From Parahaliea mediterranea (GTDB lineage: Bacteria > Pseudomonadota > Gammaproteobacteria > Pseudomonadales > Halieaceae), in contig NZ_JAFKCZ010000001.1 in assembly GCF_017255185.1 (NCBI RefSeq), forward strand, positions 124,001-188,000: 64,000 nt of DNA, given 5' to 3'. The position numbers were made by a program, and so were the translations under genes. Position 1 is the first letter of the stretch. Each line of letters starts with the position of its first letter. This document shows, one piece after another, positions 1-64,000 of this stretch. The notes below the pieces were generated by a model. It had not been told where the DNA came from. It saw only the letters and a program-made list of their open reading frames with translations, and did not search any database.

Positions 1-211
1 TGTTGGGGTTGTCGTAGATAAAGGCGATGAAGCCCGGCGCCCCCCGCAGCTGGCGGGCGGACAGGTTGGGCTGGTAGTTGAGTTCCTCGATGGCCGCCCA
101 CACCCGGCGCTGCAAGTCCTCGCCCACCGAGGGCTCCCGATTGATGACCCGGGACACGGTTTTGAAGGAGACGCCGGCGAGCTTGGCGACGTCCTTGATG
201 GTGGCTTTCAT
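1..211 (-). CDS. LacI-family transcriptional regulator, N-terminal part (cut by window start)
   Basis: The minus strand from the ATG at 211 encodes an N-terminus beginning MKATIKDVAKLAGVS, followed by FKTVSRVINREPSVG. This is the classic LacI/GalR helix-turn-helix with hinge helix (ALNYQPN-type, here ELNYQPNLSARQL). Only about 70 residues are in the window; the sugar-binding periplasmic-like domain lies outside. LacI proteins bind palindromic operators with a central CG, and a perfect one lies about 100 bp upstream at 312-325, suggesting autoregulation or control of divergent genes. The effector cannot be inferred from this fragment. Confidence 0.93.
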   Translation of the reverse strand, partial: MKATIKDVAKLAGVSFKTVSRVINREPSVGEDLQRRVWAAIEELNYQPNLSARQLRGAPGFIAFIYDNPN

Positions 212-311
212 TCCGCGCGGTGTCCTCGTGCCTGCGTGGGCGGGCTGGTGAAATGCAGCCTATCGATGCCCGTGGTCCCAAAGGGGCAGTGTAACGGAAA
301 GGTTCCGGTGG

Positions 312-325
312 TGACAACGTTGTCA
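312..325. promoter_or_regulatory. Perfect 14-bp palindrome, likely LacI-family operator
   Basis: TGACAACGTTGTCA is a perfect palindrome with the central AACGTT expected of LacI/GalR-family operators. It lies between the minus-strand lacI gene (start 211) and the plus-strand oxygenase (start 476). Site type follows family knowledge; binding by this particular LacI protein is inference. Confidence 0.6.
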
Positions 326-475
326 TGGCTTTGTCACAATCGCGGGGCGAGTGTCGCCCCTGCGCGGTTTGGAGGCCGGATTCCCGTATGGCGCGTGCAG
401 GGCGCCGGGGCTATAATCGCGCCGCCCCGAGCGTCCCGCGATCGCGAACCGGACCCGGTCACACTGGAGTCTCCC

Positions 476-1150
476 ATGCAAACGCCCGCACCGCAGTCGC
501 CCGTGTCCGCGACACCGCAGGACGACGGCGCGCTGTTCGACCGTATCGCCGATGCCTTGCGCGAGCGGGGTTACGCGGTGTGCCCCAACGCGCTGCCGCC
601 TGCCCTCTGCGCGGCGCTGCTGGCGCAACTGCAGGCGATGAACAGCGCCGACTTCTCCCGCGCCGGCGTGGGTCGCGAGGAGGACTGGACGTTGAACAAC
701 TTCGTGCGTTCGGACGCCATCTGCTGGATCACCGGGGCATCGCCGGCGGGGGGCGACTGGCTGGATTGGGCGAGCCGCTTGCGACAGCACCTCAATCGCC
801 AGTTGTTGCTGGGCCTGTTTTCCTTCGAGTCCCATTTCGCCCACTATCGCCCCGGTGACTTCTACCGCAAGCACCTCGATGCCTTTCGCGGCGACACCAA
901 TCGGGTGTTGTCCGTGGTGGCCTATCTCAATCCCGACTGGCAGGCGCCGGACGGTGGCGAGCTGCTGATGTACCTCGACGCCGAAGGCGGAAACACCCTC
1001 AAGGTCCTGCCGGGACTGGGCACGGTGGTGGTGTTTCTCAGCGAGGAGTTTCCCCACGAGGTGTTGCCCGCGCGGCGCGACCGCTACTCCATCGCCGGTT
1101 GGTACCGGGTCAACACCTCCCGCGGCGACCGCATCGATCCGCCGCAGTAG
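476..1150 (+). CDS. 2OG-Fe(II) oxygenase (prolyl 4-hydroxylase-like)
   Basis: A 224-residue protein of the 2-oxoglutarate/Fe(II) dioxygenase superfamily. The double-stranded beta-helix signature is visible: HLDAF supplies the HxD iron ligands, a distal His lies in EFPHEV, and the RYSIAGW arginine would bind 2-oxoglutarate. The reading frame stays open upstream to 236, but the ATG at 476 is preceded by GGAG (466-469) and starts just before the conserved domain, so it is preferred. The substrate is unknown; small bacterial members hydroxylate proteins or small molecules. It is divergent from lacI and convergent with the antiporter gene. Confidence 0.85.
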   Translation: MQTPAPQSPVSATPQDDGALFDRIADALRERGYAVCPNALPPALCAALLAQLQAMNSADFSRAGVGREEDWTLNNFVRSDAICWITGASPAGGDWLDWASRLRQHLNRQLLLGLFSFESHFAHYRPGDFYRKHLDAFRGDTNRVLSVVAYLNPDWQAPDGGELLMYLDAEGGNTLKVLPGLGTVVVFLSEEFPHEVLPARRDRYSIAGWYRVNTSRGDRIDPPQ

Positions 1151-1164
1151 GCCTCGCCCGCGGG

Positions 1165-2151
1165 TCAGGCGACGGCGCTGGGCGCCAGGTAGGTGTGTAC
1201 GAGGTAGGCCGAGTAGGCGCAGAAGCAGACCAGCAGGGCTGCCCCCTCGACGCGGTTGATGCGCCGCGTGCCGCGGCGGAAACTGAAGCCGATCACAAAC
1301 AGCGACACCGTCAACAGGGCCATGATCGACATATCGCGGTTGACGATCGACTTCTCCACCACGAAGGGCTCAATGCTCCCGGCGATACCGACCACCGCCA
1401 GGGTGTTGAACAGGTTGGAGCCGATCACGTTGCCCAGGGCCATGTCGTGCTCGCCCTTGCGCGCCGCCATGATCGACGACACCAGCTCGGGTAGCGAGGT
1501 GCCCACCGCGACGATGGTGAGGCCGATGATCAAATCGCTCACCCCAAAGCCCGTGGCCAGTTCGACCGCGCCCCATACCAGCAGGCGCGAGCTGGCCACC
1601 AGCACCAACAGGCCCGCCACCAGCCACAGCCAGGCGTTTTTGAGGGGCATGACGCGGTCGGGCATTTCCTGTTCCAGCTCGGCCACCAGCGAATCGCCGT
1701 TGCCGCGCATGCCCAGGAAAATGGTCCAGGTCATCAGCGCGGCAAACACCGCCAGCAGCACCAGGGCGTCGGTGCGCGACAGGTGGCCGTCCAGTAACTG
1801 CAGGATGGCCAGTGCGGTGATACCGGTGAGGATGGGCAGTTCCTTGCGCAAAACCTGCGATTGCACCGCGATCGGGCTGATGAGCGCGGTCAGGCCCAGC
1901 ACCAGGGCGATGTTGGTGATGTTGGAACCGTAGGCGTTGCCCAGCGCCAGGCCGGGGTTGCCCTGCAGGGCCGCCAGGGCCGATACCAGCATCTCTGGCG
2001 CCGAGGTGCCGAAGCCGAGAATCACCATGCCGATAAGCAGCGCCGGCATGCCGAAGTGGCTGGCGATGGACGCGGCGCTGTCTACGAATTTGTCGGCGCT
2101 CCACAGCAGCAGAATGAGGCCGGTAAGTACGGCGATGATGGCGGGTAACAT
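1165..2151 (-). CDS. CaCA-family calcium/sodium antiporter (YrbG-like)
   Basis: About 328 residues with roughly ten hydrophobic segments. The two alpha-repeat motifs of the Ca2+/cation antiporter superfamily are present: GFGTSAPEM in the first half and AVGTSLPEL in the second, each with a following GNxxGSN element (GNAYGSN, GNVIGSN). Family members exchange Ca2+ for Na+ or H+ across the inner membrane. In-frame ATGs exist at 2193, 2160 and 2151. A perfect TATAAT (2164-2159, minus strand) ends only 7 nt before the ATG at 2151, which points to that start and to a leaderless mRNA. Confidence 0.9.
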   Translation of the reverse strand: MLPAIIAVLTGLILLLWSADKFVDSAASIASHFGMPALLIGMVILGFGTSAPEMLVSALAALQGNPGLALGNAYGSNITNIALVLGLTALISPIAVQSQVLRKELPILTGITALAILQLLDGHLSRTDALVLLAVFAALMTWTIFLGMRGNGDSLVAELEQEMPDRVMPLKNAWLWLVAGLLVLVASSRLLVWGAVELATGFGVSDLIIGLTIVAVGTSLPELVSSIMAARKGEHDMALGNVIGSNLFNTLAVVGIAGSIEPFVVEKSIVNRDMSIMALLTVSLFVIGFSFRRGTRRINRVEGAALLVCFCAYSAYLVHTYLAPSAVA

Positions 2152-2158
2152 GCGCGGC

Positions 2159-2189
2159 ATTATACGTGGGCCGCCGGTTATGCGGTCAA
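2159..2189 (-). promoter_or_regulatory. Sigma70-type promoter of the CaCA antiporter; predicts leaderless mRNA
   Basis: On the minus strand TTGACC (2189-2184) and a perfect TATAAT (2164-2159) are separated by 19 nt, a little longer than the usual 17. The A of the ATG at 2151 lies where +1 is expected. The upstream alternative starts at 2160 and 2193 would overlap or precede the promoter. Confidence 0.5.
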
Positions 2190-2284
2190 CCAATTTCGAT
2201 TATCAGCGGAACGGACTTTTTCGAACCGCCTTTGACCGGTATGCTTTCGCCGCCAAATAAACGACGTAGAACAGGAATGCGTGT

Positions 2285-3640
2285 ATGAATGCACAGCAGG
2301 TGGAAGACCTGACAAGCTTTATGGAGGCGGTAGTGCGCCGCAACCCCGGTGAACCCGAGTTCCACCAGGCGGTGCACGAGGTGGCGATGGATATTATTCC
2401 CTATCTCGCCGACAAGCCGCTGTACAGGGACATGATGGTGCTGGAGCGGATGACCGAGCCCGATCGCATCATCAGTTTCCGGGTAGTTTGGCAGGACGAT
2501 CACGGGGGTGTCCAGGTCAATCGCGGCTATCGCGTTCAGCAGAACAACGCCATCGGCCCCTACAAGGGCGGGCTGCGTTTTCACCCCACCGTGACCCAGT
2601 CGGTATTGAAGTTCCTGGCTTTCGAGCAAGTGTTCAAGAACAGCTTGACCGGCCTGCCGCTGGGCGGGGGCAAGGGCGGCTCCGATTTCGATCCCAAGGG
2701 CAAGTCCGACCTCGAGGTGATGCGTTTTTGCCAGGCTTTCATGACCGAGTTGAGCAAACATGTCGGGCCCGACACGGACGTGCCCGCCGGGGATACCGGC
2801 GTGGGCGCGCGGGAAGTGGGTTACCTGTTTGGGCAGTACAAACGTTTGGTGAATCGCTTCGAGGGCGTGCTGACTGGCAAGGCCCTGGAGTTCGGCGGTA
2901 GCCGCATTCGTGCCGAGGCCACCGGGTATGGGGTGGTGTACATGATGCAGGACATGCTGGCCCACCACCACGAGAGTATTGACGGCCGTACCTGCGTGGT
3001 TTCGGGCTCGGGCAACGTGGCCACCTACTGTGCCGAAAAACTTATTCAACTTGGCGGCAAAGTGGTTACCCTGTCGGATTCCTCCGGATATATCCACGAC
3101 CCCGAGGGCCTGACCCTGGAAAAACTGCAGTGGGTCATGGAGCTCAAGAACAAGCGCCGCGGTCGCATCGAGGAGTACGCCCGTGAGTATGGCGTGGAGT
3201 ATCACGCGGGGGAGCACCCCTGGGGCGTACCCTGCGATCTCGCCTTCCCCTGCGCCACACAGAACGAGATCGATGGCGCCGAGGCCCGGACCCTGATCGA
3301 GAACGGCTGCCGCGCAGTCGCCGAGGGCGCCAATATGCCCACCACGCCGGACGCTATCAAAGTGCTGCGCGCCAGTCCCGGCCTGCTACACGCGCCGTCC
3401 AAGGCCGCCAATGCGGGCGGCGTGGCGGTCTCCGGTTTGGAGATGAGCCAGAACAGCCTGCGCATGCAGTGGAGTCGCGAGGAAGTGGACAAACACCTGC
3501 GGGAAATCATCGCCAGCATCCACGCGCAATGCGTGGAGTTTGGCACCGCCAGCGATGGTCATGTGGACTATTTCAAGGGCGCCAACATTGCCGGTTTCAA
3601 CAAGGTGGCCTCGGCCATGCTGGCCTACGGGGTGATGTAG
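2285..3640 (+). CDS. gdhA: NADP-specific glutamate dehydrogenase
   Basis: A 451-residue protein of the small hexameric class I glutamate dehydrogenases, which reductively aminate 2-oxoglutarate with ammonium to give glutamate in the cytoplasm. Hallmarks include the glutamate-binding GGLRFHP stretch, the catalytic-lysine motif LPLGGGKGGSDFDPKGK, VPAGDTGVGAREVGY, and the Rossmann SGSGNVATY motif. Length matches E. coli GdhA closely. It is monocistronic, facing katG across an intrinsic terminator. Confidence 0.97.
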   Translation: MNAQQVEDLTSFMEAVVRRNPGEPEFHQAVHEVAMDIIPYLADKPLYRDMMVLERMTEPDRIISFRVVWQDDHGGVQVNRGYRVQQNNAIGPYKGGLRFHPTVTQSVLKFLAFEQVFKNSLTGLPLGGGKGGSDFDPKGKSDLEVMRFCQAFMTELSKHVGPDTDVPAGDTGVGAREVGYLFGQYKRLVNRFEGVLTGKALEFGGSRIRAEATGYGVVYMMQDMLAHHHESIDGRTCVVSGSGNVATYCAEKLIQLGGKVVTLSDSSGYIHDPEGLTLEKLQWVMELKNKRRGRIEEYAREYGVEYHAGEHPWGVPCDLAFPCATQNEIDGAEARTLIENGCRAVAEGANMPTTPDAIKVLRASPGLLHAPSKAANAGGVAVSGLEMSQNSLRMQWSREEVDKHLREIIASIHAQCVEFGTASDGHVDYFKGANIAGFNKVASAMLAYGVM

Positions 3641-3658
3641 GCCCGCCCGCGGGGCGAT

Positions 3659-3690
3659 AAAAAAACGGCGCCACCGCAATGGGTGGCGCC
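3659..3690 (-). terminator. Rho-independent terminator of katG
   Basis: Read on the minus strand, GGCGCCACC, a 6-nt loop region and GGTGGCGCC (3690-3667) form a 9-bp GC-rich stem followed by a T-run (complement of 3665-3659). It is oriented to terminate katG. The plus-strand side lacks a T-run, so it is a poor terminator for gdhA. Confidence 0.8.
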
Positions 3691-3722
3691 GCTCGCCCGA
3701 CGGACAGCCGGCTTACTTCAGT

Positions 3723-5948
3723 TTACGACTCCACGTCGAAGCGATCCGCGGTCATGACCTTGGTCCAGGCCGCAACGAAGTCCTCGACGAACTTGCCCCC
3801 GCTGTCGCGCTCGGCGTAGAACTCGGCCACGGCGCGCAGCTCGGAGTTGGAGCCGAAGATCAGGTCCACCGGGGTGGCGGTCCATTTCTGCTTGCCGCTG
3901 GCGCGGTCCCTGCCGACGTAGACGCCCTGGCTGTCGCCGGATTTGCTCCAGTCCGTCGACATGTCGATCAGATTGACGAAGAAGTCATTGCTCAGGGTGC
4001 CGGGGCGGTCGGTGAAGACGCCGTGCTGGCTGCCGTCGGCATTGGCGCCGAGTACCCGCATGCCCCCGACCAGGGCGGTCATCTCTGGCACGCTCAGGTC
4101 CAGCAGCGCGGCGCGTTCGACCAGTGCCTCCGCCGGCGGGCGCGGGAAGTCGGGCGCCACGAAATTGCGGAAGCCGTCGGCCCTGGGCTCGAGTACCGCG
4201 AAGGCCTCGACATCGGTCATCTCCTGGGAAGCGTCGGTGCGGCCCGGCACGAAGGGCACCTCGATCTTGTGGCCACCCTTGCGGGCCGCCTCCTCAATCG
4301 CCGCGGCGCCGCCCAGCACGATGACATCCGCCAGTGACACCTGGGTCCTGCCGGCTTTCTTGTTGAAGTCGCGCTGGACCCCTTCCAGTTTGCCCAGAAC
4401 ACGCGCCAGCTCCGCGGGCTGGTTCACGGCCCAGTCCTTTTGCGGCGCCAGGCGAATGCGCGCGCCGTTGGCGCCACCGCGCATGTCGGTGTCGCGGTAG
4501 GACGCGGCCGAGGCCCAGGCGGTTTTCACCAGGTCCGAGGTGCTGAGGCCGGTGTCCAGGATCGCCGCTTTCAGTTTCTTGATATCGCGGTCGCTGACCT
4601 GTTTGTAGTCGGCGGCGGGCACGGGGTCCTGCCAAATGAAGGTCTCCTTCGGCGCCCAGTCACCCAGGTAGCGAGAGGTCGGCCCCATGTCGCGGTGGAT
4701 CAATTTGAACCACGCCCGGGCGTAGGCCTTTTCGAACTCCTCGGGGTTGTTCAGCCAGCGCTGGGTGATCTTGCGGTAGCTGGGGTCTTCCTTCAGCGCC
4801 AGGTCGGTGGTGAACATCATCGGCGCGTGGCGTTTGTCGGGGTCGTGGGCGTCCGGGACCATGTTGGCGCCGGCGCCGCCCTTGGGTTTCCACTGCTGGG
4901 CGCCGCCCGGGCTGGTGGTCAGTTCCCACTCGAAGCTGTACAGGTTCTGCAGGTAGTTGTGGGTCCACTCGGCCGGGCTCACGGTCCAGGCGCCCTCCAG
5001 GCCGCTGGTGACGGTGTCGGCGCCCTTGCCGGTGCCGCACTTGTTTTTCCAGCCCAGGCCCTGTTCCTCCAGCGGCGCCGCCTCGGGTTCGGGGCCCACG
5101 CAGTCGGCGGCCTTGTGCGCGCCGTGGGCCTTGCCGAAGGTGTGGCCGCCGGCGATCAGCGCCGCGGTTTCCTCGTCGTTCATCGCCATGCGGCCAAAGG
5201 TGTCGCGAATGGCCCGCGCGGCCTCCAGCGGGTCGGGGTTCTTGTGCGGGCCTTCCGGGTTGACGTAGATCAGGCCCATCTCGGTGGCGCCGAAGGGGCC
5301 CTCGATCCTGCCCTGTTCATTGCGTCGCTGGTCGGTCAGCCATTCGCCCTCGGCGCCCCAGTTCACATCCTCGGGCTCCCACTCGTCGGCGCGACCGAAG
5401 GCGAAACCGAGGGTTTTGAAGCCCATGTCGTCCATCGCCAGGTTGCCGGCGAGCACGATCAGATCGGCCCAGGACACGGCGTTGCCGTATTTTTCCTTGA
5501 TCGGCCACAGCAGGCGGCGGGCCTTGTCCAGGCTGGCATTGTCGGGCCAGCTGTTGAGCGGCGCAAAACGCTGCATGCCGCCGTCGGCGCCGCCGCGACC
5601 GTCAATGGTGCGATAGGTGCCGGCGGCGTGCCAGGACATGCGGATGAAAAACGGGCCGTAGTGGCCGAAGTCGGCGGGCCACCAGTCTTGCGAAGTCGTC
5701 ATCAGTTTGCGCAAGTCCTTTTCGAGCTCGTCCAGGTCGAGTTCCTCAAAGGCCTGCGCATAGTCAAAGCCGGGACCCATGGGGTTGGCGGAGGCGGAGG
5801 AGTCACGCAGTGGCTCCAGGCTCAGCCGGTTGGGCCACCAGTAGTCGTTGTCGGGCATGTCCGCGGCGGCGGCGAGATAGGGGGTCGATCCAATCGCGCA
5901 CAGCGTGGCGACCGTCAGTACCTTTCTTAACGTTCTGGGTTTGCTCAT
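3723..5948 (-). CDS. katG: Catalase-peroxidase with signal peptide (periplasmic KatG)
   Basis: A bifunctional heme catalase/peroxidase of 741 residues. Distal residues Arg103, Trp106 and His107 lie in [12 protein letters not shown]. With Tyr228 (YVNPEGP) and Met254 (FGRM) they supply the Met-Tyr-Trp adduct needed for catalase activity, and the proximal heme ligand is His269 in [10 protein letters not shown]. The N-terminus ([12 protein letters not shown] to AAAAD, about residues 9-30) looks like a cleavable Sec signal, so the enzyme is probably periplasmic, unlike most KatG proteins. The ATG at 5948 follows GAGAGG; an upstream in-frame ATG at 5987 lacks support. Confidence 0.96.
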
Positions 5949-6222
5949 TGTGGACCTCTCATCAAAGTGCCTGCGTGGGTATCGCAACCTCGATGAGCAG
6001 GATTCAGCAGTGCCTCGATGCCGGCGTGGCCGTGAACCGATTGCCGCTTCCCTGCTATCGACCCGTTAAGTGTAGGCGGGCATTGGCGATCGATCTAATT
6101 CCCAAATTTGAATTTATAGTTCTATTTTTTGGAACGACTGTGCGTGGCTCGCCCGCGAGGGAGCGGCGGCGGAGGGGGTTGGTCGGCGGCCGCGAGGCGG
6201 GCGGCTGCCGACCGGGCAGGGG

Positions 6223-7557
6223 TCAGTGATTGTTGCCGATCCGGCGGTTGATGCGCAGCGCCAGCAGGGTGCAGGCGACGCCGGAGAGCAGGTAGCCGCT
6301 CACCGCCCACAGGCCGAATTCGATGGACAGGCCCAGCGCCACCAGCGGCGCGAAGGCCGCGCCGATCAGCCAGGCGAAGTCGGAGGTGAGGGCGGCGCCG
6401 GTGTAGCGGAAGCGGCGCTCGAAGTTGGCGGTCACGGTGCCCGAGGCCTGGCCGTAGGACAGGCCCAGCAGGAGGAAGCCGGCGACAATGCACAGGTCCT
6501 GCTGCAGGGCCGAGCCGCCCATCAGCAGGGGGGCGAACAGGCTGAGTACGCCGATTACCACCGCCATCAGGCCCAGGGTGGTGCGCTTGCCGATGCGGTC
6601 GGCGACCAGGCCCGAGGCGATTGTGCCCAGAATGCCCGCCACCGCGCCGAACATCTGTACCGTCAGCACCTGGTCGATGCCCTGTGAACCCTGGGCAACG
6701 ATCCAGGACAGGGGGTAGATGGTCACAATGTGGAACAGGGCGTAGCTGGCCAGCGCCGCGAAGCCGCCGAGCAGGATATTGCGCCCCTGCTTGCGGATCA
6801 TCTCCCGGGTACTGATCGGCTCCAGATCGCTCTCTTCCAGGGCCAGGGTGTACTCGTGGGTGAGCACCAGGCGCAGGCGGGCGAACAGGGCGACCACGTT
6901 GATGGCGAAGGCCACGAAGAAGGGGTAGCGCCAGGCCCAGCTGAGGAAGTCCTCGCTGTCCACGCTGAGTGTCAGGTACAGGAACAGGGCGTTGGCCAGC
7001 AGGAAGCCGATCGGGGCCCCGAGCTGGCCCAGCATGGCGAACCAGTTGCGCCGGCGGGGCGGCGCGTTGAGCGACAGCAGTGAGGGCAGGCCGTCCCAGG
7101 AGCCGCCCAGCGCCAGGCCCTGCAGCACGCGGAAGAAGGCCAGCAGCGCGATCGACCAGCCCCCAAGGGAGGCGTAACTGGGCAGGAAGGCGATGCCGGC
7201 GGTGGCGGTGCCGAGCAGGAACAGGGCGGCGGTCAGCTTGGTGCTGCGGCCCCAGTGGCGCTGAATGGTCATGAACAGCGCGGTGCCGAAGGGGCGGGCG
7301 ATAAAGGCCAGCGGGAAAATGCCGAAGGCGTAGAGCATGCCCTGCAGCTGGTCGACGAAGGGGAAGAACACCGACGGGAACACCAGCACGCAGGCGATCC
7401 CGAAGACGAAGAAGTCGAAGTATTCCGAGGCGCGGCCGATGACCACGCCCACGGCGATCTCGCCGGGGGCGAGGGGGGAGTGCCCGGCGGGCGTGTCCAT
7501 GCCGCCGTGTGGTGCGCCGGCGAATGCGGGGGAGTTGTGTCCGGTAGCGTTGGCCAT
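6223..7557 (-). CDS. MFS transporter, metabolite:H+ symporter (MHS) type
   Basis: A 444-residue, twelve-helix major facilitator protein. The N-terminal part (GRASEYFDFFVFGIA), followed by FPLAFIARPFGTALF, is typical of the metabolite:proton symporter subfamily (ProP, ShiA, citrate and dicarboxylate carriers). A central loop and LVADRIGKRTT, the second conserved MFS loop motif, are visible. The substrate cannot be named. It is divergent from the cyo operon, with a palindromic site in the shared intergenic region, and lies 274 bp upstream of katG on the same strand. Confidence 0.85.
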   Translation of the reverse strand: MANATGHNSPAFAGAPHGGMDTPAGHSPLAPGEIAVGVVIGRASEYFDFFVFGIACVLVFPSVFFPFVDQLQGMLYAFGIFPLAFIARPFGTALFMTIQRHWGRSTKLTAALFLLGTATAGIAFLPSYASLGGWSIALLAFFRVLQGLALGGSWDGLPSLLSLNAPPRRRNWFAMLGQLGAPIGFLLANALFLYLTLSVDSEDFLSWAWRYPFFVAFAINVVALFARLRLVLTHEYTLALEESDLEPISTREMIRKQGRNILLGGFAALASYALFHIVTIYPLSWIVAQGSQGIDQVLTVQMFGAVAGILGTIASGLVADRIGKRTTLGLMAVVIGVLSLFAPLLMGGSALQQDLCIVAGFLLLGLSYGQASGTVTANFERRFRYTGAALTSDFAWLIGAAFAPLVALGLSIEFGLWAVSGYLLSGVACTLLALRINRRIGNNH

Positions 7558-7630
7558 GGGAATAAGGTCTTCCGGGAAAATTTGGTTCAGTAACCGCCAA
7601 GGCTACTCGCTTTGCGATGGGTCCACCATA

Positions 7631-7664
7631 GGACAAATTGTCCAATTCAATCCTCCGGTTGAAT
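7631..7664. promoter_or_regulatory. Two inverted repeats in the MFS/cyoA divergent promoter region
   Basis: GGACAAATTGTCC (7631-7643) is a perfect 13-nt palindrome. It is followed at once by ATTCAA-N8-TTGAAT (7645-7664). Both sit between the divergent starts at 7557 and 7711. Such symmetry suggests binding of a dimeric repressor or activator; the regulator is not identified. Confidence 0.4.
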
Positions 7665-7710
7665 GTCGTAGAGTCCGCGCCACATTCCAAAGCCAGACCT
7701 GCGAGTGGCG

Positions 7711-8646
7711 ATGTCTACTTCGAGAAACCTTTGCAAATTGTTACCGACCTCGGCCCTGGCGGCGACGCTCGCCGGTTGCGATATGGTGGTCATGTCGCCC
7801 TCCGGGGATATCGCCCGCCAGCAGGCCGATCTCATCATCTGGTCCACCCTGCTGATGCTGATCATCATCGTGCCGGTCATCCTGTTGATTTTCCTGTTCG
7901 CCTGGCGCTACCGGGCGTCGAACAGGGAGGCGACCTACAAGCCCGACTGGGATCATTCCACGACCCTGGAACTGGTGATTTGGGCGGCGCCGCTGGCGAT
8001 CATTATCGCCCTGGGCGCCCTTACCTGGGTGAGCACCCACAAGCTGGACCCCTACCGGCCGCTGGATCGTATCGACGAGGAGCGACTGGTGCCCGAGCAT
8101 GTGGAGCACATGGTGGTGGAAGTGGTGGCCATGGACTGGAAGTGGCTGTTCTTCTACCCCGAGCTGGGCATCGCCACGGTCAACGAGATGGCGGCCCCGG
8201 TGGACCGGCCCCTGCAGTTCAAGATTACCGCCACCACCATGATGAACGCCTTCTACATCCCGGAACTGGCGGGGATGATCTACGCCATGGGCGGCATGGA
8301 AACCCAGCTGCACGCGGTGATCAATGAAGAGGGCACTTTCGAGGGCTTCTCCGCCAACTATTCCGGCGAGGGCTTCAGCCAGATGCGCTTCGATTTCCTC
8401 GGGCTCTCCGAGGGCGATTTCGCGCAGTGGGTCGAGCGGGTCAAGTCCCAGGGCAGCCCCCTGAGCCACTCCGTGTACAAGGCCCTGGAAAAACCCAGTA
8501 TCGACGACCCCGTGCGGTATTACAGCGAGGTCATGCCCGGACTCTACGACGCCATTCTCAATCGCTGCGTCGACCCGGGGGAGGTGTGCATGAAGGATCT
8601 CATGAAGAGCCATCACCACCACCACGGCGAGGGGGCTGGCGAATAG
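7711..8646 (+). CDS. cyoA: Cytochrome bo-type quinol oxidase subunit II
   Basis: A 311-residue membrane-anchored subunit II. The N-terminus has a lipoprotein signal (LAATLAGC) and two transmembrane segments, followed by a cupredoxin-fold periplasmic domain (WLFFYPELGIATVNE, ITATTMMNAFYIPELAGMIYAMGG) that lacks the CuA ligands, as in quinol oxidases. It is the first gene of cyoABCD. A GTG at 7705 is in frame, but the ATG at 7711 is the better start. The C-terminus carries a natural SHHHHH run, an oddity that may bind metal. Confidence 0.93.
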   Translation: MSTSRNLCKLLPTSALAATLAGCDMVVMSPSGDIARQQADLIIWSTLLMLIIIVPVILLIFLFAWRYRASNREATYKPDWDHSTTLELVIWAAPLAIIIALGALTWVSTHKLDPYRPLDRIDEERLVPEHVEHMVVEVVAMDWKWLFFYPELGIATVNEMAAPVDRPLQFKITATTMMNAFYIPELAGMIYAMGGMETQLHAVINEEGTFEGFSANYSGEGFSQMRFDFLGLSEGDFAQWVERVKSQGSPLSHSVYKALEKPSIDDPVRYYSEVMPGLYDAILNRCVDPGEVCMKDLMKSHHHHHGEGAGE

Positions 8647-8711
8647 CCGGTCAGCGGAACTGAATTCGGCCGCAATCCAGCGGCCTCAGCGTTAAACACA
8701 AGGGCGCCAGC

Positions 8712-10724
8712 ATGTCGTCAAGCTTTTCATCAACAACGTCTTCGGATCCCACCTCGGCCGTGTTCGGCCGCCTGAGCTGGGACTCCATTCCCTACCACGA
8801 CCCGATCATTGTCGGCACCTTCGCGGTGGTGGCCATCGGCGGCGTCGCGCTGCTGGCCGCGCTCACCAAGTACAAGGTGTGGGGTTATCTGTGGAAGGAG
8901 TGGTTCACCAGTATTGACCACAAGAAAATTGGTGTGATGTACATGGTGCTGGGCATCATCATGCTGCTGCGCGGCTTTGCCGACGCCATCATGATGCGCC
9001 TGCACCAGGCCATGGCCTTCGGCGAGAACATGGGTTACCTGCCCCCGGATCACTACGACCAGATCTTCACCGCCCACGGCGTGATCATGATCTTCTTCGT
9101 GGCCATGCCCTTCGTGGTGGGCCTGATGAACTACATCGTGCCCCTGCAAATCGGCGCACGCGATGTGGCCTTTCCCTTCCTCAACAACTTCAGCTTCTGG
9201 ATGACCGCCTCCGGCGCGGTCCTCATCATGCTGTCGCTGTTCGTGGGGGAGTTCGCCAAGTCCGGCTGGCTGGCCTATCCACCATTGACGGGGATACTAC
9301 AGAGTCCGGGGGTCGGGGTGGACTACTACATCTGGGCGCTGCAGATCGCCGGGGTGGGCACGCTGCTGTCGGGGGTTAACTTCGTGGTGACCATCGTCAA
9401 GATGCGCGCTCCCGGCATGACCATGATGAAAATGCCGGTGTTCACCTGGACCGCCCTGTGCACCAACATCCTGATCGTGGCCTCATTCCCCATCCTGACC
9501 GCGGTGCTGGCGATGCTGTCCCTGGATCGCTACCTGGACATGCACTTCTTCACCAATGACATGGGCGGCAACGCCATGATGTACATCAACCTGATCTGGA
9601 TCTGGGGTCACCCGGAAGTGTACATCCTGATTCTGCCGATTTTCGGGGTGTTCTCTGAAATCGTGTCGACCTACAGCGGCAAGCGCCTGTTTGGTTACTC
9701 CTCCATGGTCTACGCCACGGTGGTGATTACCATCCTGTCCTACCTGGTGTGGCTGCATCACTTCTTCACCATGGGCTCGGGCCCCACGGTCAACAGCTTC
9801 TTCGGCATCACCACGATGATTATCTCGATCCCCACCGGGGCCAAGATATTCAACTGGCTGTTCACCATGTACCGCGGGCGCATCCAGTTCGACGTGCCCA
9901 TGCTGTGGACCATCGGCTTTATGGTCACCTTCGTGATCGGCGGCATGACCGGGGTCATGCTGGCGGTGCCCCCGGCGGACTTCGTGCTGCACAACAGCCT
10001 GTTCCTGATCGCCCACTTCCACAACGTGATTATCGGCGGCGTGGTCTTCGGGGTGTTCGCGGCCATCGCCTACTGGTACCCGAAAGTCACCGGCTACAAG
10101 CTCGACCCCTTCTGGGGCAAGGCCTCCTTCTGGTGTTGGCTGATTGGCTTCTACCTGGCCTTCATGCCGCTGTACGTGCTCGGCCTGATGGGCGTGACCC
10201 GCCGCGTGAGCCATTTCGAGGACGCCTCCCTGCAGATCTGGTTCCAGATCGCGGCGGTGGGCGCGGTGCTGATCGGCATCGGTATTGCCTGCTTCCTGAT
10301 CCAGCTCTACGTGAGCTACAAGAAGCGCGATCAGCTGCGCGATGAAACCGGCGACCCCTGGAACGGCCGCACCCTGGAGTGGTCAACCAGCTCGCCGCCG
10401 CCCCAGTACAACTTCGCCTTCACACCGCGCGTGCACGACAACGACGCCTGGTGGCAGATGAAGCAGCACGGCTACAAGGCGCCCCGTGAAGGATTCACCC
10501 CCATTCACATGCCCAAGAACACTGCCGCCGGTCTCGTATTGTCCGGGCTCAGCACGGTCTTTGGCTTCGCCATGATCTGGTACATCTGGTGGTTGGCGGG
10601 CCTGTCCTTCGCGGCCCTGGTCATCTGTACGATCATTCACACCTTCAACTACAAGCGTGACTACTACATTCCCGTGGAAGAGGTGGAGAAGGTGGAGCGG
10701 CAACGTGCGGAGGTACTGGCCTGA
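8712..10724 (+). CDS. cyoB: Cytochrome bo-type quinol oxidase subunit I
   Basis: The 670-residue catalytic heme-copper subunit, which oxidises ubiquinol and reduces O2 to water while pumping protons. About fifteen membrane helices are present. [12 protein letters not shown] carries the CuB histidine and cross-linked tyrosine. [10 protein letters not shown] holds two CuB His ligands, and [11 protein letters not shown] carries the heme ligands. Its stop overlaps the start of cyoC (TGATG). Confidence 0.97.
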
Positions 10725-11353
10725 TGAGCAATACAGCGACAATCCCCGCCGGCAACGGCGACAAGCTGGACTTCCTGGTACGCGGCGAACACCACGTGCC
10801 CCAGGGTACCCTGCTGGGCTTCTGGATCTACCTGATGAGCGACTGCCTCATCTTCGCCGCGCTGTTCGCCACCTACGGCGTGTTGAGCTTGAACTTCGCC
10901 GGCGGCCCGACCGGCGGCGACCTGTTCGATCTCAAGCTGGTGGCCCTGAACACGGCGTTCCTGTTGATCTCGTCGATCACCTACGGTTTCGCGGTGCTGA
11001 AGATGCAGATGAACAGCCTGCGCGGCACCATTGGCTGGCTGGCGGTGACCGGCGTGTTTGGCCTGGCCTTCCTGGCGGTGGAGCTGTACGAGTTCTACCA
11101 CATGATCCACCTCGGCGCCGGCCCCCAGCGCAGTGGTTTCCTGACCGCCTTCTTTGCCCTGGTCGGCACCCACGGCCTGCACGTGACCTTCGGCTGCATC
11201 TGGCTGGTCACTCTGCTGCTGCAATTGCGCAAGCACGGTCTGATCCAGGCCAACCGCCGGCGGGTGTTCTGCCTGTCGATGTTCTGGCACTTCCTGGATG
11301 TGATCTGGATCGGTGTCTTTACCTATGTCTACCTGATGGGATCGATGATATGA
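10724..11353 (+). CDS. cyoC: Cytochrome bo-type quinol oxidase subunit III
   Basis: A 209-residue subunit III with five predicted membrane helices. Typical motifs are WIYLMSDCLIFAALFATY, the glutamate-containing LAVELYEFYHM, and HGLHVTFGCIWL. It stabilises the catalytic subunit in the inner membrane. It overlaps cyoB by 1 nt and cyoD by 4 nt, so translation is probably coupled. Confidence 0.96.
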   Translation: MSNTATIPAGNGDKLDFLVRGEHHVPQGTLLGFWIYLMSDCLIFAALFATYGVLSLNFAGGPTGGDLFDLKLVALNTAFLLISSITYGFAVLKMQMNSLRGTIGWLAVTGVFGLAFLAVELYEFYHMIHLGAGPQRSGFLTAFFALVGTHGLHVTFGCIWLVTLLLQLRKHGLIQANRRRVFCLSMFWHFLDVIWIGVFTYVYLMGSMI

Positions 11354-11697
11354 GCGAGCACGACCATCACGCCGAAGAGGCGCCCCACAGCACTTTCAAG
11401 GGCTATATGATCGGCTTTGTGGCCTCGGTCATCCTCACCGCCATTCCGTTCTGGCTGGTGATGAGTGATGTGCTCGATTCCCGCAATGCCACCGTGCTGG
11501 TCATCCTCGGTTTTGCCGTGGTGCAGATCGTGGTGCACATGATCTACTTCCTGCACATGGACTTCCAGGCCCAGGGCGGATGGACCATGTTGTCGTTGAT
11601 CTTCACCGTGGTCCTGGTATTTATCACCCTGTTCGGTTCCCTGTGGGTGATGTACCACATGAACGTGAACATGATGCCCTCCATGATGGGGGGCTGA
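11350..11697 (+). CDS. cyoD: Cytochrome bo-type quinol oxidase subunit IV
   Basis: A 115-residue small subunit with a His/acid-rich N-terminus (MSEHDHHAEEAPH) and three hydrophobic helices, including VVQIVVHMIYFLHMD, the hallmark of CyoD-type subunit IV. The start ATG overlaps the end of cyoC. No cyoE (heme O synthase) follows; the next gene is a SURF1 protein. Confidence 0.94.
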   Translation: MSEHDHHAEEAPHSTFKGYMIGFVASVILTAIPFWLVMSDVLDSRNATVLVILGFAVVQIVVHMIYFLHMDFQAQGGWTMLSLIFTVVLVFITLFGSLWVMYHMNVNMMPSMMGG

Positions 11698-11706
11698 CGG
11701 CGCGCC

Positions 11707-12450
11707 GTGAACGCCCTTGCGGAAAACGCCCGCCGGCCCGGCAGAGTGCTCCGGCGGGGCGTGCTGGCGGTGGCCGGCCTGCTGGCCTTTGCCGGCTTTC
11801 TGGCGCTGGGCAACTGGCAGCTTGAGCGGCGGGTGTGGAAACTGGACCTCATCGAGCGGGTCAACGCGCGGGTCGATGCGCCGGCGGTGACGGCTCCGGA
11901 CCGGGCCCGCTTCACCCCCGAACACGATGAATACCGGCATGTATCGGTCCGCGGCCGGTTCCTGGCCGGGCGCGATACGCGGGTGGCGAGCGCCACCGAG
12001 CTGGGTACCGGCTACTGGGTGCTAACGCCGCTGAGTCGGATCGACGGTAGCCTGGTGCTCATCAACCGGGGCTTCGTCGGCCAGGGCGTCGAGCCGGCGC
12101 CGGTTCCCGCCGGCGAGGTGCGCGTCGAAGGGCTGTTGCGCCTGTCCGAGCCCGGCGGCGGCGTGCTGCGCGAGAACGAACCCGGCGCCGATCGATGGTA
12201 TTCGCGCGACGTCGATGCCCTCGCCGCCCATCTGCGACTCGATGATGTCGCGCCGTATTTTATCGACGCCCACGCGGGAGCCCCGGGCAGTCCCGGCGGC
12301 GACGGGCCGGTGGGTGGCTTGACCGTGATCAGTTTCCACAATAGCCACCTGGTATACGCCCTCACCTGGTACGGTCTGGCGGCGATGGTGATCGGCGCCG
12401 CGGTGGTGGTGATCCGCGAGGAGCGCCGGCGTGGAGCGGGCGCCTCCTAG
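11707..12450 (+). CDS. SURF1-family oxidase biogenesis protein
   Basis: A 247-residue inner-membrane protein with one helix near each end (residues about 18-35 and 215-235) and a periplasmic domain between. SURF1 signatures are FLALGNWQLERRVWK at the start, GTGYWVLTPL and INRGFVG in the middle, and HLVYALTWYGLAAM near the end. SURF1 assists heme insertion into heme-copper oxidases. The start is a GTG at 11707, 9 bp after cyoD, so it is probably co-transcribed and serves this Cyo oxidase. Confidence 0.92.
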   Translation: MNALAENARRPGRVLRRGVLAVAGLLAFAGFLALGNWQLERRVWKLDLIERVNARVDAPAVTAPDRARFTPEHDEYRHVSVRGRFLAGRDTRVASATELGTGYWVLTPLSRIDGSLVLINRGFVGQGVEPAPVPAGEVRVEGLLRLSEPGGGVLRENEPGADRWYSRDVDALAAHLRLDDVAPYFIDAHAGAPGSPGGDGPVGGLTVISFHNSHLVYALTWYGLAAMVIGAAVVVIREERRRGAGAS

Positions 12451-12466
12451 CTCTTCGAGCCATTTA

Positions 12467-12505
12467 CCATAGCCCTTCGCCATAGCTCTTCACCATAGCT
12501 CTTCA
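12467..12505 (+). repeat. Short tandem repeat, three 13-bp units
   Basis: Three consecutive copies of CCATAGCTCTTCA (the first with two substitutions) run from 12467 to 12505, with degenerate extensions on both sides. They lie between the SURF1 gene and regB. The array may arise from slippage or serve as a regulatory spacer; no function is evident. Confidence 0.65.
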
Positions 12506-12596
12506 CCTTAGCCCGGCAAACGGCTGCGACCTTCCCGCTCCGTGCGTATACTGGGCTCCCCGATAAAAACAGCGGAAGACTGAAGAGGCCGCGCCC

Positions 12597-13925
12597 ATGA
12601 TCGCTTCTCCCGCGCCGGTCGGCGTCGGCCGGCAGTCCGCCGCCCCGTCGCTGGCTGGCGACAACGACGACATCGTCGGCAAGAACATGCGCCAGCTGAT
12701 CCAGTTGCGTTGGATGGCCGTGCTCGGTCAGCTGCTCACCATTTTGGTGACTCACTACGGCTTCAAGGTCGCACTGCCCCTGCAGCTGATGCTGGGTGTC
12801 CTGGGCGCGCTGGTGGCGTTTAACTTTATCAGTCTGTTGCGCCTGCGTATCGGTTTCAGGGTCTATCCGGTCGAGCTGTTCGTGGCCCTGTTGGTGGACA
12901 TGGGCACGTTGACGCTCCAGCTGTACTTGAGCGGCGGTGCCACCAACCCCTTTGTTTTCCTCTACCTGCTGCAAGTCGGCCTGGCGGCGGTGCTGCTGCC
13001 GACACCCTATGCCTGGACGCTGCTGGGGGTGGCGACGGCCTGCTTCCTGTGGCTGGCGGTGGCGGGGCAGCCGCTGGCCCTGCCCCAGGACTTTCACCGT
13101 GGCCTGGGCAGCGTTTACGTCGAAGGCATGCTGATCTGCTTCATGCTCAACGCGGTATTGCTGCTGGTGTTTATCACCCGCATTATCAAGACGCAGCGCG
13201 AGCGCGACGCGCGCCTGGCGGAGCTGCGACAGCGGGCGACGGAAAAAGAGCACATCGTGCGCATGGGCCTGCTGGCCTCCGGCGCGGCCCACGAGCTGGG
13301 CACGCCCTTGTCCACCATCGCGGTCATCCTCGGCGACTGGCGCTATATGCCGGCTTTTACCTCGGACCCCGATCTCTATCAGGAAATCCAGGAGATGCAG
13401 GCCCAGGTGCAGCGCTGCAAGAGCATTGTCAGCGACATTCTGCTAAGCGCGGGGGAAACCCGCGGCGAGTCGTCGGAGGAAACCACGGTCTGTGAATTCC
13501 TGGATGAACTGGTGGATGAGTGGAAGGCCAGCCGGCCGGTGACACACCTGAGTTACGACAATCACTTCGGTGAAGACCTGGATATCGCCTCCGACTCCGT
13601 GCTGAAACAAACCCTGACCAACCTGTTGGACAACGCGCTGGAGGCCTCGCCCGAATGGGTGGGGCTTGAGGCGGCGCGCAGGGACGATACACTGCAGGTG
13701 ATTGTGCGCGACCGCGGGCCGGGCTTTTCCCCGGAGATGCTCGAGCGCTTGGGGCGTCCCTACCAATCCACCAAGGGGCGCGCCGGGGGCGGCGTGGGCT
13801 TGTTCCTGGTGGTCAATGTCACCCACACCCTGGGCGGCGAGGTGCGGGCGCGCAACAACCCCCAGGGCGGTGCCGAGGTCACCTTGAGCCTGCCGCTGGC
13901 GGCGCTGGAACTGGATGAAGACTGA
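12597..13925 (+). CDS. regB: RegB/PrrB-type redox sensor histidine kinase
   Basis: A 442-residue membrane kinase with about six N-terminal helices. It has the RegB quinone/redox-box sequence GGATNPF (113-119), H-box GAAHELGTPLST with His232 as phospho-acceptor, a Cys at 274 (QVQRCKSIV) matching the redox-active cysteine of RegB, and N (NLLDNALEAS) and G (GGGVGLFLV) boxes. RegB/PrrB proteins sense the redox state of the respiratory chain and phosphorylate RegA. Placement directly downstream of cyo-SURF1 fits control of terminal oxidases. The symbol is assigned by family likeness. Confidence 0.9.
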   Translation: MIASPAPVGVGRQSAAPSLAGDNDDIVGKNMRQLIQLRWMAVLGQLLTILVTHYGFKVALPLQLMLGVLGALVAFNFISLLRLRIGFRVYPVELFVALLVDMGTLTLQLYLSGGATNPFVFLYLLQVGLAAVLLPTPYAWTLLGVATACFLWLAVAGQPLALPQDFHRGLGSVYVEGMLICFMLNAVLLLVFITRIIKTQRERDARLAELRQRATEKEHIVRMGLLASGAAHELGTPLSTIAVILGDWRYMPAFTSDPDLYQEIQEMQAQVQRCKSIVSDILLSAGETRGESSEETTVCEFLDELVDEWKASRPVTHLSYDNHFGEDLDIASDSVLKQTLTNLLDNALEASPEWVGLEAARRDDTLQVIVRDRGPGFSPEMLERLGRPYQSTKGRAGGGVGLFLVVNVTHTLGGEVRARNNPQGGAEVTLSLPLAALELDED

Positions 13926-13962
13926 GACGGCGCCGGTCATTGGCAACGACAAGGAGTGAGAT

Positions 13963-14517
13963 GTGGCCGAGGTAGAGGCAGACAACAGTGGTCGCACGCT
14001 GATCCTGATCGAGGACGATGCCGCCTTCGCCCGTACCCTGGGGCGCTCCTTCGAGCGCCGCGGCTACCGCGTGCTGAACGCCAACAGCCTGGAGACGGCG
14101 CTTCCGCTACTGGAGGATCACCAGCCGGGGTACGCGGTGGTGGACCTGAAGCTGGAGGGAGAAGCCTCGGGCCTCGCCTGCGTGCAGGCCCTGCACAAAC
14201 ACGACCCGGAAATGTTGATCGTGGTGCTTACCGGCTATGCCAGTATCGCCACCGCGGTGGAGGCGGTGAAGCTCGGCGCCTGTCACTACCTCGCCAAACC
14301 CTCCAACACCGACGATATCGAAGCGGCCTTCAATGGCGCCGAGGGCAACGTCGATGTCGAAATCAGCGGGCGCGCCACCTCGATCAAAACCCTGGAGTGG
14401 GAGCGTATCCACGAGACCCTGGCCGAAACCGGCTTCAATATTTCCGAAACCGCCCGCCGCCTGGGCATGCACCGGCGCACCCTGGCGCGCAAGCTGGCCA
14501 AGCAGCAGGTGAAGTAG
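13963..14517 (+). CDS. regA: RegA/PrrA/ActR-type response regulator
   Basis: A 184-residue regulator. The receiver domain has acidic residues in LIEDDA, phospho-acceptor Asp61, Thr91 (VLTGYAS) and Lys113 (YLAKP). A short linker leads to a Fis-like helix-turn-helix (ISETARRLGMHRRTLARKL), the compact arrangement of RegA. The start is a GTG at 13963 after AAGGAG; the overlapping ATG at 13961 is in another frame. It lies 37 bp after regB as its cognate partner. Confidence 0.92.
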   Translation: MAEVEADNSGRTLILIEDDAAFARTLGRSFERRGYRVLNANSLETALPLLEDHQPGYAVVDLKLEGEASGLACVQALHKHDPEMLIVVLTGYASIATAVEAVKLGACHYLAKPSNTDDIEAAFNGAEGNVDVEISGRATSIKTLEWERIHETLAETGFNISETARRLGMHRRTLARKLAKQQVK

Positions 14518-14535
14518 GGCTCTGGCCGGCCGCCG

Positions 14536-15717
14536 TCAGGCGCTGTAGCGCCGCGACCATAGCATGCACGCAAAACTGATCACCGCGCAGGCGGCAATGC
14601 AGGCGGTGACGCTGACCAACGTTTCCGGCAGCAGGTTGCTAAGGGCGCTGGCGACGCCCCCCAGGCCGAACTGCGCCGCGCCCATCACCGCCGTGGCGGA
14701 GGCCGCGCTGCGCGGAAAGTTGTCCAGGTAGGAGGCCTGGATATTGGGGCTGATCGCCCCCAGGGTGCCGGCGTAGAGCATCATTACCGGCAGGAAGGCC
14801 TCCACCGGCCAGGCGAGGAGGGCGGCGCACAGCAACAGCAGGCCGCTGCACGATTGCAGGCAGGTGGCGCCCAGCATGATCCGGGCTGGGGGTAGCCAGT
14901 TCAGGAGGATGCGATTGAGCAGGTTGCAGGCAAATATCGCGACAATATTGCAGGCGAACAGCAGGGTAAACGCTCCCCGCGACTGCTCAAAGTGGCCCTG
15001 GTAGATAAACGAGGCGTAGGTGACGAAGATGATGAGTCCGCCGAAGGACGCCGTTTGCCAGAAGATATAGGGTCGCGCGTCGGCGGTGCGCAGCACGCCC
15101 AGGTAGCGGCCCAGCACGCCCACGCCGTCCGCGCCCTGCCGCGGCTTGTGGGGGCCGCGAAACACCGTGGCCGCCAGCAGCGGCAGCAGGCAGAGCGCGT
15201 AGCTGCCGAGGCAGACAAACACCAGTCCCCAGGTGCCCAGCTCCAGCAGTGCGGCGCCGATGGCCGGGGCGATGGCCGGAGCGACGATGGCCACCATGCC
15301 GATCATCGAAAACAGCTTTGCCGCCTGCACGCCGTGCACCCGGTCGCGTACCAGTGCCGGAATCGAGACCCCGGTCCAGCCGCCACCCAGCGATTGCAGG
15401 AAGCGCCCCAGCAGGAGCATGTTCATGCTCTCCACGCTGGCCAGGAAAAAACTGGCCGCGGCGAAAATGCACAGTCCGGTCGCCAGTACGCGACGTCGGC
15501 CGTAGCGGTCCGATAGCGCCCCCCCCGTAAGCTGCCCCAGGGCGAAACCCACCATATAGATGGAAATACTGAGGGACACCTCGTGGATGGTGACGCCCAG
15601 GGACGCGGCGATCAGCGGAAACGCCGGGAGGTAGGTGTCGATGGCGAAGGGGCCCAGCATCATGGTGAGGCCGAGCGCAAACACCACCGACAGGGGTATG
15701 CTGGATGACTGGGTCAT
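14536..15717 (-). CDS. Bcr/CflA-type multidrug efflux MFS transporter
   Basis: A 393-residue, twelve-helix DHA1-family drug/H+ antiporter. The Bcr/CflA signature is seen in MLGPFAIDTYLPAFP and GQLTGGALSDRYGRRRVL (MFS motif A), with ALVRDRV in helix 4-5. The ATG at 15717 begins the first helix; the open frame extends to 15819 but the added residues do not look membrane-like. It is divergent from the tetR-aidB pair, whose operator lies in the shared intergenic region, so it may be a target of that TetR protein. Confidence 0.88.
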   Translation of the reverse strand: MTQSSSIPLSVVFALGLTMMLGPFAIDTYLPAFPLIAASLGVTIHEVSLSISIYMVGFALGQLTGGALSDRYGRRRVLATGLCIFAAASFFLASVESMNMLLLGRFLQSLGGGWTGVSIPALVRDRVHGVQAAKLFSMIGMVAIVAPAIAPAIGAALLELGTWGLVFVCLGSYALCLLPLLAATVFRGPHKPRQGADGVGVLGRYLGVLRTADARPYIFWQTASFGGLIIFVTYASFIYQGHFEQSRGAFTLLFACNIVAIFACNLLNRILLNWLPPARIMLGATCLQSCSGLLLLCAALLAWPVEAFLPVMMLYAGTLGAISPNIQASYLDNFPRSAASATAVMGAAQFGLGGVASALSNLLPETLVSVTACIAACAVISFACMLWSRRYSA

Positions 15718-15901
15718 GATCCCGCCGGGGTCTGTGGTGAACGGTGGAGGGCCGGAGTTGCCGTGGCTGCGCCGGGCGACTGCCCTGTGCCCGCGTATTC
15801 TACTAGACGGGGGTGTCACTTCCGACCACTGGGAATGTGAAAGTTGCAGTCTCGGCTGCGGATCGTGGCCGCGGTGGCCGAATCGGGAGGCTTGTTCAAT
15901 G

Positions 15902-15921
15902 AAGTGAACTATGGTTCACTT
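15902..15921. promoter_or_regulatory. Perfect 20-bp operator-like palindrome upstream of tetR-aidB
   Basis: AAGTGAAC-TATG-GTTCACTT has two perfect 8-bp arms around a 4-bp centre and lies 32 bp before the tetR start codon. Size and position are typical of TetR-family autoregulatory operators. Binding by the adjacent TetR protein is inferred. Confidence 0.75.
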
Positions 15922-15953
15922 CTTGGCTCGAGATATGGAATCGGAACCTCATC

Positions 15954-16589
15954 ATGGCCTATCGGGCAACCGCCAGGACCGAGGCGCGCCGCGCCGAAGT
16001 GCGCGAGCGCATTCTGCGCTCCGCCCGCGCCCTGGTGGGGGAGCGGGGCTTTGCCGGCGTGTCGATGCTCGCCCTGGCGCGTGGCGCGGGTATCGCCACC
16101 GGCACGCTGTACCGCTACTTCCCGTCCAAGACCGATCTCTGCGTGGAATTGTTCCGGCTGGCGACCCGCCGCGAGGTGGAGGCCGTGCGCGCGGCGATGG
16201 CGGCTCCCGGGGTGGCCACCGCGAAACTGGCCCGGGGGGTCGAAATGTACGGGGAGCGGGCGCTGCGCAGTGGGCGCCTGGCCTACGCCCTGATCGCCGA
16301 GCCACTGGCGCCCGAGCTGGAAACCGAGCGCCTGCGCTACCGGGCCACCTGGCGTGAGATATGGGCGGCGGTCATCGCCGCCGGCGTCGACGCCGGCGAG
16401 TTGCCGCCGCAGCCGGTGGCGTTCACTGCCGCGGCCATTGTCGGCGCGTTGGCGGAGGCGGTGGTGCCGTCGCCGGAAGTGCCGCACTCGGATGTGACGC
16501 TGTCGTCCCGGGCCCGTATCGAGGCCAGTGTCAATTTTATTCTCAATGCCGTGAACGGCAATTATGGAGTTGAGCATGGACAGAGTTGA
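15954..16589 (+). CDS. TetR-family transcriptional regulator
   Basis: A 211-residue regulator. The N-terminal HTH is clear: RERILRSARALVGERGFAGVS, then LARGAGIATGTLYRYFPSKTDL, the TetR recognition helix with the invariant TLYxYFPSK. The C-terminal ligand domain is variable. The gene overlaps the start of the AidB-like acyl-CoA dehydrogenase by 14 bp, so the pair is translationally coupled; an acyl-CoA or fatty-acid ligand would fit. The 20-bp palindrome upstream is its likely operator. Confidence 0.92.
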   Translation: MAYRATARTEARRAEVRERILRSARALVGERGFAGVSMLALARGAGIATGTLYRYFPSKTDLCVELFRLATRREVEAVRAAMAAPGVATAKLARGVEMYGERALRSGRLAYALIAEPLAPELETERLRYRATWREIWAAVIAAGVDAGELPPQPVAFTAAAIVGALAEAVVPSPEVPHSDVTLSSRARIEASVNFILNAVNGNYGVEHGQS

Positions 16590-18240
16590 ATCCGCGACCC
16601 TGGCGGAAACCCACGAGGTGACCAACCAGGTCCACACCTTGCAAGATTACAACCTGTACCGCGCCGACCGGGCGCTGGTGGACGCGGTACAGCGGGAGGG
16701 CGCCGCGGCCGCCGACGCCGAGCTGACGCGGTTTGGCGAGCTGTGTGGCCGCCCCGATATCATCGAGTGGGGTTTCCAGGCCAACGAGCAGCCGCCGACC
16801 TTTCGCAGCCACAACCGGCAGGGACAGCGCACCGACGAGGTGAGCTTTCACCCGGCCTATCACCAGCTGATGGCGCAGGCTATCGGCCACCAGTTGCACT
16901 GCCTGCCCTGGACCTCCGGGCGCGGCGATGGTCACGTGACGCGCGCGGCGCTGTTCTACCTGCAAACCCAGGTGGAGGCCGGGCACGGCTGCCCGATTTC
17001 GATGACCCTGGCGGCCCGGCCCACGCTGGAAAAGCAGCCGGATATCGCGGCCGAGTGGCTGCCGCGTGTCTACAGCCGCGACTACGACCCCCGCAACATA
17101 CCCGCCGCGGACAAGCGCGGCGTGACCATCGGCATGGCAATGACCGAGAAGCAGGGCGGCTCCGACGTGCGGGTGAATACCACGCGCGCCTTCCCGGTCG
17201 GGCAGCCCGGGGGCGGCCAGCCCTACGAGCTGGTGGGGCACAAGTATTTTGTCTCGGCGCCGATGTCGGACGCCTTTCTGGTCCTGGCCCAGGCCAAGGG
17301 CGGCATGTCCTGCTTCCTGGTGCCGCGCTGGCGCCCGGACGGCAGCAAGAACCCGATCCAGCTGCAGCAGCTCAAGCGCAAGATGGGCAATGTTTCCAAC
17401 GCCTCCAGCGAAACCGAGCTGCGCGGCGCCCTGGGCTGGCTGGTGGGCGACGAGGGGCGCGGGGTGGCCAATATCATCGAGATGGTGGCCCTGACGCGCT
17501 ACGACTGCATGATCGGTTCCTCCGCCGGCATGCGCCAGGCGGTGGCCCAGGCCACCCACCACTGCGCCGAGCGCAGCGCCTTTGGCAGGAAATTGGTGGA
17601 CCAGCCCTTGATGCAGAACGTGCTGGCGGACATGGCGCTGGAGGCCGAGGCGGCCATCGCCCTGACCCTGCGCCTGGGCCGCGCGCTGGACAACGGTGCC
17701 GATGAGCACGAGACGAAGCTGACCCGTATCGCCACCGGCATCGGCAAGTACTGGATCTGCAAGCGCGCGCCGCAGCTGGCCTACGAATCCATGGAGTGCC
17801 TGGGCGGCATGGGCGTGATGGACGACACCATCATGCCGCGCCTCTACCGCGAGGCGCCGATCAACGCCATCTGGGAGGGCAGCGGCAACGTGCAGTGCCT
17901 GGATTTGCTGCGGGTGATGCAGCGCAACCCCGAGTGCCTCGAGGCCCTGTTTGCGGAACTGGGCGCGGCGCGCGGCGAGAACCGTCTCTACGACCGCCAC
18001 CTGGAGCGCCTGCAAGGCGATTTGGCGGCGATGGACCAGGTGGAGTATCGGGCCCGCAACCTGGTGGAGCGGGCGGCGGTTGCCCTGCAGGCCAGCGTGC
18101 TGCTGCGCGGTGGCAACGATCGGGTGGCCCAGGCCTTTTGCGACGCCCGGCTCGCCGCCGACCGTGGCCAGCTCTACGGCAACCTGCCCACCGGTATCGA
18201 TGCGGCGGCGCTGGTGGCGCGGGCGCGGCCCGGGGCCTAG
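16576..18240 (+). CDS. AidB-type acyl-CoA dehydrogenase
   Basis: A 554-residue flavoprotein, longer than ordinary acyl-CoA dehydrogenases (about 390) and matching the AidB subfamily. Features are the N-terminal AidB-like segment (THEVTNQV, WGFQANEQPPTF), MAMTEKQGGSDVRVNTT for FAD binding, RYDCMIGSSAGMRQAV, and the C-terminal ESMECLGGMGVMDDTIMPRLYREAPINAIWEGSGN. E. coli AidB is induced by alkylation stress; paralogues act on branched acyl-CoAs. The ATG at 16576 has GGAG 6 nt upstream and is preferred over 16564. Confidence 0.9.
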   Translation: MDRVESATLAETHEVTNQVHTLQDYNLYRADRALVDAVQREGAAAADAELTRFGELCGRPDIIEWGFQANEQPPTFRSHNRQGQRTDEVSFHPAYHQLMAQAIGHQLHCLPWTSGRGDGHVTRAALFYLQTQVEAGHGCPISMTLAARPTLEKQPDIAAEWLPRVYSRDYDPRNIPAADKRGVTIGMAMTEKQGGSDVRVNTTRAFPVGQPGGGQPYELVGHKYFVSAPMSDAFLVLAQAKGGMSCFLVPRWRPDGSKNPIQLQQLKRKMGNVSNASSETELRGALGWLVGDEGRGVANIIEMVALTRYDCMIGSSAGMRQAVAQATHHCAERSAFGRKLVDQPLMQNVLADMALEAEAAIALTLRLGRALDNGADEHETKLTRIATGIGKYWICKRAPQLAYESMECLGGMGVMDDTIMPRLYREAPINAIWEGSGNVQCLDLLRVMQRNPECLEALFAELGAARGENRLYDRHLERLQGDLAAMDQVEYRARNLVERAAVALQASVLLRGGNDRVAQAFCDARLAADRGQLYGNLPTGIDAAALVARARPGA

Positions 18241-18283
18241 AGGAGCCGGCTGCCTCCGCTGACCCGCGCCCCCGGCGCAGGTT

Positions 18284-19750
18284 TCAGGCGGGGGTGATAT
18301 TACTGTTCAGGCGGAACAGGTTGCGTGGGTCGTATTGCGCCTTGACCCGGCGCAGTCGCGGGTAGGCGGGGCCGTAGTTCCCGGCGCTGTCGGCCCCCTC
18401 GAACTCGATGTTGTCGTAGTACCCGCCGGTAAAGGGTTCGAGCGCGGCAAACCAGCGGCGGGTTCCGGCGATGGCCGCATCGTCATCGCCCGGGTCGACC
18501 CACGCGCCGGCGGTGATGAGCATGGTTTCGGCATTGCGGTGTGGGAAGGCGGTATCGAGCTCTCCGACGCGCCTGACCGCGCCGCCGGCGGTGTGGGTGA
18601 AAAAGGCCAGCCGCGGGTCGGGAATGTAGGCCTCGATCATGGCGTCCACCAGCTCCTGGGTGATCGCCTTTGCCATGCCGCTCTTGGCGTAGGAGCGAAT
18701 GCCGTGGTGGAACGTGGCGTCCTCGTGGGTCTGCAGGACCATGTAGTCCTGTGCCTTGACCCCGTCTTCCATGAGCGTGCCGATCTGGCGCATGGGCGCG
18801 AGCTCCCGTTCCCCGCTGGCGGGATTGCCGGCATAGACCACTTCCATGCCCACAATGCCCTGGCCCTCCGGCGTGGTGACCATCATCGGGCCCACGTAGA
18901 GGTCGTCCGACAGATCCTGGCTCCACTCGCCGTAGAATTCGAGGACGTCCCTCGCCTGTTCGATGGGCCACATCAGCAGCCCGCTCAGCACCTGACGCTC
19001 AAAGGGATGCAGCCGGTAATCGAAGCGTGTCACCACGCCAAAGTTGCCGCCGCCCCCGCGCAGGCCCCAGAACAGCTCTGGTTCGTCGTCGGCGCTCACC
19101 TGGCGAACCTCGCCGTCGGCGGTAACCACCTCCGCGCCCACCAGGTTGTCGATCGCGAGGCCGTACTTGCGGTTCAAGCGGCCAAAGCCACCGCCGAGGG
19201 TGAACCCGCCGACTCCGGTGTGGGAAACGACCCCCGCGGTGGTCACCAGGCCCCTGGCCAGGCAGGCGCTGTCGAGGTCGTGTAGCAGGGCGCCGCCGCC
19301 GGCCGAGGCCGTCCCGCGCTGCGTGTCCACGCCGACCGCGCGCATGTCGGCGAGGTCGATCATCAGCCCGCCGTCGCAAACCGACTTGCCGGGCCAGCTG
19401 TGGCCGCCGCCCCGGACCGCCACCAACAGCCCGCGCTCCGCCGCGAAGGTCACCGCGTGGCTCACGTCTTGCGGGTTGGCGCAGCGGGCAATCAGCGCGG
19501 GGCGTTTGTCGTGCATGCCGTTCCAGATACGGCGCATGTCGTTGTACTGAGGGTGGCCCGACATGACCACCGGGCCCTGGAGTTGCTCCCCCAGCTCCCT
19601 GAGCGCGGCCGCTTCCAGTTCGATTTCCGCGCCCGTCAGCGACACCGCCGGGATCGCGGTGTCGGCCCGGGCCGCGTGGAAGAATTGAAGGGAAAAACCG
19701 GTGGCGATACCGGCGCCGAGGGTGGCGCGGCAAAAGGTACGACGATCCAT
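18284..19750 (-). CDS. Exported FAD-linked (berberine-bridge-type) oxidoreductase
   Basis: A 488-residue protein with a twin-arginine signal (MDRRTFCRATLGAG, cleavage near HAARA-DT). It has a FAD_binding_4 domain (LLVAVRGGGHSWPGKSVCDGG, where the His is the usual covalent FAD site, and GVGGFTLGGGFGRLNRKYG). A C-terminal BBE motif follows (YPRLRRVKAQYDPRNLF). Such enzymes oxidise carbohydrates or secondary metabolites and transfer electrons to O2. The second covalent cysteine of bicovalent members is not obvious. Its substrate is unknown. Confidence 0.88.
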   Translation of the reverse strand: MDRRTFCRATLGAGIATGFSLQFFHAARADTAIPAVSLTGAEIELEAAALRELGEQLQGPVVMSGHPQYNDMRRIWNGMHDKRPALIARCANPQDVSHAVTFAAERGLLVAVRGGGHSWPGKSVCDGGLMIDLADMRAVGVDTQRGTASAGGGALLHDLDSACLARGLVTTAGVVSHTGVGGFTLGGGFGRLNRKYGLAIDNLVGAEVVTADGEVRQVSADDEPELFWGLRGGGGNFGVVTRFDYRLHPFERQVLSGLLMWPIEQARDVLEFYGEWSQDLSDDLYVGPMMVTTPEGQGIVGMEVVYAGNPASGERELAPMRQIGTLMEDGVKAQDYMVLQTHEDATFHHGIRSYAKSGMAKAITQELVDAMIEAYIPDPRLAFFTHTAGGAVRRVGELDTAFPHRNAETMLITAGAWVDPGDDDAAIAGTRRWFAALEPFTGGYYDNIEFEGADSAGNYGPAYPRLRRVKAQYDPRNLFRLNSNITPA

Positions 19751-19877
19751 GGCTGTTCCTCCCGCAGAGGCATCGATCGAGCACTCACAAGGGTAGTACA
19801 GGCTGTTGGAAACGCCAGTGCGGGGCCGGTTGCAGCGCGACTGGCGAGAGGGCCGGGGGGGGCGGCCGGTCAGTCGC

Positions 19878-21245
19878 TTAGCCGGCCTGGCGCGCCTCGA
19901 AAAAGAACTGTTCTTCCCCGAGGGCGGGCTCCAGGTGATTCAGCCAGGTGGCCTCCTCGTCGTAGCGGGCGAAGAAAGGCCGCTGTACCCAGTTGGGGTC
20001 GCGGCCCTGGATCATGCGCAGCGCCAGTACTTTCTCGCCGCGCACCTCGGTGACGCCCTGGATTTCCACCTTGCCCGGGTGCGCGCTCATGCTCGGTCCG
20101 CGGGCCGTGCGCGCGATACCGGACACCTGCTGCATGGCCTCGCGGTAGATCTCCCAGGCCCGTACCAGTGGCACCTCGAAGTAGCGGCGCGCGCCGGTGT
20201 CGCGCTCCACGAACATGTAGTAGGGCACGATGCCCAGTTCCACCTGGGTCTGCCACAGTCGCGCCCACACCGCGGGGTCGTCGTTGATATGCGCCAGCAG
20301 CGGGCCCTGGGCGCGGATCTGGGCACCGGTGTCGCGAATGCGCCGGACCGCCTCACGGGCGATGGCCGGCTCCAGTTCGCGCCAGTGATTGTAGTGGGCC
20401 ATCAGCGCCAGGTGCTTGCCGGCGGCCTGGATTTCGCGGAACAAATCAAGCAGGTCCTGAGCGTCGGCATCACTGACGAAGCGCTGGGGCCAGAACGTCA
20501 GCGCCTTGGTGCCGATGCGAATGGTGCGGATATGGTCGAACTCCTCGCCGAGCAGCGGCTCGAGGTAGGCCCGCAGGTTGCGTGTTTTCATCACCATGGG
20601 GTCGCCGCCGGTCACCAGGACATCGGTGACCTCGCGGTGCTCGCGCAGGTAGTCCTGCAACTGCCCCGATTCCTTGGCGGCGATCTGCAGGTCCTTGTCG
20701 CCCACGAACTGCGCCCAGCGGAAGCAGAATGTGCAGTAGGTGTGACAGACCTGTCCGGAGCTGGGGAAGAACAGTACCGTCTCGCGGTACTTGTGCTGCA
20801 GGCCGTCGATCGGTTCGCCGTTGACATGCGGGATATTGTGCTCCAGCTGGCCGGCCGGGTGCGGGTTCAGCTCGGCGCGGATATCGGCGACGATGGCGTT
20901 GAAATCCTCCCGCGGCAATTCGTCCCGCAGGGCCTGCGCCACGCGCTCGAAATACTCCGGCGCCAGCATCTCCCGCTGGGGGAAGGTCAGTTGGAAAATC
21001 GGGTCGTCGGGCACCGCGTCCCAGTCGATCAATTCGTCAATCACGTGTTCATTCACGCGGAAGGGCAGCACGCTGGCTACGACCTTCATCTCAAAACGCT
21101 GCTCTTCACAGAGCCGCTGCAACTGGGGGATCTTGTCCAGTTGTTTGGCGGTGTAGACCTTGAAGCGCTGGGGCGGGAAGGCCTCGCGCTCCGCCATTTC
21201 GGGCTGGTGGTCACCAATTGCAACAATAGTTTGTGTCGTCGGCAT
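19878..21245 (-). CDS. KamA-family radical SAM protein (lysine 2,3-aminomutase-like)
   Basis: A 455-residue radical SAM enzyme. Cys167, Cys171 and Cys174 (CHTYCTFCFRW) form the CxxxCxxC cluster motif, followed by VLVTGGDPMVM (the GGE-like SAM loop), and HPGKVEIQG near residue 400, which may supply the PLP lysine. KamA enzymes interconvert lysine and beta-lysine; the branch includes EpmB, but EpmB is shorter (about 340). The N-terminal 150 residues resemble the KamA helical domain. Lysine as substrate is plausible but not shown. Confidence 0.8.
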   Translation of the reverse strand: MPTTQTIVAIGDHQPEMAEREAFPPQRFKVYTAKQLDKIPQLQRLCEEQRFEMKVVASVLPFRVNEHVIDELIDWDAVPDDPIFQLTFPQREMLAPEYFERVAQALRDELPREDFNAIVADIRAELNPHPAGQLEHNIPHVNGEPIDGLQHKYRETVLFFPSSGQVCHTYCTFCFRWAQFVGDKDLQIAAKESGQLQDYLREHREVTDVLVTGGDPMVMKTRNLRAYLEPLLGEEFDHIRTIRIGTKALTFWPQRFVSDADAQDLLDLFREIQAAGKHLALMAHYNHWRELEPAIAREAVRRIRDTGAQIRAQGPLLAHINDDPAVWARLWQTQVELGIVPYYMFVERDTGARRYFEVPLVRAWEIYREAMQQVSGIARTARGPSMSAHPGKVEIQGVTEVRGEKVLALRMIQGRDPNWVQRPFFARYDEEATWLNHLEPALGEEQFFFEARQAG

Positions 21246-21511
21246 CGTGCTCCGTTCCGGTCAGGGGTTGATCGTCGGGTTCACGCGAATGGCGCAAAGG
21301 GCGGTAGCCGGGGGCTCCGCTAAGCCGGCCTGCGATGTTGCCGCCAAGCCGAAAGGGTCCGGGGCCCGTGAGCCTCGGGGGCACCTCTGGGGATGCCGTA
21401 GGGGCGCGCATTCTAGCCCAAAAAGGGTGCGAGGGTCCAATTGTGCACCCTAGTTGTGCAATCGCGCCGCCGTGAATCCAGGGGTTTTCACACTGGTGCC
21501 GCGGAAAGTCT

Positions 21512-22162
21512 TTATTGCGAGGAGGGTTGAAGAGAGTCGTGGTCCAGCTGGAAAGTGCGCTGCACAGGTTCCGCGGGTGCTTCGGCCATGGATTGTGCGG
21601 CGGTTCGGGTTTTGATGGATAGCGTGACGCTGTAGGGCGGGTCGAAGGGCGTTTTTACATCGATAGCCTCGATGTGGACCCGGTCGCCGAGAAACTCGCT
21701 GGCCAAATGACGTGTGTGTCCACTTTGTAGATCAATGTTGAACATGCCCAGGTACCAAAACGCCCCAGAGCCCTGTGTGGTGACGGCAAAAGGCGCCACG
21801 AACTGCATGGATCCGGAAATGCCGGGCAAATTCAGTGGCGTGATTAGCTGATAATCCAGCAGGACTTGCCCGCGAACCGGGCCATCCTGGTAGTCGCCAA
21901 CGGCGAGTCGTTGCGGTGCATTAACGCCGCTGAGCGTCACGGGCTTGTCGCTGTCCGGCAGGCGAATGCGAAATGGCTCGCGGGTGTCCAGACTGAACAG
22001 GCACCTCATCACGCCGGCGGCCCCGGCTTCGCACGGCGCCGGGCGCGAGCCCCTGGCGCTTTCCTTGAGATGAAGGTCATCCGTTGTGAAATGAAATCTG
22101 TGGACTCCAAGAGCCACCACCGCCAACCCCGCCGCCAAGCTTGCCCGTATCAACAGCTTCAT
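21512..22162 (-). CDS. Hypothetical exported or membrane-anchored protein
   Basis: 216 residues with an N-terminal hydrophobic segment (LLIRASLAAGLAVVALGV), then a periplasmic-looking domain rich in beta-strand sequence (SMQFVAPFAVTTQGSGAFWYLGMFNIDL). I do not recognise the family. Two cysteines (PCEAGAAGVMRC) could form a disulfide. The ATG at 22162 has a GGGATCACC leader; the frame is open to 22483 but the extra residues are low-complexity and overlap the divergent gene. Confidence 0.6.
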   Translation of the reverse strand: MKLLIRASLAAGLAVVALGVHRFHFTTDDLHLKESARGSRPAPCEAGAAGVMRCLFSLDTREPFRIRLPDSDKPVTLSGVNAPQRLAVGDYQDGPVRGQVLLDYQLITPLNLPGISGSMQFVAPFAVTTQGSGAFWYLGMFNIDLQSGHTRHLASEFLGDRVHIEAIDVKTPFDPPYSVTLSIKTRTAAQSMAEAPAEPVQRTFQLDHDSLQPSSQ

Positions 22163-22290
22163 AGGTGATCCCTTCAGCGATTTCTTCCAATACAGCGTCC
22201 TGACCTGGCTTTCCGGGGGGCGGGAGCCCGGCGGCGCGGCACGCCAGCGCGCGGCTATACTGGTCGGAAGGGTATCACGCGGAGCACAGC

Positions 22291-23253
22291 ATGAGCATTC
22301 GGCAGCGAGCCCGGGGGGCTCTTCGCGGCCCTCGGCGCGCGCAGGGAGCGATTTGTCTCGGGCGATGGCTGCTATGTACCGCGGCGCTGGTTGCGATGCC
22401 TGTTGCTCAGGCGCGTGACGCGCTGCACTGGCGCGCCGGGGACGGCGGCTTGCTGTCGGCGAGCTATCGATGGTTGTCTTCAACCCGTCTCGATGCCGGC
22501 GTCGGTGAAGTGCGGGGCAGGCGCACCGACCTGGTGGCGCAATGGGACAGTGAAGGCGGCCTGGTGGCGGGGCTGGGCCACGAGTACAGCGCGCTGGATG
22601 TTCGCGTGACTCCCGAGCGTGCAGCTCCGGTCACCAACGGCGACCTGCATACCCTGTACGCAGTTGTTTCCTGGGATCGCGCGCTGGAAAACGCGGCGTT
22701 GAGTCTGGCGTTCGCACCGGCGTTGTCAGCGTCCTCCAATGCATTCAGCGAGCCCGGCGAGTTGAACGGGGACAGCGTACAGGTCTGGGCGTCGGCGATG
22801 GCCCTGTTCCCGGCATCACGGGGTGAGTGGGTGCTGGGCGCCGCCCGCGATCATCGCTTTGGGGAAGCGACGATCTATCCGGTAGTGGGCTGGCGGTTGC
22901 GCACGGAGTCCTGGCGCGTGCGCCTGGTCTATCCGGACCTGTTGCTGCAACGGGAGCTGGGCCGGCACTGGGCTCTGGGTCTTACCCTGGCGCCGGACGG
23001 CAACGAATGGCAGGCCTTCGACGCCAACCTGGCGTGGGAGGGAGCCTTTGCTCGAGAGGCCTGGCAGGCGGAGCTGCAATTTTCCAGGCGCTGGGGTCAA
23101 CGCCTGGAGACGGCGTTGACGGCGGCATCGGTCTGGGATCAGCATTGGCGGTATGTCGCGCGTGGTGGCCAGCGTCTTGATGTGGGTAGCGACGATAGCT
23201 ACACCGTCGGTGTGCAAGTGCGCTGGCGACTCGGTGGCACAACCATGAAATAG
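22291..23253 (+). CDS. Predicted outer-membrane beta-barrel protein
   Basis: 320 residues with a long N-terminus and signal peptide (LLCTAALVAMPVAQA-RD). Alternating amphipathic strands follow, rich in Trp, Tyr and Arg (VGWRLRTESWRVRLVYPDLLL, YTVGVQVRWRLGG), as expected of a small outer-membrane barrel; it may belong to the DUF6268-type group. It is divergent from the gene at 21512. Function unknown. Confidence 0.65.
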   Translation: MSIRQRARGALRGPRRAQGAICLGRWLLCTAALVAMPVAQARDALHWRAGDGGLLSASYRWLSSTRLDAGVGEVRGRRTDLVAQWDSEGGLVAGLGHEYSALDVRVTPERAAPVTNGDLHTLYAVVSWDRALENAALSLAFAPALSASSNAFSEPGELNGDSVQVWASAMALFPASRGEWVLGAARDHRFGEATIYPVVGWRLRTESWRVRLVYPDLLLQRELGRHWALGLTLAPDGNEWQAFDANLAWEGAFAREAWQAELQFSRRWGQRLETALTAASVWDQHWRYVARGGQRLDVGSDDSYTVGVQVRWRLGGTTMK

Positions 23254-23416
23254 CGGTATGCCGCTCCCGGGCTGGCGGTGGTCCGCGGTGTCAAGTGAAT
23301 AGGGCCTGAAGTTGACAGCAAAGCCGGCAGTCGAAATACTTTCGCCGCCGGGGGGCGGAATCTGAGTGCTGGCCGATGGAGCTTTGGCCAGTTAATCGAG
23401 ACCACAGGAGATGCAT

Positions 23417-23962
23417 ATGAATGCAAGCAGACTCGCCCTGCTGGCCGCCGCGGTATTCGCGGTTTCCGGCTGTGCCACCAAAAGTTATGTCGACGAGCGC
23501 GTGGCCGCCATGGAATCCAGGGTAAACGGCAGGATCGACGAGTGGAGCGCCACCAGTCGCGAGGCGCTGGAGCGGGCGGAAATGGCCGGCAAGCTTGCCG
23601 AGGGTAAATTCCTCTACACCGTTGTGCTGGCCGAGGACGACCTGAATTTCGCAACCGACCGGGCGACCCTGTCCGAGCTCGTGCAGTCGCGACTGACCGA
23701 CCTCGCCGGCCGGCTCAAGGCCGACAACGCCAATGTGTATCTGGAAATCCAGGGCCATACGGACGCCACCGGACCGGCGGACTACAATCGGCAACTGGGC
23801 CTGCGGCGCGCGGAAGCCGTGCAGCGCTATTTGCATACCAAGGGCGTGGCTCTGGATCGGATGGCAACGATTTCCTACGGCGAGGACGCGCCCGCCGCCG
23901 ACAACAGTACCGCCGAGGGGCGCCGCGCCAACCGGCGCGTGGAGGTTGTTGTACTGAAGTAG
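23417..23962 (+). CDS. OmpA-family outer-membrane lipoprotein
   Basis: A 181-residue lipoprotein. Signal peptide with lipobox (VSGC, Cys about residue 18), a short coiled-coil stretch (residues about 23-60), then an OmpA C-terminal peptidoglycan-binding domain: NFATDRATLSE, GHTDATGPADYNRQLGLRRAEAV, and ANRRVEVVV at the end. It probably tethers the outer membrane to the cell wall, as Pal does, though it is not in a tol-pal operon. AGGAG abuts the ATG at 23411, so the ATG at 23417 (6-nt spacing) is the likelier start. Confidence 0.88.
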   Translation: MNASRLALLAAAVFAVSGCATKSYVDERVAAMESRVNGRIDEWSATSREALERAEMAGKLAEGKFLYTVVLAEDDLNFATDRATLSELVQSRLTDLAGRLKADNANVYLEIQGHTDATGPADYNRQLGLRRAEAVQRYLHTKGVALDRMATISYGEDAPAADNSTAEGRRANRRVEVVVLK

Positions 23963-24000
23963 CCGGGGGCCAGGCGTAGCCGCCCCCTGGGCACGGGAAA

Positions 24001-24029
24001 GCGGGCCGCCTTTGCGCGGCCCGCTTTTT
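24001..24029 (+). terminator. Rho-independent terminator after the OmpA lipoprotein
   Basis: GCGGGCCGC, a short loop and GCGGCCCGC form a strong GC stem (24001-24024), followed directly by TTTTT (24025-24029). It lies 38 bp after the stop codon. Confidence 0.88.
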
Positions 24030-24093
24030 GGTCGAATGAATTCGACCCTACAGGGGTGTGCTGTGGGGTGTGTAGGGCGGAATTCATTCCGCC
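24030..24093. repeat. REP/BIME-like paired hairpin element, GAATTC family (copy 1)
   Basis: Two inverted 23-nt arms (24030-24052 and 24071-24093) are separated by 18 nt. Each arm is a small hairpin around a GAATTC/AATTCATT core plus a CCCTACA or TGTAGGG extension. The arms differ in their stems (GGTCGAA/TTCGACC versus GGCGGAA/TTCCGCC), but both stems stay paired. A 14-nt direct repeat, CCGCTTTTTGGTCG, occurs at 24021-24034 and 24092-24105. The same family recurs at 61755-61820. Confidence 0.75.
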
Positions 24094-24173
24094 GCTTTTT
24101 GGTCGGGGCGTACGCTATATCGCCAGAGGCAAGGAAGCCCGCAGCGGCGAACGCCGGACGTGCTGGCGGTTGC

Positions 24174-25400
24174 TTACAGAAGCCGGCTTCTGGCGCCCGC
24201 GATCAACAGCGCGAGGACCGTCAGCGCCAGCCCCGCGGGACCCGTGACCGGGATGGCCCGCGCGGATGTTCCGGGGCCCGGAGTGGGTGGCGGTGGTGGC
24301 GCCGGCGCCGGTAGCACGGCGACGACGGTGGCATCGATCGCCGCGGCGGTATCGGGGTCGTCGGTGAGCAGGTTGGTCAGCCCGTCGGCGGATACCAGGC
24401 CCTGGTTGACGATCTGGGTCACGCTGGCCGGAGTCGAGGCGTCGATTGCCGCATCAAAGTTCACCGTGGCGGTGGTGCCGCCCGGCAGCGCGCCAAAGTC
24501 GATCTCCACGACCGTGTCGCCCGGATTGTTGCCGGACAGGACGGCGCCTTGGGTGGTGGTGACCGAGCCCGCGACCAGGTTGGTATTGCTGTCCAGGGTG
24601 TCGCGGAACACCACATTGTTCACCTGCCCGCTGCCCATGGTATTGGCGACTTGCACCGTGTAGCGCAAGACATCTCCCGGGTTAGCCACGCTGTTGCCAT
24701 GGGTGTCCACCAGCAGGTTGCCCCGTTTGCTCGCGCTGAGCGTGGAGGTGGTCTCTACACGGCCGATGGCCAGGTTCTGGGACGGCGGTGAGTAGATTTG
24801 CAATTGCAGCGCGCCAATGCTGTTGAAGGTGGCGGGACCGTTGAACCCCAGTACGGAAAAGGCCGAAAACGGCACGATGAAGGTCTGGGGGGACGAAATA
24901 CCGCCGGGGAGATTGAGCGCCGCCCGAGAAGAGTAGCCGAAGCTGGAATCGGCCACGATATACACGGTTGCCGGGTTGTCGCTGGCGTTGACGCTGATCG
25001 CGATGGCGTCGTGGCGGCCGCCTTCGGTCAGGTCGACACCGCCCAGGCCGCTGGTGTCCACGGTCCCGGTACCGTCGGCACCGTCCCAGACGACGAAGGC
25101 GTATGAGAAGGTGCCCGCCGTGGAGTCCTTGTTGTAGTTGTAGGCGCCTCCGGAGACATCCGCGCTGGAGGTAGTGCCGTCGGCTATGGTGGGGTGCAGG
25201 GTGAGCGTGAGCTCGCGTTCGCCGCCAAGGATACCGCTGCCCGATATCCAGTGGTCGACACGGGTGCCGGTATCGGCCGGTGCGGTCCGGCTTATCGCGG
25301 GTTGATCGGTTTCGAAAGTGTCGATAACAACGGCGTTGGCGGTGCCCGCCAGACAGCCCAGCGCAAGGCTGGTGGTTAGATAGCGTAAGGTGCGTCGCAA
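24174..25400 (-). CDS. Exported DUF11-type surface protein with AIPV C-terminal tail
   Basis: About 408 residues. Signal peptide (LRYLTTSLALGCLAGTANA), a beta-rich domain (residues about 25-220), then a DUF11-like repeat (NPGDVLRYTVQVANTMGSGQVNNVVFRDTLDSNT is its core region). A Pro-rich linker leads to a C-terminal AIPVTGPAG-hydrophobic-ARSRLL tail resembling IPTL-CTERM-like sorting signals. A TTG at 25400 after GAGG/AGGAC-type ribosome-binding sequence gives a normal signal peptide; the ATG at 25454 adds a charged leader. Likely cell-surface or secreted; function unknown. Confidence 0.7.
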   Translation of the reverse strand: MRRTLRYLTTSLALGCLAGTANAVVIDTFETDQPAISRTAPADTGTRVDHWISGSGILGGERELTLTLHPTIADGTTSSADVSGGAYNYNKDSTAGTFSYAFVVWDGADGTGTVDTSGLGGVDLTEGGRHDAIAISVNASDNPATVYIVADSSFGYSSRAALNLPGGISSPQTFIVPFSAFSVLGFNGPATFNSIGALQLQIYSPPSQNLAIGRVETTSTLSASKRGNLLVDTHGNSVANPGDVLRYTVQVANTMGSGQVNNVVFRDTLDSNTNLVAGSVTTTQGAVLSGNNPGDTVVEIDFGALPGGTTATVNFDAAIDASTPASVTQIVNQGLVSADGLTNLLTDDPDTAAAIDATVVAVLPAPAPPPPPTPGPGTSARAIPVTGPAGLALTVLALLIAGARSRLL

Positions 25401-25685
25401 GTCCTGTTCCTCTTTTTTGTACGAAGACTCGGTATCCGCGCCCAGGCGATGCATGGGGTTGCCACCGGGGAGCGGGGCTTTTGTCAGAGATTGCCGAAAC
25501 CCGGCGGGCTTCGGCCGGGGTATTCTAGTGGTAGAGAGGCTGACCGTACTACAAAAAACTGACCAACGGATTAAAAATAGACCGTCGAGCAGTTAAGCTG
25601 TGACACAGGCCTCGTTCGCAAGCCGGTTTGTCTTTGTTATCGACCCGGGCGGCGGGGCAACAGCCACCCATGGAGCCCGTCATCA

Positions 25686-28379
25686 ATGCCCAGTATTTTC
25701 CGCGTGTTAACCGTATTCATGTGCCTCGCCAGCCTTGCCGCGTGCGATCGCGTGCCGCGGCAGCAGGCCGGCGCCGCGCCGCCGGGCGCGCCGGTCTATC
25801 TGGCCGACGAGCACGAGGCGCCGCGGGGCAAACTGCCGTCGCTGGCACGGCCGCTGGCCTACCGTCTCGATCTGAGGGTCGACCCGCGCGCGGAGGGTCT
25901 CTCCGGCAGCGCGCGCATCGACCTGGAGTTGCTCCGTCCGAGCGACGTGATCTGGCTGCACGGCAAAGATTTGGCCGTAAGCCGGATACGGGCGGTATTG
26001 GCGGGAGGCGAGGCCGTTGCCGCCACGTATGAACAGGTGCTGGACACCGGCGTGGCGGCAGTCAGGCTTGCAGCGGTGGTGCCGGCGGGTGAACTGTCAC
26101 TGGAGATCGACTACGCCGCGCACTACAGCCGCACGCTGGTGGGCCTGTTCAAGGTGGAGGAGCAGGGTGACGCCTATGTCCTGGCCAAGTCCGAATCCAT
26201 CCAGGCGCGCCGTTTCCTGCCGGGCTTTGACGAGCCGGGCCTGAAGGCGACCTTTGACTGGCGCCTGACCGTGCCGGCGGGATACCCGGTGATCGGCAAC
26301 ACCGCGGAACTGGATCGCGCACCCGCTGGCGAGGGCATGGAAACGGTGACCTTCGCCACCTCGCCGCCGATGCCGACCTACCTGCTGTCGCTGGCGGTAG
26401 GGCCCTTCGACGTGGTGGAACGCCCGGCGCTGCCCGCCAACGCCTACCGCGACGCGCCGGTGCCGCTGCGCGGTTTCGCGCGCCGCGGACGGGGGGCCGG
26501 GCTCGACTACATTCTCGATATTACGCCGCGCATGGTGGAAATTTTCGAGACCCAGCTGGAACGGCCCTATCCCTTCGGCAAACTGGATATCGTGGCCGCG
26601 CCCCAGTGGCCGAGCGGCGCCACCGAGTTGTCCGCCGCGCCCACCTACCACGAGCAGCTGATCCTGGTGGGTGGCGACCCCTCGCCGGGTGAGCGGCTGA
26701 CACTGCTGAGCGAGCACGCTCACGAGATTGCCCATATGTGGTTTGGCAACCTGGTGACGCCGCCCTGGTGGGACGATTTGTGGCTGAAGGAGGGCTTTGC
26801 CACCTGGGGCACCCCGCTGGCGCTCGCCGCGATGGAGCCCGAAGCCGGCCATGAGTTGGCCGCCGCGGCCCGCGCCATCGACGCCATGCGCCTGGATTCA
26901 CTGGCCAGCACCCGGGCCATTCGCGAGCCCATCGACGACAACGAGAATGTCCGCAACGCCTACGACGCCATTACCTACCAGAAGAGCCTGGGGGTGATCC
27001 GCATGGTGGATCGCTATTTCGGCCCGGAAACCTTCCGCCCGGCCCTGGGCCGCTATGTCGGACGCTATGCCGGGGGCAGCGCGGACGCCGCCCAGTTCTA
27101 TGCGGCCATCGCGGAAGCGACCCGAACGCCGGCTTTGACCGCCGTGTTCCGCGATTTTGTCGAGCAAAAGGGCGTGCCCGTGGTCGATGTGGCCTTGCGC
27201 TGCGGCGAGGGCGCGCCCGCAGTTACCCTGCGGGAAAGCCGCTACAAGCCCCTGGGCTCGACAATCGATGCGCACGCGCGCTGGAGTATTCCCCTGTGCC
27301 TGCGCACCGATGACGGCGCCAGGCACTGCGAGATGCTGGTCGCGGCGGAACAGACCGTGACACTGCCTCGGAAGACATGCCCCGACTGGGTGCTGCCCAA
27401 TGCCGGTGGCGACGGTTACTACCGATGGAACCTGCCACCGGCGCAGTGGCGCGCCCTGCTGGCGGATTTCGACCAGCTCGGTCCGGCGGAGGCGCTGTCG
27501 CTGGTCGACAGCGCGCTGGCGGCCTTCGAGGCAGGTCAGTTGCCCCCGGCACTGGTGTGGGAGGTGGTCGCGGCATCGGCGGTATCCTCGGCGCCGCGGG
27601 TGGTGAGCGCTCCCTTGCATCAGTTGCAGCGCTATAGCCGCCACTACCTCGATGCCGTGCAACGCACGACCCTGGCCGGGAATCTCCGGCGTTGGTACGG
27701 CCCGGCGATAGATCGCGCGAAAGCCAGCGAATCACCGGAGGCGCAGCTGCTCCACACGGAACTGCTGGGCTTGATGGCGCTGGAGGCTCAGGATACAGGC
27801 GCGAGGCGGGAATTGCGGACCAGGGCCGTGGACTTTACGGGCTTCGGTGGCCCACGCGATCCCGGGGCCCTAGCCTCGGAGCTCTACGAAGCCGCCCTGA
27901 CCGTCGCGGTCCAGGACCTGGGACAGGACTTTGTCGAGCACCTGATCGAATTGCGTCGGGATCTGGACGACCCGCGCTTCGCTGCGGCCGCCGCCAGTGC
28001 CCTGGGGCGGGTCAGTGACCCCGAGCTGCTGCCGACGGTGTGGGCATTGGCGCTCAGCGGCGAGCTGAACCCGCGGGAGGTCTCCAGCCTGCTACACAGC
28101 GCCACCGCGCCAGGCGAGACGCAAGAAGCGAATTGGCAGTGGATACGGGACAATTTCCCGCAAATCGTCGCGCTGATCCCCACCCAGTGGCGCCGCCGCC
28201 TGCCCGAGCTGGCCGCGGATTTCTGCTCCGAAGCGGCATTGCAGCAATTGCGTGCGCTGTTTAACGAATACGCCGAACTGGCGCCGGGCCACCGGCGTGC
28301 GTTGACGCAAACCCAGGAGCGTATTCAGTTGTGCCTGGCGCAGGCAGGGCGGGGTGAGGTACTTGCCGAAACCCTGTAG
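25686..28379 (+). CDS. M1-family metallopeptidase lipoprotein
   Basis: An 897-residue gluzincin aminopeptidase-like protein with a lipoprotein signal (CLASLAAC). Zinc motif HEIAH (346-350) with the third ligand Glu369 in LWLKEGFATW is intact, as are the N-terminal beta-saddle (residues about 55-250) and a helical C-terminal domain like ERAP/PepN. The exopeptidase motif GAMEN is altered to GATEL (311-315): its glutamate is kept but the flanking residues differ. A membrane-anchored periplasmic or outer-membrane peptidase is expected. It stands between two AIPV-tailed exported proteins on the opposite strand. Confidence 0.87.
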   Translation: MPSIFRVLTVFMCLASLAACDRVPRQQAGAAPPGAPVYLADEHEAPRGKLPSLARPLAYRLDLRVDPRAEGLSGSARIDLELLRPSDVIWLHGKDLAVSRIRAVLAGGEAVAATYEQVLDTGVAAVRLAAVVPAGELSLEIDYAAHYSRTLVGLFKVEEQGDAYVLAKSESIQARRFLPGFDEPGLKATFDWRLTVPAGYPVIGNTAELDRAPAGEGMETVTFATSPPMPTYLLSLAVGPFDVVERPALPANAYRDAPVPLRGFARRGRGAGLDYILDITPRMVEIFETQLERPYPFGKLDIVAAPQWPSGATELSAAPTYHEQLILVGGDPSPGERLTLLSEHAHEIAHMWFGNLVTPPWWDDLWLKEGFATWGTPLALAAMEPEAGHELAAAARAIDAMRLDSLASTRAIREPIDDNENVRNAYDAITYQKSLGVIRMVDRYFGPETFRPALGRYVGRYAGGSADAAQFYAAIAEATRTPALTAVFRDFVEQKGVPVVDVALRCGEGAPAVTLRESRYKPLGSTIDAHARWSIPLCLRTDDGARHCEMLVAAEQTVTLPRKTCPDWVLPNAGGDGYYRWNLPPAQWRALLADFDQLGPAEALSLVDSALAAFEAGQLPPALVWEVVAASAVSSAPRVVSAPLHQLQRYSRHYLDAVQRTTLAGNLRRWYGPAIDRAKASESPEAQLLHTELLGLMALEAQDTGARRELRTRAVDFTGFGGPRDPGALASELYEAALTVAVQDLGQDFVEHLIELRRDLDDPRFAAAAASALGRVSDPELLPTVWALALSGELNPREVSSLLHSATAPGETQEANWQWIRDNFPQIVALIPTQWRRRLPELAADFCSEAALQQLRALFNEYAELAPGHRRALTQTQERIQLCLAQAGRGEVLAETL

Positions 28380-28448
28380 GCGCAGCCTCGGTGCTGGACC
28401 GGGTGCCGGCTTCCCGCCCACGAGTTGCCCGCTTCTTTGCGCTTCGGG

Positions 28449-29660
28449 CTACTGCCGTCGTGACAGCTTGCGGGCACCGGACAAGAGCAGCAGTCCGGAC
28501 AGTCCCAGCAGGAGGCTCTGTGGCAGCACGGGTATCGCTTGCGGAGCTGGCGGTGGTGCCGGCCGCGAACCATCGTCTGTGTTGATGCCCGCTACCGCAG
28601 TGATGGCAAGGTTGTTCCAGTTGCCATCCGCCGATGCGCTATTGCCAAACAGGATCTGAAAATTCGCGTCTCCATCCGCCACGCCGTCGTCCACGCCAGT
28701 CACGTTCAAGGTTTGCGGTATGTTCCAGTTGGCTGGTGTAAAGGTGATGGTCGAGGCGCTGGTCATCGCTTCCCCGGGCGCACTAACGGTAACACTGAAA
28801 CTGACATCGCTTGCGGGTGCCGCGCTGAGTACCATATCGATGCTGTCGCCGCCCCCCGATTCGGAAGTTTGCAGCGGGTTGTTGGCGGGTGACAGGAGGA
28901 CTTCGCGCACCGGAGCATCGACATTGATGGCCAGGCCTTGAATGTCATTCAGGTCGATACCGTTGTAATTGCCGTCGAGGCTAGACGCGGGGTCGGTGAC
29001 CACAGTGAATGCCTGGTCCGCGTCAAATGCCGCGTCGGCGACCGCGGTGACGTCAAACGTGGCTGAGTAGCCGTTGCCCGCCTGCAGTGTGACAGTGCTG
29101 GTGGACACGGTTGCCTCCCCGCCGGCGATACTGACATCGATGGAGATGTCGCTGGTTGGTGCGCCGGTCACCGTCAGGGTGACAGTTTGGGAACTGCCCT
29201 CGTCCAGATAAAACGCCGTGCCACTGGCTGGGCTCATCAGCACGGTGTTTATCCCCTCGATATTCCGGTTGGTGACATCCACATCGAGCGCGAAGGCGCC
29301 GTTAAAGGACGCGGTGCCCCCTGTAGCGGTTGTGAATTGGGAAATGGTATACATGACATCGCCATCGTTACCGTCACCCGAGGCGCCAGGGGTGACGGTG
29401 ACGCTCTGCGGGGTATCCCAGTTTGCGTCGGTAAATGTAAGGGGGCCGCCGCTCACGGTGCCTTCGGTGACATCACCGGAGGACGGGGTGACCGTGACAG
29501 TCTCGCCGGCACTGGGTGCCTGGTCGAGATACACCCAATAGGTCACGCTGCTGCCGTCTTCGTGGGTTATCAGCGTGGTGGGTTCTGTGTTTACCAGAAC
29601 GGCGGCCTGGACCGGTACCGACAGGCATGCGGTGAAAAATAGCAGGTGAGCTGGACGCAC
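28449..29660 (-). CDS. Exported repeat protein with AIPV C-terminal tail
   Basis: About 403 residues. Signal peptide (RPAHLLFFTACLSVPVQA), then three to four Ig-like/Calx-beta-like repeats with recurring FTxANWxxPQ(S/T)(V/L)xVT motifs (PLTFTDANWDTPQSVTVTP near residue 80 and FTPANWNIPQTLNVTG near residue 335). A Pro-rich linker precedes the AIPVLPQ-hydrophobic-GARKLSRRQ tail. The GTG at 29660 follows AAGGA with 6-nt spacing; the upstream ATG at 29750 adds non-signal residues. Probably surface-anchored. The tail type matches the protein at 24174-25400. Confidence 0.72.
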   Translation of the reverse strand: MRPAHLLFFTACLSVPVQAAVLVNTEPTTLITHEDGSSVTYWVYLDQAPSAGETVTVTPSSGDVTEGTVSGGPLTFTDANWDTPQSVTVTPGASGDGNDGDVMYTISQFTTATGGTASFNGAFALDVDVTNRNIEGINTVLMSPASGTAFYLDEGSSQTVTLTVTGAPTSDISIDVSIAGGEATVSTSTVTLQAGNGYSATFDVTAVADAAFDADQAFTVVTDPASSLDGNYNGIDLNDIQGLAINVDAPVREVLLSPANNPLQTSESGGGDSIDMVLSAAPASDVSFSVTVSAPGEAMTSASTITFTPANWNIPQTLNVTGVDDGVADGDANFQILFGNSASADGNWNNLAITAVAGINTDDGSRPAPPPAPQAIPVLPQSLLLGLSGLLLLSGARKLSRRQ

Positions 29661-29763
29661 GAGTATTCCTTTATGGTATTTGACTTGCACGGCAGTATAC
29701 GAAAAAGACACAGCCTGCTGAAGAAGTAACGGTTTATTGCCCGGCGGCACTCAAGCGTGGTAT

Positions 29764-30267
29764 TTATGACATCGGGCCTTTCCGTGTTGCGCTTGCTGGT
29801 TCCATCAGGAGCTGCATCACTTCCGCGCCGAATCGCAGCTCGGGCACCAGGCCAAATACTTGCCGGCGCAGTCTCCCCTGCCGGTCGATGAGCAGGAAGG
29901 TCGGCGTGCCCTGCATCCGGTACGCGGCCATGGTCTGGGGGATTGGGCGTCCATCCCGCGCCGGTGCGTCGATGCCCACGGGGCAGCGGATGCCATACTC
30001 GTGCAAAAACGCTTCCAGCACGCTGGCTGTTACCGCCTCGTGGTGCTCGAACACCGTGTGCAGGCCCACCACGCAAACCCCCTGCGGCGCGAATAGCTCG
30101 TGCAAGGCCTTGAGCTGGGGAATGGCATGACTGACGCAGCCGGGGCAAAGCATCTGGAAAGCGCAGGCGACAACAACCTTGCCGCGCTGCGCTTCCAGTG
30201 AGATGGGCGCCGGCGTATTGAACCACTGGGCGATGTGCCAGGCCGGCGCGCGTTCAGGCTCATTCAT
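29764..30267 (-). CDS. TlpA/AhpC-like thioredoxin-fold protein
   Basis: A 167-residue thioredoxin-fold protein with a CPGC active site (Cys41, Cys44 in FQMLCPGCVSH) and the cis-Pro motif GTPTFLLIDRQGRLRRQ. The insertion between beta2 and alpha2 (LHTVFEHHEAVTAS) is typical of TlpA/ResA-like or AhpC/TSA-type proteins. No signal peptide is seen, so it is probably cytoplasmic. It follows the P460 gene by 7 nt, so the two are co-transcribed; a redox partner role is possible. Confidence 0.8.
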   Translation of the reverse strand: MNEPERAPAWHIAQWFNTPAPISLEAQRGKVVVACAFQMLCPGCVSHAIPQLKALHELFAPQGVCVVGLHTVFEHHEAVTASVLEAFLHEYGIRCPVGIDAPARDGRPIPQTMAAYRMQGTPTFLLIDRQGRLRRQVFGLVPELRFGAEVMQLLMEPASATRKGPMS

Positions 30268-30274
30268 GGGCGGA

Positions 30275-30751
30275 TCAATCCCTCAGTGCGCTGAATACGT
30301 AGTCGCGATCTTTTTGCGGCTGGTGGCAGGCGAAACAGGCGGTGGCGGCATTCCCGGCCACGACACGACGGGAGGGATCGCCGCCGGCAAAGCCTTCAAA
30401 ACCCCACCCACCCGTAGCCGAGAACTTGTCTTCGTCTTTGTGCATGACCCCCAGGACTTTTCGGGAGCCTTCACCAATCGTGTTGCCCTCGTGGACGGCT
30501 TCCAGCAGGTCGAAAATAATCACCGCGCCGTTGGGGAAGCGTCCATCGCGATAGCCTTTTAGTGCTTCGTTATTGGCGTAGAGGTGATGAATCCCGCCAA
30601 AAGCGGTGTACAGCGGGTGCCCTTGTTCGATGACCATGCTTTTTACGTGCTGCCAGTCACGGTAACCGGTCGGGTAGGGGACTTCGGGGTCGGCTTGCAG
30701 TGACAGGGCGGTGGCGGCGATGCCGCATGTAACCAGGATCTTGCTTTTCAT
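30275..30751 (-). CDS. Cytochrome P460 family c-type heme protein
   Basis: 158 residues with an N-terminal signal-like segment (KILVTCGIAATALSLQA) and a single heme motif CFACH (139-143) near the C-terminus. The fold-specific sequence WQHVKSMVIEQGHPLYTAFGG and WGFEGFAGGD match cytochrome P460 proteins, which oxidise hydroxylamine or bind NO in nitrifiers and methanotrophs. In heterotrophs the role is poorly defined (NO or hydroxylamine detoxification is likely). The ATG at 30751 follows AGGAG; a palindrome overlaps this leader. Confidence 0.85.
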   Translation of the reverse strand: MKSKILVTCGIAATALSLQADPEVPYPTGYRDWQHVKSMVIEQGHPLYTAFGGIHHLYANNEALKGYRDGRFPNGAVIIFDLLEAVHEGNTIGEGSRKVLGVMHKDEDKFSATGGWGFEGFAGGDPSRRVVAGNAATACFACHQPQKDRDYVFSALRD

Positions 30752-30752
30752 G

Positions 30753-30766
30753 ATAGGACTCCTAAC
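30753..30766 (-). promoter_or_regulatory. Palindrome overlapping the P460 ribosome binding site (shared motif)
   Basis: TAGGACTCCTA (30754-30764) is palindromic and, on the coding strand, reads GTTAGGAGTCCTAT just before the ATG at 30751. Nearly the same block stands before the marR gene at 31419-31431. It overlaps the Shine-Dalgarno AGGAG, so part of the likeness may come from that. Confidence 0.45.
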
Positions 30767-30821
30767 TATATGTGAGAAGCGAATACCCGTTCGTGTTGCA
30801 ACGGGGTGGTGCAGGCCGCCC

Positions 30822-31415
30822 TCAGGCGGCGGGTTCGTGCTCCGCGCAATCCACCCGCAGGTGCCGCTCGGCCATTGCCGCGCCGACGAAGGCGCAGTAA
30901 TGCGGCGTGTCGGTGCCCGGCGCGACATTCTCGCGAAAATACCGGCAGGTGACGCAGGTACGCTGCGGCGCGATCAGTTGGCGCTGCTGTAATTGCCGGA
31001 TCATTTTAACCGTCAAGCCCAGTAGTGTTTGCTGTTCCGCGGGCGACAGGCCGTCGACAATCCTGGCGTAGTTACTGGGCCATTCCCGGGCGACGCGGTG
31101 GCCCTTTGCGGTGGCTTTCAGGGCGATGGCCCGGCCATCGGACATGTCGGCGCATTTTTTCAGCAGCGCCTTGCGCTCAAGCGCGGCGACCGCGTCGCTG
31201 GCCGTGGCCTTGCGTACCCCGACATGGGCGGCGGTGGCGGTGAGCCGGGCGCCCCGCGGACGCCCGGCGACAAAGCGCAGGATGTCGGCCTGGGTCGGGG
31301 ACAGGCCGGCGCTTTCCGCCGCCTGCCAGTCGAGCTGGCGCGCTACGGCCGCCAGCCGGGTCAGGCCATCGGCCAGGCGGCGATCGAGCGGCTCTGTGAT
31401 GTCGTCGAAATTCAT
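30822..31415 (-). CDS. MarR-family regulator with C-terminal cysteine cluster
   Basis: A 197-residue winged-helix regulator (LTATAAHVGVRKATASDAVAALERKALLKK, with wing KCADMSDGRAIALKATAKG). Beyond the usual MarR length it has a tail with Cys154, Cys157, Cys174 and Cys190 (CVTCRYF, PHYCAF, VDCAEH), suggesting a metal or Fe-S/redox-sensing site. It lies 70 bp upstream of the P460 gene on the same strand and probably regulates it. The ATG at 31415 is preceded by AGGA within a palindrome shared with the P460 leader. Confidence 0.85.
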   Translation of the reverse strand: MNFDDITEPLDRRLADGLTRLAAVARQLDWQAAESAGLSPTQADILRFVAGRPRGARLTATAAHVGVRKATASDAVAALERKALLKKCADMSDGRAIALKATAKGHRVAREWPSNYARIVDGLSPAEQQTLLGLTVKMIRQLQQRQLIAPQRTCVTCRYFRENVAPGTDTPHYCAFVGAAMAERHLRVDCAEHEPAA

Positions 31416-31418
31416 AGG

Positions 31419-31431
31419 TAGGAATCCTAAC
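31419..31431 (-). promoter_or_regulatory. Palindrome overlapping the marR ribosome binding site (shared motif)
   Basis: TAGGAATCCTA (31419-31429) reads GTTAGGATTCCTAC on the coding strand, 3-4 nt before the ATG at 31415. It matches the leader of the P460 gene at 12 of 14 positions with the same placement, so it is a candidate MarR operator or a translational element. Confidence 0.45.
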
Positions 31432-31537
31432 CAAAAAGCCAGGGCTGTCAAGTTTTGCGATCGGCCGGGATTCCTGGGCGTGACTCGCTACCCTGAAATG
31501 CCTCGACACCCGTGTCCCGCTTTTGAATAATGCCCGG

Positions 31538-32581
31538 ATGAATAACGAACAGCAGCCGTTCACTGTCGAGGTGCGCGACGTACTGGACCTGATGCACGAG
31601 TCCATCGAGCAGGGTATGTCCGTTGCCTGCCTGCTGCGGGAGCTGGGCCTGCCCGGGGATCACCTGGCCGATCCGTCGGCGCTGATCGACATGGATGACT
31701 GCTGGCGTATCATCGCCGCCAACCAGAACCAGATTCACGAAGAGTCCCATTTAAAGGCTGCCCGCTCCCTGCGGCGGGGCACTACCCGGATGATTTTTTC
31801 CAACCTCGGTCAGTGCCGGCAACTGCAGGAGGGGCTGCAGGCGCTGGCGGAAACCTACAACATTGTGCACGGCGGCGATTACAATTTCGTGCGCCGCCGC
31901 GGGGGCGTCCTCAGCTACATTGTGGACGACCGCGATTTCCACTACCGCGCCGCGCCCAGTCCCTTTGCCATTGAATTTGCCCTGCTCAAGATCCACTGCG
32001 CCCTGTCCTACCTCAGCGGGCGGCCGCTGAAGTTGTTGCGCGTGGCGACCCGGCGACCGCAACTGCCCGGCCACCACCATCACCTTCACCTGTTCGAGGC
32101 GCCGCTACAGGCCGGGCACGAGGTGTATGAGCTGGCCTACCGCGCCGACCAGGCGGAGCTGCCGCTGAATCCCGCTGGGGACATCGATATCGCGGGGAAT
32201 ATCTATGCGCACTATCTGGCCCTGCTGCAGCGCCGCGGGCCGCGGTGCTACGACGATGATTTTATCCATCAGGTACTGCAGGTGATTCGCCGGGGCTCGG
32301 CGCCGCGAGGTACGCGGCAGCAGGAGGCGGTGGCCTCTACCCTCGGCATGAGCGTGGCGACCTTGCGCCGGCGGCTGGCCCGGCAGGACACCAGTTTTCG
32401 GCGCTTGCTGGACCAAGTCAACAGCGAGCAGGCGGTCGACGCGCTGCATCAGCGGGTCGCGCCCGCCGATGTGGCCCAGATGCTGGGTTACAGCGAAGTG
32501 CGCGCTTTCAAGCGCGCCTTCCGGCGATGGTACGGGATGTCGCCGACGGTGTATCTCAAGCACCACGAACTGCTCCGCTAG
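31538..32581 (+). CDS. AraC-family transcriptional regulator (OruR/ArgR-like architecture)
   Basis: 347 residues. The N-terminal domain (residues about 10-210) resembles the Arabinose_bd/DUF domain of AraC regulators that control catabolic genes. The C-terminal AraC HTH is clear: VASTLGMSVATLRRRLARQDTSFRRLLDQV and VAQMLGYSEVRAFKRAFRRWYGMSPTVYL. It lies upstream of a TonB-dependent receptor and hydrolase on the same strand and may activate them. The ATG at 31538 is the first good start. Confidence 0.88.
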   Translation: MNNEQQPFTVEVRDVLDLMHESIEQGMSVACLLRELGLPGDHLADPSALIDMDDCWRIIAANQNQIHEESHLKAARSLRRGTTRMIFSNLGQCRQLQEGLQALAETYNIVHGGDYNFVRRRGGVLSYIVDDRDFHYRAAPSPFAIEFALLKIHCALSYLSGRPLKLLRVATRRPQLPGHHHHLHLFEAPLQAGHEVYELAYRADQAELPLNPAGDIDIAGNIYAHYLALLQRRGPRCYDDDFIHQVLQVIRRGSAPRGTRQQEAVASTLGMSVATLRRRLARQDTSFRRLLDQVNSEQAVDALHQRVAPADVAQMLGYSEVRAFKRAFRRWYGMSPTVYLKHHELLR

Positions 32582-32759
32582 CTGCGCGCCCGCGCGGCGA
32601 CGGAATCCGGGGTGAGCGAAAATGACCCCCGTGATCGAGCCAATCGGTCATTATGCCGTGCCGCAAGACTCACTATAGTCAGGCCCATATCAATAACCAA
32701 AGAACGGTGGAGCAAGCGCCTGTGCAATGGCGGCCTGCCCCCGTAGAGAGGGCCGAACC

Positions 32760-35096
32760 ATGCACAATTTCGCACCTATTCCCGTTATTCGCCGTTCGCC
32801 GCTGGCGCAACAGATTCGCCGCCTGGCCTGGCTGTCTGCCGTCGCCGCGATGAATCCGGCCGCAGCCGATACCCCGAATCGCGACGTGGCCGGGGTCATC
32901 GAGGAGGTGTTGGTGACGGCGGAGCGGCGCGAGGCCAATCTGCAGGACGTGCCGGTGGCGGTCAGCGCGTTTTCCCGCAACGATCTGGATGTGAGGCAGG
33001 TGGTGGATATCGGCGACCTGCAATCCCTCGTGCCCAACCTCAGCATCCACGTGGGGGACGCCAACAACGCGGTGGTCTATATCCGCGGCATCGGTCAGAT
33101 CGACTCCATCGCATTCTTCGAGCCGGGCGTGGGCATCTACCTGGACGACGTGTATCTGGGGCGTGCGCAGGGGGCCTTCCTGGATGTGGTGGACGTGGAG
33201 CGTATCGAGGTACTGCGCGGCCCGCAGGGTAGCTTGTACGGACGCAACACGGTGGGCGGGGCCATCAAGTACGTGTCGGCGGCGCCCACTGACGAATTCT
33301 CGACATCCCTGTCGGCCACCGTGGGTAACTACGATCGACTGGATCTGCGCGGCACCCTGAGCGGCCCTATCATCGCCGATACACTGAGCGGCCGATTGAC
33401 CGTCGCCAAGATGGATCGCGAGGGCTACAGCAAGAACCGCTACGATGGCGAGCGTGACGGTGACCGCGATATGGGCTTCGCGCGCGGCGTCTTGCAGTTT
33501 GATCCCACGGACAATCTCTCCCTGCAGCTGGCGGCCGACTACACCGACAGCGACCCCGACCGCTCCCGCACGCCGGCGAAGGAAACGCCGATCGATGTGT
33601 TGGTGATCGACCCCTACACCTTTACCCCCCGGGTCGAGCATTTTCCCGCCGACCGGGATCCCTTTACCGTGAACGCGGATTTCAACCGCACCGAGTACAC
33701 CGAGACCCAGGGCTACAGCCTCAATGCGAGCTGGGATGTCAGTGACCGCTGGAGCCTGAAATCCATCACCTCCTATCGGACGCTGGACTATGGTACCGAA
33801 CTGGATCTCGATGCCACTCCGCTCAATCCCTTTGGAATTTTCTATTTCAACGAGCAGGACCAGTTCAGCCAGGAATTCCAGTTCGCCTACCGCGGTGACC
33901 GCCTGTCCCTGGTATCGGGCCTCTACTACTACAACGAGGAGGGGGACACCTTCGATGGCGGGGTATTCGGCAACTTCCAGATTGCCGCCTCCGGTGAGGC
34001 CGCCTTCGAGACGGACTCCTATGCGGTGTTCGGCCAGCTGGATTATGATTTCAGCGAGCGACTCACCGGGATACTCGGATTCCGCTACACCGAGGAGGAG
34101 AAAAACTATCGGCGCCAGACCGAGGATTTCGACCTCACCGCCCTGGCGGGGATTGGTTTTGACCCGGACAGCGGGGCGGTGTTGTATGCCAATCCGGATC
34201 TGTTGAACCCGACCAGCGCCGATCTTCGGCTCGGCGGGGGCATCGGCGTGGCGCGCCCGCTGGCCGATCCCGACGCGGCCGACTTCGACAACTTCTTGCC
34301 GAAGATCGGGCTCAAGTACCAGTGGAATGACGATACCAACGTCTACGGCACCGTCTCCACGGGCTTTAAAAGCGGTGGCTTCAATGGCCGCCTGGCGGAC
34401 GGCCAGCTGGAACCCTATGACGAGGAAACCCTGCTCAGCTACGAAGTGGGCCTGAAGAGCCAGTCCTTCGGCAACCGCCTGCGCACCAACCTGGCGCTGT
34501 TCTACAACGCCTACGACGACCTGCAGGTGAGTAGCTTCGAGGCCACCGCCGACGGCTCCACCTTCGTCCCGGTGTTCTCCAACGCGGGCGAGGCGGTGAT
34601 ACAGGGCGTGGAGCTGGAGCTCACCGCGCTAGTCAGCGAGCGCCTGACGGTCAATGCCAACATTGGCTACCTGGACGCCGAGTACAAGGAGTTTCTGGCG
34701 GGAATCGACCCGGTGAGCGGCGCGGTGATCGATGTCAGCGACCAGCGGGAAATGGTCAACGCGCCGCGCTGGGACACCTACCTGGGGTTCAGCTACGAGC
34801 TGCCGGTCGGCAGTCTGGGCTCGCTGAGCTTCACCGCGGACATGAGCTACCGCGGCAAGACCTATCTCGAGGTCAACAGCAGTGAAAACCTCGCCCAGGG
34901 AAGCTATACCCTGTACAACGCGGCCCTCGTTTTCGAGACGCTGGATCAGCGCTGGCAGGTTATTCTGGGCGGCAAGAACCTCACGGACGAGGAGTATCGC
35001 ACCCACGCCTTCGACCTGTCGGCCTTTCCGGGGGTGGAGCTGGGCTATTACAATCCGCCGCGCACCTACAGCCTGGGCTTCACCTACAGCTATTGA
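32760..35096 (+). CDS. TonB-dependent outer-membrane receptor
   Basis: 778 residues: signal region, a TonB-box-like IEEVLVTAERREANLQDVPVAV at the mature N-terminus, plug domain (VYIRGIGQ, VEVLRGPQGSLYGRNTVGGAI-type, residues about 60-190), then a 22-strand barrel ending in the C-terminal signature YNPPRTYSLGFTYSY with terminal aromatic residues. This plug wording is typical of the large TonB receptor family of marine gammaproteobacteria and sphingomonads, which import carbohydrates, terpenoids or other organics. The ATG at 32760 follows GAGGG. A hydrolase gene follows at 8 bp. Confidence 0.93.
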   Translation: MHNFAPIPVIRRSPLAQQIRRLAWLSAVAAMNPAAADTPNRDVAGVIEEVLVTAERREANLQDVPVAVSAFSRNDLDVRQVVDIGDLQSLVPNLSIHVGDANNAVVYIRGIGQIDSIAFFEPGVGIYLDDVYLGRAQGAFLDVVDVERIEVLRGPQGSLYGRNTVGGAIKYVSAAPTDEFSTSLSATVGNYDRLDLRGTLSGPIIADTLSGRLTVAKMDREGYSKNRYDGERDGDRDMGFARGVLQFDPTDNLSLQLAADYTDSDPDRSRTPAKETPIDVLVIDPYTFTPRVEHFPADRDPFTVNADFNRTEYTETQGYSLNASWDVSDRWSLKSITSYRTLDYGTELDLDATPLNPFGIFYFNEQDQFSQEFQFAYRGDRLSLVSGLYYYNEEGDTFDGGVFGNFQIAASGEAAFETDSYAVFGQLDYDFSERLTGILGFRYTEEEKNYRRQTEDFDLTALAGIGFDPDSGAVLYANPDLLNPTSADLRLGGGIGVARPLADPDAADFDNFLPKIGLKYQWNDDTNVYGTVSTGFKSGGFNGRLADGQLEPYDEETLLSYEVGLKSQSFGNRLRTNLALFYNAYDDLQVSSFEATADGSTFVPVFSNAGEAVIQGVELELTALVSERLTVNANIGYLDAEYKEFLAGIDPVSGAVIDVSDQREMVNAPRWDTYLGFSYELPVGSLGSLSFTADMSYRGKTYLEVNSSENLAQGSYTLYNAALVFETLDQRWQVILGGKNLTDEEYRTHAFDLSAFPGVELGYYNPPRTYSLGFTYSY

Positions 35097-35103
35097 GCGT
35101 GGC

Positions 35104-36171
35104 GTGACTTCCGCTTTTGCGCAACACCTGCCGGGCATCCGCCCGGCGCAAGTGGCCACGGCGAGACTGCGCATGCACCTGCTGGGCAGTGGAGCGGCCG
35201 ACGGCGAGCCGGTGCTGTTCGTGCACGGCAATTTTTCCTCCTCGACCTATTTCGAGGAGTTGATGCTGGCGATGCCTGCGAGCTACCGCTGCCTGGCGGT
35301 GGACCTGCGCGGCTACGGCGATACCGAGGACCGGCCGATCGACGCCACCCGGGGCGCCCGGGACTGGGCCGACGACCTGGATGCCCTGCTGCGGGCCCTG
35401 GCGCTGCCGGCCGTCCACCTGGTGGGCTGGTCGGCGGGCGTGGCGGCGATCATGCAGTTCGCTATCGACCACCCCCGCGCCGCGAAATCCCTCACCCTGA
35501 TCGCGCCGGTCAGCCCCTATGGTTTCGGCGGCACCCGGGACCCACAGGGCGCCCCCTGCAACAGCGATTACGCAGGCTCGGGCGGCGGCGTGGTGGCCGC
35601 GGAATTTGTCGAGCGGCTGCAGGCCGGGGATCTGGGGGAGGCGAGCGAGTTTTCGCCACGGAACGTGATCCGCAATTCCTTCTTCAGCCAACCGCTGGCG
35701 CTGGATCGGGAGGAACAGTTGCTGCGCGGCTCCCTGCGGCAGCGGCTGGGCGAGCGCCACTACCCCGGGGATTGCGAGGCCTCGCCCCACTGGCCCTTCG
35801 TCGCGCCGGGACGCTTTGGCCCCCTGAACGCCATCAGCCCCAAGTACTTCGATCTCAGTGCCTTTGCGGATATCTCCCCGCAACCGCCGGTGCTGTGGGT
35901 GCGCGGCGATCGGGACAGCATCATCGGCGACCAGTCCCGCTCGGACCCCGCGGTGCTGGGGCGGGAGGGGCTGATACCGGGGTGGCCGGGCGCGGAGCGC
36001 TACCCGCCGCAGCCGATGCTGGCGCAGACCCGGGAATTGCTGCGGCGCTACGCGGCCAATGGCGGCGACTTCCTGGAAGTGGTGATGCCGGGGGTGGGGC
36101 ACAGTCCCTTTCTCGAAGATCAGGCGAATTTTTTGCGTGCTTTTCGGGGCTTTCTGGAGGATGCACGGTAA
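35104..36171 (+). CDS. Alpha/beta-hydrolase
   Basis: A 355-residue alpha/beta-hydrolase. Oxyanion-hole HGN (41-43), nucleophile elbow GWSAG with Ser110, VDLRGYGDTED, and C-terminal catalytic His in MPGVGHSPF are visible; the acid is likely in WVRGDRDSI. A cap insertion lies between residues about 140 and 260. Start chosen as GTG at 35104, 7 nt after the TonB receptor stop; there is no nearer ATG with support. Coupling suggests it acts on the receptor's ligand, for example an ester or epoxide. Confidence 0.85.
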   Translation: MTSAFAQHLPGIRPAQVATARLRMHLLGSGAADGEPVLFVHGNFSSSTYFEELMLAMPASYRCLAVDLRGYGDTEDRPIDATRGARDWADDLDALLRALALPAVHLVGWSAGVAAIMQFAIDHPRAAKSLTLIAPVSPYGFGGTRDPQGAPCNSDYAGSGGGVVAAEFVERLQAGDLGEASEFSPRNVIRNSFFSQPLALDREEQLLRGSLRQRLGERHYPGDCEASPHWPFVAPGRFGPLNAISPKYFDLSAFADISPQPPVLWVRGDRDSIIGDQSRSDPAVLGREGLIPGWPGAERYPPQPMLAQTRELLRRYAANGGDFLEVVMPGVGHSPFLEDQANFLRAFRGFLEDAR

Positions 36172-36295
36172 TCTAAGTGGCCCTTGCCATCGGCGAGACT
36201 TGTTAAGTAAAAAGGGGGCTCACTCCTTTCTGACTGGATCTGGGTAGGAGGGGAATGCTGAGTTTGTTTGACCTGAAATCCCGATTCCATTGGGT

Positions 36296-36742
36296 TTAGA
36301 TATGAGTGGCTGGCTTGATGGCCAGTAAACTGGTTTCGAACCGCTCCCTGGCGGCTTTCACACTGGGGCTGTACTTGCCATTGCGCGGAGTGAGCTTTAT
36401 GTATTCACTCAGAATTAGCGCACAGCGCGCGGATTTATAGGAAAGCAGGTAAGGACCAATTTGCCGGATCAGCTGTAGGGCTTGCCGGTTGTAGACCGCA
36501 TAGGCAAAGCTGTCCTGATGATGGGCCTTGGAGCGGCGCTTATTGGTGATTTTGCCCACACCGGTGCGAGCCAGTACAAAGTCCAGCATGCCGCGTTCCG
36601 TACTGCTGATGGTCAGGGCCAGTTGGCGATTCTCGTTGCGGTGTTTACGGGTCAGGGTAATGGTGCCCTCGCCATCGACGAGGCCGGCGATGTAGGCAGC
36701 TTCGGTATCACTGAGCGTTTGCGCGCGTTTATAGGTCGTCAT
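36296..36742 (-). CDS. LAGLIDADG homing endonuclease, single-motif, downstream of ssrA
   Basis: A 148-residue protein with one LAGLIDADG motif (AYIAGLVDGEGTI, residues about 16-28), whose acidic residue ends the helix as in active-site Asp/Glu. The downstream Lys/Arg-rich region (ITNKRRSKAHHQ) and a second conserved block (LLSYKSARCALILSEYI) follow. One motif implies a homodimer. The ATG at 36742 has GGGAG 6 nt upstream. It starts 48 bp beyond the tmRNA CCA end, on the same strand, outside the group I intron that splits ssrA. Whether it cleaves the intronless T-loop is inference. Confidence 0.88.
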   Translation of the reverse strand: MTTYKRAQTLSDTEAAYIAGLVDGEGTITLTRKHRNENRQLALTISSTERGMLDFVLARTGVGKITNKRRSKAHHQDSFAYAVYNRQALQLIRQIGPYLLSYKSARCALILSEYIKLTPRNGKYSPSVKAARERFETSLLAIKPATHI

Positions 36743-36761
36743 CCTTGACTCCCTGGAGTCC

Positions 36762-36783
36762 GCTCCCGGCAGGCGCCGGGAGC
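36762..36783 (-). terminator. Hairpin between ssrA 3' end and the endonuclease gene
   Basis: GCTCCCGGC and GCCGGGAGC form a perfect 9-bp stem with a 4-nt loop, 8 nt after the tmRNA CCA end. No T-run follows, so it may be a 3' processing or stability element rather than an efficient terminator, and transcription could continue into the endonuclease gene. Confidence 0.55.
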
Positions 36784-36807
36784 GGGGGATTGGTGGAGGC
36801 GGCGGGA

Positions 36808-37062
36808 CAGCTGATCCATGCCTTTCGACATGGGCTGGACTATTCCTTCACCTGCGATGCTGCTGCAGGGGAGAGCGTATTGTGGGCGTTTGCCCACCCT
36901 AGTACTCCGTAGGGCTTGCCCTTAGGAGCCTATGAGTCTCTAGCCGGCTTACTGGTTTCCCATTCACCGGACGGCGTTGGCATAGGGCGGTGCCCCTTAG
37001 CGTTCACCGTATGAGCTCTCTTTTTCCGACAGGGATCACTCCCTGTGGCGACCATGGTGTTA
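36808..37062 (-). other. Group I intron inserted in the ssrA T-loop (about 255 nt)
   Basis: The insert begins TAACACC after a U (exon ...TTCGAT) and ends CAGCTG before exon 2, giving the U and terminal G demanded at group I splice sites. An internal guide GTCG can pair with exon CGAT (P1). The P7 elements are recognisable: TAGAGACTC (R-like, 36942-36934) and GGAATAGTCC (S-like, 36846-36837), with GACT/AGTC pairing. Other hairpins include CAGGGAGTGATCCCTG and CCATG...CATGG near the 3' end (P9-like). No protein is encoded inside it. Confidence 0.9.
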
Positions 37063-37303
37063 ATCGAACCCGCGTCCGCCAGTACTCTGCCATCGGCTCT
37101 ACATGCTTAGTTTCCGTCTATTGTTTTAGCCGCACACAGCCCGACGGGCAGGACGTGGTTGGCGATCCCTGTTAGTGTTTAGCAGCGCGGCCCAGGGCGT
37201 GCGTTACTGCGATCCAGTTCTGTATGACAGTCAATAGCGCGATACTGGCACCTTGCTAAAGACCGCTAGGGCCGAAGCCACTAGATGGTGCTTTCATCGC
37301 TGC

Positions 37304-37342
37304 TTACGCAGCCAGTTGGGCACCGTAGTTGTCGTCATTGGC
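37304..37342 (-). other. tmRNA proteolysis-tag reading frame
   Basis: GCC AAT GAC GAC AAC TAC GGT GCC CAA CTG GCT GCG TAA encodes ANDDNYGAQLAA, beginning at the GCC resume codon after the TAGTTGCC context. It is close to the E. coli tag ANDENYALAA but two residues longer; the LAA end is the ClpXP-type degron. Confidence 0.93.
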
Positions 37343-37447
37343 AACTATTTAGGTTACAGCTTTGGATTAACGTGATTCGCTGTCATCACGGCATGCACCT
37401 CAGGTTTCGTTACCGTCGTCGAATCCTAATCGCCCCCGTAGGTGGAC

Positions 37448-37470
37448 TGCGCAGTATACCCTACTGCGCA
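37448..37470 (-). promoter_or_regulatory. ssrA promoter region with 9-bp inverted repeat
   Basis: On the minus strand a -10 box TATACT (37459-37454) lies 16 nt before the mature tmRNA 5' end, consistent with a short leader trimmed by RNase P. It sits within a perfect inverted repeat TGCGCAGTA-GGGTA-TACTGCGCA (37470-37448). The -35 region is weak. The repeat could be an operator or simply a stem in the leader. Confidence 0.5.
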
Positions 37471-37598
37471 AATACTTCGACCGTGAATTTTGCGAAAGTT
37501 CCATTCCCCTGGCACCCGCTCTCCGGCCAGCCTTGCGGGTCGGGAGGGCTATGCTTTACGGTGAAATGCCACCCAAGCCAATGAGAGAGGAGATTGCC

Positions 37599-38654
37599 AT
37601 GGGAGCGCGCTATGCCGCCGCCGACCTGACCGACTTTGCCAGCGAGCTGTTCCAGCGGGCCGGCCTGCCCGCCGAGCGCGCGGCGGTGATGGCGGAGGTG
37701 TTCCTGGAGGCGGATCTGATGGGTTTCAGCACCCACGGCATGAACCGGGTGCCGCACAACCTGCAATGGCTGGTGGACGGCGACAGCCGGGCCGCTGGCG
37801 AGCCCGAGGTGCTGGTCGACCGCGGCAATCTGTTCAACTGGGACGCGGCCTTCCTGCCCGGTCCCTGGGTGGTGCGCCAGGCCCTCGACACCGCCATGGC
37901 GCGGGTGCCGGAGCACGGGGTGGTGATGGCCACGATTCGCCGCAGCCAGCATATCGCCTGCCTGGGGGCCTACCTGCCGCGGGTGGTGGAGGCGGGCTAC
38001 GCGGTGCTGATGACCTGTTCCACGCCCTCGGAAAACACGGTGAGCGCCCACGGCGGTATCGACCCGATCTTCTCCGCCAATCCGATCGCCATGGCGGCGC
38101 CGGGCGAGGACTATCCCCTGCTGTTCGATATCAGCATGTCCATCACCGCCGGGGGTTATGTGGCCCGCGCCGCGCGGGAGGGCAAGGCGATGCCCGAGCC
38201 CTGCCTGAAGGATGCCCGGGGGGAGGTCACCGCGGACCCCAAGGCGCTGGCGGAGGGCGGCAGCATCATGCCGATCGGCGGCGCCGGGCACGGCTACAAG
38301 GGCGCGGCCCTGGCCATTCTCACCGAGGTGTTGAGCATGGCGCTGGGGGGCTACGGCCGGGCGGACGCCGCCGCGGCGGGGGACGGTGAGGCGAACTCGG
38401 TGTTCCTGCAGGTGATCGATCCGGCGGCCTTTACCTCGCTGGAGAACTTCAAGTGGCAACTGGGCGCCCTACAGCGCCTGTGCGAAGACAGCGCGGTGGC
38501 GAAGGACGCGCCGGGGGTGCGCTTCCCCGGGCACCGGGCCTGGCTGGCCCGGGACCAGCAGCGCCGGGACGGGGTGGAACTGTACCCCAGCATCATGGGC
38601 GACCTGGAGCCCTGGGGCGAGCGCCTCGGGGTCGCGTTGCCCCGGGCCCTGTAG
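37599..38654 (+). CDS. Ldh family NAD(P)-dependent oxidoreductase (malate/L-lactate type)
   Basis: 351 residues of the Ldh_2 family (malate/L-lactate/ureidoglycolate dehydrogenases), which is unrelated to classical Rossmann lactate dehydrogenases. The signature FSTHGMNRVP with catalytic His46, GVVMATIRRSQHIACLGAYLP, and FSANPIAMAAPG with the typical cofactor region are present. ATG at 37599 follows GAGAGGAG; earlier in-frame ATGs lack a ribosome site. Substrate uncertain among 2-hydroxy acids. It precedes the amidohydrolase on the same strand. Confidence 0.86.
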   Translation: MGARYAAADLTDFASELFQRAGLPAERAAVMAEVFLEADLMGFSTHGMNRVPHNLQWLVDGDSRAAGEPEVLVDRGNLFNWDAAFLPGPWVVRQALDTAMARVPEHGVVMATIRRSQHIACLGAYLPRVVEAGYAVLMTCSTPSENTVSAHGGIDPIFSANPIAMAAPGEDYPLLFDISMSITAGGYVARAAREGKAMPEPCLKDARGEVTADPKALAEGGSIMPIGGAGHGYKGAALAILTEVLSMALGGYGRADAAAAGDGEANSVFLQVIDPAAFTSLENFKWQLGALQRLCEDSAVAKDAPGVRFPGHRAWLARDQQRRDGVELYPSIMGDLEPWGERLGVALPRAL

Positions 38655-38836
38655 GGCATCCATCGCCAGGCGCCGGACCGGCGCCTGGCCCCCGTCGCGG
38701 CGTGTCTGGGCGCCGGCGGCCGGTAATCACCCGACTTGGCCTGATTTGACCCTGTGCGGCCCCAACCGCCTTGTCTAGACTTTCCCCACCTTCCAATAAC
38801 AGGCGGTGAACACGCCGAGCCACCCGGAGAGCATCC

Positions 38837-40627
38837 ATGGACTACGACTTGAAAATCATCAACGGCAGTGTCTTCGATGGCCAGGGCAATGAGCCGATCC
38901 GCGCCAACGTGGGCGTAAAGGACGGGGTCATCGTGGAAGTCGGGCCCTGCGTGGGGGAGGCGGCCCAGGTGATCGACGCCGCGGACCACATCGTGACCCC
39001 CGGCTTTATCGACCTGCACACCCACTACGACGGCCAGGTGTCCTGGGACGCGGATATGCAGCCGAGCATCAATCACGGCGTCAGCACCGTGGTGATGGGC
39101 AGCTGTGGCGTCGGCTTCGCCCCGGTGCGCCCGGGGGACCGGGACAAGCTGATCCGGCTGATGGAGGGTGTGGAGGACATCCCCGGCACCGCCCTGGCCG
39201 AGGGCATTACCTGGGATTGGGAAACCCTGCCGGAATACATGGACGCGCTGGACGCCAAACCCCACAGCATCGACTACGCGGTGCAGGTGACCCACGACCC
39301 GCTGCGGGTCTATGTGATGGGTGACCGCGCGGTGTTCAACGAGCCCGCCACCAGTGCCGATATCGAAGCGATGCGGCGCCTGACCCGGGAGGCCCTGGAG
39401 GCCGGCGCCATCGGCTTTTCCACCGGCCGCTCCGACGTGCACCGCAGCGCCGACGGCGAGTGGACCCCGGCTTCCGAGGCCTCCGCCGCGGAGCTGGAGG
39501 GCATCGCCAGCGCCTTTGACGGCCTGTCGCATGGTGTTTTGCAGGCGGTGAACGACTTCAATCTCGAGCGGGTGGCGCAGGACGGCGACCGCTTTGACGA
39601 GGAATTCGACCTGCTCGAGGGCTTCGCCAGCGCGGCGGGCGGGCGGCCGTTCTCGCTGTCGCTGATGCAGCGGGATTTCGCTCCCGACCAGTGGCTGCGC
39701 ATCATCGACCGCGCCGAGAAGGCCGTGGACAAGGGCCTCGACATGCGCCTGCAAACCGCGCCCCGGGGTATCGGCGTGACCGTGGGCCTGCAGTGCACCT
39801 TCCACCCCTTTATCGGCTTTCCCAGCTACAAGCGTATCTGCCACCTGCCCCTGGCGGAGCGCGTGCAACACATGCGCGACCCGGCCTTCAAGGCGCAACT
39901 GCTCGGCGAGAAATCCGAGCCGGTGGCGGGGGATGGCACGCCGGTGCCGCCCATCGCCGACGCCCTGCTGGCGGCGGTGGACTTTGTGGCCAGCAAGACC
40001 TTCCGCCTGGGCGAAAACCCCGACTACGAGCAGACCGAGGAAACCTCGGTGCTGCAGATGGCGAAGGACAGGGGGGTACCGACCCTGGAAATGATCTACG
40101 ACCTGATGCTGGAAAATGACGGCCGGGAACTGCTGTATTTCCCCATCTACAACTACACCGAGATGAGCTACGACAACGTCTACACTATGATGCGGCACCC
40201 GCTGTCGATCATGGGGCTCTCCGATGGCGGCGCCCATGTGGGCACGGTCTGCGACTCCAGTTTCCCCACCTACCTGCTCAGCTACTGGACCCGGGACCGC
40301 GAGCGCGGCGGCCGCCTGGAGCTGCGGGACGCGGTGCGGCGCCTGACCAGCGATATCGCCGACTACTGCGGCATGCGCGATCGCGGCCGCATCAAGGTGG
40401 GGCTCAAGGCCAACATCAATGTGATCGACATGGGTCGCCTGCGCCTGCACGCGCCGCACATGGAACAGGACCTGCCCGCCGGGGGCCAGCGCCTGCTGCA
40501 AGAGGCCTCCGGGTACCGTGCGGTGATCGTCGATGGCGAGGTGGTGTTGGCAAATGATCGTCTCACCGGCCGCTATCCGGGCCGCCTGGTGCGGGTCAAC
40601 CAGCTCGCCCTGCAAAGCGCCGCCTAA
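38837..40627 (+). CDS. Amidohydrolase, N-acyl-D-amino-acid deacylase-like
   Basis: A 596-residue metal-dependent hydrolase. The N-terminal beta-sandwich strand ([16 protein letters not shown]) leads to the TIM barrel with metal-binding HTHYDG (His61, His63). [16 protein letters not shown] is typical of the D-aminoacylase group. The later [14 protein letters not shown] carries the conserved Asp, and [10 protein letters not shown] closes the sandwich. Such enzymes act on N-acyl-D-amino acids, but many long homologues in marine Gammaproteobacteria have unknown substrates. Confidence 0.85.
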
Positions 40628-40663
40628 GCGGTCGCGGGGTGACGGGGCCGTAGCGCCGCGAGC

Positions 40664-41431
40664 GTGAGTATCCTGGCGGACCTGCTGTCGGGTATCCCGC
40701 TCTCCCAGCTTGCCCTGGTGTGGGCGGTGGTGGTGTTCGCCGCGGTGATGCGCGCGTTCACCGGTTTTGGGTTCGCGCTGACCGCGGTGCCGGCGTTCTC
40801 GCTGATCATGGCGCCCACCGACGCGGTGGTGCTGAGCGCCAGTCTTACCCTGGCGGTCAGCCTGTTAACACTGAATACCTATTGGGGCCGCTTTCCCCTG
40901 CGTCCCATGCTGCCGATGCTGGCCGCGGCCCTGTTGGGGAGTTTTGCTGGCGCCGCCCTGTTGAGCGCTATTTCACCGCGCCAGTTCCAGCTGTGGATCG
41001 GTCTGGCGGTGATTGCCGCGTCCCTGGCGTTGAGCGTATACCGCCCCGGGCGGCAGCCGCCCGGGTCCTGGCTGGGCGGTGCCACCGGCGCCGTCTCGGG
41101 CCTGCTGAACGGCGCCTTCGCCATCCCCGGGCCGCCGGTGATCATCTACGCCATGGCCACCGAGCCCGAGCCGGCACGCAGCCGCGCCCTGCTGATGACC
41201 TTTTTCCTGTTCGCCGCGGTGATGGCGCTGCTGTCCTACGCCGCCGCGGGCTTCGTCTCCGCGCGCTCGCCCTTGCAATTCCTGCTGGCGTTTCCGGCGA
41301 TGTACCTGGGGGACAAACTGGGCTACCACCTGTTCCACCGTTTTGGCGGCGCCCTGTACCGCCGCGTGGCGGTGAGCGTGCTGTTCGCGGTGGGGCTTGT
41401 CATGACCGGGCGGGCCCTGATGCTGGGCTGA
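40664..41431 (+). CDS. TauE/SafE family permease (sulfite exporter-like)
   Basis: 255 residues with about eight membrane helices in two inverted halves. FTGFGFALTAVPAF and the second-half GLLNGAFAIPGPPVIIY match the TauE/SafE (DUF81) pair of motifs (GxGGG/GxxGP-type). Members export sulfite, sulfoacetate or other small anions. GTG start at 40664, 36 bp after the amidohydrolase; possibly co-transcribed. Confidence 0.85.
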   Translation: MSILADLLSGIPLSQLALVWAVVVFAAVMRAFTGFGFALTAVPAFSLIMAPTDAVVLSASLTLAVSLLTLNTYWGRFPLRPMLPMLAAALLGSFAGAALLSAISPRQFQLWIGLAVIAASLALSVYRPGRQPPGSWLGGATGAVSGLLNGAFAIPGPPVIIYAMATEPEPARSRALLMTFFLFAAVMALLSYAAAGFVSARSPLQFLLAFPAMYLGDKLGYHLFHRFGGALYRRVAVSVLFAVGLVMTGRALMLG

Positions 41432-41772
41432 GCAATCGCTGCCGGAGTCGGTGGCCGCTAGCGGGCGCGGGAATGATATCGGGGCAAATTAAATGGCCGC
41501 AGCCGGCTGGCGGATGCCACCCGAATGCGGCCGGGACGGTTTGTCAGCCTATGGCGAGGGGTTTGCATCGCGCTAGTGCCCCTCGCCCGGCGCCCTCCTC
41601 CATGGGAGAGTATTGCGGTACTTCAACCGTATTACCTGTGCCCGATTGTGTTTGCCGGTACCTGATGGACGGTATCGACGGTGGTGCCGGGCACACTTTA
41701 AATATGGGTGCGGGGCGGCCTTTTTGCAAGTCGGGGTTTAGATCGATCCCGAATAAGCAGTATTGTCGCGGC
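41432..41772. other. 341-bp intergenic region without an identified gene
   Basis: This lies between the convergent TauE/SafE gene and smpB. No credible coding frame or tRNA is visible. An 8-bp inverted pair TGTGCCCG (41637-41644) and CGGGCACA (41688-41695) could close a structured RNA of about 60 nt, but nothing identifies one. Confidence 0.5.
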
Positions 41773-42255
41773 CTATTGCTTGACGTTGTCGCGGATGATG
41801 CGTTGTTTCTGCCGGCCCCAGTCGCGCTCTTTCTGGGTGTCGCGTTTGTCGTGCGTCTTCTTGCCGTGGGCGAGGGCGATGCGCGCCTTGACCAGGTGAC
41901 CTTTCCAGTAGAGCTGGGTGCACACGCAGGTCTGGCCCTTCTGCGTGGTGGCCGCCAGGATTTTGGCCAGCTCCTTTTTGTGCAGCAGCAGTTTGCGCGT
42001 GCGCGTGGGGTCCGCCACGAAATGGGTCGAGGCGGTTTCCAGCGGGGTGATCTGCGAACCCAGTAGCCAGGCCTCGCCGTTTTTCATCAGCACGTAGGAA
42101 TCGGTCAGCTGTGCCTTGCCGGCGCGCAGGCTCTTCACCTCCCAGCCAGCCAGGGCCACGCCGGCCTCGAAGGTCTCGAGCAGCTGGAAGTCGAAGCTCG
42201 CGCGTTTGTTGCGCGCGATCACGTTGTCGGGGTTTTTGGGTTTCTTGCTTGCCAT
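41773..42255 (-). CDS. smpB: SsrA-binding protein SmpB
   Basis: 160 residues, the tmRNA partner that delivers tmRNA to stalled ribosomes. Hallmarks: [35 protein letters not shown], the OB-fold core ([15 protein letters not shown]), and the C-terminal basic tail [11 protein letters not shown] that enters the mRNA channel. The ATG at 42255 is 7 nt after a TATAAT (42268-42263 minus), so the mRNA may be leaderless. Same strand as ssrA. Confidence 0.97.
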
Positions 42256-42262
42256 GGCGCGC

Positions 42263-42268
42263 ATTATA
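42263..42268 (-). promoter_or_regulatory. -10 box of smpB; predicts leaderless mRNA
   Basis: Perfect TATAAT on the minus strand ends 7 nt before the smpB ATG at 42255, placing +1 at about the A of the start codon. No convincing -35 hexamer is seen at 16-18 nt. No Shine-Dalgarno can fit in this arrangement. Confidence 0.45.
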
Positions 42269-42291
42269 CGGACCGGGAGCGCCGCGGGAAG

Positions 42292-43731
42292 GTGAATCTT
42301 TCCCTTTTCAAGCGCCGGTGGCTGGGGCAATCTGGTGGCCATGACAACCAGCTGTATCCTTTCGTGTTTGTGAGCGCTGCCGGGGCACCGGGGCAATGGC
42401 GTTCGCGTATGACCTTCGTTCTGGCACTGGCCGCCGCTGTCGTGGGGCTGGGAAACCTGTGGCGGTTTTCCTACCTCACCGGCGAGCATGGCGGCGGCGC
42501 CTTCGTGCTCCTGTACGTGCTGTGCCTGTTCCTGCTCGGGGTGCCGGTGTTGATCGCCGAGGTGGCCCTGGGCAGTTACGGGCGGGCCAGTCCGCTGATC
42601 GCGGTGCGCGAGGCCGCCGACCGCTCCCTGCGCAGCCGGGCCTGGATGTGCCTGGTGGCGCTGGCCAGCGGCGCGGCGCTGGCGGTACTGAGCTTGTATG
42701 CGGTGGTGGCGGGGTGGTCACTGGCCTTCGCCAACAATCTGCGTCGCGGTGAATTCGCCTCCGCCAGCGTGGTCGACGTGGCGGACTTTTTCGATGCCCT
42801 GCTGCTCGATTTGCCCGTGCAGGTGTACTGGCTGAGCGTGTTCCTGCTGGTCGCCATGGCGGTGGTGTGGGCCGGGGCGAGGCGCGGCCTGGGCACCCTG
42901 GCCTGGTTGGCGGTGCCGGTGTTGATCGCCTTGCTGGGGGTGCTGGTGCGTTTCGCGCTGGAGCACGGCGATCTGGCGGCGACGCGCGATTTCCTGTTTT
43001 CGGTACAGCTGCTGGATTTCAACTGGCAATCCCTGGGCGCGGCCATGGGGCACGCCTTCTACACCGTCGGCGCCGGCGCCGCGGTGGGCATTTGCTACGG
43101 GGCCTACGCCCCGGAGCGGATACCCATCGGCCGCGCGGTGATTGCGGTGGCCCTGTTCGACACCCTGGTGAGCATCGCCGTCGGGCTGGCGATATTTCCG
43201 GTGCTGTTTGCCCAGCACGTGGCGCCGGCGTCCGGGCCGGGGCTGATGTTTATCGCGGTGCCCTATGCCTTCGGCAACAGCGCCGCGGGGGAGTTGTTCG
43301 GGGCGCTGTTCTTCCTGATGGTGGTGGTGGCCGCCCTGGGTACGGCGGTGGCGCTACTGGAGGCGGTGGTGTCCTCGCTGGTGCAGTGGCTGGGCCTGCG
43401 CCGCTTCACCGCGGTGTTGCTGGCCGGGGCTGGCTGCTGGCTGCTGGCGTTGCTGGCGGTGGAGTCCCTGGGCACCACGTCGCCGGGGGCGGCCAATCTG
43501 CTGGTGCGGCTGGATCACTGGGCGGCGGGTGTGCTGCTGCCGCTGGCCGCGCTGCTGGGCTGTGTGTTCGTGGGTTGGCGGATGCGCAGCCCCCTGCTGC
43601 GCGCGCGACTGTACCGCGAGTCGGACGGATTTTTTTCGCTTTGGTATGCCCTGATACGGTATATTGCCCCGCCGGCAATTGTGCTGGTGCTGGCCGCGGC
43701 CCTGTGGTCGGACTGGAGCCGGCTGAACTAG
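42292..43731 (+). CDS. Neurotransmitter:sodium symporter (NSS/SNF) family transporter
   Basis: About 479 residues with roughly twelve helices. The NSS signature [35 protein letters not shown] at helix 1 (split site for Na+ and substrate) is clear, as are later [17 protein letters not shown] and [10 protein letters not shown]. Members take up amino acids with Na+. The start is uncertain: GTG at 42292 has an adjoining GGGAAGG, but GTG at 42370, nearer to the first helix, is also possible. It faces away from smpB and precedes ratA. Confidence 0.88.
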
Positions 43732-43752
43732 GGCTCGGGCGAAACAGGAACT

Positions 43753-44184
43753 ATGACGAGCATCAACCGCAGTGCGCTGCTGCCCTACCAGGTGCGGCAG
43801 ATATACGATCTGGTGAATGACATCGAGTCCTATCCCGCATTCATGGACGGCTGTGTCGGCGCCGAGATCCTGCGGCGGGAGGCGGATATCGTCGAGGCCC
43901 GCCTGGACCTGTCCAAGGGGGGCATCAAGCAGAGTTTCAGCACCCGCAACTTCCTCGAGGAAAATCGCGCCATTCGCCTGGAGCTGCTGGACGGCCCCTT
44001 TGACCGCTTCCACGGCACCTGGCTGTTCAAGCCCCTGGGCGAGGCCGCCTGCAAGGTGAGCCTGCAGCTCGAATTCAGTGCATCCAACGCGGTATTGGGC
44101 ATGGCGGCTTCGCGTCTGTTCGACAAGGTGAGCAGTGACATGGTGGACGCGCTGGCGCGACGAGCACAACACATCTATGGCTGA
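43753..44184 (+). CDS. ratA: RatA / Coq10-like START-domain protein
   Basis: 143 residues of the polyketide-cyclase/START type (MTSINRSALLPYQVRQIYDLVNDIESYPAFMDGC is the family start). E. coli RatA was described as a ribosome-association toxin, whereas homologues bind ubiquinone (Coq10-like). The smpB-ratA-rnfH-bamE neighbourhood is widely conserved in Gammaproteobacteria and supports the identity. Confidence 0.93.
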   Translation: MTSINRSALLPYQVRQIYDLVNDIESYPAFMDGCVGAEILRREADIVEARLDLSKGGIKQSFSTRNFLEENRAIRLELLDGPFDRFHGTWLFKPLGEAACKVSLQLEFSASNAVLGMAASRLFDKVSSDMVDALARRAQHIYG

Positions 44185-44201
44185 TCGAGCCCGGTAGGAC
44201 T

Positions 44202-44513
44202 ATGAGCGAAGCGCAGACAATTCACGTGGAGGTGGCCTACGCGCTACCCGACAAGCAGGCCATCATACCGCTGCAATTGCCCGAGGGTGTTACCGCGATC
44301 GAGGCGGTCAGGCAGTCGGGTATCGAGCGGCAATTCGAGGGCCTCGAGACGGAGCACGCCCGGCTCGGCATTTTCGGCAAGGTGGTGGGGCCGCAGACCG
44401 CGCTGCGCGACGGGGACCGGGTGGAGATCTACCGCCCGCTGGTCGCCGATCCCAAAGAGGTGCGCAAGGCCCGGGCGGCCAGGGTCAAGGAGCGCCGCGA
44501 AGGCAAGTCCTGA
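44202..44513 (+). CDS. rnfH: RnfH family ubiquitin-fold protein
   Basis: 103 residues with a beta-grasp fold (IHVEVAYALPDKQAIIPLQLPEGVTAIEAVRQSGI ... LGIFGKVVGPQTALRDGDRVEIYRPLVADPKEVRKARA), the standard RnfH signature. It lies 17 bp after ratA, as in E. coli. The biochemical role is unclear; despite the name, no rnf genes are nearby. Confidence 0.93.
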   Translation: MSEAQTIHVEVAYALPDKQAIIPLQLPEGVTAIEAVRQSGIERQFEGLETEHARLGIFGKVVGPQTALRDGDRVEIYRPLVADPKEVRKARAARVKERREGKS

Positions 44514-44520
44514 GCGGGTG

Positions 44521-44889
44521 TCAGTCGCTGCTGTCGCCAGCCGCGGGTTCCGCGTCGTCCCGGGCCCATTCGGGCAGGTAATCGCCGCTGATTTCACTCA
44601 GCGAGTCGCCGTCGAATCGCACGGTAACCTGGGCCTTGCGGATGACCTCTTCGCCGTTGCGAATCACATAGGGGTAGTCCCAGCGCGCAGCGTTGAAGGG
44701 GTCCTCCACCAGCGGCGTGCCGAGGATAAAGCGCACCTGGCGCCGGCTCATGCCCGGCTGTAGCTGGTCCACCATCTCCTGGTCGACAAGATTGCCCTGT
44801 TCGACATCGATGCGGTACACGCCCGGAAAGCCGAGGGCGCCGCAACCGCTCAGAAAACAGGCAACTATCAACAGGCAAAGGGCGCGCAT
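44521..44889 (-). CDS. bamE: Outer-membrane assembly lipoprotein BamE
   Basis: 122 residues with lipobox (FLSGC, mature Cys at 16). The conserved region VYRIDVEQGNLVDQEMVDQLQPGMSRRQVRFILGTPLVEDPFNAARWDYPY identifies BamE (SmpA/OmlA), a component of the Bam complex that inserts outer-membrane proteins. It is convergent with rnfH and divergent from fur. Confidence 0.96.
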   Translation of the reverse strand: MRALCLLIVACFLSGCGALGFPGVYRIDVEQGNLVDQEMVDQLQPGMSRRQVRFILGTPLVEDPFNAARWDYPYVIRNGEEVIRKAQVTVRFDGDSLSEISGDYLPEWARDDAEPAAGDSSD

Positions 44890-44964
44890 GGGGATTAAAC
44901 TTCCACTTACGAAACAGGGGTGGCATCATACCCCTACTGAATCGCAACGAGAACCCCTGCCACC

Positions 44965-45390
44965 ATGGCCGCTGAAAACCAGGAACTGCGTAAAGCGGGT
45001 CTGAAAGTTACCCTGCCGCGCGTAAAAATCCTGCAAATACTGGAGTCGACGGGAGAGAGTGCCCAGCACCTGAGTGCCGAGGACGTCTACCGGGCCCTGC
45101 TGGAGGCCGGCGAGGACGTGGGGCTGGCCACGGTGTACCGCGTATTGACCCAGTTCGAAACCGCGGGTTTGGTGACTCGCCACAACTTCGAAACCGGCCA
45201 CTCGGTCTTTGAACTCGCCCGCGGCGAACACCACGACCATATGGTGTGCGTGGACAGCGGCGAGGTGGTGGAATTCAACGACCCGGTGATCGAGCAGCGC
45301 CAGCGCGAGATTGCCGAGGAACACGGTTTCGAGATCGTCGATCACTCCCTGGTTCTCTACGTGCGCAAGCGCGGCGGCGAGAGCGACTGA
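44965..45390 (+). CDS. fur: Ferric uptake regulator Fur
   Basis: 141 residues. Winged-helix N-terminus (LRKAGLKVTLPRVKILQIL, HLSAEDVYRALLEAGEDVGLATVYRVLTQFETAGLV) and metal-binding segment (ARGEHHDHMVCVDSGEVVEF, with the His-rich sensing site and one Cys of the CxxC seen in E. coli). C-terminal dimerisation region follows. Fe2+-Fur represses iron-uptake genes. It has the bamE-divergent position conserved across Gammaproteobacteria. Confidence 0.97.
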   Translation: MAAENQELRKAGLKVTLPRVKILQILESTGESAQHLSAEDVYRALLEAGEDVGLATVYRVLTQFETAGLVTRHNFETGHSVFELARGEHHDHMVCVDSGEVVEFNDPVIEQRQREIAEEHGFEIVDHSLVLYVRKRGGESD

Positions 45391-45720
45391 GGTTCCGTTT
45401 CGCGGCCGGCTGTTGGCTGGCCGCGCATGGCTCCCAGCTGTTCCACCCTGCCTGATCCCAACAATCCCCCCGTAACAGCTTCGCTACCCAAACCGCCCGG
45501 CGGCGCCTCTTCGCCAACAGGGCGCGCCCGCGGCTTTTCCGTGCCGGCCCGCGCCGCGCTGCAACACACCCGCTGATACCGCTGACGGCCCGTTCGGGAC
45601 CGGGACCTTCCAGTGCGTGCGATTCTTGCCGTTTTGTCATAAAAGTATACTTGTGTGTAATTATTGGCGGGTGTATCTTGAGGCCTGTTGTCCGCAATCC
45701 AGTGATAAGAGGTGAAGGCA
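45391..45720 (+). other. 330-bp intergenic region before the P450 cluster, with candidate promoter
   Basis: A hairpin GCGGCCGGC/GCTGGCCGC (45402-45424) after fur lacks a T-run. A candidate sigma70 promoter is TTGTCA (45634-45639), 18-nt spacer, TAATTA (45658-45663). Within the spacer AAGTATACTT (45643-45652) is a perfect 10-bp palindrome that could be an operator for the TetR at the cluster's end. No gene is seen. Confidence 0.45.
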
Positions 45721-46968
45721 ATGCAGGCCGATGCCGTGACGCAGGCGCCCGTCGAGGCGGTGTTCAACCCGGCTTCCCCGGAATACCTGGCGGACCCGTT
45801 TAGCCAGTGGCGGGCTCTGTCGGCCCGGGGGCGACTGGTGTGGTACGAGCCCTGGCAGGCCTGGATCATGACCCGCATGCCCGACATCATGGACTGCTGG
45901 CGGCGGGAATACCTGTCGTCGGACTTCTACGACTGGGAGTTTGCCCCGCCGCGGCCGCCGCAGGACCAGTGGAGCAACTACGAGCGCGCCATGATTGGCC
46001 ACAGCCTGCTGGCCGATCACGGGCACCACCGCCTGGTGCGGCGCATCGTGTCGCCCGCCTTCTCGCGCAATGTGGTGGACGAGATCCAGCGCCGCATCCG
46101 TCCCGACGTGGTGCAGCTGATCGCCGATCTCGAGGGGCTGGACAGCTTCGACTATATCGAGCGGGTCGCCAACCACATTCCCTTTATCTCCATCAGCCGC
46201 ATGGTCGGCCTGCCGGAGAAATACTGGCCCGATATCAAGCAAGTGGTGCTGACCTTCACCGAGTCGTGGAATCCGACCATCTCCGACGAGCGGCGCGAGG
46301 CCGCGCGCCAGGACAGCAATCGCGCCATCGAAATCCTGCAGCGGGTGATCGCCGAGCGGCGGGCCAATCCCGGGGAGGACGACTTCCTGTCGGAGCTGCT
46401 GAAAGTGGAGGCGGAAAACGAGGCCTTCTCCGACTGGGACATTATCACCCTGATCCTCGCCCTGATCGGTGCCGGCGCCGACACCACGCTGGTGGCGCAG
46501 CAGTGGACGCTCTATGCCCTGCTCAAGCACCCGGAGCAGATCGAGACCGCGCTGTCGTCGCCAGAGGCCTTCGCCAATGCCTTCAGCGAGATCATGCGCT
46601 GGTCGCCCACCTCGAAGATGGGCTTTGCACGCTACGCGCCGCAGGACATGGAGTTGCTGGGCCAGCAGCTGCGCAAAGGGCAAATGGTGCTGCTGATGCC
46701 GCACCTCAAGGACCGCGACCCGGATTACTACCCCGAGCCCGAGCGCTTCGACGTCCAGCGCACATTCGACCCGGACGTGCTGTTCGGCTACGGCCCGCGC
46801 TACTGCATCGGCGCGGCGATGGCCAAGCGTCAGCTCTACCTGACCATGGTGGAGTTGTTCAAGCGCTTCCCCGACCTGCGGCTGGACGGCGAGCCCGAGA
46901 AAGACAATTCCGACCACAATGCGGTGGTGTTCAAGTCCCTGCGCGTGCGCACGGGCAAAGGTGCCTGA
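45721..46968 (+). CDS. Cytochrome P450
   Basis: A 415-residue soluble bacterial P450. I-helix LIGAGADTTLVAQQW with the oxygen-activating acid/Thr pair, K-helix ExxR (EIMR), and heme loop FGYGPRYCIGAAMA with ligand Cys362 are all present. It hydroxylates a lipophilic substrate using electrons from a ferredoxin system not encoded here. Start ATG at 45721 with AGAGG 8 nt upstream; a GTG at 45712 is less likely. It opens a five-gene plus-strand cluster. Confidence 0.93.
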   Translation: MQADAVTQAPVEAVFNPASPEYLADPFSQWRALSARGRLVWYEPWQAWIMTRMPDIMDCWRREYLSSDFYDWEFAPPRPPQDQWSNYERAMIGHSLLADHGHHRLVRRIVSPAFSRNVVDEIQRRIRPDVVQLIADLEGLDSFDYIERVANHIPFISISRMVGLPEKYWPDIKQVVLTFTESWNPTISDERREAARQDSNRAIEILQRVIAERRANPGEDDFLSELLKVEAENEAFSDWDIITLILALIGAGADTTLVAQQWTLYALLKHPEQIETALSSPEAFANAFSEIMRWSPTSKMGFARYAPQDMELLGQQLRKGQMVLLMPHLKDRDPDYYPEPERFDVQRTFDPDVLFGYGPRYCIGAAMAKRQLYLTMVELFKRFPDLRLDGEPEKDNSDHNAVVFKSLRVRTGKGA

Positions 46969-46980
46969 GAGGGGGCGAGC

Positions 46981-47964
46981 ATGAACAAACGCTACGACAA
47001 ACCGATACCCTACGGCTGGTACGCGCTGGAATACAGCCATGCGCTGGCGCCCGGCGATGTGCGCCCGTTGAGCTACTTCGGCCGTGAACTGGTGTTGTTT
47101 CGCACCGAGGCGGGCCAGCCGGCGCTGCTGAACGCCTACTGCCCGCACCTGGGGGCGCACCTGGGGCATGGCGGCCTGGTCAAGGGCGAGTCGATCAGCT
47201 GTCCCTTTCACGCCTGGGAGTTCAACGGCGAGGGCCGCTGTACCGCGGTCCCCTATGCCAAGCGCATGCCGCCCCGGGTGGACGGGCAACAGGCCATCGG
47301 CAGTTACCCGGTGGTGGAGCGCAACCAGATGATCTGGGCCTGGTACCACCCCAGGGGCTTGGCGCCGAGTTTCGAGATCGATGAAATTCCAGAGCTGGTG
47401 TCGACGGAGTGGTCGCCACTGGAGACCTTTGACTGGACGATCAACACCATCGCGCAGGAGACCGGTGAAAACGCCGCCGATCTCGCCCACTTCATCACCG
47501 TACACGGCAATCCGGCCATGCCCGAGGGGGATGTGCGCTGGGAGGGGCCGCGCCGGATCACCGAGTTTGATTCCGAGACCCATGTGATCGACGGGGAGGG
47601 CAAGGTCGATTTGAGCGGGGAGCAGCACGAGCCGATTCACCTGGTGTCGTCCAGCGTGGGCCCCGGCTTCACCTTCCAGCGCTTTTCGCGCACCTTCGAC
47701 GTGGTGATGATGGGGACTGTCACGCCCATCGACGAGCAGCGTATTCACCTGCGTTTCAATTTTTCCGTGCCGCGGGCGCAAAGCGAGATCAACGCCATGT
47801 ACACCGACGGCGTGGTACAGGAGATCGTTCGCCAGGTCGAGCAGGATATCCCGATCTGGGAGAACAAGGTGTACGTGGAGAGCCCGGTGCTGTGCGACGG
47901 CGACGGGCCGATTGCCAAATACCGCAAGTGGTTTGGCCAGTTCTACGCCGGGGAGGCGGCCTAG
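46981..47964 (+). CDS. Rieske 2Fe-2S aromatic/steroid-type oxygenase, KshA-like
   Basis: A 327-residue Rieske non-heme iron oxygenase. Cluster ligands are C54-x-H56 and C74-x2-H77 (CPHLGAH, CPFHAWEF). The mononuclear iron site is Asp167, His170 and His175 in GENAADLAHFITVHG. Length and motif order resemble KshA (3-ketosteroid 9-alpha-hydroxylase) and cholesterol desaturase-type enzymes more than ring-hydroxylating dioxygenase alpha subunits. It lies 12 bp after the P450. A steroid or terpenoid substrate is inference. Confidence 0.88.
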   Translation: MNKRYDKPIPYGWYALEYSHALAPGDVRPLSYFGRELVLFRTEAGQPALLNAYCPHLGAHLGHGGLVKGESISCPFHAWEFNGEGRCTAVPYAKRMPPRVDGQQAIGSYPVVERNQMIWAWYHPRGLAPSFEIDEIPELVSTEWSPLETFDWTINTIAQETGENAADLAHFITVHGNPAMPEGDVRWEGPRRITEFDSETHVIDGEGKVDLSGEQHEPIHLVSSSVGPGFTFQRFSRTFDVVMMGTVTPIDEQRIHLRFNFSVPRAQSEINAMYTDGVVQEIVRQVEQDIPIWENKVYVESPVLCDGDGPIAKYRKWFGQFYAGEAA

Positions 47965-48009
47965 CCTTCCACCGTTTTCGAGCATCCAAATAGCAATAAG
48001 GAGAACAAG

Positions 48010-48777
48010 ATGGATCTAGAGCAGCAATTGCACTCCACCCCGGGCGACCACGGCAACTGGCCGATGTTGAAGCTGCGCTACCGGGCCGCCGAGGGGGATG
48101 TCGCGGCGGTTTTGCCGCCGGGTTTCGAGCCGGGCGCGGCGCCGGAGGTGACCCTTACGGTCTACAACGTACCGGTGAATGGCGAGCCGGAGCACGGCCT
48201 GCTCACGACGGTGCGCTGTGCCCACCGGGGGCGCGAGGGCGAATTTGCCCTGGGCTACGCCATCGACAAGGAAGCCGAAATCTTCATCAGCCAGGAAAAG
48301 TTCGGCCAGCCGAAATACCCCGCCGAGATCAAGTACTACCGGCTGGGCGACGAGTTGGGCGCCCGGGTGACCCACCAGAACTACACCTTCCTCGAATACT
48401 ACGGCAGGGTTTCCGACGTGCTGGACCCGGGACCGGATTTCGATGAGTACGAGTTCTGGGTGAAGTATTCGCGCCGCGCGTCCTATACCGAAACCGGCTT
48501 CGACTTCCCGCCCCACGTGGTCAACGTGGTGAGCAACTACGGCACCGCCCAGAAGCTCAAGGTGGACGGCGAGCTGATCCTGCGCGACAGCCCCTGGGAC
48601 CCGATCGCCGCGCGCCTGCCCCGGCAGTCGGAGGTCGAGGCCTGGCTGTGGACGCCGGTGTTCCGCGGGCGCGAGGTCGCCCTGGGCGAGCCCCTGGACG
48701 CCCAGGCCTACGAGCCCTGGGCCTCGACCATCGGCAACTCCCGCTGGCGCGGCAGTCATGGTGGCCCTGCCCGCTAG
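48010..48777 (+). CDS. Acetoacetate decarboxylase-family protein
   Basis: 255 residues of the ADC fold. The Schiff-base lysine of acetoacetate decarboxylases is matched by Lys102 in FGQPKYPAEI, with preceding AEIFISQEKFGQPK similar to the ADC signature. It may decarboxylate a beta-keto acid or act as an enol/aldol-type enzyme in the pathway. AAGGAG lies upstream; it is 45 bp after the Rieske gene. Confidence 0.82.
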   Translation: MDLEQQLHSTPGDHGNWPMLKLRYRAAEGDVAAVLPPGFEPGAAPEVTLTVYNVPVNGEPEHGLLTTVRCAHRGREGEFALGYAIDKEAEIFISQEKFGQPKYPAEIKYYRLGDELGARVTHQNYTFLEYYGRVSDVLDPGPDFDEYEFWVKYSRRASYTETGFDFPPHVVNVVSNYGTAQKLKVDGELILRDSPWDPIAARLPRQSEVEAWLWTPVFRGREVALGEPLDAQAYEPWASTIGNSRWRGSHGGPAR

Positions 48778-48848
48778 ACGGGCCAACGGTTTACCGTACG
48801 GAAGCCGTATAAGCAAGAACATATAAATCGATCCTATTGGAGTGGGAC

Positions 48849-51437
48849 ATGATTGCTCGAGTCAAGACATTGGCCGGGCCGCTGCTGCGCGTAAGTCTTG
48901 CCGCCGGCCTGCTGGTTGAAACTGTATTGCCGCAATGGGCGCTGGCCCAGGGGGCGGTGCTGGAAGAGGTGGTGGTCACCGCCCGCAAGCGGGAGGAGGC
49001 GATCCAGGATGTGCCGGTGTCCATCACCGCACTGACGGACAGCCAGCTGCGGGACGCCGGTATCACCAGTATCAAGAACCTGGGTTACCAGGTGCCCGGC
49101 CTGCAAATCGACCAGGCCAGCACCGCGCAGATCTGGATTCGGGGCATCGGCCAGCGCGATGACGGAGCCCGGGTCGACGGGCCGGTGGGCGTGTATTTCG
49201 ACGGCCTGTACCTGCCGCGCAAGGACGGCCAGCTGCTGGACCTGGTGGACGTGCAGAGCGTGCAGGTTTTGCGGGGGCCGCAGGGCACCCTGTTTGGCAA
49301 AAACACCACCGGTGGCGCCCTGCTGGTTACCAGCCAGCCGCCCACCGAGGTGCTGGAGGGCTTTGTCGAGACGCGGCTGGGTAATTATGGGCGCAGCGAC
49401 GCCCGCGCCGCGCTCAACGTGCCCCTGCTCGATGGCGATCTGCTGAGTCGCCTCACCGTGGGGTCGCAGCGCCGCGACGGCTATTTGACCAATGTCGTGA
49501 CCGGGCAGGAGGCGGCCTCGGAGGATCGCCAGTCCGCGCTGTTGCAGTTGCGCTGGGCCGGCAGTGAGCGCTGGAGCGCCGATGCGCTGGCCTACTACGG
49601 CGAGACCCGCGAAGTGCAGCCGGCCACCAACTGCGGGCCGATGGCCAACAGCAGCTACAACGGGGAAGACTCGCTATTTGGCAACCGCATCAACGCCGGC
49701 GACACGGTGGGTGTGGATGCCTTCAACGACGACGACACGCCGGTGATGCCCGGCTTTGTCGGCCAGAGTCCGGTCGGAATGGCGGCCTGCATGGAGTCGT
49801 ATGAACTGATCGACGACCGCAAGTTCGCCTCGGAGGTACCCAAGCTGGCCTTCAACGTGGACAACCTGCTGCTGGGATTGACCCTCGAATGGATGCTCAA
49901 TGACCAGCTAACCCTGAAGAGCATCACCGGCTACGGTGACCAGAAGGTGTTTGGCCAGCCGGGCAACCCGGACAACGACGCCACCCGCCGGCCCCTGTCC
50001 GGCCGCTACCGCGCGTCACCCAGCGAGCGGCAGCACTGGTCGCAGGAGCTGCAGCTGGTGGGCTCGGCCTGGGACGAGCGCCTGAACTATACCCTGGGCC
50101 TGTTTGCGATGAACGAGGATATCGACGATGGCACCGACACCAATGCCGGCCTGGTCACCGGCAGTTTCATACCGGGTGTCAATGTCATGGTCATCAACAG
50201 CCCCACGGCCGAGGACCAGACCTACCAGCTGGAAAATACCACCTACGCGGCGTTCTTCCAGGGCAGTTACAGCATCACCAACAACCTGGAGCTGACCGCG
50301 GGGCTGCGCTGGACCAGCGAGAAGCGCGAGCAGCGCGTGGACGTGGAGCTGCTGGACGAGGCGGCATTCCGCGAACGCGCGTTTGCGGCCCTGGAGGGGA
50401 TGCCCGGCGTGCTGCTGCCGATCGAGTCCCAGGGGGTCGCGCTGGTGGATCCCGCGGTGATTTTCCAGCAGGACATGTTCACCGCGATCAACGCGCAGTT
50501 CGGCGCCAATCCGGCCAACGGCCTGCCGCACTACGCCTTGCTGCCGGCCACGCGCTACGACGCGCAAAACACCTGGGAAGAGCTGACACCCATGCTCAGC
50601 CTGGCCTATCACCTGCCGGACAGCCTGCTGGGTGACGGGCCGCTGACCCGGGGCATGGTCTATGCGACCTATTCCGAGGGCTTTAAGTCGGGGACCTTCG
50701 AGCCGGTGGGCAGCGACGGCCTGGCGACCGTCGACCCGGAGCTGGTGGACAGCGTTGAGTTCGGTTTCAAGCTGGATATGTTCGATGCCACCATGCGCCT
50801 GAACGGCGCCCTGTTCAGCACGGATTTCGACGGCATGCAGTTGCGGCAGGTGCAGGCCGACTCGGCCGGTTTGCCCCGCGTGGTGCTGCGCAATGCATCG
50901 AGTACCCGCATCCAGGGGGTGGAGCTGGAATGGAGCTGGGCGCCGCTTGATGGGCTGCTGCTGTCGGCGGGAGGCAGCCTGAACGACTACGACTACCTGG
51001 AGTTCGACGAGTACCAGTTCAGCACGCGCGCGCTGCTCAGCCAGCAGCCCCTGCCCCTGGTGGATCGCAGCAGTGAGCCCTTTGCCGAGGTCCCGGCGCT
51101 CAGCTACAACCTGTCGGTGCAGTACCGCTTCGACACCGAATGGGGATCGCTAACGCCCCGCATTGACTACAGTTATGTCGACGACGTTTTCATGGGGCTC
51201 GACGCGGGCGCTGGCCAGAATCGCGACCAGTCGACTTTCGACGATTACGGCCTGGTCAATGCCCGGCTCGGCTGGGTAAGCCGCAATGGGGCCATTGAGG
51301 CCGCCGCCTACGTCACCAACCTGACCGACGAGCTGTACTTTTTTGGTGCCGCCGCGGTGGCCGACAGCAGCGGCCTGTTCCAGATTACCGCGGGGCCGCC
51401 GCGGATGTACGGTTTCGAGTTGCGCTATAACTACTAG
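48849..51437 (+). CDS. TonB-dependent outer-membrane receptor of the P450/Rieske cluster
   Basis: 862 residues with signal peptide (LRVSLAAGLLVETVLPQWALA), TonB-box/plug region (LEEVVVTARKREEAIQDVPVSI; IWIRGIGQRDDGARVDGPVGVYFDG; VLRGPQGTLFGKNTTGGALL), and a barrel ending in GPPRMYGFELRYNY with a terminal aromatic. It likely imports the hydrophobic substrate of the neighbouring oxygenases. The ATG at 48849 has GGAG 7 nt upstream; an in-frame TTG at 48837 is unlikely. A short palindrome CCGTACGG (48794-48801) precedes it. Confidence 0.93.
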   Translation: MIARVKTLAGPLLRVSLAAGLLVETVLPQWALAQGAVLEEVVVTARKREEAIQDVPVSITALTDSQLRDAGITSIKNLGYQVPGLQIDQASTAQIWIRGIGQRDDGARVDGPVGVYFDGLYLPRKDGQLLDLVDVQSVQVLRGPQGTLFGKNTTGGALLVTSQPPTEVLEGFVETRLGNYGRSDARAALNVPLLDGDLLSRLTVGSQRRDGYLTNVVTGQEAASEDRQSALLQLRWAGSERWSADALAYYGETREVQPATNCGPMANSSYNGEDSLFGNRINAGDTVGVDAFNDDDTPVMPGFVGQSPVGMAACMESYELIDDRKFASEVPKLAFNVDNLLLGLTLEWMLNDQLTLKSITGYGDQKVFGQPGNPDNDATRRPLSGRYRASPSERQHWSQELQLVGSAWDERLNYTLGLFAMNEDIDDGTDTNAGLVTGSFIPGVNVMVINSPTAEDQTYQLENTTYAAFFQGSYSITNNLELTAGLRWTSEKREQRVDVELLDEAAFRERAFAALEGMPGVLLPIESQGVALVDPAVIFQQDMFTAINAQFGANPANGLPHYALLPATRYDAQNTWEELTPMLSLAYHLPDSLLGDGPLTRGMVYATYSEGFKSGTFEPVGSDGLATVDPELVDSVEFGFKLDMFDATMRLNGALFSTDFDGMQLRQVQADSAGLPRVVLRNASSTRIQGVELEWSWAPLDGLLLSAGGSLNDYDYLEFDEYQFSTRALLSQQPLPLVDRSSEPFAEVPALSYNLSVQYRFDTEWGSLTPRIDYSYVDDVFMGLDAGAGQNRDQSTFDDYGLVNARLGWVSRNGAIEAAAYVTNLTDELYFFGAAAVADSSGLFQITAGPPRMYGFELRYNY

Positions 51438-51479
51438 CGTCGCGGTACCCGCTCACCTTCATCAACAGGGAGTCATCAA

Positions 51480-52358
51480 GTGGAAGATTTCAATAACAAA
51501 GTGGTGGTTATCACCGGCGGCGCCAGCGGCATCGGCAAGGCACTGGCGCGTTCCTTCCTCAAGCAGGGGGCCCGGGTGGTGATCGCCGATGTGGAAGTGG
51601 GGGCGCTGGAAGCCGCGCGCGAGGACCTGGCCAGCGATGGCGGCACGGTGCGCGCGGTGGTCACCGACGTCTCCAAGCCCGAGTCGGTGAACGCCCTGGC
51701 GGACGCGGTGTTCGATGAGTTCGGCGGCTGCCATGTGCTGTGTAACAACGCCGGGGTCAGCGTGACCAACGCCAATGTCTGGGATACCACGCCCAACGAC
51801 TGGCTGTGGGTACACGGCGTCAACGTGCGCGGCGTGGCCCACGGTATTCAGGCCTTTGTACCGCGCATGCTGGCCGCGGGCGAGGAGGGCGTTGTGATGA
51901 ACACCAGCTCCGGCGACGGCGGCATATCCCCCCTGGCCGATCAGTCGGTGTACGCCTCGAGCAAGGCCGGCGTGTCGATCATGACCGAGTGCCTCCAGGC
52001 CCAGCTCGCGGGGCAGGGCTCGCGCCTGAGCGCCTGTATTTTTTACCCGTCAGGCGGCATCCTGCCCACCGGCATCTGGACCACCCGGCGCAACCGTCCC
52101 GCGGAGCTGGCGCGGGAGAAGCCGGTGCCCGAGGGCGGCGAAATGACCTTCGATGAGTTCATGGCCGGGATGAAGGAGATCGGTGTCGATCTGCCGGTCC
52201 AGGATCTGGACGAGCTGGCTGACTTTGCCCTCGACGGCCTGCGCAAGCGCGACTTTGTGATCATGATCGGCCGCGAGGACATGGAGGCGACGCTGGTGGA
52301 GCGGGCGCGCAAGCTGGCCAGGGGTGAGTGCCCGATTGCCCACGGTTTGCACGGTTAG
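51480..52358 (+). CDS. Short-chain dehydrogenase/reductase
   Basis: 292 residues, a classical SDR. Cofactor motif TGGASGIG (residues about 12-19), structural NNAG, catalytic Ser (NTSSGDGGI) and Tyr-x-x-x-Lys (YASSK) are present. The longer C-terminus (FDEFMAGMKEIGVDL... to HGLHG) is unusual. Start is GTG at 51480, with GGGAG 8 nt upstream. As the last plus-strand gene it may oxidise an alcohol made by the P450 or Rieske enzyme. Confidence 0.92.
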   Translation: MEDFNNKVVVITGGASGIGKALARSFLKQGARVVIADVEVGALEAAREDLASDGGTVRAVVTDVSKPESVNALADAVFDEFGGCHVLCNNAGVSVTNANVWDTTPNDWLWVHGVNVRGVAHGIQAFVPRMLAAGEEGVVMNTSSGDGGISPLADQSVYASSKAGVSIMTECLQAQLAGQGSRLSACIFYPSGGILPTGIWTTRRNRPAELAREKPVPEGGEMTFDEFMAGMKEIGVDLPVQDLDELADFALDGLRKRDFVIMIGREDMEATLVERARKLARGECPIAHGLHG

Positions 52359-52398
52359 TCGGAGCGCTTGGTGTGGGTGAGCGCGACGGCTCCGCGGA

Positions 52399-53013
52399 TC
52401 AGTCGCCGCGCACCATGCTTTGCAGCAGGAAATCGCGCAATTCATTGTAGCGCGTGCTGCTGTCGTAGTCGGCCTGGTGGATGGCGTTGAGGATGACCGA
52501 ATTCACCATGCCGACGGTCATCTCCGCGCAAAAGTCGGCGCAGAGCCCGGGGCGGATTTCCGGCTGATGTTCCCGGAACAGGCGCAGGAAGTAGTCGTTC
52601 ATGAGTGACAGCAGGGTGCCGCCACTGCTCAGGCTGTGGCCGATGCTGGTGATGGAGTAGCGGGCGAACTCCATCTCGACCTCCGAGCTATCGCGCAGGT
52701 GATCGCGCATGCTGTTCAGTACATGACCGAGACGCGCCGCCAGGCCCTGGTGAGCGGCCATGGCCTCGTCGATGCTGCCTTCGATCAGCTCCACCAGGCG
52801 GGCGACGCAGATGTCGAACAGCAGCTCGTCCTTGGTGCCGTAGTAGTTGTAGAAAGTCTTGCGCGAGATGTCCACCGCTTCGCAGATGGCGTCGATGGTA
52901 ACCTCTTCAGTGCCCTTTGCGGCGATCAGCTCCTGCGTCTCGGCTTTGATTTTGTCGCGCAGTTCACGCTTCTTGCGTTCTCGGCGCGAGAGGCTGGGCG
53001 CAATCGCATTCAA
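52399..53013 (-). CDS. TetR-family regulator, likely of the P450/Rieske cluster
   Basis: 204 residues. HTH: ELIAAKGTEEVTIDAICEAVDISRKTFYNYYGTKDELLF with the TetR TFYNYYxTKDEL signature. It ends the cluster on the opposite strand (convergent to the SDR), which is the commonest position for a pathway-specific repressor. Its ligand and operator are unknown; AAGTATACTT before the P450 is a candidate site. Confidence 0.92.
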   Translation of the reverse strand: MNAIAPSLSRRERKKRELRDKIKAETQELIAAKGTEEVTIDAICEAVDISRKTFYNYYGTKDELLFDICVARLVELIEGSIDEAMAAHQGLAARLGHVLNSMRDHLRDSSEVEMEFARYSITSIGHSLSSGGTLLSLMNDYFLRLFREHQPEIRPGLCADFCAEMTVGMVNSVILNAIHQADYDSSTRYNELRDFLLQSMVRGD

Positions 53014-53082
53014 AACTGGGCTCGCTTTGCTGTCATGGGTAGCACTTTACATGATATGCCGCGGGGCGGCTATTCGCGCCCA

Positions 53083-54750
53083 CTAGGCTGGTTCCCGGGC
53101 CGCTTCCTCCAGCATCTCGCGCGCGTGGGCCAGGGTTTGCTCGGTCAGTTTCACGCCGCCGAGCATGCGCGCCACTTCCCGGGTGCGGTCATCGCCGCCC
53201 AGTTGCGACAGCGTGGTGTGGGCGGACTTCTTGTCGCTGACCTTGGTGACTTGCAGGTGTTGCTGGCCCTGGGCCGCGACCTGGGGCAGGTGGGTCACGC
53301 ACAGCACCTGGGTGTTCGCCGCCAGCTTGCGCAGCAGGCGCCCCACCACCTCCGCCACGGCGCCGCCGATGCCCACATCCACCTCGTCGAAGACCATGCA
53401 GGGCAGGGCGCTGCCGTGCGCCGTTACCACCTGGATCGCCAGGCTGATGCGCGACAGTTCGCCGCCCGAGGCAATCTTGGCCAGCGCTTGTGGCGCGCCG
53501 CCGGGGTTGGTGCTGATCAGCAGCTCGACGTCCTCCCGCCCCTGGGGGTGGGGATTGGCGCTGTCCCGCCGTGGCAGGGCGACCTCGAAGCGGCAGTGCT
53601 CCATGGCCAGGGTGGCGAGCACGGCGCTGGCCTCTTTTTCCAGCTTGCGCGCGGCCTTCGCGCGCTGTTTGGATAGTTTCTGCGCGCCTCTTTCGTAGTG
53701 CGCAAAGAGCTCGTCGAGGCTGGCTTGCAAGGCCTCGATGCGTTGGTCGCCGCCGGCGAGCCCCTGGGCCTCCTCCAGCAGCTCGGCGTGGGTTTGCGCC
53801 AGCGCCTCCGGCTTGACCCGGTGCTTGCGGGCAATGTCGTAGATCGCCTCCAGGCGCTGTTCCACGTCCCGCAGTCGCTCGGGATTGATGTCCACCCCGT
53901 CGATATGCTGCTGAATCTCCTGGCGCGCCTCCTGCAGCTGGATGGCGGCGGACTCCAGCAGCTCGCGGGCACTGTTGGCGGCGCGGGTGCTGTGGGTGTC
54001 GTCTTCCATTAATTGCAGCGCGCGGCGGCTGCCGCTTTCGTGTTCCTCGCACAATTCCAGCGCCTGGTGGGCGCTGCGCAGGATATCCTCGGCGTTGGCC
54101 AGCTGCTTGAGCTCGGCTTCCAGGGCCTCCAGCTCGCCCTCGCCCAGGGCCAGTTGGTCCAGCTCCTCCAGCTGGTAGTTGAGCAGCTGGGCGCGGGCGG
54201 TCTGCTCGTCCCGCGCGCTGGCCAGCAGTTCCAGTTCCCGCTGCTGGCGCAGCCAGTCGGAAGCGGTTTGCTCCAGGGAGCGGGCCAGGTCGCGGTGGCC
54301 GGCAAAAGCGTCCAGCAGCTGCCGCTGCACGCCCCGTCGCAGCAGCGACTGGTGGGCGTGCTGGCTGTGGATGTCGATCAACAGACCGCCCAGCTCGGCG
54401 CAGTCCTGCACCGTGCAGGCGCTGCCGTTGATGTAGGCCCGGCTGCGGCCCTCGGTGGTCACCACCCTGCGCAGCAGGCACTCGTCGCCCTGTAGCAGGT
54501 CGCGGGACTTGAGCCACTCGCTGGCCACGGTATTGCCGGCGAGATCGAAGCAGGCGGTGATCTCCGCCCGCCCCGCCCCGTGGCGCACCGCCTTGGGGTC
54601 GGCGCGGTCACCCAGGCACAGGCCCAGGGCGTCCAGCATGATCGATTTGCCGGCGCCGGTTTCACCGGTGATTACCGTCATGCCGGCGCCGAATTCCATC
54701 TCCAGCGATTCGACGATGGTGTAGTTCTGGATGTTGATGTGGGTGAGCAT
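53083..54750 (-). CDS. recN: DNA repair protein RecN
   Basis: 555 residues. An SMC-like ATPase with Walker A GETGAGKS near residue 31 (MLTHINIQNYTIVESLEMEFGAGMTVITGETGAGKSIMLDAL is the typical start), central coiled coils (residues about 150-370), and ABC signature/Walker B (LASGGELSRISLAIQ-type, MVFDEVDVGIGGAVAEVVG). RecN acts at double-strand breaks. The ATG at 54750 begins MLTHINIQ. Divergent from hrcA. No clear LexA box (CTG-N10-CAG) was found in the short leader. Confidence 0.96.
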   Translation of the reverse strand: MLTHINIQNYTIVESLEMEFGAGMTVITGETGAGKSIMLDALGLCLGDRADPKAVRHGAGRAEITACFDLAGNTVASEWLKSRDLLQGDECLLRRVVTTEGRSRAYINGSACTVQDCAELGGLLIDIHSQHAHQSLLRRGVQRQLLDAFAGHRDLARSLEQTASDWLRQQRELELLASARDEQTARAQLLNYQLEELDQLALGEGELEALEAELKQLANAEDILRSAHQALELCEEHESGSRRALQLMEDDTHSTRAANSARELLESAAIQLQEARQEIQQHIDGVDINPERLRDVEQRLEAIYDIARKHRVKPEALAQTHAELLEEAQGLAGGDQRIEALQASLDELFAHYERGAQKLSKQRAKAARKLEKEASAVLATLAMEHCRFEVALPRRDSANPHPQGREDVELLISTNPGGAPQALAKIASGGELSRISLAIQVVTAHGSALPCMVFDEVDVGIGGAVAEVVGRLLRKLAANTQVLCVTHLPQVAAQGQQHLQVTKVSDKKSAHTTLSQLGGDDRTREVARMLGGVKLTEQTLAHAREMLEEAAREPA

Positions 54751-54843
54751 AGGCGTGCGCGTTGGGGTTTTTCCCATTTATACCGCAGTTGCCCCGGCGG
54801 CGGAAACCGCCGCGCGCAGGTGTGTCTATTTTTTTGGCGGGTG

Positions 54844-54884
54844 GGGCGTTTTGTATTTTACGGGCGGTGTGATACAAAACGCCC
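54844..54884. promoter_or_regulatory. Perfect 13-bp inverted repeat upstream of hrcA
   Basis: GGGCGTTTTGTAT (54844-54856) and ATACAAAACGCCC (54872-54884) are exact reverse complements with a 15-nt spacer, ending 16 nt before the hrcA GTG. It resembles the geometry of the HrcA operator CIRCE (9-N9-9) but not its sequence (TTAGCACTC). Could be an operator or a 5' UTR stem-loop. Confidence 0.7.
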
Positions 54885-54900
54885 AAAAGGACTCATATCA

Positions 54901-55941
54901 GTGGCAATGGCAACACCCGAACTTTCCGAGCGTGCGCGAGCGGTCCTCAAGGCCCTGGTGGAGCGGCATATCCGCGACGGACAGCCGGTCGGCTCCCGCA
55001 GCCTGCTGGAGGAGGCCGGGTTGCCGGTCAGCGCCGCCACCATTCGCAACGTTATGTCGGACCTGGAGGAGCGGGGTTTCCTGCACTCTCCGCACACCTC
55101 CGCCGGCCGCGTGCCCACGGCCCTTGGCTACCGCCTGTTTGTTGACCAGCTGCTGCAGGTGCAGCCGCTGGAGTCCGAGGCGGTGCGGGTGCTGCGGGCC
55201 GAGCTCAACCCTGATCGGTCCGCCGGCGAGCTGGTGCAGTCCACCTCCAACCTGCTGTCCGCCATTACCGCCCACGCCGGCTTGATCACCGTGCCGCGGG
55301 CGGAGTCTAGCCAGTTGCGCCAGGTGGAGTTCTTGCCGCTGTCCGGCGATCGCGTGCTGGTGATCCTGGTGGTCAACGAGCGCGAGGTCCAGAACCGCAT
55401 CATTCACACCCAGCGGCCGTTTTCCGAGAGCGAGCTGCGCCAGGCGGCGCAGCTGGTCAACCAGCGCTTCGCGGGCCAGCCCCTGGTGTCGGTGCAGGAG
55501 CAGATACTGCGTGAAATGGAGGAGGCCCGCAGCCGCATCGACAACTACCTGCAGGCCACCCTGGATCTCGCCTCCCGGGCCCTGGACCAGGACGAGAACG
55601 AGGAGGATTACCTGGTGGCGGGAGAGTCCCGGCTGCTGGACAACGCTTCCGCCGAGGAGCTCAGCCGGCTGCGCGAGCTGTTCGACGCCTTCGAGCAGAA
55701 AAAAGACGTGCTGCACCTGTTGGAGCGCTGCGCCAGGGCCCAGGGGGTGCAGATTTTCATCGGCGAGGAGGCCGGTTACGAGGCCTTCGGAGACTACAGC
55801 GTGGTCACCGCGCCCTACACCGACGGCGCCCGTACCCTGGGGGTGCTGGGGGTGATCGGCCCCACCCGGATGGCCTACGAGCGGGTCATCCCCATCGTGG
55901 ATGTCACCGCGCGGATGTTGAGCGCGGCGCTGTCTCACTAG
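54901..55941 (+). CDS. hrcA: Heat-inducible transcription repressor HrcA
   Basis: 346 residues. Winged helix (LSERARAVLKALVERHIRDGQPVGSRSLLEEAGLPVSAATIRNVMSDLEERGFL, HTSAGRVPTALGYRLFVD) and GAF-like inducer domain (FIGEEAGYEAFGDYSVVTAPY, GVLGVIGPTRMAYERVIP) identify HrcA, the CIRCE-binding repressor of chaperone genes. AAGGA (54887-54891) supports GTG 54901, 9 nt further on; the ATG at 54907 would be two codons later. Heads the hrcA-grpE-dnaK-dnaJ cluster. Confidence 0.96.
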   Translation: MAMATPELSERARAVLKALVERHIRDGQPVGSRSLLEEAGLPVSAATIRNVMSDLEERGFLHSPHTSAGRVPTALGYRLFVDQLLQVQPLESEAVRVLRAELNPDRSAGELVQSTSNLLSAITAHAGLITVPRAESSQLRQVEFLPLSGDRVLVILVVNEREVQNRIIHTQRPFSESELRQAAQLVNQRFAGQPLVSVQEQILREMEEARSRIDNYLQATLDLASRALDQDENEEDYLVAGESRLLDNASAEELSRLRELFDAFEQKKDVLHLLERCARAQGVQIFIGEEAGYEAFGDYSVVTAPYTDGARTLGVLGVIGPTRMAYERVIPIVDVTARMLSAALSH

Positions 55942-55990
55942 CGGTCCCGCCCCGCGGCGGGTCGCTCGTCACGGCAAATCCGCCGGCGCT

Positions 55991-56018
55991 CTTGAATTCC
56001 CCGCCACTGGCCCCACAT
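55991..56018 (+). promoter_or_regulatory. Sigma32 (RpoH) promoter upstream of grpE
   Basis: CTTGAA (55991-55996), a 14-nt spacer and CCCCACAT (56011-56018) match the sigma32 consensus CTTGAA-N14-CCCCATnT with one substitution, at the expected distance (about 75 bp) from the grpE start. It would give heat-shock expression of grpE. Confidence 0.75.
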
Positions 56019-56095
56019 CCGCTGAATGAGAAGGTACGCAGGGGCATCTGCGCTCCCGCCTATTTGTCGTAAAAAGCCAGGAATGGAGTGAGATC

Positions 56096-56710
56096 GTGGC
56101 CGATCAAGACCAGAAAAAGCCAGATATTGACCCCGCCCCCGAGACCGGGGAGCAGGCAGGCGCCGCCGCGGAGCAGGTGGCGGGCGCCGCCACTGAACAG
56201 CCGGCAGCGGCCAACGGCGACAGCGCCCCCGAGGGTGTCGAGGCCGAGGTGGACCAATACGCCCAGCTCGAAGAAGAGCTGGCGCAGATGAAGGATATGG
56301 CGCTGCGCGCCCAGGCGGATGCCCAGAACATCAAGCGCCGGGCGGAAATGGACGTCGAAAAAGCGCGCAAGTTCGCCCTGGAGTCCTTCACCCGCGAGCT
56401 GTTGCCGGTGGTGGATAACCTGGAGCGCGCGCTGGAAGCGGCCGAGGGCGGCGACGAGCAGGCCAAGCCGATCGTCGAGGGCGTGGAACTCACCCTCAAG
56501 AGCCTGATGGACGCCTTGAAGAAGTTCAACATCGAGCCGGTGGACCCCCAGGGCGAGCCCTTCGACCCCCAGCTGCACCAGGCCATGAGCATGGTCGAGA
56601 ACCCCGAGGTGGAGCCCAACACGGTGATCGCCGTGATGCAAAAGGGCTACACCCTGAACGACAGGCTGGTGCGCCCGGCCATGGTCATGGTCAGCAAGGC
56701 GGCCAACTAA
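56096..56710 (+). CDS. grpE: Nucleotide exchange factor GrpE
   Basis: 204 residues. Acidic, low-complexity N-terminus, long helix (residues about 50-95, coiled coil [32 protein letters not shown]), [21 protein letters not shown] and the beta-domain ending with [21 protein letters not shown]. It dimerises and promotes ADP release from DnaK. GTG start at 56096 after GGAG. Its stop codon abuts a REP-like element. Confidence 0.97.
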
Positions 56711-56759
56711 AAGGGGTCAGATCCCTTTTTGGTGGCAAACAAAGGGCTCTGACCCCTTT
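56710..56759. repeat. REP/BIME-like inverted pair, GGGGTCAGA family, between grpE and dnaK
   Basis: Two 19-nt arms, AAAGGGGTCAGATCCCTTT (56710-56728) and AAAGGGCTCTGACCCCTTT (56741-56759), are reverse complements except one position. Each arm is itself hairpin-forming (AAAGGG/CCCTTT). The second arm ends in TTTTT, so this also resembles an intrinsic terminator/attenuator. Its first base is the last base of the grpE stop codon. GGGGTCAGA-type repeats are common in proteobacterial intergenic DNA. Confidence 0.72.
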
Positions 56760-56764
56760 TTGGC

Positions 56765-56792
56765 CTTGAAAAGCTGTGATCCGGGCCAATAT
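56765..56792 (+). promoter_or_regulatory. Weak sigma32-type promoter upstream of dnaK
   Basis: CTTGAA (56765-56770) and GCCAATAT (56785-56792) are separated by 14 nt. The -35 is perfect and the -10 matches 6 of 8 positions of CCCCATAT. It would allow dnaK transcription independent of the grpE promoter and downstream of the REP/attenuator. Confidence 0.5.
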
Positions 56793-56849
56793 ACAGAGCA
56801 ACGCATAGAACATGGCCGGCGCTGCCGGTCATAAGAAGGAGGCAATACA

Positions 56850-58787
56850 ATGGGAAAGATTATCGGTATCGACCTGGGTACCACCAACTCCTGTGTCGCG
56901 GTGTTGGACGGCACCCAGTCGAAAGTGATTGAAAACTCCGAGGGTGATCGCACGACCCCCTCCATCGTCGCCTATACCGAGGACGGCGAGATTCTGGTGG
57001 GTCAGAGCGCCAAGCGTCAGGCTGTCACCAACCCGAGCAACACCCTGTTCGCGGTCAAGCGCCTGATCGGTCGCAAGTTCAAGGACGATGTGGTGCAAAA
57101 AGACATCAGCATGGTCCCCTACAAGATCATCGAGGCCGAGAACGGCGATGCCTGGGTCCAGGTGAAGGACAACAAGATGGCGCCGCCCCAGGTGTCAGCC
57201 GAAGTCCTGCGCAAAATGAAGAAAACCGCCGAGGAGTACCTGGGCGAGAAGGTCGATGCCGCGGTGATCACCGTGCCGGCCTACTTCAACGATTCCCAGC
57301 GCCAGGCCACCAAGGACGCCGGCAAGATCGCCGGCCTGGAAGTGAAGCGCATCATCAACGAGCCCACCGCGGCGGCGCTGGCCTATGGCATGGACAAGTC
57401 CAAGGGCGACCGCACCGTGGCGGTCTACGACCTGGGCGGCGGTACCTTCGACATCTCCATCATCGAGATTGCCGAAGTGGACGGCGAGCACCAGTTCGAG
57501 GTGCTGTCCACCAATGGTGACACCTTCCTCGGTGGCGAGGACTTTGACCTGCGCCTGATCGAGTACCTGGCGGCTGAGTTCAAGAAGGAAAGCGGCATCG
57601 ACCTGCACAACGATCCGCTGGCCCTGCAGCGCCTGAAAGAGGCGGCCGAAAAGGCCAAGATCGAGCTGTCCAGCTCCCAGCAGACCGAGGTCAACCTGCC
57701 CTACATCACCGCGGACGCCTCCGGGCCCAAGCACCTGGTGGTCAAGCTGTCCCGCTCCAAGCTGGAGTCCCTGGTGGAAGAGCTGGTCAAGCGCTCCATG
57801 GAGCCGGTGAAGGTTGCCCTGAAGGACGCCGACCTCAGCCCCAGCGAGATCGACGAGGTGATCCTGGTGGGCGGCCAGACCCGCATGCCGCTGGTGCAGA
57901 AGGTGGTGACCGACTACTTCGGCAAGGACCCGCGCAAGGACGTGAACCCGGACGAAGCCGTGGCCATGGGCGCCGCCATCCAGGGCGCTGTGCTGGGCGG
58001 TGACGTCAAGGACGTGCTGCTGCTGGACGTGACTCCGCTGACCCTGGGTATCGAGACCATGGGCGGCGTGGCCACCCCGGTGATCGAGAAGAACACCACG
58101 ATTCCGACCAAGAAGTCGCAGACCTTCTCGACCGCGGAAGACAACCAGACCGCGGTGACCATCCACGTGGTGCAGGGCGAGCGCAAGCAGGCGAGCCAGA
58201 ACAAGTCGCTGGGCCGTTTCGACCTGGCGGACATCCCGCCGGCGCCGCGCGGCATGCCGCAGATCGAGGTGACCTTCGACCTGGACGCCAACGGTATCCT
58301 GCACGTGTACGCCAAGGACAAGGCCACCAACAAGGAGCAGTCGATCCGCATCACTGCCTCCGGCGGTCTGTCCGAGGAGGATATCGAGAAGATGGTGGCG
58401 GACGCCGAGGCCAACGCCGAGGCGGACAAGAAGTTCGAGGAGCTGATCACCGCCCGCAACACCTGCGAGGGCCTGATTCACGCCGCGAAGAAGACCATCG
58501 AGGAAGCCGGCGAACACGCCACGGGCGAAGAGAAGGCGGCTATTGAAGCCGCGGTTTCCGAGGCCGAGGAGGCGATCAAGGGCGACGACAAGGACGCCAT
58601 CGACGCCGCCGCCAACAAGCTCACCGAAGCCACGGGTCCGGTCGCCCAGAAGATGTACCAGGCCCAGGCCGCCGCCGGTGAAGGCGCGGCTGGCGCGGGC
58701 GAGGCCGGCGGTGAATCGGCTTCCAAGTCCGCCGACGACGACGTGGTTGACGCCGAGTTCGAGGAAGTCAACGACGACAAGAAGTAA
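56850..58787 (+). CDS. dnaK: Chaperone DnaK (Hsp70)
   Basis: 645 residues. ATPase domain with [50 protein letters not shown] and [13 protein letters not shown]; linker [16 protein letters not shown]; substrate-binding beta domain and helical lid ending in an acidic [16 protein letters not shown] tail (the EEVx-like end for J-protein interaction). Functions with DnaJ and GrpE in folding and sigma32 control. Confidence 0.98.
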
Positions 58788-58810
58788 GCACGTAGTTGGT
58801 GCTCGCCCGC

Positions 58811-58837
58811 CGCCCTCCCGGCATTGCCGGGGGGGCG
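58811..58837 (+). other. Strong hairpin between dnaK and dnaJ
   Basis: CGCCCTCCCGGC, a 3-nt loop (ATT) and GCCGGGGGGGCG form a 12-bp stem with one G-T pair. There is no T-run, so it is more likely an mRNA processing or stability element that sets the DnaK:DnaJ ratio than a full terminator. Confidence 0.6.
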
Positions 58838-58926
58838 TCGAGGCGGAATCGAGAAGCGATTTAACGCGGGACACAAGGGCCCGCGTAGTTGTTTGTAAAA
58901 GGGATTAACCAGGGCCACGGCCGTCT

Positions 58927-61744
<2,818 letters not shown>

Positions 61745-61754
61745 TCGAGGGCCT

Positions 61755-61820
61755 GGCCGAATGAATTCGGCCCTACACGCGAGGCAATCACTCCCCCTGT
61801 AGGGCCGAATTCATTCGGCC
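61755..61820. repeat. REP/BIME-like paired hairpin element, GAATTC family (copy 2)
   Basis: Two 23-nt arms (61755-61777 and 61798-61820) are perfect reverse complements with a 20-nt spacer. Each is a hairpin with GGCCGAA/TTCGGCC stem around the core, extended by CCCTACA or TGTAGGG. Same family as the element at 24030-24093, but here the stems are identical. Lies after the CnoX gene. Confidence 0.8.
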
Positions 61821-61991
61821 AACCCCCGGCACGTTCGCCCAGCCCCCGTCACATTCGACCCTCCGCCATGCCGCTTTACCCCGAGCGGGCTGTCATCTCC
61901 AGCTTGTCTCGCGCCCCCAATCCGGCTATCGTACATGCCCGCTCAATAAAAAACATACCGAAAGGTCAAATCCAGCACCCAGGAGGTTTTC

Positions 61992-63170
61992 ATGGATACC
62001 CGTTTCGCCCCCGAGGACATCGCCTTTCGCGACGAAGTCCGGGCTTTTTTCGACAAGGCCTATGACGAGGAATTGCAGGCCCGCCTCGCCAACCTGGATA
62101 CCTTCAAGGACGCGGTGATCGACTGGCAGAAGCGCCTGTACGAGCAGGGCTGGGTGGCGCCCAATTGGCCGAAGGAATACGGCGGGCCGGGCTGGAACCA
62201 CACCCAGAAGTTCATCTTCGACAGCGAGCGCGCCGCGCGCGGCATTCGCGATGTGATCCCCTTCGGCCTGCAGATGGTGGCCCCGGTCATCTATACCTTC
62301 GGCAACGACGAGCAGAAGGCGCGCTTCCTGCCGCGCATCCTGAGCAGCGACGACTGGTGGTGCCAGGGCTACTCCGAGACGGGCGCGGGCTCCGACCTGG
62401 CCTCCCTCAAAACCAAGGCCGAGCTGGACGGCGACGAATACGTGGTCAATGGCGCCAAGATCTGGACCAGCTATGCCCAGTATGCCGACTGGATTTTCTG
62501 CCTGGTGCGCACCAACAGCGAGGGCCGGAAGCAGGAGGGCATCAGCTTCCTGCTGATTGACATGCACTCACCGGGCATCAAGGTCAACCCCATCGTCTCG
62601 ATCGATAACCACCACAGCCTGAACGAGGTGGAATTCAACGATGTGCGGGTGCCGGTGGCCAACCGCATCGGCGAGCAGGACAAGGGCTGGACCTACGCCA
62701 AGGCCCTGCTGGCCCACGAACGCACCACCATCGCCGGCGTGGCCGATAGCAAGCGCAACTTCAACGAGGTGCGCGAACTGGCGGCGGCGGAGGTCAACGG
62801 CGGCAAGCGCCTGATTGACGACCCGCTGTTCCGCAAGCGCCTGTCGGATATCGAGATCGAGCTGATGGCGCTGGAGTTCACCGAACTGCGGGTGCTGGCC
62901 ACGGTGGCGGCGGGGGGCGCGCCGGGCGCGGAGTCTTCCCTGCTCAAGATCAAGGGCACCGAGATGCAGCAGGCGGTGCAGGAGCTGCGCATGGACCTGG
63001 CGGCCTACTACCAGGGCGTGCTGCCCACCGACCTGTCGCCGGAGCAGCTCGGCCACGCCTTCGGCAGCGCCGCGCGCCAGTCCTACATGTACGGTCGCGC
63101 CGCCACCATCTACGGTGGCTCCAACGAGGTGCAGAAGAACATCATCGCCAAGGCCGTGCTCGGCCTGTAA
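61992..63170 (+). CDS. Acyl-CoA dehydrogenase (first of a pair)
   Basis: 392 residues, standard ACAD length. N-terminal helical domain (FAPEDIAFRDEVRAFFDKAYDEELQ), middle domain with CQGYSETGAGSDLASLKTKAEL and WTSYAQYADWIF, and the C-terminal flavin/CoA helix ATIYGGSNEVQKNIIAKAVLGL. It introduces a double bond into an acyl-CoA. The paired gene 23 bp downstream suggests a heteromeric alpha/beta enzyme such as the two-gene ACADs of bacterial steroid side-chain or dicarboxylate catabolism. Confidence 0.94.
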   Translation: MDTRFAPEDIAFRDEVRAFFDKAYDEELQARLANLDTFKDAVIDWQKRLYEQGWVAPNWPKEYGGPGWNHTQKFIFDSERAARGIRDVIPFGLQMVAPVIYTFGNDEQKARFLPRILSSDDWWCQGYSETGAGSDLASLKTKAELDGDEYVVNGAKIWTSYAQYADWIFCLVRTNSEGRKQEGISFLLIDMHSPGIKVNPIVSIDNHHSLNEVEFNDVRVPVANRIGEQDKGWTYAKALLAHERTTIAGVADSKRNFNEVRELAAAEVNGGKRLIDDPLFRKRLSDIEIELMALEFTELRVLATVAAGGAPGAESSLLKIKGTEMQQAVQELRMDLAAYYQGVLPTDLSPEQLGHAFGSAARQSYMYGRAATIYGGSNEVQKNIIAKAVLGL

Positions 63171-63193
63171 TCGCGTAACCGGAGATCCAGTCC

Positions 63194-64000
63194 ATGAATT
63201 TCGATTTCACTGAAGAACAGACCATGCTCCGGGACAGCGTGGCGCGCTATGTCCAGGACAGCTACGATTTTGAAACCCGGCGTAAAATCGCCGATTCCGA
63301 CGCCGGGATCAGCCGCGAGCACTGGCGGACCTTCGCCGAGCTCGGCTGGTTGTCGGTGCCCTTCGCCGAGGAGTTCGGCGGTTTCGGCGGCAACCATGTC
63401 GACACCATGGTGGTGATGGAGGAGCTGGGCAAGGGCCTGGTGCTCGAACCCTATCTTGCCTCCGTGCTGCTCTTTGGCGGCCTGCTGCAGCGCAGCGACA
63501 ACGGCCCCTTGCAGGGCGAGTACATTCCCCGCGTCATCGAGGGTAGCTGCTTGGGGGCTTTCGCCTACCTGGAGCGCCAGAGCCGCTTCGAGCTCACCGA
63601 TATCAAAACGCGCGCCGAATCGGCGGGCGATGCCTACACCCTCAACGGCGAAAAGGTCGCGGTGTTCAACGGCGCCAACGCCGACACCCTGATCGTGTCC
63701 GCGCGGACTGCCGGCGGGCAGTCCGATCGCGAGGGCATCAGCTTGTTCCTGTTGCCGGCGGATGCCGCGGGGGTCACGGTGACCCCCTACGGGATGATGG
63801 ATGGCCAGCGAGTGGCCAACATCGTGTTGGAGAATGTCAGCGTGCCCGCGGGCAACCGGCTCGGTGCCGAGGGTGACGGCATGGCCCTGATGGAACCGGT
63901 GGTGCGGGACGCGATCCTGGCCCTGTGCGCCGAGGCGCTCGGCATTATGGCGCAGCTCAACGCCAAGACCCTGGAATACACCAAGACGCGCAAGCAGTTC
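63194..64000 (+). CDS. Acyl-CoA dehydrogenase (second of a pair), cut by window end
   Basis: The plus-strand frame from the ATG at 63194 is open to the window end (269 codons). It begins MNFDFTEEQTMLRDSVARYV and contains LGWLSVPFAEEFGGFGGNH, then the middle domain (FELTDIKTRAE, YTLNGEKVAVFNGANADTLIVSAR, LGAEGDGMALMEPVVRDAI) and AEALGIMAQL. The usual C-terminal GGxG(I/V)T segment is outside. The product likely partners the preceding ACAD. Confidence 0.9.
   Translation, partial: MNFDFTEEQTMLRDSVARYVQDSYDFETRRKIADSDAGISREHWRTFAELGWLSVPFAEEFGGFGGNHVDTMVVMEELGKGLVLEPYLASVLLFGGLLQRSDNGPLQGEYIPRVIEGSCLGAFAYLERQSRFELTDIKTRAESAGDAYTLNGEKVAVFNGANADTLIVSARTAGGQSDREGISLFLLPADAAGVTVTPYGMMDGQRVANIVLENVSVPAGNRLGAEGDGMALMEPVVRDAILALCAEALGIMAQLNAKTLEYTKTRKQF

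Follow-up and report, generated by a model that had tools for sequence, protein, structure and literature searches.

A group I intron in the tmRNA T-loop of Parahaliea mediterranea and a predicted LAGLIDADG endonuclease gene that recurs beside intron-bearing tmRNA genes

Introduction

The tmRNA gene of Parahaliea mediterranea is interrupted in its T-loop by 255 nt, and a small gene begins just past its end. What is the inserted sequence, and could the neighbouring gene have a part in its spread? We addressed both questions in the window, the whole stretch of 64,000 nucleotides analysed here (contig NZ_JAFKCZ010000001.1, positions 124,001 to 188,000), and in related loci from other genomes.

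Group I introns in the tmRNA T-loop were catalogued in 2025, with 883 sequences from 21 phyla given in the main text of that survey (PMC11915505), and the initial annotation of this locus was right to treat them as a known phenomenon. Its reading of a T-loop group I intron also stood; it was incomplete in passing over the 2025 catalogue of the class and the LAGLIDADG gene next door. According to the main text of the survey, endonuclease genes were counted inside tmRNA introns only, where 36 of 883 (4.1%) had one, compared with 54% of the group I introns of archaeal rRNA, and the intronic endonuclease genes were placed in P7.1 or after P9 (PMC11915505). The words "downstream", "adjacent" and "neighbor" are absent from that main text. 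A Clostridium botulinum tmRNA intron is named, in the portion of PMC2729099 available to us, among those earlier shown to be self-splicing.

Results

The tmRNA gene is split in its T-loop

The Rfam tmRNA model (RF00023) matched the window at 37429-37061 on the minus strand (133.7 bits, E 4.3e-52), and the alignment broke off in the T-loop at TTCGATT. ARAGORN made no tmRNA call in the 64-kb window or in the unjoined gene. When the 255 nt were left out, it called a 392-nt tmRNA with the tag ANDDNYGAQLAA on the joined exons, which bears out the proposal that exon joining rebuilds the T-arm. A second, permuted ARAGORN reading of the joined piece was due to the circular search wrapping round the ends of a short piece. 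The gene occupies 37437-36791 on the minus strand, with a precursor of 647 nt. Its 5' exon (375 nt, 37063..37437) contains the tag reading frame at 37304-37342; the 255-nt intron (36808..37062) splits TTCGAT/T and ends with a G at 36808; and the 3' exon (36791..36807, TCCCGCCGCCTCCACCA) provides the remaining T-arm, the acceptor strand and CCA. The junction letters of the joined tmRNA are TTCGATTCCC. The split at TTCGAT/T, the gene limits at 36791 and 37437 and the lengths of 255 and 392 nt had all been given correctly by the initial annotation.

A permuted, two-piece tmRNA, the alternative that had been raised against this reading, was rejected: RF04321 scored 31.3 bits against a cut-off of 47, and the exons stand in the standard order. 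No other tmRNA match in the genome exceeds the cut-off. The three that fall below it were rejected as a second tmRNA, two being tRNA genes (L002, L003) and one an 18-base match (L004). The window also holds an open frame for the tmRNA partner SmpB (41773..42489, minus strand; domain at residues 91-233, PF01668 E 1.4e-54). With SmpB present and no other tmRNA above the cut-off, trans-translation in P. mediterranea should depend on splicing of the intron. In G019, a genome of the window's family, two identical tmRNA 3' ends lie on different contigs (C14:30439-30502 and C27:5527-5590) and represent either a duplicate gene or an assembly repeat.

The insert has a covarying group I core

The window's intron has a U before the splice site, a U.G pair there, a P1 in which GUCG faces CGAU, and a terminal G, as initially described. 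For comparison, 48 introns were hand-picked from 126 located loci, which include repeats of one genome, for spread over Pseudomonadota, Nitrospirota and Bacillota. The U.G pair at the splice site was found in 48/48 introns and CGAU/GUCG was invariant. The G as last intron base had served to locate the introns and is not independent evidence.

The secondary structure was drawn on the window's sequence. Fifty pairs in P1, P2, P3, P4, P5, P6, P6a, P7, P7.1, P7.2 and P9.0 were counted, and 15 of the 65 drawn pairs (the P5 extension, one P6a pair, P8 and the inner P9) were excluded after alignment slippage was seen there. For these 50 chosen pairs, 99.0% of 2391 cells pair across the 48 introns, and pairing fell to 34-41% when partners were slid by 1-3 columns. 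Changes on both sides were observed for 33 of the 50 pairs and in 516 cells, compared with shuffle means of 26.8 and 151.5 (0/500 shuffles as high). The weakest of five measures, further pair types, gave 83 against 78.3 and was matched by 19/500 shuffles.

Among individual helices, every counted pair of P2, P6a, P7.1, P7.2 and P9.0 changes on both sides. P3, formed on the minus strand by GAGAGC (37015..37020) and GCTCTC (36871..36876), is paired in 99.0% of cells with both-side changes in 4/6 pairs over the 48 introns; P4 is paired in 99.7% of cells and P5 and P6 in 100%, with both-side changes in all three. The R- and S-like P7 strands that had been proposed do exist, as GACT (36935..36938) and AGTC (36838..36841) on the minus strand; P7 is paired in 48/48 introns and 100% of cells and never varies, and is thus uninformative by itself. 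The P7.1 (36905-36928) and P7.2 (36882-36897) hairpins together occupy 36882..36928 on the minus strand, between the P7 5' strand and the P3 3' strand, and all 10 of their counted pairs change on both sides. P7.1 and P7.2 point to subgroup IA for the window's intron.

The initial annotation had expected the Rfam Intron_gpI model to find a group I core. It did not: RF00028 gave zero matches at E <= 1, formally the outcome that the annotation had named as refuting its reading. RF00028 is one general model and does not define the class, and the comparative core of 48 introns therefore outweighs this miss. P10 was not identified in the structure drawn. Folding of the single intron gave a z-score of -2.66, which is supportive and not specific. 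Chance is excluded, since 48 aligned genes are interrupted at the identical base by inserts whose helices covary. On these comparisons we regard the insert firmly as a group I intron of a known class, in keeping with the original proposal, and it would be expected to splice in the cell. Compared with the introns described in the main text of PMC11915505, it interrupts the same gene at the principal T-loop site, which by our count falls between the sixth and seventh loop bases, is 255 nt long against a mean of 293, and has the same U before the site and terminal G. Longer tmRNA introns with the endonuclease gene still outside were seen in L033 (2448-2930, 453 nt) and L083 (3459-3918, 430 nt).

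A predicted LAGLIDADG endonuclease is encoded outside the intron

The intron itself encodes no mobility enzyme. An extra-intronic gene for a 148-aa protein (36296..36742, minus strand) begins 48 nt past the tmRNA end. The protein matched PF14528 with 23.1 bits, just above the cut-off of 22.5; its PF00961 score was under the cut-off of that family. The AlphaFold model had a pLDDT of 94.1, and its best PDB folds were I-CreI, I-MsoI and I-CvuI (Foldseek E about 1e-7), which share this predicted fold at about 19-25% identity in structural alignments. These three enzymes are intron-encoded in organelle rRNA genes. The bI3 maturase was also among the PDB fold matches. A profile of 23 relatives matched I-MsoI, at 1.2e-16 for the fused two-copy chain (3fd2) and 1.9e-7 for the single chain (1m5x). 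The motif residues A19, G20, D23, G24, E25 and G26 are invariant in the 23 aligned members, and the 18 columns without variation include E25 and K103; by analogy, we take these two as putative catalytic residues. The protein is thus predicted to be a single-motif LAGLIDADG homing endonuclease of the I-CreI/I-MsoI kind.

NCBIfam had no family for the five members checked. The PHROGs match was phrog_5046, whose HNH endonuclease label we regard as a misnaming, as motif and fold are those of LAGLIDADG proteins.

A strong hairpin lacking a T run (36761..36784, minus strand) lies between the tmRNA end and the endonuclease gene, where a terminator scan found no terminator-like site, and AAGG precedes the endonuclease ATG. 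These features make expression by read-through from the tmRNA transcript plausible. At the same place in L007, L008 and L009, hairpins are followed by T runs.

Relatives of the gene flank intron-bearing tmRNA genes in several phyla

A scan of one genome per species returned 114 relatives of the endonuclease, and status was assigned for the best 80 of the 114. Among these 80, 67 flank an intron-bearing tmRNA gene. The 27 that share its strand belong to Pseudomonadota and Nitrospirota; the 40 on the opposite strand comprise 39 labelled Bacillota plus L060, which is labelled Chryseobacterium yet groups with Bacillota. The Bacillota gene faces the tmRNA gene and must have its own promoter. The gap between gene and tmRNA was about 16-603 nt in 65 measured pairs; the other two of the 67 were L019, read separately, and L041, assigned via a second contig of its genome (L202). 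A flanking endonuclease gene is thus a real and recurrent feature.

The remaining copies were arranged in other ways. Three of the 80 lie inside the intron (L059, L081, L088), and three do not come within 3 kb of the intron-bearing tmRNA of their genome (L042, L044, L063). Six of the 80 adjoin an intronless tmRNA gene (L013, L014, L015, L026, L034, L036). L010 lies 404 nt from a contig start, and the intronless tmRNA of its genome ends 163 nt from another contig end. Frames shorter than 120 aa were found in 8/80 relatives, besides L041 at a contig edge.

Further sequences were noted near these loci. In three Bacillota genomes the tmRNA gene is followed by similar repeat-like sequence (GTGACTTGAACCAT or a variant of it; L204-L206, after the tmRNA end), and in two or three of them such sequence also lies near the displaced endonuclease gene (after 3380 in L042 and after 3380 in L044); a mobile element possibly parted gene and tmRNA. 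Downstream of the gene, L191 (about 590-620) and L015 (about 2830-2860) repeat part of the tmRNA T-arm and acceptor end, in the way that genomic islands leave them; these two genomes have the unusual T-loops TTCGAGA and TTCGAAA. No endonuclease match was obtained in a search of plasmids, which gave four weak DNA matches to part of the tmRNA.

Phage copies adjoin standard, intron-bearing and permuted tmRNA genes

Viral contigs yielded 120 loci, of which the best 80 were considered; the Rfam scan covered 30 of these, namely the top ten and 20 of the remaining 70. In nine of the ten best, the exception being L094, a tmRNA lies beside or around the gene (seven by Rfam, L097 and L098 by eye). In L097, L098 and L099 the gene lies antisense within a T-loop intron, and L092 and L093 resemble this type in the 5' part, the only part read. 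In phage contigs L090 and L096 the gene stands beside intronless T-loops (TTCGACT and TTCAATT), and L091 and L095 have permuted tmRNA genes. The Rfam scan of the other 20 viral loci gave no tmRNA match. On the strand of the phage tmRNA genes and upstream of them, Pistol ribozyme matches above the gathering score were seen in L097 (5142-5210), L098 (5106-5174) and L099 (4381-4448), all minus strand.

Among annotated phages, a relative labelled HNH endonuclease overlaps the annotated ssrA of Sphingobium phage Lacusarx, and an HNH-annotated relative in Gordonia phage WilliamBoone (L276 2489-2986) overlaps a tRNA-Ser gene in a tRNA cluster. The wider endonuclease family may target the T-arms of tRNA genes too.

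Sampling from the intron side

Genomes were also searched with a DNA pattern of the 5' junction, irrespective of whether they carry the endonuclease gene. The intron proved patchy, occurring in 7 of 140 genomes of the window's family and in 11 of 369 genomes of a class sample. In the window's family the gene was found in 9 genomes and both elements in 5, with broken gene copies in G002, G159 and G160; 5/7 intron loci had a gene or fragment within 1.5 kb. In the class sample the pattern occurred in 13 genomes and a real 3' exon in 11, the window's own included. In ten of these 11 a gene or fragment lay no more than 1.5 kb away, always on the strand of the tmRNA.

The family of Bacillus sp. MRMR6 was represented by 193 genomes, with the intron in 102, a gene or fragment (E <= 1e-10) in 63 and both in 61. 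The two exceptions with the gene and no intron, G555 and G672, hold fragments only; in G672 the fragment lies beside an intronless tmRNA whose T-arm reads letter for letter like a spliced one. The intronless pattern was present in 89 other genomes of this family, with the T-loops TTCGACT, TTCGATT or TTCAACT; these two fragments were the only endonuclease sequences among them, and none had a full-length gene. At E <= 1e-10, 41 of the 102 genomes with the intron lacked the gene. When the first 30 intron loci were inspected, 19 had a gene or fragment no more than 1.5 kb away, in each case on the strand opposite the tmRNA, and 11 did not; among those 11, L230 shows only 390 nt, and the genomes of L252 and L255 carry the gene 7 and 25 kb away. 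Gene and intron are separated on one contig by about 7 kb in G596, 16 kb in G666, 25 kb in G607 and 54 kb in G161, and lie on different contigs in G696.

Fisher's test for this association gave 4.7e-20, and 6e-6 in the window's family; both values overstate independence, the genomes being related. Much of the Bacillus-family association is shared ancestry. The more independent evidence is recurrence with differing strand and place across phyla.

Several rows were dropped before these counts: a weak match (G029, E 4.2e-4), chance pattern matches (G115, G000:C8, G165, G595, G654 and one row of G702), two genomes with no real 3' exon (G505, G436) and a second place in G326 (L227, 56 nt only). The T-loop TTCGARA occurs in all four gene-bearing intronless genomes of the window's family and in 1/71 others. 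We rejected it as a mark of resistance: the four are one genus, G073 has TTCGARA without the gene, and island remnants are found there.

Selection and history of gene and intron

In 12/14 close pairs dN/dS was 0.052-0.249, the other two being saturated. Pairs that include the window's own gene have diverged too far for a dS estimate; pN/pS was 0.31-0.36 in four of them. The related gene copies are under purifying selection. On a tree of 71 proteins the five layout labels need 6 changes, compared with 29 in shuffles, which shows that layouts cluster by lineage with few switches.

In comparisons with the window, intron similarity exceeds that of the 5' exon by 9-20 points for L008, L011, L018, L020, L021, L022, L202 and L224 (the L224 comparison spans 116 nt only) and by 4-5 points for L007, L174, L175, L176 and L177; for L009 it falls slightly below the exon value. 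Slow change in a ribozyme core is another possible cause of the higher likeness of the intron. For Pseudomonadota and Nitrospirota (21), the endonuclease distance correlates with that of the tmRNA exon at r 0.61 and with that of the intron at 0.44, and the intron-exon correlation is 0.08 once the gene is held fixed. For Bacillota (37), the three sets of distances correlate with one another (r 0.77-0.80). The gene-intron partial correlations given the exon were 0.32, for Pseudomonadota and Nitrospirota, and 0.48, and the gene-exon values were also 0.55 and 0.36. As judged from sequence distances, the evidence on joint transfer is mixed.

Discussion

In the window and in 67 of 80 relatives, across several phyla and in both orientations, an endonuclease gene standing by itself is linked to a tmRNA gene whose intron has none; the intron core covaries, the protein has a predicted endonuclease fold, and related copies of the gene are under purifying selection. 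The best reading of this linkage, which we consider probable, is that the flanking endonuclease and the T-loop intron are a collaborative homing pair. The intron would be spliced out before the tmRNA is charged and bound to the ribosome. As a homodimer, the LAGLIDADG protein would act on the T-arm DNA of an intronless ssrA, which is nearly palindromic, and would cut both strands where the intron inserts. When the break is repaired from the donor, the flank would be copied too, and intron and endonuclease gene would travel together; the intron in the donor would split the recognition site and shield the donor. In its sequence, the T-arm DNA is an inverted repeat with the insertion point 2-3 bp off its centre, an arrangement that would suit a homodimer.

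Collaborative homing has been described for F-CphI and the psbA intron of cyanophage S-PM2 in the available texts of PMC6083498 and PMC3984707, the latter without mention of tmRNA. There too a free-standing endonuclease gene adjoins a gene with an endonuclease-less group I intron, and joint spread was proposed (PMC6083498). F-CphI, however, is a phage enzyme of the Endo VII type with demonstrated cleavage, while the present proteins are LAGLIDADG proteins known from sequence and encoded on bacterial chromosomes of several phyla. LAGLIDADG genes are associated with some of the introns in the main text of PMC11915505; there the gene is intronic, and here it is outside, past the tmRNA end. The available text of PMC4383926 mentions introns once and endonucleases never. 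In the open-access literature, searched by titles and abstract openings, we found no description of an endonuclease gene flanking tmRNA, and an earlier mention is possible. Within the literature searched, the T-loop intron belongs to a known class, and the flanking endonuclease arrangement is the newer part, which we did not find in print.

Several observations weigh against collaborative homing. The 41 of 102 Bacillus-family intron genomes without the gene indicate that the intron persists alone, as a homing cycle with decay also predicts. The gene can live beside an ssrA without an intron, as in the six bacterial loci, L010 and the two phage contigs described above. In Pseudomonadota and Nitrospirota, gene distances track the exon more than the intron, though a partial correlation of 0.32 with the intron remains. 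Shared ancestry accounts for much of the Bacillus-family association, and the intron structure as drawn lacks a P10.

A wider reading is that a dedicated LAGLIDADG family homes on tmRNA T-arms in many phyla and phages, at standard, intron-bearing and permuted genes and mostly from extragenic positions, with collaborative homing as the normal route for T-loop introns and phages as vectors. We hold the chances of this wider reading to be about even, because the distance test was mixed and some phage copies stand beside intronless tmRNA.

Those same intronless neighbours favour another explanation, in which a free-standing selfish endonuclease targets ssrA and the intron shares its site by chance and gains little. 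The permuted tmRNA genes of L091 and L095 and the relatives overlapping ssrA or a tRNA gene in Lacusarx and WilliamBoone fit it as well. It sits poorly with the relatives found within introns, and with the contrast between 0/89 intronless Bacillus-family genomes with a full-length gene and 61/102 intron-bearing ones with a gene or fragment. We consider it unlikely.

Because ssrA is a common integration site, the endonuclease might instead be cargo or a relic of a genomic island. The partial T-arm and acceptor-end copies downstream of the gene in L015 and L191, the TTCGAGA T-loop without the gene in G073, and the genomes in which the gene lies 7-54 kb from the intron or on another contig all point that way. 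The gap of about 16-603 nt in the measured pairs, however, is too short for an intervening island; orientation varies between phyla, and integration leaves the intron unexplained. Hitch-hiking on islands accordingly seems quite improbable.

LAGLIDADG proteins can turn maturase, as the bI3 maturase among the fold matches recalls, and purifying selection on the gene would also be expected if the protein were now a maturase or regulator aiding intron splicing and no longer a homing enzyme. Against such a role stand the 41 Bacillus-family intron genomes that lack the gene, the invariance in 23 members of E25 and K103, putatively catalytic by analogy, and an extra-intronic, opposite-strand location that is ill-suited to coupled folding, and we give it very little credence. 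Still harder to believe is a single ancient entry of intron and gene with the gene now functionless and the linkage merely inherited: broken copies are common (8/80 relatives, and G002, G159 and G160 in the window's family) and Bacillota distances run together, but dN/dS is low in 12/14 pairs, presence is patchy, and the gene occupies opposite-strand and inside-intron places in other phyla.

If collaborative homing operates at these loci, flanking endonuclease genes would explain the spread of tmRNA introns across the 21 phyla given in the main text of PMC11915505. If the dedicated-family reading is true, the reported rarity of endonucleases in tmRNA introns would follow from examining intron interiors only. 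Collaborative homing, represented by phage cases in those parts of the literature available to us, would become a recurrent arrangement on bacterial chromosomes. Many natural states coexist, among them intact and broken forms, introns without an endonuclease, endonucleases without an intron, and genes within the intron, some of them antisense, which would open the proposed origin of composite mobile introns to testing.
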